Assembly (NCBI GenBank): GCA_023133655.1
Contig: JAGLWB010000316.1
Location: 1 to 32,626, forward strand
Length of the DNA stretch: 32,626 bases
Reading direction: 5' to 3'
DNA from: Bacteroidales bacterium
Lineage (GTDB): Bacteria > Bacteroidota > Bacteroidia > Bacteroidales > JAGONC01
Both the position numbers and the translations under genes were made by a program. Under the pieces are notes generated by a model. The model had not been told where the DNA came from and did not search any database. It was given only the letters and a program-made list of their open reading frames with translations. This document shows positions 1 to 32,626 of this stretch, in pieces (position 1 is the stretch's first letter; every line of letters starts with the position of its first letter).

Positions 1-464
1 ACGTGAGAGATAACATTAATCAGCTCCTGTTTTGTGATGGGACACCCCAAATATTAACAAGACTTCCTCATTTTTTATTTGTTATTGCTTATTCCTGATT
101 AATATTTCTCATTAAATATTCCTCATTTATCATTTCGGATAAATCAATGATGCAAGCCTGAATAGGGTCGCGTAGCTTGCTTTTTAATCCACGCCTTGAA
201 AGGCGGGTGGACTAACAACTTTTTATGTGGAGGGTGTCACCCTTTCAGGGCTTGCATCAAATATTTATCCCTTAGCACAGGGTTTCGTTTCACTACACCC
301 TGTGCTATTACCGTAAGGGGCGTTGCCCCTCGATCCGCCTGATATAGAAACTGCTGCGAGAATTGTAAATTAAAATCAAAAATGAAAAATAAACAATAAA
401 CAATAAGAAATAAAAAATTACAACGCGCTTCACCATCGAACGTGAGAGATAACATTAATCAGCT
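1..464. repeat. Palindrome-rich repeat between 25-bp direct repeats
   Basis: Bases 1-25 recur exactly at 440-464. The second copy covers the last codons and stop of the histidine kinase. Between them lie an inverted pair (138-162 with 244-269, sharing GATGCAAGCC), a hairpin near 189-210, a perfect 10-bp stem AGCACAGGGT/ACCCTGTGCT (274-283, 297-306), and AGGGGC-GTT-GCCCCT (316-330). No convincing gene is present: the minus-strand frame 237-455 simply translates these palindromes. The layout fits an inserted non-autonomous element with a duplicated target, or one unit of a tandem repeat. The window edge hides how far the left copy extends. Confidence 0.6.
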
Positions 465-1174
465 TTCTTTAGTGTAAAGGTAATAGTAGTCCCTTCCCCA
501 AAAGTACTTCGAATATTAATCGATTGATTGTGGGCTTCTATGATATGTTTAACAATAGACAGACCTAATCCGGTCCCGTTAGGATCACGTGAACGACCTT
601 CATCGGTTCGATAAAATCGCTCAAAAAGACGATGTATATATTTTCTCTCCACACCCATCCCATTATCCGTGATCTCGACCAGAATATTTTCACCCATATC
701 AAGAAAACTTATCCTGGTTTCTCCATCCTTCTGTTTGCCATATTTAACTGCGTTATCTATTAGGTTGGATAGAACTTGATGTATCTTTTCCCTGTCTGCA
801 TAAACAAAGATCTGGGTATTGTTCATATCATCAAAAAAAATACGGTTCTTTCGTTTTTTCGCTTTAACCACAAGAAGTTCAATAACCTCTTTGACCAGGG
901 TGAAAATGTTAAATTTCCCGAGGTTGAGGGTTACTACATCTGATTCAAGACGGGAAATAGATTCCAGGTCTTCAATGATCTCGATCAAACGGTTGATGCT
1001 TTTTTCTGTCCGTAACAGATATTCCCTGTTTATGGAAGGATCCTCCAGGCCCCCATCAAGTAAGGTTAAGACATATCCCTGAATATTAAAAATGGGGGTT
1101 TTTAATTCATGATACACATTTCCAATATAGTCGCGCCTATATGATTCTAGCTTTTTAATAGTTGATTTTTTCAT
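455..1174 (-). CDS. Short sensor histidine kinase without sensor or membrane domain
   Basis: This is the transmitter part of a two-component kinase, 239 aa. The H-box HELKTP is at residues 23-28, so only about 20 residues precede the phospho-accepting His. The N-box (LSNLIDNAVKYG), G1 (DNGMGV), F-box (FERFYR) and G2 (GTGLGLSIVK) follow in order, so the catalytic core is complete. There is no signal peptide, membrane segment or PAS/HAMP domain; related PhoR-like kinases of Bacteroidota usually have a membrane-bound N-terminus. The ATG overlaps the stop of the upstream regulator by 4 bp (ATGA), which supports this start and translational coupling. It most likely phosphorylates that regulator. 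The signal is unknown. The last codons lie in the 25-bp direct repeat at 440-464. Confidence 0.9.
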   Translation of the reverse strand: MKKSTIKKLESYRRDYIGNVYHELKTPIFNIQGYVLTLLDGGLEDPSINREYLLRTEKSINRLIEIIEDLESISRLESDVVTLNLGKFNIFTLVKEVIELLVVKAKKRKNRIFFDDMNNTQIFVYADREKIHQVLSNLIDNAVKYGKQKDGETRISFLDMGENILVEITDNGMGVERKYIHRLFERFYRTDEGRSRDPNGTGLGLSIVKHIIEAHNQSINIRSTFGEGTTITFTLKKAD

Positions 1175-1857
1175 GAAGTCTGGTATTTGTAACCAACTCC
1201 TTTGATGGTTTTAATATTTTTTATTTCTAACTTTTCCCTTATTTTTCTGACATGGACATCAATAGTTCTTCCTCCTACAACCACATCATTTCCCCAGACA
1301 TTGGAAAGTATCTGTTCTCTTGTAAAAACTTTATCCGGTTTCGATCCCAGGAGCATCAACAGTTCAAACTCCTTTTTTGGCAACGTTATTTCTTTATCCT
1401 CTTTAATTACAACATATTTTTCTTTGTCGATGGTAATCTCATTTAACTTTATCAATCCGGAAGATAGTTCAGGACTTTTATATCGACGCAACAGTGCTTT
1501 AACCCTACTTACCAACACCTTTGGTTTGATGGGTTTTGTTACATAATCGTCTCCTCCCGCTTCAAAGCCTGCAATTTGTGAATAATCTTCCCCTCTGGCA
1601 GTGAGGAAAAGAACGATTGTATCGGCCAAATGTGGAAATTGCCTGATCTCATGGCATGCCTCAACGCCATCCTTTATAGGCATCATAACATCCATAATAA
1701 TTAAGTGAGGAGTGATTTTTTTTGCCAGCTCAACAGCCTCTAACCCATTCTTTGCACTGAAAACCTGGTATCCTTCTTTTTTGAGATTGTATCCAAGAAA
1801 TTCCAGCACATCTTTCTCGTCATCCACAATCATTACTCTGAAGTCCTCTGTGTTCAT
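1171..1857 (-). CDS. OmpR/PhoB-family response regulator
   Basis: A 228-aa DNA-binding response regulator. The N-terminal receiver (about 1-120) has the acidic pair D12/D13, the phospho-acceptor D56 in LIIMDVMMP and the conserved Lys in TKPIKP. The C-terminal winged helix (about 130-228) has the typical RTIDVHVRKIREKL recognition region and ends with KGVGYKY, as in PhoB and OmpR. It is the first gene of a two-gene unit with the short kinase, overlapping it by 4 bp. It is divergent from the beta-barrel gene at 2009; a palindromic CAAATATATTTG lies between them. The regulon cannot be read from the sequence. Family assignment is secure. Confidence 0.95.
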   Translation of the reverse strand: MNTEDFRVMIVDDEKDVLEFLGYNLKKEGYQVFSAKNGLEAVELAKKITPHLIIMDVMMPIKDGVEACHEIRQFPHLADTIVLFLTARGEDYSQIAGFEAGGDDYVTKPIKPKVLVSRVKALLRRYKSPELSSGLIKLNEITIDKEKYVVIKEDKEITLPKKEFELLMLLGSKPDKVFTREQILSNVWGNDVVVGGRTIDVHVRKIREKLEIKNIKTIKGVGYKYQTS

Positions 1858-1968
1858 CTTTGATGCTTTTTAAGTTTCTATATTGTAATTCACTATTTAA
1901 TAGCTCACCAATTACTTCCGGGGTTGCGAATAAAACAGACAAATTATTCAGATTAACCAAAACTGGTA

Positions 1969-1980
1969 CAAATATATTTG
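1969..1980. promoter_or_regulatory. Palindromic double -7 box between divergent genes
   Basis: CAAATATATTTG is a perfect 12-bp palindrome. It matches the Bacteroidota -7 consensus TAnnTTTG on both strands: TATATTTG forward at 1973-1980 and the same reversed at 1969-1976. It lies 28 bp upstream of the beta-barrel gene and about 110 bp upstream of the response regulator. I see no well-placed -33 TTTG in either direction, so it could be an operator instead. Confidence 0.4.
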
Positions 1981-2008
1981 TTATTTTTATTCAAAATTTA
2001 GAATTTCA

Positions 2009-2614
2009 ATGAAACGCCTTTTTTTTTATTTCATTTTGTCTCTTTTAACCATACCAATAGTATATGGGCAGGAATTCAATGCAGGATTTATTGCCGGCCT
2101 CAGTACAAGTGAAATATCAGGCGATTTCGTTACCGGGCCAAGTAAAGCGGGATTGTACCTGGGGCTATTTACAAACCTTTATGTTTCTGAGGGGTCCTCA
2201 CTTCAGCTTGAGCTCGATTATGTTCAGAAGGGTAGCCGCGAAAATCCTGATTCTGTTAACCTTCGTAGCTATATCCTTCGATTACATTATGTAGAGGTTC
2301 ATTGTTATTATAAATATGACATTAAAGAGTTTACACTTGAAGCCGGCCCATCACTTGGATACTTGATTCACTCATACGAGGAAGCTGACGGATGGATATT
2401 AGAGCAGCCATTTAACCCGTTGGATTTTAGCCTTAACATAGGTCTTTATTACAGGATTTCTGAGAAGTTACAATTTAATGTCCGGTATTCCAATACCATG
2501 TTTTTCCCCGTTAGGGATAGTTCATCCGGAGATACTTATTTTCTTAGGAAAGGACAATACAATGAGGTTCTTTCCTTTACGTTTCATTACACGTTCAGGA
2601 ACATTAAAAAGTGA
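2009..2614 (+). CDS. Outer-membrane beta-barrel protein (PorT/OmpW-like small barrel)
   Basis: A 201-aa protein with a signal peptide (about 1-20, ending in VYGQ) followed by alternating amphipathic strands and short turns. Examples are the opening AGFIAGLSTSEI, the LGLFTNLYV strand, QLELDYVQKGSR and the closing LSFTFHYTF strand with aromatic residues near the C-terminus. This is the usual pattern of 8-stranded porin-family (PF13568-like) proteins of Bacteroidota. The role is probably structural or small-solute; no enzyme motif is visible. Its stop overlaps by 11 bp the 3' end of the convergent gene at 2604-4145. It is divergent from the two-component pair, which could regulate it, but that rests only on position. 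Confidence 0.8.
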   Translation: MKRLFFYFILSLLTIPIVYGQEFNAGFIAGLSTSEISGDFVTGPSKAGLYLGLFTNLYVSEGSSLQLELDYVQKGSRENPDSVNLRSYILRLHYVEVHCYYKYDIKEFTLEAGPSLGYLIHSYEEADGWILEQPFNPLDFSLNIGLYYRISEKLQFNVRYSNTMFFPVRDSSSGDTYFLRKGQYNEVLSFTFHYTFRNIKK

Positions 2615-4145
2615 TTTTTGCGAGCCGTAAACCATTTTTATAATCTACCATTATCAAACTGTTTTTCCCTGTGTAATACGTGTAGGCTTTCTTAAACACA
2701 AAGGCACCTTTTCGATTTTCATTTTGCGTCAATAAACGCTTGGAATATTCGCCTGTTTCCAGATCAACCAGGGCAACGGTAAGAACAAACTTATTGCTCA
2801 TTTTTTTAATGCGATCCGGATCATGAACATATAGGTTTTTTTTTGAATCATTATAGATGATAAACAACGTTTCATTTATAATTAAATCAAAGAATCCCAA
2901 TAGTTCAGGCTCAACTAAATATTGTTTTTTTGGGATCCATATTTGCCACTGCAAAGAACCATCATTTTTAAAATACATGATCTTAATATCGTTAGAGTGA
3001 TAATAAGAACTGAGATGAAATTTCCCTTCAGAATCGGTGAAAGTATTAAATTCCTGTTTTTTGAGCTCAGCGAGGTAAACAACATCCCCATTTGCTCGCT
3101 GATGCATCTTTTCAGTATGTAGATTTATTAAATCCTTTTTAGTGATGGTTTTGAATTGTCCAGTTTTGATAGGTGAAGAACCGCGGGCACTCAAGGTTTG
3201 ATTTTCTTTGTCAAAAAGGGGAAAAAACATTCCGCTAATCAGGTTATCTTCTTCGGGCTCGCTGAAAAGGCCGATAATACTAATCGCTTCTGATTCAAGC
3301 ATTTTTACACTAATTTCCTCAATTTTTTTATCCTCAAAGTTAAAATCATAGTAGGCAAGGTGGTCAGTAATATTATTATATGTGACAAGGTAATATATTT
3401 TATCCTCAAGTGGGGGATGGAATGATAAAATAAAAAACACCTCCTCTCCATTAAGGATAATTTGAGAAAACTCTGTGTAATCAGAGGGCGATGGAAGAGA
3501 TAGCTGTTTTTCCCATACACTGGTGAAATCAGTGTTAAAAACCTTAATGTTAATTGTTGTTTTATCGCTTCCACCCGGAGGAAATGACTGGGTATATAAA
3601 AACTGTGAAGAAGAGTTGGTTTCATACAAAGAAAGTGAAAAAAAATCATTCGGTTCTGATTCAAATACATTATTTGAGGGGATATTGATTTTATGGATTT
3701 CTCCTAATAACAGTGGATCTTTAACTAACCGTCCGTTCATATCGAACATAAGTAAATAGCTACGGGTTGATTTGCTCGCATAAAAGACTTCATCAGCAAA
3801 AACATAAATATGGTTATTTACAAGAAAAATTTTTTTTGGAAGGGGTTTTCTCAACTGGTAAGATGGATCTATCTTAATAGGAATAGATTCGGTATGCTGT
3901 AGGTTTTTATCAAATTTTTCGAAATAGGCATCGATGTTGCCACTTTTACAATCAAAACAAGCCTTGTTACCAAGTCGTAAAATATAATAATGGCTTGAGT
4001 CTTTAACGAACAAAGACGTTATTACATTATTGGATGGGTACTCAAGTGGTGGCCCAATATTGAATTCAATTGGACCTTGTGCAGCTATAAAGTCAGCGAA
4101 TGCAATAACAAAAAGGAACAGAGTTATCTGTTTAATGACTTTCAT
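2604..4145 (-). CDS. Secreted protein of unknown function
   Basis: A 513-aa protein I do not recognise. An N-terminal signal peptide is clear: basic start, hydrophobic LFLFVIAFADFIAA, likely cleavage before Q23. The mature part is rich in beta-strand patterns with repeated aromatic and charged turns, as in a beta-propeller or a protein of WD/Kelch-like fold, but I see no diagnostic repeat. A CFDC motif lies near the mature N-terminus and could form a disulfide. There is no T9SS sorting tail or lipobox, so it is probably periplasmic. It starts 32 bp after the queG stop on the same strand and is probably cotranscribed with it. It is convergent with the beta-barrel gene and overlaps it by 11 bp. 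Confidence 0.75.
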   Translation of the reverse strand: MKVIKQITLFLFVIAFADFIAAQGPIEFNIGPPLEYPSNNVITSLFVKDSSHYYILRLGNKACFDCKSGNIDAYFEKFDKNLQHTESIPIKIDPSYQLRKPLPKKIFLVNNHIYVFADEVFYASKSTRSYLLMFDMNGRLVKDPLLLGEIHKINIPSNNVFESEPNDFFSLSLYETNSSSQFLYTQSFPPGGSDKTTINIKVFNTDFTSVWEKQLSLPSPSDYTEFSQIILNGEEVFFILSFHPPLEDKIYYLVTYNNITDHLAYYDFNFEDKKIEEISVKMLESEAISIIGLFSEPEEDNLISGMFFPLFDKENQTLSARGSSPIKTGQFKTITKKDLINLHTEKMHQRANGDVVYLAELKKQEFNTFTDSEGKFHLSSYYHSNDIKIMYFKNDGSLQWQIWIPKKQYLVEPELLGFFDLIINETLFIIYNDSKKNLYVHDPDRIKKMSNKFVLTVALVDLETGEYSKRLLTQNENRKGAFVFKKAYTYYTGKNSLIMVDYKNGLRLAKITF

Positions 4146-4177
4146 TATTGGTAAAATTACAATTTTCTTGCCAGGAA

Positions 4178-5113
4178 TTAGTCCTCTTTCAAGAAATCAA
4201 TGTTTCTTTTCAATCCTCTGAATTTTGCTCTTTTGACGGCTGATTTATTAAAAATTATGTCAAACTCCTTTTTTGCTAATTTTTCCCATTTCGTTTTTGT
4301 CATTGAAGCCAGGTCCGGTGAAAAACAAAATTCTTGTTCCTTGTGTGGATCAGAAAATCGATTCCATGGGCAAACATCCTGACAAATATCACATCCGAAT
4401 ATCCAATTTTCAAATTTGTTTATATATTTTTCAGGTAATTCATCTCTGTTTTCTATCGTCAGGTATGAAATGCATTTTCTGGCATCAACCACGTAGGGCT
4501 CGACAATGGCGTGGGTTGGGCATGCCTCAATGCAAAGCCGACAGCTACCACATCGATCTTTTTCCGGAGTGTCGTATTCAAGGTCCAGATTTGTAATTAT
4601 TTCCCCGATAAAAAAAAATGATCCTTTTTTTCGATTTATCAGACAGCTGTTTTTACCAATCCAACCCAAGCCTGCATTTTGAGCCCAGGCTTTTTCAAGC
4701 ACCGGAGCACTATCAACAAAGGCTCTTGCTTCCAAATGGCCTGTTTTTGATCGTAGTTGTTCAATGATTTGTTTCAGTTTGTCTTTAATAATATAGTGAT
4801 AATCAGTGCCGTAAGCGTATTTTGAAATCCTATAATGGTTTTTTGAGGGTAATGGGCTGGAAGGATAATAATTATAAAGCACCGAAATAACCGATTTGGC
4901 GTTTTCGACCAGTAAAAATGGGTTTGATCTTTTATTCAGGTGGTTCTCCATGTAATGCATCTTTCCATGCATTTTTCCCTTCAACCACTCTTTTAGTCTG
5001 GAGGATGCCTCATCAAGCTCTCTCACTTTTGAGATTCCGCAAAAAGAAAACCCTAAATTAGATGCTGAAGATTTGATAAAGGATGTTAATTCTTTTTTTT
5101 TATGTCCGTTCAT
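4178..5113 (-). CDS. queG: Epoxyqueuosine reductase QueG
   Basis: Catalyses the last step of queuosine synthesis, reducing epoxyqueuosine to queuosine in tRNA with cobalamin and two [4Fe-4S] clusters; cytoplasmic. The 311-aa protein has the N-terminal cobalamin-binding region with the catalytic Asp in AFVDSAPVLEKAWA (D134), the GLGWIGKN motif, and ferredoxin-type cysteines: CGSCRLCIEAC (C188, C191, C194, C198) and CDICQDVC (C241, C244, C248). Length is normal for the short form without the C-terminal HEAT repeats. The start places the protein at the usual distance before GISKVRELD. It is followed after 64 bp by the secreted protein at 2604. Other queuosine genes are not in the window. Confidence 0.95.
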   Translation of the reverse strand: MNGHKKKELTSFIKSSASNLGFSFCGISKVRELDEASSRLKEWLKGKMHGKMHYMENHLNKRSNPFLLVENAKSVISVLYNYYPSSPLPSKNHYRISKYAYGTDYHYIIKDKLKQIIEQLRSKTGHLEARAFVDSAPVLEKAWAQNAGLGWIGKNSCLINRKKGSFFFIGEIITNLDLEYDTPEKDRCGSCRLCIEACPTHAIVEPYVVDARKCISYLTIENRDELPEKYINKFENWIFGCDICQDVCPWNRFSDPHKEQEFCFSPDLASMTKTKWEKLAKKEFDIIFNKSAVKRAKFRGLKRNIDFLKED

Positions 5114-5171
5114 TAGAACAGTACTTGATTTATTCCCAATGGGTTGGTATTTATTGGTTATTCATGATGAA

Positions 5172-5211
5172 GAATGTTGGAATATTGGAATGTTGGAATG
5201 ATGGAATAATG
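5172..5211. repeat. Octamer array, left flank of four-helix unit 1
   Basis: Five 8-bp units: GAATGTTG, GAATATTG, GAATGTTG, GAATGATG, GAATAATG. The array is directly followed by a GC-rich imperfect palindrome (5211-5230, GCCCG...CGGGC). It lies on the 3' side of the minus-strand gene 5282-5683 and is inverted relative to the array at 5681-5704. Confidence 0.85.
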
Positions 5212-5281
5212 CCCGCCTGACAGGACGGGCAGGGAATATGGATTTAAATGTGAAAAGTCACAATTAATCCTTTTGAATTTG

Positions 5282-5683
5282 TTAAAATGTATCATCCCAA
5301 TTACCCTCCTTCATTTTCTTTTGTAAAGATTTTATTAATTGGATTAACTCATTTTCGGTTTTATAATGAAGTTTATCCATTTGTTCAAATTCTACCTTTG
5401 TTATCTGGTTTGCTTTATAGAAACTAATTATGCAAGAATGATATTCTCCACTAGAACCCAATGCTACATTTAAAAAATAAAGATATTCCTTTATACTTCG
5501 TCTTGAATATCCTTCTGCAATATTTCTACTGATACTATGAGAAGAATCAATACAATTAGATACTGTTTTCTTCAGTTCATACGGGGTTTTTGACAATAAC
5601 TTACATGTAAGGATATACAATTCAATTGAATTATTCCAAACTCGTAATTGTTTAAACCCTCTATTAATGTTTTTTCTTTCCAT
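5282..5683 (-). CDS. Four-helix-bundle protein, S23/IVS-Avd family (copy 1)
   Basis: A 133-aa helical protein of the family first known from ORFs in 23S rRNA intervening sequences and related to the Avd accessory protein of diversity-generating retroelements. The family core is present: F-x-L-x-VW near the start (FKQLRVW), the helix-2 motif SHSISRNIAEGYSRRS, then EYLYFLNVALGSSGEY. Basic helical surfaces fit nucleic-acid binding; that is family knowledge, since no function is established for stand-alone copies. The ATG is the end of the first octamer of the array at 5681-5704, so the repeat touches the start codon. No reverse transcriptase, rRNA or transposase is adjacent. It sits between queG and ruvB, both on the same strand. 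Confidence 0.85.
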   Translation of the reverse strand: MERKNINRGFKQLRVWNNSIELYILTCKLLSKTPYELKKTVSNCIDSSHSISRNIAEGYSRRSIKEYLYFLNVALGSSGEYHSCIISFYKANQITKVEFEQMDKLHYKTENELIQLIKSLQKKMKEGNWDDTF

Positions 5684-5704
5684 TATTCCATTTTTCCATT
5701 ATTC
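5681..5704. repeat. Octamer array, right flank of four-helix unit 1
   Basis: Three 8-bp units CATTATTC, CATTTTTC, CATTATTC. They are the inverted complement of the left array (GAATAATG type). In the gene's sense the array reads purine-rich (GAATAATG, GAAAAATG, GAATAATG), and its last ATG is the start codon of the four-helix gene. Confidence 0.8.
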
Positions 5705-5722
5705 CTTGATCACTATTTAATA

Positions 5723-5774
5723 AAGCGCCCATTTGGTGCAATTCAAAGGCACCTACTTGGAGGGTGGCTTTTTA
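5723..5774 (-). terminator. Possible terminator after ruvB
   Basis: Imperfect stem AAAGC-G-CCC / GGG-T-GGCTTT with an internal GGTGC/GCACC helix (5735-5753). It immediately follows the ruvB stop on the minus strand. A run of T on the minus strand is short, so this is a weak call. Confidence 0.35.
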
Positions 5775-6797
5775 ATCAAACAGATTTTTTTGTTCAGATG
5801 ATGGTATTCTACCAAGATGTTCATAAGCACGTTGCGTAACCTGCCTTCCTCTTGGCGTACGGACAAGAAAACCTTCCTTTATCAGAAATGGTTCATAAAC
5901 CTCTTCAATGGTTTCGGTTTCTTCACTAACAGAAGTTGCAATAGTTGAAAGGCCCACGGGCCCCCCCTTAAATTTATCGATGATTGTTGATAAGATTTTA
6001 TTATCCATTTCGTCGAGCCCGTTTTTATCAACGTTAAGTGCATTTAAAGCATATTTGGATATTTCAATATCAATGGTCCCATCTCCTTTAATCTGGGCAA
6101 AATCCCTAACTCTTCTAAGTAATAGATTTGCAATTCGTGGTGTTCCCCTGCTTCTTCGCGCAATTTCCGAAACAGCATCCGGTTTTACATCCACTTGAAG
6201 AATTTTACCTGATCGATGGATAATTTTTTCCAACGTTTCCGCATTATAGTACGATAAACGTGAGTTAATTCCAAACCTTGACCTTAAAGGAGCTGTGAGC
6301 ATACCCGATCTTGTGGTGGCTCCGATAAGTGTAAAGGGGTTAAGTTTTATCTGTACACTTCGCGCATTTGGTCCTGAATCAATCATGATATCGATTTTAT
6401 AATCTTCCATGGCTGAATAGAGGTATTCTTCAATAATATGGCTTAACCGGTGTATTTCGTCAATGAAAAGCACATCCCGTTCATTTAAACTGGTTAAGAG
6501 CCCGGCCAAATCACCCGGTTTGTCCAACACCGGCCCTGAAGAGACTTTAATATTAGCACCAAGTTCATTTGCAATAATGTGTGATAAAGTTGTTTTACCG
6601 AGGCCTGGAGGGCCATGAAGTAATACATGATCCAATGCTTCATTACGTTGATTGGCGGCTGCAACGAATATTTTTAGGTTCTCCACAACCTTTGGTTGCC
6701 CTGAAAAATTAATAAAGTCAGATGGGCGTAATACCATCTCAAGTTCCAGTTCATCTTTTGTTAAATGTTCGCCGGTTGCGTCAAGATTTTCGTTCAT
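5772..6797 (-). CDS. ruvB: Holliday junction branch migration ATPase RuvB
   Basis: The hexameric AAA+ motor that drives branch migration of Holliday junctions with RuvA, before cutting by RuvC. The 341-aa length is typical. Walker [10 protein letters not shown] is at residues 62-70, Walker B with DEIH at 113-116, the sensor/arginine-finger stretch [18 protein letters not shown] follows, and the C-terminal winged helix contains [10 protein letters not shown] and TPRGRQVT. All catalytic motifs are intact. The start MNENLDATG gives the usual short N-terminal extension before LRPSDF. A -7-like box lies 76 bp upstream. ruvA and ruvC are not nearby, which is common in Bacteroidota. Confidence 0.97.
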
Positions 6798-6872
6798 AAA
6801 GTAATACTATAATTATGGTATCCGGATAGTGGAAAAATAACCAGAATAATAACACCTAAATAAATAATAAAG

Positions 6873-6880
6873 CAAATATA
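6873..6880 (-). promoter_or_regulatory. Candidate -7 box for ruvB
   Basis: CAAATATA on the plus strand reads TATATTTG on the minus strand, an exact TAnnTTTG match 76 bp upstream of the ruvB start. No clear -33 TTTG is seen at the usual spacing. Confidence 0.4.
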
Positions 6881-7035
6881 CACATTGAATGAAACGAACC
6901 TGAAATTTATGACAATAAATTTCAGGTCAAAATCGATTTTTTTTTCATCCATCATAGCAAAAAAGAAAATTATCAATGACTGAGTTTTTAAAAAAAATGT
7001 TATTTTTACAAAAAATCTTTTCAAAATCTGTGATT

Positions 7036-7884
7036 ATGACCCTAATAATTGTAGCAATTGATTTTTCTAAGACATCTTTACATGCCCTTGACTATGCTAT
7101 CAATGTAGCAAACAGTACAAAAGCGGATGTGATGATGGTTTGGGTTGATAATCAAACCTCTAACGAGTCAATTTTTTCAGATGGGGGGTGTGAGGTCAGA
7201 GAGGATTCAAAACGAAATTTTGAAGAATTACTGGAACAGCGCAGGGGTCGTTTAGCAAATGGGAAGTTAATATATAAACTAAGAAAAGGCAAAGTCTACT
7301 TTGAAATTGCCCAGCAAGCCAGGCTACACAAAGCAGATTTAATTGTTGCCGGAACTCATGGCGTTACTGGTTTTGAAGAGTTTTGGATTGGCAGCAATGC
7401 CTACAGGATCGTTATTAACGCACCTTGTCCTGTTATTACTGTTAGACATCAGTTTGATTTAAATAAAAAAATTCAAAAAATTGTACTCCCCATTGATAAT
7501 ACAAGAAATACAATCCAAAAAGTTCCCTATATTGCCAGGGTAGCCAGGTCGTTCAATGCGGAAGTCCATATTCTTGCTTTGTATTCTACAGTAATTATGG
7601 CTATTAGGAATAAAGTTGACATAGCAGCTAATGATGCAAAAAAGTTGATGGAAAAACTGAAGGTAAAATGCATTCTGGAGTCAATGATTGTTGAAAATGT
7701 TACCCAATGTACGCTCAACTATGCCAGCAAGATCGATGCAGAGTTGATCTCTATTATGACAGAACAGGAAACCACTGAGGCAAATATATTATTAGGTGAA
7801 TATGCAAGGCAAATGGTAAATAATTCACCGATACCTGTATTAAGTATTCATCCGAATGAAATATGGACATTTGAGAAACGTTAA
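7036..7884 (+). CDS. Tandem universal stress protein (UspA), copy 1
   Basis: A 282-aa protein with two Usp domains, about 1-137 and 145-282. The first domain has the ATP-binding signature G-2x-G-9x-G-S intact (G106, G109, G119, S120 in GTHGVTGFEEFWIGSN) and the N-terminal VAIDFS strand. The second domain keeps the fold (IVLPIDNT, ISIMTEQE, PVLSIH) but lacks the glycine signature, so only the first half is likely to bind ATP. I chose the ATG at 7036 because it aligns with the start of the paralogue at 8339 (MRKVIVVAVDFS); an in-frame ATG at 6976 would add 20 residues with no counterpart there. First gene of a Usp-SPOR-Usp unit. Likely a cytoplasmic stress or nucleotide-sensing role. Confidence 0.9.
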   Translation: MTLIIVAIDFSKTSLHALDYAINVANSTKADVMMVWVDNQTSNESIFSDGGCEVREDSKRNFEELLEQRRGRLANGKLIYKLRKGKVYFEIAQQARLHKADLIVAGTHGVTGFEEFWIGSNAYRIVINAPCPVITVRHQFDLNKKIQKIVLPIDNTRNTIQKVPYIARVARSFNAEVHILALYSTVIMAIRNKVDIAANDAKKLMEKLKVKCILESMIVENVTQCTLNYASKIDAELISIMTEQETTEANILLGEYARQMVNNSPIPVLSIHPNEIWTFEKR

Positions 7885-7890
7885 TATGTT

Positions 7891-8316
7891 ATGTTAAGGA
7901 TTATTTTTGCAATAGGTTTTTTTTTCGTTTCTGTTTTTGGAATGGCTTTAAAGGCTCAGGAAGCTCAGGGTTTATCCGGTCAACTTGAGGTTATTCAGGA
8001 CAGCCGAATTGATACACTGATTAAAAAGCATATATTTTTAAATAAGCAATTCAAAACAATTGAAGGTTATAAGATTCAAATTTTTTTTGATGCAGGGAAT
8101 AATTCTAAACATAATGCTTATGATGCAAGGGATAATTTTATAGAGAAATATCCTGATTATTACGTTTCTGTTACGTTTAATGAACCTTATTATCGCGTTA
8201 GGGTTGGTGCTTTTCGTTCACGTATGGAAGCAGAAGGATTTCTTACGATGATTAAAGCAAACTACCCCAATGCCTTTGTAATAAAAGATGAAATAGACCC
8301 GTTGGATGTTAACTGA
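7891..8316 (+). CDS. SPOR-domain protein, exported
   Basis: A 141-aa protein. Residues 1-22 form a signal peptide (hydrophobic IIFAIGFFFVSVFGMA, cleavage near ALKAQ). Residues about 58-137 form a SPOR domain: GYKIQIFFD opens it, and YYRVRVGAFRSRMEAEGFL is its characteristic centre. SPOR domains bind denuded septal peptidoglycan, so the protein is probably periplasmic and linked to cell-wall turnover or division. It starts 6 bp after the first Usp gene and ends 22 bp before the second, so all three are surely cotranscribed. The pairing of an exported wall-binding protein with cytosolic stress proteins is unexplained. Confidence 0.85.
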   Translation: MLRIIFAIGFFFVSVFGMALKAQEAQGLSGQLEVIQDSRIDTLIKKHIFLNKQFKTIEGYKIQIFFDAGNNSKHNAYDARDNFIEKYPDYYVSVTFNEPYYRVRVGAFRSRMEAEGFLTMIKANYPNAFVIKDEIDPLDVN

Positions 8317-8338
8317 TTTTAAATAGAAAGATAATCAA

Positions 8339-9190
8339 ATGAGAAAAGTAATTGTCGTTGCCGTTGATTTTTCAGATTGTTCAATTAATGCATTTGAACA
8401 TGCTTTTTCACTTGCCCAAAAATCTAAATCAGACATAAAAATGGTTTTTGTAAACAAGGCTATCCAGGAAAAATCGGTAGCACTTAAAGATCCGGAAGAG
8501 GCAATTGCCGATGCAAGGAGTCGATTTGAAGAAATGATCAGTATATACCAGCCGAATCTAAAAAACAATGTTATTGAATACAATATCAGAACGGGTAAAG
8601 TTTATCGGGAGATAATCAAACAGGTGAAAGAAGATGATGCTTTCCTTGTTGTAGCAGGTACACATGGTTCATCTGGCTTTGAGGAGTTTTGGATTGGAAG
8701 TAATGCCCAAAAACTTGTTTCAGCCTCTGCTTGCCCGACCATAACTATCGGAGGAGGTATAAAAATCGACCGGAACCTAACTAAGATAGTTTTACCTATC
8801 GACAGCACAACAGAAACACGTCAGAAAGTCCCCTTTACATCGTTGATAGCAAAATATTTTGATGCAAAAATATACATCCTATCTTTGTATTCAACGCATG
8901 TACAGGCAGTTAGAGACCGGGTGGATAAATATTCCGAACAGGTAATTGAATACCTGCAAGAGAATGAAATAGTTTACAACCATGAGGTTATCGAGGTTGA
9001 TAATATTACCAATGACACCATTAAGTATGCAACCGCCATTGAGGCTAATCTCATTTCCATCATGACAGAACAGGAGAAAAAAACAGCTAATTTATGGCTC
9101 GGCCCTTATGCTCAACAGATGATCAATCACTCGCCAATACCGGTTCTTAGTATTCATGCTAAGGAGTACATTCGGACTCTTTCACGGTAG
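8339..9190 (+). CDS. Tandem universal stress protein (UspA), copy 2
   Basis: A 283-aa paralogue of the product of 7036-7884, with the same two-domain plan. The first domain carries the ATP-binding signature in GTHGSSGFEEFWIGSN. The second again lacks it but retains LISIMTEQE and SPIPVLSIH almost unchanged. The FEEFWIGSNA stretch is identical in both copies, which points to duplication around the SPOR gene. The proteins may form homo- or heterodimers, as Usp proteins do. The final base of the TAG stop is the first base of the GTTCAAA array, so the neighbouring repeat unit begins exactly at the end of this gene. Confidence 0.9.
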   Translation: MRKVIVVAVDFSDCSINAFEHAFSLAQKSKSDIKMVFVNKAIQEKSVALKDPEEAIADARSRFEEMISIYQPNLKNNVIEYNIRTGKVYREIIKQVKEDDAFLVVAGTHGSSGFEEFWIGSNAQKLVSASACPTITIGGGIKIDRNLTKIVLPIDSTTETRQKVPFTSLIAKYFDAKIYILSLYSTHVQAVRDRVDKYSEQVIEYLQENEIVYNHEVIEVDNITNDTIKYATAIEANLISIMTEQEKKTANLWLGPYAQQMINHSPIPVLSIHAKEYIRTLSR

Positions 9191-9224
9191 TTCAAAGTTC
9201 AAAGTTCAAGGTTCAAAGTTCAAG
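9190..9224. repeat. Heptamer array, left flank of four-helix unit 2
   Basis: Five 7-bp units of the type GTTCAAA/GTTCAAG, starting on the last base of the Usp stop codon. They are inverted relative to the array at 9814-9869. The 200 bp between this array and the four-helix gene are AT-rich and hold nothing else I can identify. Confidence 0.9.
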
Positions 9225-9426
9225 GTTAACAACTTTGTTTTTGTTTATCACTGTGTGATAGTGCATGTTGTTTTATTTTAAATATAAAAAATAAATAAAA
9301 CAGGGTCACAAAAATTGAAAAATTGGATAAACAAAGAGGGAATAAAATATGGATGCTAATTTTTTGGATGTATTAACTTTTTATTTTCATCAATCCATTT
9401 TTTTAAAAATTTACGTTAAGTAATTA

Positions 9427-9819
9427 ATGTCGACGATTGAAAGGTTTGAGGAGATTGAAGCTTGGAAGAGGGCAAGAATACTATCCAATGAAATATATCA
9501 GATTACATTTCTACGGAATTTTTCTAAAGATTTTGGACTTAAGGACCAGATTACTCGAGCCAGTGGTTCGGTTATGGATAATATTGCTGAAGGGTTCGAA
9601 AGAGGAGGAAACAAAGAATTCATTCAATTTCTGTTTATTGCGAAAGGATCTATAGGGGAAGTCAGGTCGCAGTTATACAGAGCAAAGGACCTGAAATATA
9701 TTTCAGAAACTCAATTCCGTGAAATATACAATCTTACAGTTGAGATTGGAAAATTAGTTGGTGGTTTAATAAAGTACTTATCCAACTCTAAATACAAAGG
9801 CACCAAGTATAAACCTTGA
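9427..9819 (+). CDS. Four-helix-bundle protein, S23/IVS-Avd family (copy 2)
   Basis: A 130-aa protein of the S23/Avd-like family and the best match to the family pattern in this window: FEEIEAWKRARIL at the start, QITRASGSVMDNIAEGFERG in helix 2, and FIQFLFIAKGSIGEVRSQL in helix 3. The final Pro codon and the TGA stop are supplied by the first unit of the right-hand heptamer array (CCTTGAA), so the array and reading frame overlap. Together with both arrays, it fills the whole space between the stop codons of the convergent Usp and aldolase genes. Function is unproven; relatives are helical oligomers thought to bind RNA or DNA. Confidence 0.88.
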   Translation: MSTIERFEEIEAWKRARILSNEIYQITFLRNFSKDFGLKDQITRASGSVMDNIAEGFERGGNKEFIQFLFIAKGSIGEVRSQLYRAKDLKYISETQFREIYNLTVEIGKLVGGLIKYLSNSKYKGTKYKP

Positions 9820-9869
9820 ACTTTAAACTTTAAACCTTGAACTTTAAACCTTGAACTTTGAACTTTAAA
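9814..9869. repeat. Heptamer array, right flank of four-helix unit 2
   Basis: Eight perfect-period 7-bp units (CCTTGAA, CTTTAAA, CTTTGAA). They are the inverted complement of the GTTCAAA array at 9190-9224. The array contains the stop of the four-helix gene and ends at the base before the aldolase stop codon (9870). Confidence 0.9.
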
Positions 9870-10949
9870 CTAGTTTCTATCAACGGCATTAAGATCTTCA
9901 AACGCTTCTTTTAAGCGGTTAACCAAAGAAATTTCACCTGCGTGTAGCCATTTCCGTGGGTCATAGTACTTTTTATTTGGTTTGTCATCTCCCTCAGGAT
10001 TGCCTATCTGGCCTTGCAGGTAATCACGGTTTTTTTCATAGTAGCCTTTAACACCGGCCCAAAACGCCCACTGCGTATCTGTGTCGATGTTCATTTTAAT
10101 TACACCATATGAAATAGCTTCACGTATCTTCTCTTGAGGAGATCCGGAGCCACCATGAAAAACAAAGTTAACAGGGTTTAGGCCTGTATTATATTTTTCC
10201 TGAATGTATTTTTGTGAATTATGCAGGATAACCGGCTCCAGCCTTACATTCCCCGGTTTGTAAACACCATGTACATTACCAAATGAGGCAGCAATAGTAA
10301 ATCGATCGCTGATCTTCATCAACTCTTCGTAAGCATAGGCAACATGTTCGGGTTGCGTATATAACTTGGAACTATCGATCCCGGTATTATCAACGCCATC
10401 TTCTTCGCCACCGGTAATCCCAAGCTCAATTTCCAATGTCATATCGATCTTGCTCATTCGTTTAAGGTATTTTAGGCTTATTGCTATGTTTTCTTCGATT
10501 GGTTCGGCAGAAAGGTCCAGCATATGCGAGCTAAACAAAGGAATTCCATTTTTTTTGTAAAACGATTCACCGGCATCAAGTAATCCATCAATCCATGGCA
10601 ATAATTTTTTAGCTGCATGATCGGTATGAATAATCACCGGAATCCCATAAAGAGACGCTATCTGATGAATATGGTATGCACCGGAAACAGTGCCGGCAAT
10701 GGCAGCTCGTTCATTCTCATTTGAAACACCTTTTCCTGCATAAAAACTCCCGCCTCCATTTGAAAACTGAATGATAACAGGTGAGTTCATCTCCCTGGCA
10801 GCTTCCATCACAGCATTGATTGAGTCGGTGCCGACGACGTTAACTGCAGGTAATGCAAAATTATTTTCCTTAGCAATCCTGAAAATTTCCTGAACGTCAT
10901 CACCGGTAACAACACCGGGAGCTACTTTATTAAATATTTTTTCTGACAT
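9870..10949 (-). CDS. fbaA: Class II fructose-bisphosphate aldolase
   Basis: Zn-dependent cleavage of fructose 1,6-bisphosphate to dihydroxyacetone phosphate and glyceraldehyde 3-phosphate in glycolysis, and the reverse in gluconeogenesis; cytoplasmic. The 359-aa length and motifs match the FbaA type: metal and catalytic region HTDHAA (H108, D110, H111), acidic LEIELGITGGEEDG, GNVHG (H227) and FHGGSGS (H265), then KMNIDTDTQWA. All Zn ligands expected by comparison with E. coli FbaA are present. The stop directly follows the heptamer array, and a -7-like box lies 45 bp upstream of the start. Single-gene unit. Confidence 0.96.
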   Translation of the reverse strand: MSEKIFNKVAPGVVTGDDVQEIFRIAKENNFALPAVNVVGTDSINAVMEAAREMNSPVIIQFSNGGGSFYAGKGVSNENERAAIAGTVSGAYHIHQIASLYGIPVIIHTDHAAKKLLPWIDGLLDAGESFYKKNGIPLFSSHMLDLSAEPIEENIAISLKYLKRMSKIDMTLEIELGITGGEEDGVDNTGIDSSKLYTQPEHVAYAYEELMKISDRFTIAASFGNVHGVYKPGNVRLEPVILHNSQKYIQEKYNTGLNPVNFVFHGGSGSPQEKIREAISYGVIKMNIDTDTQWAFWAGVKGYYEKNRDYLQGQIGNPEGDDKPNKKYYDPRKWLHAGEISLVNRLKEAFEDLNAVDRN

Positions 10950-10994
10950 TTTTTTAATAATTTTAAAGGTTACAGCATGTTATTTAGTGGGTGT

Positions 10995-11002
10995 CAAAAA
11001 TA
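10995..11002 (-). promoter_or_regulatory. Candidate -7 box for the aldolase gene
   Basis: CAAAAATA on the plus strand reads TATTTTTG on the minus strand, an exact TAnnTTTG match 45 bp upstream of the aldolase ATG. The position where a -33 element would lie falls in the purine-rich array beginning at 11015. Confidence 0.4.
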
Positions 11003-11014
11003 ACCAAAAAATAT

Positions 11015-11097
11015 GAAAGACGAGGAAAGAAAAGAGAAAAGCGAGAAACGAAAAACGAAAAGAAAAATGCGAAAGGCGAAAAACGAAGGCGAAAAAA
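11015..11097. repeat. Degenerate heptamer array, left flank of four-helix unit 3
   Basis: About twelve units of roughly 7 bp built on GAAAAAC/GAAAGGC/GAGAAAC, purine-rich on the plus strand. It ends 2 bp before the stop of the four-helix gene (11100) and is the inverted counterpart of the array at 11559-11690. Confidence 0.8.
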
Positions 11098-11099
11098 AC

Positions 11100-11441
11100 T
11101 TATAAGTTGCTTTTGGCAGTATTTATACTCTTTACAAAGATGGAAATAAGCTCATTGCATTCATTTTTTATTACTTGAAGTTTTTCCGGGTGATTATGTA
11201 AGCGGGCTTTTTCCAGGATGTTAATATTAACATAGGTTTCTCTTAGTTCTTTGAGGACAACTGAGCTTTTATGTATAAAATCTTTTCTGGATTCTGAGCT
11301 TTTAGCTTCACCAAAATTGAGAGCAGTAGAGGTTCCTGATCTAATTATTTGCTGACCCAGATACCTGGCTTCATAACAATTTTTCAAATCTTTAATTAGA
11401 AATAAGATTGTTATTGCAAAATCTGTCAACCGTTTTTCCAT
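11100..11441 (-). CDS. Four-helix-bundle protein, divergent S23 family (copy 3)
   Basis: A 113-aa helical protein, shorter and more divergent than the other three. The helix-2 motif is QQIIRSGTSTALNFGEAKSS, where RSGTS...NFGEA replaces the RAS-S...NIAEG of the others; helix 3 reads KDFIHKSSVVLKELRETYVN. This form is a recognised sister group within the family. It is flanked by long purine/pyrimidine heptamer arrays, one abutting the stop and one about 117 bp upstream of the start. The unit sits between the aldolase gene and tRNA-Arg. Function unknown. Confidence 0.8.
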   Translation of the reverse strand: MEKRLTDFAITILFLIKDLKNCYEARYLGQQIIRSGTSTALNFGEAKSSESRKDFIHKSSVVLKELRETYVNINILEKARLHNHPEKLQVIKNECNELISIFVKSINTAKSNL

Positions 11442-11558
11442 GATACAATTGTATTAGATCATATTAGCTCTCATCCTGTTTATCCGAAAAAACACAATTC
11501 ATACCCCTCCAAAATGATATATTTTTGATTTTTATTTAATTATTAATATTTCCCCTGT

Positions 11559-11690
11559 CTTTCTCTTTTCTCTTCTCTCTTCTCGTTTTTCGTCTTTCTC
11601 TTTTCTTTCTCTTCTCTCTTCTCGTTTTTCATCTTTCTCTTTTCTTTCGCTTTTCTTTTCTCGTTTTTCGTCTTTCGCCTTTCTTTTTCA
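11559..11690. repeat. Degenerate heptamer array, right flank of four-helix unit 3
   Basis: About nineteen 7-bp units (CTTTCTC, TTTTCTC, TTCTCGT, TTTTCGT) in two longer, nearly repeated blocks. Pyrimidine-rich on the plus strand, and thus purine-rich in the sense of the minus-strand gene. A minus-strand frame here would encode only a Lys/Glu/Arg repeat and is not a gene. Confidence 0.85.
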
Positions 11691-11719
11691 TACTTTTGCA
11701 AAACCAACAGAAAAAACCT

Positions 11720-11793
11720 GGTCCCGTAGTTCAATTGGATAGAACGTCAGATTCCGGTTCTGAAGGTTGGGGGTTCGAGTCCCTTCGGGATCA
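11720..11793 (+). tRNA. tRNA-Arg (anticodon CCG)
   Basis: A cloverleaf can be drawn in full: acceptor GGTCCCG/CGGGATC with one G-T pair, D-stem GTTC/GAAC, anticodon stem TCAGA/TCTGA with loop TTCCGGT (anticodon CCG, reading CGG), T-arm GGGGG-TTCGAGT-CCCTT and discriminator A. The CCA end is not encoded. A terminator-like hairpin follows 11 bp downstream. Confidence 0.95.
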
Positions 11794-11804
11794 CAACAAG
11801 AAAA

Positions 11805-11832
11805 AAAAAGCAAGCCCTGGCACTTGCTTTTT
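11805..11832 (+). terminator. Terminator after tRNA-Arg (dispersed hairpin copy 1)
   Basis: Perfect 10-bp stem AAAAAGCAAG/CTTGCTTTTT with loop CCCTGGCA, ending in a T run. With its A-rich 5' arm it could stop transcription from both sides (tRNA on plus, C25 gene on minus). The same hairpin recurs at 15665 and 15767. Confidence 0.8.
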
Positions 11833-11887
11833 CTCTCCTCAAAATTGGTCTCCTAACCAGGATGATGGGAGGTTTTTTTGATGCTGT

Positions 11888-14800
11888 TTATTGGATAATT
11901 ATCTTTTCTGAGGTAGAGGCTTCGGTTCCTATTGTATTCATGAAATATATTCCCGGAGGAAGGTTCGTCAGATCGATAGTTCCGGAGTAGTTTTCTTTAA
12001 TGTCAAATTTTTCAGATTCATAAACCAATGCACCGCTTTGATTGAAAACCATATGGCGAACCTGATCATTATTCGTTGCATTCAAATCGTAATACACTTC
12101 ACCGTTACTGGGATTCGGGTAAATATTAAGCGATAGGTTGTCATTTATCTCATTCGACTCATTTTCAATGGTGATATTTATGAATTTGTGATTTACACAC
12201 CCAAAACTGTTTACCACATATACCTTTAACGTGTGCGTTCCTAATTCGTAATCAGATGAATAGAAGTCTATGCCTGAAGTAGTTTGTCCGTCAGGTAGCC
12301 ATAAGTAATTTTCAATATCTGACGCGTAAACATCTAAATAAATATTTTCACCGGGAGTTATTATTGTGTCGGTTGGAATATTTATTTCCGGTAAAGGTTT
12401 GAAACTTAATGTCATTTCATCCATAGTACTAGTACTAGAATAGACATTTTCGGCGTATATTGTCAAAATAACCTCTCCTGCATCAAGATCTCTGGGGCTG
12501 GGAACATACAGAGGAGACACTTCTGATTGATCGGTAAACCTCCCCGTACCAGATGTTGACCATCTGACAGAACTATAATGTTGTGCAAACCCCGGTACTA
12601 CATAATTGTTGCCTTCACATATGGCCTCATCCTGCCCTGCCATTACCATAATCTGAGTATTCAGGGGAAGATAGATGTCATCGATCCACACACAATCGCT
12701 ACCTCCATAATTCATTTCATCTTTTATGTATTTCCATTCCAGTTTATGAGATCCTGATGGGACAGGAAAGCTTTCCTGTGTCCAGTCAATTTCACCACTC
12801 CATTCCCCCATGATATGCCCATCAATCAGAAATTGCAACTTGTCTTTTCCTTCTTCTGAAGAAACTTTATACCCAAAAGCAACAAAGTCGTTATGCGTGT
12901 TATTGGATTCAAAACTGATGGAGGAGTATTGCTGATTTTGAATGGTCCCCGATTTTAAAGAATATGATCCGTTAAACGATATGCTACAGTCTATTTCCCA
13001 GGGAGCATCTCCTTCGAAAGTCCAGAAGCTACGTGACCCAAAGCCAAAATCAGAAGGATTGCTGTTCTCAAATGTTTCATCAGGTGGCCTGATAGTTGTA
13101 AATTCCCAGATATCTCCTTCAGCCTCACCATGGTCGTTAACCGCATCCACTTTCCAGTAATATGTTTGACTGTAATCAAAAATTGCTTCGGGGATAATTG
13201 AAGTGTCTGAAATGATAACACCATTAATCATGTTTGTTGGTGGGTTATCAGTTCCAAGGTATATTTTATAATAATCGGGTGTGCCACCGATTCCTTTTTC
13301 CCAGTGAAGGGATGAATAAGGGGATACCATGTTCAGATGATTTGCTGGTACAGGTCCCTGAGTTGAAGTGGGATGGGCGATAACAGTTATTTCTCCGAAA
13401 TAAGGGATGTAATTAAAAGCGGTAATAACCACCGTTATACTTCCGGTTTCCAACACCTGATCAAAGAGAACCTCACCTTGCCCGTTTGAGATGGTAGCTT
13501 GCCCCAGAATTTTGTTTCCTGATGATAATGATACAAATCCATTGTCCACATCCGCATAAATTGTTACACCATATGATTCCACTGAGATAACATCGTTATG
13601 TGATGCTTCCATGATTGATGGATTGTCTGTTCTTATCTCCAGTGAGGGATCTCCAAAAATATTCCAGGTATCGGTCACCGGATATGCACCCATGCCATAT
13701 TTGTCATTCATAGCCATGCATCCATTCATGGCTATACCGCCAAAAGTTCTTTTGACATTTCCATTGCCGCTTTCCACAAGAATATCGACCATTACGTCTT
13801 GTGCTTTCATCGGGGGAAACCAGCTTTGCACTGCACTTGACATCAATGCAGCAACTGTACCGGTTGCCTTTGAATTATGAGAAGCCCTCATTAAGCTTTC
13901 AGCGAGGCATGTTTTATTTACAAAATCACCCAAATTGCATCCGGCCGCAATAAAAAAGGGATGCATGTCCCAATTTGTCAGTTTATTTATTTCATATACT
14001 GAAAAGTTTGAGGTGCCCATTTTGGTGAAGTTTCCCATTCCTGTGTATAAAATTGACCCTGCACCTGAGTTTATGTTTTCAACGACCATTGCTTTAGATG
14101 GGTTTCCATTGGCATCATTATTCCCTTGGTTACCATCAAACAATTCATATGCATTCTTGTAAGTGAAATTCAACAGGTCATTTTGCATTTTGCGGACATG
14201 TTCAAAGTCGAGTTCATTATCATCACCGGGCCCAAGATCAGAGCCAATGCCGATGTTTGTTGTCAGCCAATCATTATTTTGAAGCGGATTTTTTTCGTAG
14301 TTTATTGATTTATTGACTTGTAGCATTACCTGATCAACACTTTCTGCTGAAAAACGGCCCACTAAAAGATCCGGATAATGGTCGTTGCCGGCAACATATC
14401 CATAACTTACATCTGATGCGCCATTAGCTGCCTGGTAAGTTGGAACCTGTTCAGCATCACCTACCAGAAGTAAATAGGTAAGTCCTTTTTGAGTGTAATA
14501 ATTTCTTACAAATTCTTTTATCGCGCTGGCATCCCCAATCTCTGATACATCAATCATTTCTGTGGCAATACCCTTTTGGATTTTCCATTCGATAAATGGG
14601 CCCATGGCTTCTTTATATGGCCCGTAAGCAATGATAAGCATATTTCCTGCCTCCGCAACCGGGGTATACCTGAGGGATTCCGTCATTTCTGAAGCATTTA
14701 TAAATTGACGGGAATATATCCTGTTGAATTCTATTGATGAATTTTGCAATGCTGACGGGTGCTCCATAGGGTTCTCTCCATTTTCATCTGCGACAATTAA

Positions 14801-15403
14801 TTCAACGGTCATTGAATGATATACGCGAAGAATTTTTGTGACCGGATTGTATTGAAATGGATAAACTATAATTGTTTGAGCTCTGAAATCTCTTAAAATG
14901 TATGGAGTTTCTGTTTCTGCTAATTTTCCAGGATAGAAATCATCTGTTTGGTACACATTGCTAAATGCTATTTCTTTATCATTCGGGTTTGTGTTACGGT
15001 CTATGGAACCTTTTGAAGGAATAATGTTTATATTTTCATAATCGATATAGTCAGTTGAAGTAACTTTTACCACCATTCCGGCTTTGTCGGGTATAATTAC
15101 TGATGTGGACAGGCTGACCAGATCGGGATAACCTTCGGTTAATAGAGGTACAGCATTTTCTACCCTTATGTTATGGTAGGATTGATTTTGAACAGTAAAC
15201 TCATTCAATAAAAAACCTTCCAGCGTAAACTCAACAGTCGAAATTTGAATGTTTGATTGAATAAGATTGGTCTTTGCTGGTGCAGGGGTTGCAGATGTAA
15301 TCTCCACCCATTTTGAGTCGGCAAATGAATCAAACCCTGTAGCTAATACGAAAAGGGTTATGATTAGAAATTTCAGATAAGATTCGGGCTTGCGGGTAAT
15401 CAT
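11888..15403 (-). CDS. Gingipain-family (C25) secreted protein with T9SS tail, catalytic His missing
   Basis: A 1171-aa protein. Visible parts in order: signal peptide (about 1-28), a gingipain-type propeptide region (about 30-240), a C25 peptidase-like domain (about 250-600, with LLVGDAEQVPTYQ), an Ig-like C25 C-terminal domain, an Fn3-like domain (about 700-780, YYWKVDAVND), a jelly-roll/PKD-like part, and a type A T9SS sorting domain (IYPNPSNGEVYYDL to the end). The nucleophile is present (C489 in AAGCNLGDF). The place of the catalytic His, normally GHG, reads YTGMGNF with Met456. The M456-C489 spacing of 33 equals that of His and Cys in RgpB. The protein is probably exported by T9SS and cell-attached; proteolytic activity is doubtful. 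Confidence 0.88.
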   Translation of the reverse strand: MITRKPESYLKFLIITLFVLATGFDSFADSKWVEITSATPAPAKTNLIQSNIQISTVEFTLEGFLLNEFTVQNQSYHNIRVENAVPLLTEGYPDLVSLSTSVIIPDKAGMVVKVTSTDYIDYENINIIPSKGSIDRNTNPNDKEIAFSNVYQTDDFYPGKLAETETPYILRDFRAQTIIVYPFQYNPVTKILRVYHSMTVELIVADENGENPMEHPSALQNSSIEFNRIYSRQFINASEMTESLRYTPVAEAGNMLIIAYGPYKEAMGPFIEWKIQKGIATEMIDVSEIGDASAIKEFVRNYYTQKGLTYLLLVGDAEQVPTYQAANGASDVSYGYVAGNDHYPDLLVGRFSAESVDQVMLQVNKSINYEKNPLQNNDWLTTNIGIGSDLGPGDDNELDFEHVRKMQNDLLNFTYKNAYELFDGNQGNNDANGNPSKAMVVENINSGAGSILYTGMGNFTKMGTSNFSVYEINKLTNWDMHPFFIAAGCNLGDFVNKTCLAESLMRASHNSKATGTVAALMSSAVQSWFPPMKAQDVMVDILVESGNGNVKRTFGGIAMNGCMAMNDKYGMGAYPVTDTWNIFGDPSLEIRTDNPSIMEASHNDVISVESYGVTIYADVDNGFVSLSSGNKILGQATISNGQGEVLFDQVLETGSITVVITAFNYIPYFGEITVIAHPTSTQGPVPANHLNMVSPYSSLHWEKGIGGTPDYYKIYLGTDNPPTNMINGVIISDTSIIPEAIFDYSQTYYWKVDAVNDHGEAEGDIWEFTTIRPPDETFENSNPSDFGFGSRSFWTFEGDAPWEIDCSISFNGSYSLKSGTIQNQQYSSISFESNNTHNDFVAFGYKVSSEEGKDKLQFLIDGHIMGEWSGEIDWTQESFPVPSGSHKLEWKYIKDEMNYGGSDCVWIDDIYLPLNTQIMVMAGQDEAICEGNNYVVPGFAQHYSSVRWSTSGTGRFTDQSEVSPLYVPSPRDLDAGEVILTIYAENVYSSTSTMDEMTLSFKPLPEINIPTDTIITPGENIYLDVYASDIENYLWLPDGQTTSGIDFYSSDYELGTHTLKVYVVNSFGCVNHKFINITIENESNEINDNLSLNIYPNPSNGEVYYDLNATNNDQVRHMVFNQSGALVYESEKFDIKENYSGTIDLTNLPPGIYFMNTIGTEASTSEKIIIQ

Positions 15404-15562
15404 GATTTTAAGATTTAAAAAAGTAATGACAATTACTGTGCCATTTACATAAATATTGCTTATTCACACTATAAGTGCCTTAAACACAGGATAATAGAAT
15501 TGGCCGATAAAAATTGATGAAAAAATATGAAACACGAAATATAATGTAAGACCTTAAAAGAG

Positions 15563-15664
15563 ATGAAAATAGATAATAGTATAAAACACAATGCTATGCT
15601 TGATAGCTTTGTTTTGAAGGTTGGAAATATCGAGTGTTGCAACTGTTGTGTGTGGGGTAATTAA
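15563..15664 (+). CDS. Possible 33-aa Cys-rich peptide
   Basis: An ATG-started 33-codon frame ending in IECCNCCVWGN, with four Cys in the last ten residues. The terminator-like hairpin begins on the base after its stop codon. There is no clear ribosome binding site and no modification enzyme nearby. It may be chance, or a small secreted or modified peptide; I do not recognise it. Confidence 0.25.
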   Translation: MKIDNSIKHNAMLDSFVLKVGNIECCNCCVWGN

Positions 15665-15690
15665 AAAAGCAAGCCCTGGCACTTGCTTTT
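15665..15690. terminator. Dispersed hairpin copy 2
   Basis: Stem AAAAGCAAG/CTTGCTTTT with loop CCCTGGCA, identical in stem core and loop to the tRNA-Arg terminator. Terminator-like in both directions. It lies directly after the stop of the 33-codon frame. Confidence 0.6.
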
Positions 15691-15766
15691 AAATAATCGC
15701 GGTTTCACATAGATCGTTCAACCAGGCCTGAACGTTATTATTTTGATTATTATTAGTTGATTTTAA

Positions 15767-15792
15767 AAAAGCAAGTCCTGGAACTTGCTTTT
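15767..15792. terminator. Dispersed hairpin copy 3
   Basis: Stem AAAAGCAAG/CTTGCTTTT with loop TCCTGGAA, 102 bp after copy 2. The two loop changes add a T-A pair at the top of the stem, so the structure is retained. Confidence 0.6.
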
Positions 15793-15891
15793 CACCCTAT
15801 CAATGTAACCCTTTCCTACGCGAGATTTCCGCGCCTTTCCTTACCAGGATAGAAAATTCATTATGAAACATTTATTAACCCAAAATTCACT

Positions 15892-16062
15892 TTATGTCAA
15901 AAAATCAGAATCGTAATTATTAGATGGAAAAACCTGCGTGTAATAACTTCTCAGATCAGGTAATACATAATTGTCTTTTGAAATTTGTATGTATCTCTGG
16001 AGTTTTTTCCTCTTAATGATGGTGATCATATCGTCTGCTTTCATCTTTTTATCTTTTGGCAT
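15892..16062 (-). CDS. Possible 56-aa basic protein
   Basis: A minus-strand ATG frame of 56 codons, beginning MPKDKKMKADDMITIIKRKK and ending in an acidic/aromatic tail. It is strongly basic in its first half. An in-frame stop lies 30 bp upstream, so the frame cannot be much longer. No family recognised and no ribosome binding site seen; could be the remnant of a decayed gene. Confidence 0.3.
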   Translation of the reverse strand: MPKDKKMKADDMITIIKRKKLQRYIQISKDNYVLPDLRSYYTQVFPSNNYDSDFLT

Positions 16063-16242
16063 TATGAGGTCAACTATTATGCCAAAAATTTTTCAATCAT
16101 GCTGTATGTTTTAAAAGAGCTGAAAATCAATCAGATAAAATAGTTTAGTATAAAAAGCAATTTGAATTATAAACATGAAAAAGAGTAAAAAACACGAAAT
16201 GACATGAAAAAATAGGAAAATGAGAACTTTTTTATTTTTTGT

Positions 16243-16272
16243 TTTGTTTTTTACTTGTTTGAAATATCTTTG
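16243..16272 (+). promoter_or_regulatory. Promoter of the sensory cluster
   Basis: TTTG at 16243-16246 and TATCTTTG at 16265-16272 match the -33 (TTTG) and -7 (TAnnTTTG) boxes of Bacteroidota with 18 bp between. It lies 92 bp upstream of the first PAS gene, in front of a GGAGAG ribosome binding site near 16350. Confidence 0.55.
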
Positions 16273-16364
16273 CGCCCGGATGAAGAAATGTTAGTATATT
16301 TATAGCGTAATAATTGCTGATTGCAGAGAACTGCATGAAAACGAATAATGGAGAGTGAAAAATT

Positions 16365-17786
16365 ATGGAATATTTAATAGACAAAAGTAAGACTGAATTA
16401 GTAGAACTAATAAAAAAGCTACAACTGGAGATTGAACTTCAAAAAGAAAATGTAAGTGGGCTTAAGAATGCTGAGGAAAATTTAAAAGATTGCGAAAACA
16501 GGTTTCATGCGTATTCAAAGGCATCATTTGAAGCAATCGCTTTTTTTGATAAGGGAATCTGTTTTGATCAGAATTTTGCAGCGCAGCAGATGTTTGGATA
16601 CACGTTAGAAGAAGCCATTGGGAAGCCCGGTACAGATTGGGTTGCTCCGCAAAGCCGTGACCTGGTCAAAAAGAACATGCTTTCTGGGTATGAAAAACCA
16701 TATGAAGCTTTGGCCATGAGAAAGGATGGCACTGTTTTTCCGGCTGAAATAAGAGGTAAGATGATAAATTACAAAGACCGTAAAATCCGGGTTACTGCTT
16801 TAAATGATATTTCACAACGAAAAAAAGCAGAAAATGAACTTCAAAAAAGCGCAGAACAATTTAAACGATTATTTGATGCGATTCCTGATGCTATTTTCAT
16901 TACACGTATTGGAGGCGAAAACCCCGGACAGATTCTTGACGTGAATATTTCGGCAGAGAGGCAAACAGGTTACGATAGAAATGAATTACTGGAGATGAAT
17001 ATCCTAAAAGATTTGTCAATTGACACGTTTGATAAGGCAATATTTAAAGAAAGAGAGGGAAAATTGAGAGGCCAGGAAAGTATTCGATTTACCGAGAAAA
17101 AAAGGCGAAAAGACAGTTCCGAATACTGGACTGATGTGTTAACTATTATGATCGATTTTAATAATGTAAATGCAGCCTTGTCCGTAAACAGAGACATCAC
17201 CGAGCGCAAGCGGGTGGAGGAGAGATTGATAAATTCCGAGGAGCGTTTCAGGCAAATAACTGAAAATTCTCAGGAATGGATATGGGAAGTGGATTCAAAT
17301 GGTTTGTACACCTTTGCCAGTCAGGTAATGGGAAATATGCTTGGTTATAAGCTTGAAGAAATAGTTGATAAAAAACATTTTTATGACTTATTTCATCCAG
17401 AAGACCGAGAAGAATTAAAGAATGCTGCATTTGGAGTGTTCAAACAAAGACAACCGTTCCGGGAATTTATAAATCGTAACGTAACCAAAAACGGTAAAAT
17501 TGTCTGGCTTTCAACAAGCGGGGTTCCTATTCTTGATAACAACGGGAACCTGCTTGGTTACAGGGGGGCAGATATCAATATTACAGAGCGCAAGCAAGCG
17601 GAAGAAGAACTGAGAAAATACCGCGAACACCTTGAAGAACTGGTCAAGGAGCGTACTGCCGAACTCGAAGAGAGAAATAAGAAACTGGAACATTTTAATA
17701 AACTTTTTGTTGGGAGGGAATTCAGGATAAAAGAGCTAAGGGATAGGGTTAAGGAGCTTGAAGAAAAGATATCAGATAAAAGATAA
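16365..17786 (+). CDS. PAS-only sensor protein, three PAS domains, no kinase
   Basis: A 473-aa soluble protein: N-terminal coiled coil (1-45), PAS1 (about 47-150), PAS2 (165-280), PAS3 (293-408) and a C-terminal coiled coil (409-473) with [20 protein letters not shown]. The domain joints carry the DITERK-type motif that ends PAS/PAC domains. No histidine kinase, GGDEF, EAL or output domain is present, so it must signal through a partner. PAS3 and its DNA are nearly identical to the last PAS of the protein at 24711. The C-terminal coil is shared with the proteins at 17895 and 24711 and could be a docking or dimerisation module. Ligands cannot be told. First gene after the cluster promoter. Confidence 0.88.
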   Translation: MEYLIDKSKTELVELIKKLQLEIELQKENVSGLKNAEENLKDCENRFHAYSKASFEAIAFFDKGICFDQNFAAQQMFGYTLEEAIGKPGTDWVAPQSRDLVKKNMLSGYEKPYEALAMRKDGTVFPAEIRGKMINYKDRKIRVTALNDISQRKKAENELQKSAEQFKRLFDAIPDAIFITRIGGENPGQILDVNISAERQTGYDRNELLEMNILKDLSIDTFDKAIFKEREGKLRGQESIRFTEKKRRKDSSEYWTDVLTIMIDFNNVNAALSVNRDITERKRVEERLINSEERFRQITENSQEWIWEVDSNGLYTFASQVMGNMLGYKLEEIVDKKHFYDLFHPEDREELKNAAFGVFKQRQPFREFINRNVTKNGKIVWLSTSGVPILDNNGNLLGYRGADINITERKQAEEELRKYREHLEELVKERTAELEERNKKLEHFNKLFVGREFRIKELRDRVKELEEKISDKR

Positions 17787-17788
17787 AA

Positions 17789-17827
17789 GGAAGACGGGAG
17801 ACGGGAAACAGGAAACGGGAAGACAGG
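17789..17827 (+). repeat. GGGAGAC-type heptamer array
   Basis: About five 7-bp purine-rich units (GGAAGAC, GGGAGAC, GGGAAAC, AGGAAAC), starting 2 bp after the stop of the first PAS gene. A GC palindrome follows at 17843. No inverted partner array and no four-helix gene is present. Confidence 0.8.
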
Positions 17828-17842
17828 ATTTAATTTGACTAG

Positions 17843-17862
17843 CCCCGGACTTCAGTCCGGGG
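17843..17862. repeat. GC palindrome copy 1
   Basis: CCCCGGACTTCAGTCCGGGG, 8-bp stem plus a T-A pair and a tight loop. It could act as a REP-like element or an RNA hairpin in the message. The TTG-started extension of the next gene into it (from 17835) would translate this repeat and is rejected. Confidence 0.8.
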
Positions 17863-17894
17863 GAGGCGGGGGGCTGAAACACAAAACATTAAAA

Positions 17895-19661
17895 ATGAAA
17901 AATATCGAAAAAACCAAAGAACAGCTTTTAAAGGAGAATTCTCTTTTAAAAGCTAAAATTGCCGAGTTGGAAAAAAATAAAGAATTTTTTCAAATAATTG
18001 CAGAGAACACAAGTGATAATATCGGTATAACAACATTTGATCTTAAGGCAAAATATATCTATGTAAGCCCTTCAGTAAAATCCGTTCTTGGTTATGACCC
18101 GGAAGATCTGCTTGGAAAGTCCTTTTTCGATTTTATACATCCTGAGGATAAAAAAGTACTATTTCCTTTGTTGAAGAAATATGTTAATTTAAAGATTAAA
18201 AAACTTCTGATGGGAAAGGAATCACCTATTAATGAAATAATTGAATTTCGCTTTAAAAATAAAGCTGGTGATTGGCGTTTTATGCAAAGTAATATAAATA
18301 TTGCAGGGAAGCAGCTTCTTGCTGTTACCAGAGATATCACCGAACGCAAGCAGGCTGAAGTGGAAATGCAGAAACTTGCAGCGGTAGTGAAACACAGCAG
18401 CGAGCTTGTCAACCTCGGTACCCTCGATGGCAGGATGACCTTTCTGAATGAATCTGGGGGCAAAATGCTGGGTATAGAACCTCATGAAGTAGAGAATGTG
18501 AATATCATGGAGGTTATTCCCGATCATTTGATAGGGCTGGTAGAGAAGGAACTTCTACCAGCACTGATGAAGAGGGGAACATGGGAGGGAGACCTGCAAT
18601 ATCGCAACATGAAAACCGGTGTACTCACGGACGTACATGCGATAACATTCACCGTCAAGGATCCTGATACAGGAGAACCACAGTTTCTGGCTAACGTTTC
18701 GCAGGACATCACCGAACGCAAGCAGGCAGAAATAATGCTAAAAGAAAGCGAGGAGAAGATACGAGCTATTCTTGATGCTAGTCCCGATGTAATACATCTG
18801 CTTGATAGCAATGGAATCATTCTCTCTACGAATGAGGGCTATGCAAAAAGATTGGGCTTAGAGATAGATGACATTGTTGGTAAAAGCGTTTTTGATTATA
18901 CCCGACATGAATCAATACACAAAAGGAAAGCGGCAATGGATAAGGTCTTCAGGACGGGTGAGTCGGTACAATTCGAAGATAAATCAGCAGCTGGCGTATT
19001 CGAATCACATGTTCATCCTGTTTTTAATCCTGCGGGAGAAGTAACAGCGGTTGCCGTTTATGCCCGCGACATTACCGAGCGCAAGCAGGCGGAGGAAGCG
19101 CTTCGTGAGAGTGAAGAGAAATACAGGAGCCTTTATACATCTGCCAATGATGCTGTTTTCTTAATGCAAAACAATAGATTTATAGCATGCAATCCTAAAA
19201 CATTGGAGATGTTTGGTTGTATGGTGGATGAAATTGTAGGACACTCACCAATAGAATTTTCACCTGAGTATCAACCCGATGGAGGACTTTCCTCGGAAAA
19301 AGCCCTGGAAAAAATAAATGCTACCCTGGCTGGAGAACCGCAATTTTTTGAATGGGCTCATCAACAAAAAGATGGCTCACCATTTGATGCAGAAGTATCA
19401 TTGAATAAAATGATGCTTTCCGACGGTGAATATATTCATGCCATAGTAAGGGACATCACCGAGCGTAAGAAAGCGGAAGAGGAATTGAGAAAACACCGCG
19501 AACACCTTGAAGAGATGGTTAAAGAACGGACAGCCGAACTCGAAGAAAAAAATGAGAAACTGGAATATTTTAATAAACTTTTTGTCGGGAGGGAATTCAG
19601 GATAAAGGAGCTTAGGGATAAGGTTAAGGAGCTGGAAAATAAGATATCAGATAACAGATAA
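17895..19661 (+). CDS. PAS-only sensor protein, four PAS domains, no kinase
   Basis: A 588-aa soluble protein starting at the ATG at 17895 ([15 protein letters not shown]), matching the start of the kinase at 26236. It has an N-terminal leucine-zipper-like coil (1-32), PAS1 (about 33-146), PAS2 (155-272), PAS3 (283-393), PAS4 (405-521), then the same C-terminal coil as its neighbours ([20 protein letters not shown]). Each PAS ends in DITERKQAE or a near variant, coded by almost the same GC-rich DNA. There is no catalytic domain. It probably senses small molecules or redox state and passes this on by contact with a kinase. It is between the first PAS gene and cheR. Confidence 0.88.
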
Positions 19662-19663
19662 AA

Positions 19664-19746
19664 GGAAGACGGGAGACGGGAAACGGGAGACAGGAAGACA
19701 GGAGACGGGAGACAGGAGACAGGAGACAGGAAACAGGAAAAACGGG
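19664..19746 (+). repeat. GGGAGAC-type heptamer array, long copy
   Basis: Eleven to twelve units (GGGAGAC, AGGAGAC, GGGAAAC, one 8-bp unit), starting 2 bp after the stop codon of the four-PAS gene and followed by a GC palindrome at 19769. The longest of the three arrays of this type. Confidence 0.85.
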
Positions 19747-19768
19747 ATTTAATTTGGATGATGAATAG

Positions 19769-19788
19769 CCCCGGACTTCAGTCCGGGG
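19769..19788. repeat. GC palindrome copy 2
   Basis: Identical to CCCCGGACTTCAGTCCGGGG at 17843. A separate 12-bp palindrome GCCCAGCTGGGC lies 28 bp further (19817-19828). Confidence 0.8.
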
Positions 19789-19864
19789 GTGAAAAAGCAT
19801 CCAACACCCTTTCCTGGCCCAGCTGGGCAAATGACTACTGAATGGCATAATACGAAATACGAAA

Positions 19865-20692
19865 TTGAAAGAAATAAAAAATATTCTGAACCTTTTGAAA
19901 GAGCAAAGAGGTTTCGACTTTACCGAATACCGTACATCAATGCTTGAACGCAGGGTTCAAAAAAGAGTTTACAGCACCAATTGCAGAAATTTTGATAATT
20001 ATCTCGAATACCTGGATCATCATCCCGGTGAATTAGATAATCTGATTGATGTTTTCACAATTAATGTCAGTCGTTTTTATAGAAACTCCTTGTCTTTTGA
20101 ATACATCAGCAAAATAATTATTCCTGAGCTGTTTTTAGCCAAAGCAAAAGAAAATGATAACAACCTTAGGATTTGGTCAGCCGGTTGTTCGTTTGGTGAA
20201 GAACCCTATTCAATGGCAATTATTTTCAATGAATTCCTTAGAAAAGAAGAAACCTCCATTAAACTGAATATTTTTGCTACCGACATCGATAAAAAAGCAT
20301 TAAAACGGGCTTCTGAAGGGTGTTATGGTTTTAATAGTATTGAAAAAATAAAATTTGGTATCTTTAAGAAATTTTTCACCAAAGAAGGAGAACAATTTAA
20401 AATAGATCCTGAAATAAAAAAAATGGTACAGTTTTCTTTCTACGATCTGCTCGACGAAAAACATATTGTTCCTCCCGAAAGTATTTTCGGAAGTTTCGAT
20501 ATTATTCTTTGCCGAAATGTTCTGATTTATTTTAATCTGGACTATCAGAAAATAATATTTAATAAGCTTTACAGATCTTTGAATAAAAATGGCTACCTGA
20601 TTTTAGGTGAAGCAGAAGTACCTGTTGAAGGTTTTAAGCATAAATTCAGGAGGGAGAATAAATGTTGTAAAATATATAGGAAGAGTAGTTGA
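19865..20692 (+). CDS. cheR: CheR-type protein-glutamate O-methyltransferase
   Basis: A SAM-dependent methyltransferase that in chemotaxis methylates glutamates on receptors. The 275-aa length is that of a complete CheR. The N-terminal helical domain (about 1-75, GFDFTEYRTSMLERRVQKR) is followed by the catalytic domain with SAG-CSFGEEPYS (SAM site), FATDIDKKALKRA and DIILCRNVLIYF. The best start is TTG at 19865: an in-frame stop lies at 19832, and the next ATG would remove part of the conserved N-terminal domain. No cheB, cheA, cheW or receptor gene is in the window. The next gene is a hybrid kinase with a Gln/Glu-rich coil that may be its target. This fits CheR proteins associated with hybrid kinases rather than motility. 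Confidence 0.88.
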   Translation: MKEIKNILNLLKEQRGFDFTEYRTSMLERRVQKRVYSTNCRNFDNYLEYLDHHPGELDNLIDVFTINVSRFYRNSLSFEYISKIIIPELFLAKAKENDNNLRIWSAGCSFGEEPYSMAIIFNEFLRKEETSIKLNIFATDIDKKALKRASEGCYGFNSIEKIKFGIFKKFFTKEGEQFKIDPEIKKMVQFSFYDLLDEKHIVPPESIFGSFDIILCRNVLIYFNLDYQKIIFNKLYRSLNKNGYLILGEAEVPVEGFKHKFRRENKCCKIYRKSS

Positions 20693-20775
20693 GTGAGTTA
20701 AGTAAGGTGAGTAGGTGAATTAAAGCCCACCATCCACTAAACCACTCAACTACTTAACCACTCACCCACTTAACT
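20684..20775. repeat. Solo octamer array hairpin without a gene
   Basis: A purine-rich block of octamer units (GTAGTTGA, GTGAGTTA, AGTAAGGT, GAGTAGGT) is followed, after a short spacer, by the pyrimidine-rich inverted block (AACCACTC, AACTACTT, ACCCACTT). The two could fold into one long imperfect hairpin. The left block begins in the last codons of cheR (stop 20690-20692). Units match those flanking the four-helix gene at 24232. Confidence 0.8.
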
Positions 20776-20788
20776 GAAATCTAAAAGC

Positions 20789-23700
20789 ATGAAACTATCA
20801 TCATTCAAAAGCATCCGAACCCGTTTAACATACTGGTTCCTTCTATTATCACTCATTCCCTTATTAATTATACTAGTAATTACTTATTTTCAACAGGTTA
20901 ATGTTATTGAGACCAGGACATTTGACAAACTTACAGCAATACGTGATTTGAAAGTTGAACAACTGGAAAACTGGCTAACCGAAAGGACGGGTGATCTATT
21001 AACAGCATCCACTGATAATGAATTAATAATTCTCGAAGAAATAATTTTTAAGGAGCACAAAGATCAGAGCAATCTTATAGAATATAAGAACATTCGCCGC
21101 ATCCTGAACCGGTATCTGAGCAACTATGACGCTTATAGTGAGATATTTATAATCAATCCCCGAACAGGTATTGTTGAAATATCTACCAATCAAAATTATG
21201 AAGGAATGGATAAATCCGATTATACTTACTTCACCGAACCTCTGCAGACCGGCGGGCTATTTATTAAAGATGTCTATTATTCAAAGACATTATTAAGAAA
21301 TGCGATGACTTTTTCTATTCCCATATTCTGTTCAGCGCATGAGCCACCACATATTATCGGCATTATGGTGGCACGTGTTGACTTGAAAAACTCTCTTTAT
21401 GCTTTGCTGATGGATAGGGTCGGTCTTGGTGAAACCGGTGAAACTCTGATTGTAAGCAAAGATATTGTGGCTTTGAATGAACTCCGCTGGTATGATAATG
21501 CACCGTTAAACCTTCAGATATCTGACGAACCTGCTGTTAATGCTGCATATGGGGAAACAGGGATAATGGTTACTTCCGATTATAGAGGTAAAGATATTCT
21601 GGCTGCTTATACTTACATTCCTCAAACAGGCTGGGGCTTTATCTGCAAACAGGATATGTACGAATTGAATGCCCCCATTCGCGAAATGATAATGTATGTT
21701 ATAATTGTTTTTATTTTTACAGCAATCGTAATTTCCATAATTGCATTTGGTATAAGCAAATCTATTTCAAAACCGATTGTTGAAATGGATAGTGTCGCTC
21801 AAAAAATAAGGGCTGGCGACTTTTCAGTTAGAAATACGATTACTTCGAAGGATGAATTAGGGTCATTAGCCCTTGCATTCAATAATATGGCAGAGACGAC
21901 TGAGTCCAGAATAAAAATCCAACAAGGAATTTCTAATATTTCCGAAACAATGATCGGACAGTCGTCCATGCAGGAATTTGGTTCGGAATTACTTAAGCAA
22001 TTGATGGAAATTACAGGAGCCAACATGAGCACATTTTATATTCTGAATGAAGCGACATCGGAATATGAACATTTCGCATCTGTAGGTGCCAATGAAAAAT
22101 TGCTAAAACCTTTTAATGCTGAAAACCCTGAAGGAGAATTTGGCAACGCATTTTCGAAGAAAAGCATTTACTATCTCCAGGAGATTCCGGAAGACACAAT
22201 TTTCAAATATAAAACCACTGCCGGCGATGCAATACCTAAGGAAATAATTACTATTCCTGTATTGGTTGAGAGCACAGTAGTGGCCCTTATTTCACTTGTA
22301 AATATTCAAAAGTTTAGCAAAGAATGCTATGATATTCTAAAGCTATCATGGCTGAGTATAAATTCGTCTTACTCGAGTTTACTGGGAGGTGAGAGAACCC
22401 GGATCCTTGCCGAACAGCTTTCCAAAACCAACCGGCAATTAGAAGCCCAAACCGAAGAATTACAGGATCAGGCAGAAGAGTTACAAGACCAGGCTGAAGA
22501 ATTGCAACTTACTTCAGAAGAGCTACAAGAACAGAATCTTGAACTCGAAGCTCAAAGAATTCAGGTGGAAGAAGCAAACCGCTTGAAAAGCGAATTCCTG
22601 TCCAATATGAGCCACGAATTGCGAACGCCACTTAATTCCATTATGGCGCTCTCACGTGTATTAATTACCCAGACTAAAAACAAACTCAGTGATGAAGAAA
22701 ATAATTATCTCGAAATCGTTGAACGAAATGGTAAACGTCTATTATCTCTTGTTAATGACATTCTTGACCTGTCGAAAATTGAGGCAGGAAAAGTGGAAAT
22801 CTTGCCGGAATTTATTTCAATAGGTGCTCTTCTGCAGCTTATTAAAGAGAACATGCAATCCTTTATAGAGGAGAAAGGTTTGACCTTTACTTTAAGTGTT
22901 CCTGATAACTTGCCAAAAGTAGAAACTGACGAATCGAGGCTGCATCAGGTTTTAACTAATATCATTGGTAATGCGGTAAAATTTACCGAGAAAGGAAGTG
23001 TTGATATCGCAGTTAAACACGATTCACAAAATGTTCTCATTGAAGTGAATGACACCGGCGTTGGAATTTCAAAAGAAGTACTTCCACATATTTTTGATGA
23101 ATTTAGACAAGCTGATGGTACTTCGTCCCGCCAATATGAAGGTACCGGCCTCGGGCTTGCCATTGCCAATAAAATGACAAATATCCTTGGTGGTAATATT
23201 AAGGTTAAAAGTAAATTAGGAAAGGGCTCAGTTTTCATTATTACTATCCCGATTAAGTGGCATGAAGAGATACTTCTTGCCCAAGATGTAAACTTGAAAA
23301 CTACCACTCAATCTGAAAAAAGTACAATTTTAGTAGTTGATGATGAGCAAAAAACAGTTAAAGATATTTCCAATACCTGTATCCTGATCGTGGAAGATAA
23401 CCAGGATGCCATAATTCAGGTTAAGGCAGTTTTGGAAAATGAAGGATATAAAATTGATGTGGCCGGCAGCGGACAGGAAGCCCTGGATTACGTTCAGCAT
23501 ACTATTCCCGATGGGATTATCCTGGACCTGATGATGCCCGATATTGATGGTTTTGAAGTTCTGGAAAAAATTAGAAATATTGAAAAAACCAAAAAGATCC
23601 CTGTTTTAGTGCTAACTGCAAAAGACCTGTCCAAAGAAGAGCTTAAAAAATTAAGTTCCAACAATATACAACAAATAGTCCAAAAAGGCGATGTAGATAT

Positions 23701-24193
23701 TGAGGGCTTGCTTTATAAAGTAAAATTATTGCTTGGAAATGAACCAAAATCCAAGACAAAAGACAAAAGGAAAAAGCTGGAGCGGAACGGAAGTCCGCTT
23801 CAGGCGGATGAAGATGTTACCAATGCTGATTTGCCAAATGTTCTGATTGTTGAAGATAATCCGGATAATATGATGACGATTAAAGCAATATTAAAAGGGA
23901 AATATAATATTGCTGAAGCAGTTGATGGAGCACAAGGCTTAAGAATGGCACTATTTCAAATTCCGGATATTATTCTTCTCGACATGGCTTTACCAAAAAT
24001 GGCTGGAGAGGAAATTGTCCGAATTCTTAAAATTAATAATGAAACTAAGAATATTCCTATAGTAGCAGTGACAGCCCGGACCATGAAAGGCGACAAAGAA
24101 AAACTCCTGGAAGTTGGTTGTGATGGATATATTCCAAAACCAATTGACCCGGAGACGTTGTTAGCGGAAATTGGTAATTTGTTGAGTGGTTAA
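20789..24193 (+). CDS. Membrane hybrid histidine kinase, Cache-HAMP-GAF-HK-REC-REC
   Basis: A 1134-aa sensor. TM1 about 15-34, periplasmic double-Cache domain (about 38-295, SDYTYFTEPLQTGG), TM2 about 299-321, HAMP (322-375), GAF (about 395-530), a coil of EELQ-type heptads (about 551-595), HisKA with H609 (MSHELRTP), HATPase (N-box GNAVKFTE, G1 DTGVGI, G2 GTGLGLAIAN), receiver 1 with D913 (ILDLMMP) and receiver 2 with D1065 (LLDMALP). A stray ILVVDDEQ segment at about 846 resembles the start of a lost extra receiver. The linker between receivers (about 988-1010) is coded by a heptamer array and palindrome. It likely senses an extracellular ligand and relays phosphate to the nearby receivers. 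It follows cheR. Its stop lies in an octamer array. Confidence 0.93.
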   Translation: MKLSSFKSIRTRLTYWFLLLSLIPLLIILVITYFQQVNVIETRTFDKLTAIRDLKVEQLENWLTERTGDLLTASTDNELIILEEIIFKEHKDQSNLIEYKNIRRILNRYLSNYDAYSEIFIINPRTGIVEISTNQNYEGMDKSDYTYFTEPLQTGGLFIKDVYYSKTLLRNAMTFSIPIFCSAHEPPHIIGIMVARVDLKNSLYALLMDRVGLGETGETLIVSKDIVALNELRWYDNAPLNLQISDEPAVNAAYGETGIMVTSDYRGKDILAAYTYIPQTGWGFICKQDMYELNAPIREMIMYVIIVFIFTAIVISIIAFGISKSISKPIVEMDSVAQKIRAGDFSVRNTITSKDELGSLALAFNNMAETTESRIKIQQGISNISETMIGQSSMQEFGSELLKQLMEITGANMSTFYILNEATSEYEHFASVGANEKLLKPFNAENPEGEFGNAFSKKSIYYLQEIPEDTIFKYKTTAGDAIPKEIITIPVLVESTVVALISLVNIQKFSKECYDILKLSWLSINSSYSSLLGGERTRILAEQLSKTNRQLEAQTEELQDQAEELQDQAEELQLTSEELQEQNLELEAQRIQVEEANRLKSEFLSNMSHELRTPLNSIMALSRVLITQTKNKLSDEENNYLEIVERNGKRLLSLVNDILDLSKIEAGKVEILPEFISIGALLQLIKENMQSFIEEKGLTFTLSVPDNLPKVETDESRLHQVLTNIIGNAVKFTEKGSVDIAVKHDSQNVLIEVNDTGVGISKEVLPHIFDEFRQADGTSSRQYEGTGLGLAIANKMTNILGGNIKVKSKLGKGSVFIITIPIKWHEEILLAQDVNLKTTTQSEKSTILVVDDEQKTVKDISNTCILIVEDNQDAIIQVKAVLENEGYKIDVAGSGQEALDYVQHTIPDGIILDLMMPDIDGFEVLEKIRNIEKTKKIPVLVLTAKDLSKEELKKLSSNNIQQIVQKGDVDIEGLLYKVKLLLGNEPKSKTKDKRKKLERNGSPLQADEDVTNADLPNVLIVEDNPDNMMTIKAILKGKYNIAEAVDGAQGLRMALFQIPDIILLDMALPKMAGEEIVRILKINNETKNIPIVAVTARTMKGDKEKLLEVGCDGYIPKPIDPETLLAEIGNLLSG
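23751..23810 (+). repeat. Heptamer array plus palindrome inside the kinase coding region
   Basis: Four heptamers CCAAGAC, AAAAGAC, AAAAGGA, AAAAGCT (23751-23778) are followed by a GC-rich palindromic stretch with GCGGA/TCCGC and AGTCCGCTTCAGGCGGA. The order array-then-palindrome is that of the intergenic copies, but the stretch stays in frame and codes the charged linker between the two receivers. Confidence 0.6.
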
Positions 24194-24214
24194 GTGGTTG
24201 AGTAGGTGAGTTGG
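24181..24214. repeat. Octamer array, left flank of four-helix unit 4
   Basis: Four 8-bp units GTTGAGTG, GTTAAGTG, GTTGAGTA, GGTGAGTT. The array codes the last residues and the TAA stop of the hybrid kinase. Inverted relative to the pyrimidine-rich part of the array at 24611-24684. Confidence 0.85.
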
Positions 24215-24231
24215 GAAATTTTAGAAAAATA

Positions 24232-24621
24232 ATGAGTGAAAATAAATCAACATTTGAGACGTTGGAAGTCTGGATTAAATCCAGAGAAATGCGGAACAGG
24301 ATATCGGAACTTTCAAAGGATTTTTCTTCTGAAGAGAAGTACAGACTCACTGATCAGATGATCCGTGCCTCACGTTCCGTAACTGCAAATATTGCAGAAG
24401 GTTATGGCAGGTATCATTATCAGGAGAACATACAATTCTGCAGAATAGCAAGAGGATCATTATTTGAGTTAGTTGATCATTTGACAGCTGCACTTGATGA
24501 AAATTATATTGATGAAGAGATTTATAGAAATATAAAATCAGACATATTGGAAATCATAAGATTACTAAATGGATATATAAAATATCTTTCAACAAGGAAG
24601 AGAGATAAAAGAGTTGAGTAA
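24232..24621 (+). CDS. Four-helix-bundle protein, S23/IVS-Avd family (copy 4)
   Basis: A 129-aa protein with the family motifs FETLEVWIKSREM, QMIRASRSVTANIAEGYG and NIQFCRIARGSLFELVDHL. I start at the ATG at 24232; a TTG at 24211 would lie in the octamer array and add seven residues not seen in relatives. The last three codons (Arg, Val, Glu) and TAA come from the right-hand array. The gene sits between a hybrid kinase and a receiver-PAS protein and has no evident link to signalling, so it looks like an insertion into the sensory cluster. Function unknown; relatives are basic helical oligomers. Confidence 0.87.
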   Translation: MSENKSTFETLEVWIKSREMRNRISELSKDFSSEEKYRLTDQMIRASRSVTANIAEGYGRYHYQENIQFCRIARGSLFELVDHLTAALDENYIDEEIYRNIKSDILEIIRLLNGYIKYLSTRKRDKRVE

Positions 24622-24684
24622 GTTGAGTTGATGAGTAGTTCCCACTTACCTACTTACCTACTCACCTACTCAACTACTCAACTT
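24611..24684. repeat. Octamer array, right flank of four-helix unit 4
   Basis: A purine-rich part (GTTGAGTA, AGTTGAGT, TGATGAGT) is followed by a pyrimidine-rich inverted part (ACTTACCT twice, ACTCACCT, ACTCAACT twice). It can pair with itself or with the array at 24181. It contains the stop of the four-helix gene. Two further heptamers CCTGAAA follow at 24689-24702, just before the next gene. Confidence 0.85.
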
Positions 24685-24710
24685 TAAACCTGAAACCTGA
24701 AACAAACATC

Positions 24711-26075
24711 ATGAAAAAAATCCTTGCAATCGACGACCAAAAAGACAACCTGACAACCATTAAAGCAGTAATTAAGAGTAATATGCCAGACTGTAAAGTT
24801 CTGACTGCTCTGTCGGGAAAAGAGGGAATTGAAATTGCCAAAAAAGAACAACCCGACACCATCCTTTTGGATATAATAATGCCACAAATGGATGGTTACG
24901 ATGTTTGTAAAAGGCTAAAGGAAGATGAATCAACAAAACATATTCCTGTGGTGATGATCACAGCCATAAAAACCGATAAAGAGAGTCGGATAAAAGGTCT
25001 TGATACAGGTGCCGATGCTTTTTTGTCCAAACCAATTGACTCTGGTGAACTCTCTGCGCAAGTGAATGTTATGCTCCGCATAAAAGGGGCAGAAGATAAG
25101 TTGCGTGCAGAACAGGAACTATTAGATCAAAAGGTTAAAGAAAGAACGAAAGAATTGAGAGAAAGCGAAGAGAAATACCGTTCTATATTTGAGGGAGCAA
25201 ACGATGGAATAATACATGTTGATAAAAGCATTAAAGTTTTAAACGTCAATCCGGCTTTCACAGAGATTACCGGTATTTCAGAAGAAGCTGCAATAGGAAA
25301 ATCAAGTTTTGATCTTGTAAACGAGTTTGTCAATATCAAACATTTACCCCGGATACTAAATACCCTGAAAAGTGTGATATCAAATAAACCAATAAAACCT
25401 TATGAACTAAACTATCAGGATAAAATTCTTGAGATATCTATAAGAAAACAAAAAAACGGACAAAGTGTTGGAATAATCCGGGACATCACCGAGCGCAAGC
25501 GGGTGGAGGAGAGATTGATAAAGTCCGAGGAGCGTTTCAGGCAAATAACTGAAAATTCTCAGGAATGGATATGGGAAGTGGATTCAAATGGTTTGTACAC
25601 CTTTGCCAGTCATGTAATGGGAAATATGCTTGGTTATAAGCTTGAAGAAATAGTTAATAAGAAACATTTTTATGACTTATTTCATCCAGAAGACCGAGAA
25701 GAATTAAAGAATGCTGCATTTGAAGTGTTCAAACAAAGACAATCGTTCCTGGAATTTATAAATCGTAACGTAACCAAAAACGGTGAGATTGTCTGGCTTT
25801 CAACAAGCGGGGTTCCTATTCTTGATAACAACGGCAACCTGCTTGGTTACAGGGGGGGCGATATCAATATTACAGAGCGCAAGCAAGCGGAAGAGGAACT
25901 TCAAAAGCACCGCGAACACTTGGAAGAGCTTGTAAAGAACCGAACTCAAAAGCTTGAAGAACAAAACAAAGAACTCGCGCGCCTGAATCATTTGTTTGTC
26001 AACAGGGAATTCAGGATAAAGGAGCTTAGGGATAAGGTTAAGGAGTTAGAAAATAAGATATCAGATAAAAGATAA
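24711..26075 (+). CDS. Receiver-PAS-PAS protein, no kinase
   Basis: A 454-aa soluble protein. Receiver about 1-125 with D8/D9, phospho-acceptor D54 (LLDIIMPQMDG) and K107 (SKPID); coil about 126-152; PAS1 about 155-270; PAS2 about 275-390; C-terminal coil about 391-454 with [23 protein letters not shown]2 is almost the same as PAS3 of the protein at 16365. No output domain is present. A phosphorylated receiver linked to sensing domains fits a protein that tunes a kinase, with the receiver taking phosphate from the hybrid kinase upstream or the kinase downstream. The start ATG follows the octamer and heptamer arrays by a few bases. Confidence 0.9.
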   Translation: MKKILAIDDQKDNLTTIKAVIKSNMPDCKVLTALSGKEGIEIAKKEQPDTILLDIIMPQMDGYDVCKRLKEDESTKHIPVVMITAIKTDKESRIKGLDTGADAFLSKPIDSGELSAQVNVMLRIKGAEDKLRAEQELLDQKVKERTKELRESEEKYRSIFEGANDGIIHVDKSIKVLNVNPAFTEITGISEEAAIGKSSFDLVNEFVNIKHLPRILNTLKSVISNKPIKPYELNYQDKILEISIRKQKNGQSVGIIRDITERKRVEERLIKSEERFRQITENSQEWIWEVDSNGLYTFASHVMGNMLGYKLEEIVNKKHFYDLFHPEDREELKNAAFEVFKQRQSFLEFINRNVTKNGEIVWLSTSGVPILDNNGNLLGYRGGDINITERKQAEEELQKHREHLEELVKNRTQKLEEQNKELARLNHLFVNREFRIKELRDKVKELENKISDKR

Positions 26076-26077
26076 AA

Positions 26078-26123
26078 GGAAGACGGGAGACGGGAGACGG
26101 GAAACAGGAAACGGGAAGACAGG
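26078..26123 (+). repeat. GGGAGAC-type heptamer array, third copy
   Basis: About six units (GGAAGAC, GGGAGAC twice, GGGAAAC, AGGAAAC, GGGAAGAC), starting 2 bp after the stop of the receiver-PAS gene. The stretch from the end of that gene through the array and palindrome is almost the same as at 17700-17900. Confidence 0.85.
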
Positions 26124-26138
26124 ATTTAATTTGACTAG

Positions 26139-26158
26139 CCCCGGACTTCAGTCCGGGG
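26139..26158. repeat. GC palindrome copy 3
   Basis: Same 20-bp palindrome CCCCGGACTTCAGTCCGGGG as at 17843, here followed by a second copy 26 bp later. Confidence 0.8.
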
Positions 26159-26184
26159 GGATGAGAAGGAGACAGGAAAAACAA

Positions 26185-26204
26185 CCCCGGACTTCAGTCC
26201 GGGG
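26185..26204. repeat. GC palindrome copy 4
   Basis: Same 20-bp palindrome. The sequence after it (a GGCGGGG run, then the leader of the next gene) matches that after copy 1, so this copy is the homologue of 17843 and copy 3 the extra one. Confidence 0.8.
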
Positions 26205-26235
26205 GAGGCGGGGGCTGAAACACAAAACATTAAAA

Positions 26236-27951
26236 ATGAAAAATACCGAAAAAACCAAAGAACAGCTCTTAAAAGAAATAGATCAATTAAAAGTTAAAAT
26301 TGCCGAATTGGAGAAATCTGAAAGCAAGCGCAAGCAGGTGGAAAAGGCGCTGGAGGAAAGTGAGAAGCAGTTGCAAACTTTAATTGATGCCATGCCTGAC
26401 TTTGTTTGTTTTAAGGATGGAGACGGATACTGGCTCAAAGCTAATAATGCCAGCATCAGTATTTTTCAACTTGAGGACATAGACTATCGGGGAAAGAAAG
26501 ATTCCGAATTGGCAGAACTCAACAGTAAACTTCGAGGTTCATTCCTTACCTGCAAAGAAACCGATGCAAGAGTCTGGAAGGAAGGTGGTCTTATTCACGG
26601 AGAAGAGACAGTTCCCGATTCCGATGGATCAGTCCGGGTTTTCGATGTGACAAAAGTGCCTGTTTTTCATCCAGACGGTGAGCCGAAAGGTCTTGTCGTT
26701 ATAGGACATGATATCACCGAGCGCAAGCAGGCAGAAGAAGCCTTAATTAAAAGCGAAAAACAATACCGAAGCCTTATCGATGCCCTCCCTCAATATATTT
26801 ACTTTCTGGATAAGAACCTGAGATATGTCGCAGCTAACAAAGCATATTGTGAAGAATATTCTATAGATCAGGAAGAAATTATAGGGAAAACCAGTAAGGA
26901 TTTTTTCCCCGAAAAACTTGCTGAGAAATATATGGCAAGCGACAGAGAGGTAATTGAAACGGGGAAAGTGAAAGAGTACACTGAAAAAAGTAAAAGTACT
27001 GGTAATGAAGACAAATGGGTTCAGGTAGTTAAAGTGCCGGTGAAGGATAATAATGGCAATATTGATGGTATGTTAGGTGTTTACTGGGACATCACCGACC
27101 TCAGGCAGTCCGAAGAAGAATTAGCGAAGCACGGCCAACATCTGGAGGATCTGGTTAAAGAACGCACAGCCGAACTGGAAGGATCGCAAAAAGCCCTTTC
27201 TTTTCTACTGGAAGACGTCAATGATGCAAGGGAAGATGTAGAAAGAACCAATAAGAAATTAATCGAAGCGAACAAAGAACTCGAGTCGTTTTCATATTCT
27301 GTTTCACATGATTTAAAAGCGCCGTTGAGGGCCATTGATGGGTATGCAAATGCCATTATGGAAGATTATTACGAAAAACTTGATAATGAAGGGAAAGAGT
27401 TACTTAATTTGATTCATAAAAATGTTAAAAATATGGATCAGTTGATAAAAGACCTGCTTGAGTTTTCGAGGATTGGACGAACCATACTAGTGATATCAGG
27501 CATTGATATGAAATCGTTGCTGAATGATGTGTTTATGGAAATTTACCAATTTATTCCTGATAGGAAAATCCAATTGAAAATAAAAGACTTTCATCCGGCT
27601 AAAAGTGACAAAAGGTTACTGCAACAGGTTTTTCTTAATTTAATGACCAATGCCGTGAAATTCACATCTAATAAAGAGAATGCTGTAATTGAGGCCGGTA
27701 GTAGAATTGAAAATGATGAAATTATTTACTATTTGAAAGATAACGGCATCGGTTTTGATATGAAATATGTTGATAAACTATTTGGTGTTTTTCAGCGTTT
27801 ACATTCCTTTGAAGAATACGTGGGTACTGGTGTAGGGCTGGCTTTGGTTCAACGGATCATTAACAGGCTTGGAGGAAAAGTGTGGGCAGAAGGGAAAGTA
27901 GGCTTAGGGGCAACATTCTATTTCACATTGCCGGTGCGGAAAAATATTTGA
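26236..27951 (+). CDS. PAS-PAS histidine kinase (phytochrome-kinase-like transmitter)
   Basis: A 571-aa soluble kinase. The ATG at 26236 is chosen because the frame upstream (from 26131) translates two palindromes. N-terminal coil 1-45, PAS1 about 48-158, PAS2 about 178-286, coil about 290-345, HisKA with H358 in SYSVSHDLKAPLRAIDG, HATPase with N-box LMTNAVKFTS, G1 DNGIGF and G2 GTGVGLALVQ. The H-box type is that of phytochrome-family kinases, which commonly pair with small Rcp1-like receivers, and such a receiver is the next gene, 32 bp downstream. The N-terminus matches that of the four-PAS protein at 17895. Intact catalytic motifs indicate an active kinase. Confidence 0.92.
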   Translation: MKNTEKTKEQLLKEIDQLKVKIAELEKSESKRKQVEKALEESEKQLQTLIDAMPDFVCFKDGDGYWLKANNASISIFQLEDIDYRGKKDSELAELNSKLRGSFLTCKETDARVWKEGGLIHGEETVPDSDGSVRVFDVTKVPVFHPDGEPKGLVVIGHDITERKQAEEALIKSEKQYRSLIDALPQYIYFLDKNLRYVAANKAYCEEYSIDQEEIIGKTSKDFFPEKLAEKYMASDREVIETGKVKEYTEKSKSTGNEDKWVQVVKVPVKDNNGNIDGMLGVYWDITDLRQSEEELAKHGQHLEDLVKERTAELEGSQKALSFLLEDVNDAREDVERTNKKLIEANKELESFSYSVSHDLKAPLRAIDGYANAIMEDYYEKLDNEGKELLNLIHKNVKNMDQLIKDLLEFSRIGRTILVISGIDMKSLLNDVFMEIYQFIPDRKIQLKIKDFHPAKSDKRLLQQVFLNLMTNAVKFTSNKENAVIEAGSRIENDEIIYYLKDNGIGFDMKYVDKLFGVFQRLHSFEEYVGTGVGLALVQRIINRLGGKVWAEGKVGLGATFYFTLPVRKNI

Positions 27952-27983
27952 TTAGAACCCCATTATTTTAAAATTATATAATT

Positions 27984-28433
27984 ATGAATTCACCTGATTT
28001 TAAGAATGTTGAAATCCTCCTGGTGGAGGATAATCCAAATGATGCGCGCCTGATGTTGCGGGCATTAACGAAAAACAAACTGACCAATCAACTTCTGGTT
28101 GTTGAAAATGGAGAGGAAGCGTTAGATTTTATTTTTGCAAGGGGAAAATATTCAACGCGTGCTGTTGATGATTTCCCCAGAGTTGTTTTACTTGATTTAA
28201 AGCTTCCTAAGGTTAGCGGGCTGGATGTTCTGAAGCAGATCAAAAAAGATGATCGTACAAAATCTATCCCCGTTGTTATTCTAACATCCTCGAAAGAGGA
28301 AAAAGATATCATCGAGGCTTACACTCTTGGCGTCAACAGCTATATTGTTAAGCCTGTTAATTTTGAAAATTTTGCTTTAACTATCAAAGAGATTGGATTG
28401 TATTGGTTGTTGATTAATATTCCGCCAGTGTAG
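27984..28433 (+). CDS. Single-domain response regulator (Rcp1-like)
   Basis: A 149-aa protein consisting of one receiver domain: acidic pair in LLVEDNPND, the phospho-acceptor Asp in VVLLDLKLPKVSG, the conserved Thr/Ser in ILTSS and the Lys in IVKPVNF. The long insertion before the phospho-acceptor (FARGKYSTRAVDDFP) is typical of Rcp1-type regulators that partner phytochrome-like kinases. There is no DNA-binding domain, so it is a phosphate carrier or acts by protein contact. It lies 32 bp after its probable kinase and is the last gene of the plus-strand cluster; a palindromic terminator follows. Confidence 0.93.
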   Translation: MNSPDFKNVEILLVEDNPNDARLMLRALTKNKLTNQLLVVENGEEALDFIFARGKYSTRAVDDFPRVVLLDLKLPKVSGLDVLKQIKKDDRTKSIPVVILTSSKEEKDIIEAYTLGVNSYIVKPVNFENFALTIKEIGLYWLLINIPPV

Positions 28434-28438
28434 TCCAA

Positions 28439-28458
28439 CCGACGGGTTAACCCGTCGG
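28439..28458. terminator. Bidirectional terminator between convergent genes
   Basis: CCGACGGGTTAACCCGTCGG is a perfect 20-bp palindrome placed between the stop of the receiver gene (28433) and the stop of the opposing hybrid kinase (28470). It is followed by a T-rich stretch on the plus strand. Confidence 0.75.
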
Positions 28459-28469
28459 TTTCTTGTGGG

Positions 28470-30746
28470 TTAAAAGGATTTCTTTATGGTGTCTACTAAG
28501 CTTGGATACTCCTGAAGAGTTTGTATTATTTTTTCGATATTGAAATTATTTACGGCCGATATAAGCATTTCTCCATAATCGGATAATATTTGAACCTGTT
28601 CGTTGTCTCCCAGAGTTTTAATAGTAATTGCAAAACTCATTACTTCTTCCATGTCCGGAAGGTCCTGGAGTTGTTTCCAGGCAATCATATATTCATTTAC
28701 CAGCTTATCGATTGTTTCAGCATGAACATGATACTCTTTTCCCTCAGTCGGTTCAATTATTGCCTCAGAGGGTTTTTCAATGGTTTCATAGGGCAAAAAT
28801 TGGCTAAGTGTAATGAATAGATCATTAAGTTTGAACGGCTTTTTCAGGAACCCGTTAAAATTATACCCTTTTATTTTTTTGAGGCTTTCTTCCATTACAG
28901 AAGCTGTGGCCGCTATAACAGGGATCTTAGCTAATTTTTCTGTTTTCCTGATCTCTTCAAGTAACTTATACCCCGACATAACAGGCATCCTGATATCAGT
29001 TATGATCAAATCGGGCGAAACTGCATGCGCCATTCGTAATGCCTGTGCGCCATCAGAAGCCTCATACAAGTCAAGATTATAATCCTTTAAAGCACTAATA
29101 AGCAGTCGCCGGTTGCTATCAACATCATCTACGATAATAACTTTTGCCCCTTTAAATCTGATCTCTGAATACTGTTTAGATTCTTCTTCCACTGTTTTAA
29201 TCTTTTCATGAGAGATCAATATCTTTTTAAATACAACTGTGAAAATCGTTCTTTTACCCGGTTCACTTTTTAATGATATTTCACCATTCATTAAGTCAAG
29301 TAGTTTTCGGGAAATAGCCAATCCAAGGCCCGTTCCGCCATATTCTTTTGTAATGCTTTCTTTGCCTGAAGTGAAAGGCTCAAATATTTTTTTCTGAATA
29401 TCTTTTGGGATTCCTATTCCTGTATCTTCCACTTCAACCACCATATCGATGTATTCTTTTTGCTTACCGTGGGATATTTCAGATCGTAGATTTTCCGGAT
29501 GTACAGTTAATTTAATATAACCTTTGTGGGTAAACTTCACAGCATTCCCAACCAGATTGATCAGTACCTGCCTTACCCTGATTTCATCAATATAAACCTG
29601 TTCAGGCATATGGGGATCCAAGTAAAGAATAAATTCAATGTCTTTTTCTTTAGCTCTCAGTTTAAACATGTCCTTTACTTCCGTTAACATTAACCGTATA
29701 TTGATATAATCATATTGAATACTCATTTTGCCAGCTTCAATTTTTGAAAGATCAAGGATGTCATTTATCAAGGATAACAATGTATTCCCACTGGTTCTGA
29801 TAGTCTCCAGGTAATCGTTAATGGTTGGGTCACTGTTTTTTTTGGAAAGCAGTTCCGAGAATCCGAGGATAGCATTCATTGGTGTACGAATTTCATGGCT
29901 GATGTTTGCCAGGAATTCACTTTTAGCAATGTTGGCTTTCTCAGCTTCCTGTTTTGCCAATTTTAATTCATTTTCGGTGTTTTTTTGATGTGAGATATTT
30001 TTTACAATGGTCAGAAGATGTGGAGTCCCATGAAGGTTAATAATGTCTGCAGATAAAAGGCAGGAATAAACTTCTCCTGATTTACTTCCCAACTCAGCTT
30101 CCATATCTCTTACAACCTCTTTTCTCTTTAGAATGGCAGTAAAATTATTTCTCTCTTCTATGTTTTTCCAAATATTAAGTTCTACGGTTGTTTTCCCAAT
30201 GGCTTCCTTTCTGGAGAAACCAAATATCCTCTCAAATCCTTCATTTATTTCTATAATTTTTTCTTCTGCTAGCGTTGAAATCGTAATGGCATCAGGAAGG
30301 TTTAAGAATGCTTTAGAAAATTTTTCTTCACTCTCTTTTAATGCCGTCTCAGCCTGAAGACGTTTTTCAACATTCAATTTATGTTGTAACGCAGATGTAA
30401 TGGAGAGTGGTAGAAATTCCAAAAAACTCTGTTCAAAATCTTTCACCAGAAAATCTACTGCACCTGCTTTCATAGCTTCAATGGCAACAGCAACATTCGT
30501 TGCCCCGGTAATATAAATACATGGGATATCCCCGGCTGCCTTTTGTACGTCAAGCCCTGTTCCATCTGGTAAACCATGATCAACCAGGACAAGGTCAAAT
30601 TCCTGAGCATTTATCTGGTCAATGGCCTTTGTTACGTTTACTGCTATTGAGAGATCGTAGGGCAATGATTTCTTTTTAAACATTCGTTTGATAGCGAACC
30701 GATCTCCTTCATTATCTTCAACCAACAGGATTCGTTTGTTTGGCAT
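28470..30746 (-). CDS. Soluble hybrid histidine kinase, REC-PAS-HK-REC with degenerate HPt-like tail
   Basis: A 758-aa cytoplasmic protein. N-terminal receiver about 1-125 with D56 (LVLVDHGLPDG), PAS about 135-255, HisKA with H284 (NISHEIRTP), HATPase about 385-500 (N-box LVGNAVKFTH, G2 GTGLGLAISRKL), second receiver about 530-650 with D584 (IITDIRMPVMSG), then a helical tail of about 95 residues. The tail resembles a histidine phosphotransfer domain in helix pattern (FAITIKTLG), but the His is absent. An N-terminal receiver suggests it takes input from another kinase, perhaps the cluster it converges with. No membrane segment. Confidence 0.93.
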   Translation of the reverse strand: MPNKRILLVEDNEGDRFAIKRMFKKKSLPYDLSIAVNVTKAIDQINAQEFDLVLVDHGLPDGTGLDVQKAAGDIPCIYITGATNVAVAIEAMKAGAVDFLVKDFEQSFLEFLPLSITSALQHKLNVEKRLQAETALKESEEKFSKAFLNLPDAITISTLAEEKIIEINEGFERIFGFSRKEAIGKTTVELNIWKNIEERNNFTAILKRKEVVRDMEAELGSKSGEVYSCLLSADIINLHGTPHLLTIVKNISHQKNTENELKLAKQEAEKANIAKSEFLANISHEIRTPMNAILGFSELLSKKNSDPTINDYLETIRTSGNTLLSLINDILDLSKIEAGKMSIQYDYINIRLMLTEVKDMFKLRAKEKDIEFILYLDPHMPEQVYIDEIRVRQVLINLVGNAVKFTHKGYIKLTVHPENLRSEISHGKQKEYIDMVVEVEDTGIGIPKDIQKKIFEPFTSGKESITKEYGGTGLGLAISRKLLDLMNGEISLKSEPGKRTIFTVVFKKILISHEKIKTVEEESKQYSEIRFKGAKVIIVDDVDSNRRLLISALKDYNLDLYEASDGAQALRMAHAVSPDLIITDIRMPVMSGYKLLEEIRKTEKLAKIPVIAATASVMEESLKKIKGYNFNGFLKKPFKLNDLFITLSQFLPYETIEKPSEAIIEPTEGKEYHVHAETIDKLVNEYMIAWKQLQDLPDMEEVMSFAITIKTLGDNEQVQILSDYGEMLISAVNNFNIEKIIQTLQEYPSLVDTIKKSF

Positions 30747-30814
30747 AGCTTAATTTTTTGCCAATTTACAACTTTTATATTTTATTATGAGAAATAAATT
30801 ATCTGTTATTTAAC

Positions 30815-30843
30815 TTGTGGTAATTAAAAAATTCATATATTTG
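30815..30843 (+). promoter_or_regulatory. Promoter of the sigma-54 activator gene
   Basis: TTG at 30815-30817 and TATATTTG at 30836-30843 fit the Bacteroidota -33 and -7 boxes with 18 bp between. The predicted leader is about 230 nt and carries both heptamer arrays. Confidence 0.5.
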
Positions 30844-30884
30844 GGTTTGAAAAGATTGCGGAAGCGGTGATCACTATTAATTAA

Positions 30885-30912
30885 GTTTCAGGTTTCAGGT
30901 TTCAGGTTTCAG
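30885..30912 (+). repeat. GTTTCAG heptamer array
   Basis: Four perfect 7-bp units GTTTCAG plus a partial one. The complementary unit (CCTGAAA, twice) occurs at 24689-24702. It lies in the predicted leader of the sigma-54 activator gene. Confidence 0.9.
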
Positions 30913-31008
30913 GTTAATGTGTTTACAGTTATTATGATGCATTTTGTTCTTGAAGTTTGTTTATAAATTACAGTATAAAGCTGAAATTTTAAAACCATTA
31001 TTTTCAAC

Positions 31009-31029
31009 AACCCGTAACCCGTAACCCGC
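31009..31029 (+). repeat. AACCCGT heptamer array
   Basis: Three 7-bp units AACCCGT, AACCCGT, AACCCGC, followed by AACTTGGGTT, which can pair back with the CCC part. About 50 bp before the start codon at 31078. Confidence 0.8.
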
Positions 31030-31077
31030 AACTTGGGTTAATTGCCAATAGCTAAAGCTAATAGCAAAAAGGAGCAT

Positions 31078-32589
31078 ATGGAAGATATCAAAAAATCAAC
31101 ATTCACTATTTTGGTAGTTGATGATAATCCTAAGAATGTACAATTAATGGGAAGCATTCTCAGAGATATTGGTTATGAAATTGAATTCGCATTAGACGGT
31201 GAAAAAGCCCTGGCCTGGTTAACGAAAAAGAAATTCGACCTCATTCTTCTCGATATCATGATGCCGGGAATATCAGGTTTTGAGGTGTGTAAAAAGATTA
31301 GAGAAAACCCTGGATTTAACGACCTTCCGGTTATTTTTCTATCTGCCAAAACGGATAAAGAAAGTATTCTTGAGGGATTTGAACTGGGTGCCCAGGATTA
31401 TGTTTCAAAGCCTTTTGATACCAAAGAATTGTTAGCACGTGTTGAGACCCATCTGGAGATACGTTACAACAGAGAAAGGTTGAAAAACGTTAATAAGATC
31501 CTGGAACAAAAGGTTTTGGAAAGGACTACGCAGCTTGAAAAATCGAATGCAGACCTCACAAAAGCATTAAAAAAAGTAAAGCTTCTGAAAGATCAGCTCG
31601 AAGAAGAGAATATTTCGCTACTTGAAGAGTTAAAGCTTGAACATAAATTTGATTATATTATTGGTGGAAGCCCTTCAATGAAGAAAACATTATTAATGGT
31701 TGAGGAAGTTGCCCCAACTGAGACTACTGTGTTGATTGAGGGAGAAACAGGCGTTGGGAAAGAATTAATTGCCAGGGCAATCCATAATTCCAGCCGGCGA
31801 AATAAAAAACCATTAATAAAGGTAAATTGTGCGGCTTTGCCTTCAAGCCTTATTGAGAGCGAGCTTTTTGGTTATGAAAAGGGTGCTTTTACGGGAGCTG
31901 AGAAATCACAAATGGGCCGCTTTGAATTGGCCGATAAGGGAACCATATTTTTGGATGAGATAGGAGAACTTCCTCTTGAGCTTCAGGTGAAAATTTTACG
32001 TGTAATCCAGGACGGTGAATTTGAACGACTTGGGAGCCCTGTCACCAGAACTGTGGATGTTCGAATCATTACAGCCACCAACCGAATCCTCAAAAAAGAG
32101 ATCAAAGAGGGACGATTTCGGGAAGATCTCTATTTCAGACTTAACGTTTATCCCATTCGGGTTGGCCCCTTACGTGAAAAGAAAGATGATATACCGCTGC
32201 TGGTAAATTATTTTGTTAAGAAGCTTTCCAAGAGGGTCGGAAAGGAGATTGAAAAAATCCCCCAGCGAACCATGAATATTCTTATGAATTATTCCTGGCC
32301 CGGAAATATCCGTGAGCTTGAAAATGTCATCGAAAGAGCCATGATCACATCAAAAGGAAAAACCTTAAGGTTGCCTGACAAATTGCCCGAACCCGAATCT
32401 GTTAATGAAAATCTTTCACGGTTGAGTTTACATGAGATGGAGCGTAACTATATTGTGGAAATACTGGAAGAAACTTACTGGAAAGTAAATGGAAATGATG
32501 GCGCTGCCAGGATTCTTGATATGCACCCGGAAACTTTACGATCTAAAATGAAAAAATTGAACATTAACAAACCTTCACGAAAAGTTTAA
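31078..32589 (+). CDS. NtrC-type sigma-54-dependent response regulator
   Basis: A 503-aa transcription activator. Receiver about 1-125 with D59 (LLDIMMPGISG) and K111; a long coil about 135-190; AAA+ domain with Walker A GETGVGKE (222-229), the sigma-54 contact loop GAFTGA (269-274), Walker B TIFLDE (289-294) and FREDLYFRL (347-354); Fis-type helix-turn-helix about 471-494 (DGAARILDMHPETLRSKMK). All elements needed to open RpoN promoters are intact. The ATG at 31078 is preceded by AAGGAG at ideal spacing; the TTG-started frame from 31042 would add 12 residues without family support. As the only DNA-binding regulator on this side of the window, it is the likely output of the sensory cluster. 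Confidence 0.96.
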   Translation: MEDIKKSTFTILVVDDNPKNVQLMGSILRDIGYEIEFALDGEKALAWLTKKKFDLILLDIMMPGISGFEVCKKIRENPGFNDLPVIFLSAKTDKESILEGFELGAQDYVSKPFDTKELLARVETHLEIRYNRERLKNVNKILEQKVLERTTQLEKSNADLTKALKKVKLLKDQLEEENISLLEELKLEHKFDYIIGGSPSMKKTLLMVEEVAPTETTVLIEGETGVGKELIARAIHNSSRRNKKPLIKVNCAALPSSLIESELFGYEKGAFTGAEKSQMGRFELADKGTIFLDEIGELPLELQVKILRVIQDGEFERLGSPVTRTVDVRIITATNRILKKEIKEGRFREDLYFRLNVYPIRVGPLREKKDDIPLLVNYFVKKLSKRVGKEIEKIPQRTMNILMNYSWPGNIRELENVIERAMITSKGKTLRLPDKLPEPESVNENLSRLSLHEMERNYIVEILEETYWKVNGNDGAARILDMHPETLRSKMKKLNINKPSRKV

Positions 32590-32595
32590 TGAAAG

Positions 32596-32620
32596 TCATG
32601 AAATACCATGATTTTTTTTA
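32596..32620 (+). terminator. Possible terminator after the sigma-54 activator
   Basis: Short stem TCATG/CATGA (32596-32600, 32607-32611) followed by nine bases of almost pure T, 7 bp after the stop codon. The stem is weak, so this is tentative. Confidence 0.4.
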
Positions 32621-32626
32621 TTTTTT

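Follow-up and report, generated by a model that had tools for sequence, protein, structure and literature searches.

In the window (the whole stretch of 32,626 nucleotides analyzed here), two inverted arms of degenerate repeats of about 8 bp face each other between cheR and the gene for a hybrid histidine kinase, raising the question of whether this solo hairpin is what remains of a gene-bearing element, a copy that arrived as a hairpin, or a site for a gene to enter. Our analysis suggests that it is very probably a four-helix (23S rRNA IVP/S23-family) cassette like that of unit 4, downstream in the window, reduced by the loss of its gene to two arms that are now joined. The features of both sites are listed in Table 1.

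Table 1. Features of the solo hairpin site and of the unit 4 cassette, with positions in the window
Feature	Position	Strand	Remarks
CheR methyltransferase gene (cheR), upstream neighbor of the solo hairpin	19865–20692	+	PF01739
Solo hairpin, left arm	20684–20723	+	TGAGT-type repeats, degenerate; cheR stop codon (20690–20692) lies within
Solo hairpin, right arm	20734–20775	+	YYACTYAM octamers, lag-8 identity 0.74
Hybrid histidine kinase gene, downstream neighbor of the solo hairpin	20789–24193	+	dCache/HAMP/HisKA/HATPase/receiver
Unit 4, left arm	24181–24217	+	octamer array; kinase stop codon (24191–24193) falls inside
Unit 4, four-helix gene	24229–24621	+	TIGR02436, 114.8 bits; PF05635 (23S_rRNA_IVP), E 3.6e-35
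Unit 4, right flank	24612–24685	+	short direct arm, then inverted octamer array; foldable as a hairpin

The arms of the solo hairpin pair with an MFE of −30.0 kcal/mol and a z score of −5.5 as RNA, and with a z score of −4.0 as DNA, and none of 200 shuffles reached either value. Markov-3 shuffles amounting to 2 Mb (100 × 20 kb) contained no hairpin array scoring as high, and the stem is far beyond chance. Rfam yielded sub-threshold matches only. The preliminary description had spoken of octamer blocks, a term that suits the right arm better, since the left arm, which contains small indels, is degenerate, its best lag being 9 (0.58) and its lag-8 identity only 0.41. It had also seen no gene within the hairpin and the same vocabulary as in unit 4, and both observations hold: the window copy contains neither an ORF nor a detectable gene remnant, and the best match of its vocabulary to the unit 4 arms scores 23, compared with 14 for the reversed control.

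This vocabulary is found at five places in the whole genome (G000), namely, the solo site, unit 4, C154:1, C154:2841, and C102:6186, and the window octamers form two hairpins and a few one-armed arrays there, these copy numbers being lower bounds since the draft assembly seems to break at arrays and genes. Several of the contigs C102, C154, C49, C38, and C123 end in or near such arrays or four-helix genes. Elsewhere in the window (30880–31035), GTTTCAG and AACCCGT heptamer arrays, partly complementary and about 85 bp apart, occur without a four-helix gene.

The unit 4 gene belongs by profile match to the four-helix 23S rRNA IVP/S23 family (PF05635/TIGR02436), and the predicted structure of its protein matches 2gsc and 2rld, followed more remotely by DGR Avd. 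Its right flank does fold as a hairpin, as had been noticed before. The accompanying suggestion that the gene moved in beside a ready-made hairpin is not borne out, as the arm-gene-hairpin layout recurs at the gene relic of L242, described below, and at the cassettes L072 and L009; the 3′ hairpin therefore looks like a part of some cassettes, and that of unit 4 likely belongs to its own.

The search with the unit 4 protein found a sister genome (L242; JAUVIX010000186.1, labeled Chlorobiota CSMAG_439) that spans the same cheR-kinase-unit 4 segment, with 94.2% and 96.0% nucleotide identity on the two sides of the hairpin site. The orthologous site has the same arms, AGTAGTTGAG... and ...ACTCAACTACTTAAC, and what lies between them is the 3′ end of a four-helix gene, 44 codons long and 59% identical to the unit 4 C-terminus (tblastn 4e-14), where LVDHLTAALDENYIDEE...LLNGYIKYLSTRK in unit 4 aligns with IIDHLYVAPDEGYIDKS...LLNGYIKYLKECK in the remnant. 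The first ~80 codons are missing, and 3′ of the relic there is a small hairpin, as in unit 4. Among the 54 four-helix proteins of our family set, that of unit 4 alone matches the remnant at an E value of ≤0.01. The 44-codon remnant implies that a separate four-helix gene, paralogous to that of unit 4, formerly occupied the cheR-kinase site, and the position of this remnant between the same arms makes the window hairpin best read as a relic of gene loss rather than as a target or precursor. Of the origins initially offered for the hairpin, the deletion derivative thus gains direct support, and the empty target site and the precursor are not needed here. The simplest history would lead from a full cassette through the 3′ remnant of L242 to the bare hairpin of the window, an order that we infer from one relative. 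As for outgroup synteny, the kinase gene has no orthologue in the four family relatives, with distant matches alone elsewhere.

Under this history, a cassette whose short tandem arrays form a palindrome, with the gene as its loop, would once have lain between cheR and the kinase gene, the gene-bearing state being the earlier one. Repeated arms and a long stem would make it easy to lose the loop through slippage or recombination between repeats, leaving the stem behind. The arms may serve a mobile or selfish element for recognition or protection, and the four-helix protein probably recognizes them.

The spot after paralogous PAS-protein genes carries GGAGACAGG heptamers in the window (17789–17821, 19663–19740, and 26081–26124), TGAGT octamers on C154 (L029:2841) and C102 (L031:6184), and GATATCCGAATAACG repeats in L242 (260 and 6380), and arrays seem to replace one another there. 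A palindrome, CCCCGGACTTCAGTCCGGGG, recurs beside these arrays in the window (17833–17862, 19761–19788, and 26129–26158), with an Rfam match to Acido-Lenti-1 below threshold.

The preliminary description had proposed checking whether four-helix genes accompany such hairpins more often than expected, and the outcome is strongly positive. S23/IVP four-helix genes are present in 114 of 148 sampled Bacteroidota genomes, and the family set comprises five genomes with 54 such genes; the genomes in close comparison are drafts or MAGs. Arrays lie on both sides of 41 of the 54 genes, and, at score thresholds chosen in the present analysis, matching inverted tandem arrays flank 30 of them, compared with 3 of 380 ORFs taken as controls in the same stretches. 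Inverted matches score 20.6 on average for the two arms of one element and 6.4 for arms taken from different elements (permutation p<1e-4), and arm similarity is predicted by protein similarity (Mantel rho 0.16, p<0.001). A phylum-wide sample gave 11 passing genes out of 30 versus 2% of mismatched pairs. For 78 relatives of the unit 4 protein from many phyla, the flank similarity to the unit 4 arms rises with protein identity (rho 0.46), being 10.4 at 50–60% identity and 26.5 above 75%, with 7.3 for distal control stretches, and the same flanks score 10.7 and 23.5, respectively, against the solo hairpin itself; the relatives are not phylogenetically independent, so that p-values overstate the number of events. 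GTTGAGT-type octamers are found at four-helix loci of Ignavibacteria, Nitrospinota, Cloacimonadota, and desulfobacterial MAGs. Mis-binning of contigs may explain some of these cross-phylum loci but is unlikely to explain all of them. As judged by sequence comparison, the vocabulary of an array follows the clade of its protein, also between phyla.

Hairpins lacking a gene are found at other sites as well. We counted 20 solo hairpins in 374 kb of G001 to G003, where they outnumber the gene-bearing ones, and 6 in 221 kb of the window's own genome, the stretches in both cases being partly chosen around four-helix genes. Outside the family, 6 hairpin arrays in 800 kb compare with 2 in shuffles, which are low counts. 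The vocabulary of solo hairpins matches the four-helix arms of the family better than reversed controls do (p 1.6e-4). In a Bacteroidales MAG, a solo octamer hairpin (L246:1120–1250) and a four-helix gene of the same clade are separated by about 2.8 kb. Besides the TGAGT octamers, other array vocabularies are GATTAACC and GGTTGCAGG. The ends of the GATTAACC hairpins are fixed (GATATC...GATATC), and their flanks are unrelated; after our collapsing of the hits, these hairpins occupy ~30 sites in G002, ~20 in G001, 4 in G003, 3 in G004, and 0 in G000; the four-helix genes of this clade are present in few copies per genome despite the many hairpins. Since this vocabulary disperses, a hairpin need not have held a gene, and solo hairpins may spread as well. 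Two processes thus appear to be at work, namely, in-place gene loss, which is supported at the window site, and hairpin dispersal, which is supported for GATTAACC.

Gene-bearing and gene-less states also alternate at sites of a related genus. G003 has a solo hairpin of the GATTAACC vocabulary where G002 carries a four-helix cassette in arms of the same vocabulary, with near-identical outer ends, and G001 has another four-helix gene with different arms at this site, the two genes sharing 59% amino acid identity, compared with 92 to 98% for true orthologues. At a further site, G001 has a gene with decamer arrays, G003 has arrays and a remnant motif without a gene, and G002 has about two repeat copies. 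The three species are nearly equidistant (star-like), so that these sites are not polarized. Different four-helix cassettes occupy one intergenic site in two species (G001:C73:64885 [L205] and L190:17235–17830), which marks an insertion hot spot. The motif CAGGGTCACAAAA is located upstream of several four-helix genes (L001, L004, L008, and L013), and the gene-less remnant of G003 (L189, ~9090) retains a similar motif.

The solo hairpin could instead have come to the window site as a hairpin, a REPIN/MITE-like nonautonomous copy mobilized in trans and never gene bearing here. The many GATTAACC sites of G002, with few gene copies of the clade, and the excess of solo hairpins in G001 to G003 are in line with such an arrival, but we consider it unlikely, as L242 has a gene remnant at the orthologous site and the window octamers do not form a large dispersed family. 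A hairpin serving as target or precursor, with the four-helix gene inserting later, would agree with the related-genus site where the cassettes of G001 and G002 differ and G003 has a plain hairpin. However, a pre-existing target would not explain vocabularies that are clade specific even across phyla, and the L242 gene is decayed rather than fresh, leaving this origin very improbable.

Slightly less probable still is a slippage-prone intergenic repeat or terminator-like hairpin after cheR that has nothing to do with four-helix genes: the association tests and the L242 remnant argue against it, the hairpin has no U tract, and 400 kb from four genomes lacking the four-helix gene family contained no hairpin arrays. 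In its favor, short tandem arrays are frequent in G000 (37 strong ones in 221 kb), their copy number varies in register, and arrays in the window and in family stretches lie close to stop codons, with 29 starting at or within 15 nt of one versus 13.6 expected from random placement in the same gap. Retro-copying by a genome-encoded reverse transcriptase is not supported, no such domain being found in G000 or G001, two of the five family genomes. As to mobilization by Y1 transposases, their genes are present in these genomes, with matching arrays absent at the five inspected. The loss of the gene from a unit 4-type cassette has points against it, too. Its polarity comes from one sister genome, the window copy itself keeps no remnant, and a gene might also, in a less simple course, have entered a hairpin and been truncated afterward.

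We know of no function for the S23/IVP four-helix genes, nor had a partner been known for the 7-8-mer arrays that lie between genes in Bacteroidetes and Cyanobacteria. Array and protein pair in a clade-specific manner across phyla, which ties the two together and makes binding directly testable, and the solo hairpin illustrates one fate of the cassette. We tentatively propose that each S23/IVP protein might recognize, in DNA or RNA form, the array hairpin belonging to its clade and be responsible for spreading or protecting it, which is rather less than an even prospect. If true, array hairpins with or without a gene would be a widespread class of bacterial mobile elements, whose recognition sequence would be a degenerate 7-8-mer array coevolving with the four-helix protein, and both the rRNA intervening sequences (IVSs) and many intergenic heptamer repeats would be accounted for.

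The closest known counterpart of the cassettes is the 23S rRNA IVS, which is characterized by its excision from the transcript by RNase III; ORF-less IVSs exist. The solo hairpin is located between cheR and a histidine kinase gene rather than in an rRNA gene, so the window cassette is not classed as an IVS, though it would work like one. In the Coxiella burnetii 23S rRNA IVS, the termini are complementary, the loop contains an S23p ORF, and tandem heptamers next to this ORF vary in copy number between strains, one of which has a large deletion in the ORF (PMC4990558). The cassettes share with it the long palindromic stem, the S23/IVP four-helix ORF in the loop, the variable tandem repeats, and the decay of the ORF (PMC4990558): unit 4 encodes a PF05635 protein, L242 retains a remnant, the window copy is ORF-less, and the termini form a stem in the computed folding. 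They differ in sitting between protein genes, in a stem that is itself built of tandem 7-8-mers, and in being present in many copies per genome, with different vocabularies.

In population behavior, REPINs are nearest: they are short palindromes at dispersed sites, matched to a gene that has the same sequence on its flanks, and their hairpins can outnumber the genes (PMC3116915). Dispersed multicopy inverted pairs are seen for the GATTAACC family, and the window octamer family has two hairpins. Whereas the RAYT partner is a Y1 HUH transposase, the product of the repeat-flanked gene here is a four-helix protein of the IVP family, for which no catalytic site is known. Of the features of MITEs, the arms are inverted, and no target-site duplication was seen at the GATTAACC sites. 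DGR Avd resembles the four-helix proteins in fold (TM about 0.7), with a weak profile match of one window homologue, but the sequence identity is about 8%, and neither G000 nor G001 has an RVT_1 domain. As far as the available sections of the two papers describe them, the intergenic TAACTGA repeats of Bacteroidetes (PMC4679880) and the P6b stems of Nostoc trnL, built from complementary heptamers with an NNTGAGT motif among them (PMC4476775), are likewise made of short degenerate tandem units, whereas the units here are mostly paired as inverted arms around a four-helix gene or relic, and those sections contain no link to four-helix genes. The open-access literature yielded no paper joining the arrays with four-helix genes, which cannot prove that none exists. 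By analogy with these systems, the cassettes may be read as intergenic counterparts of the 23S rRNA intervening sequences, with solo hairpins that resemble REPINs.
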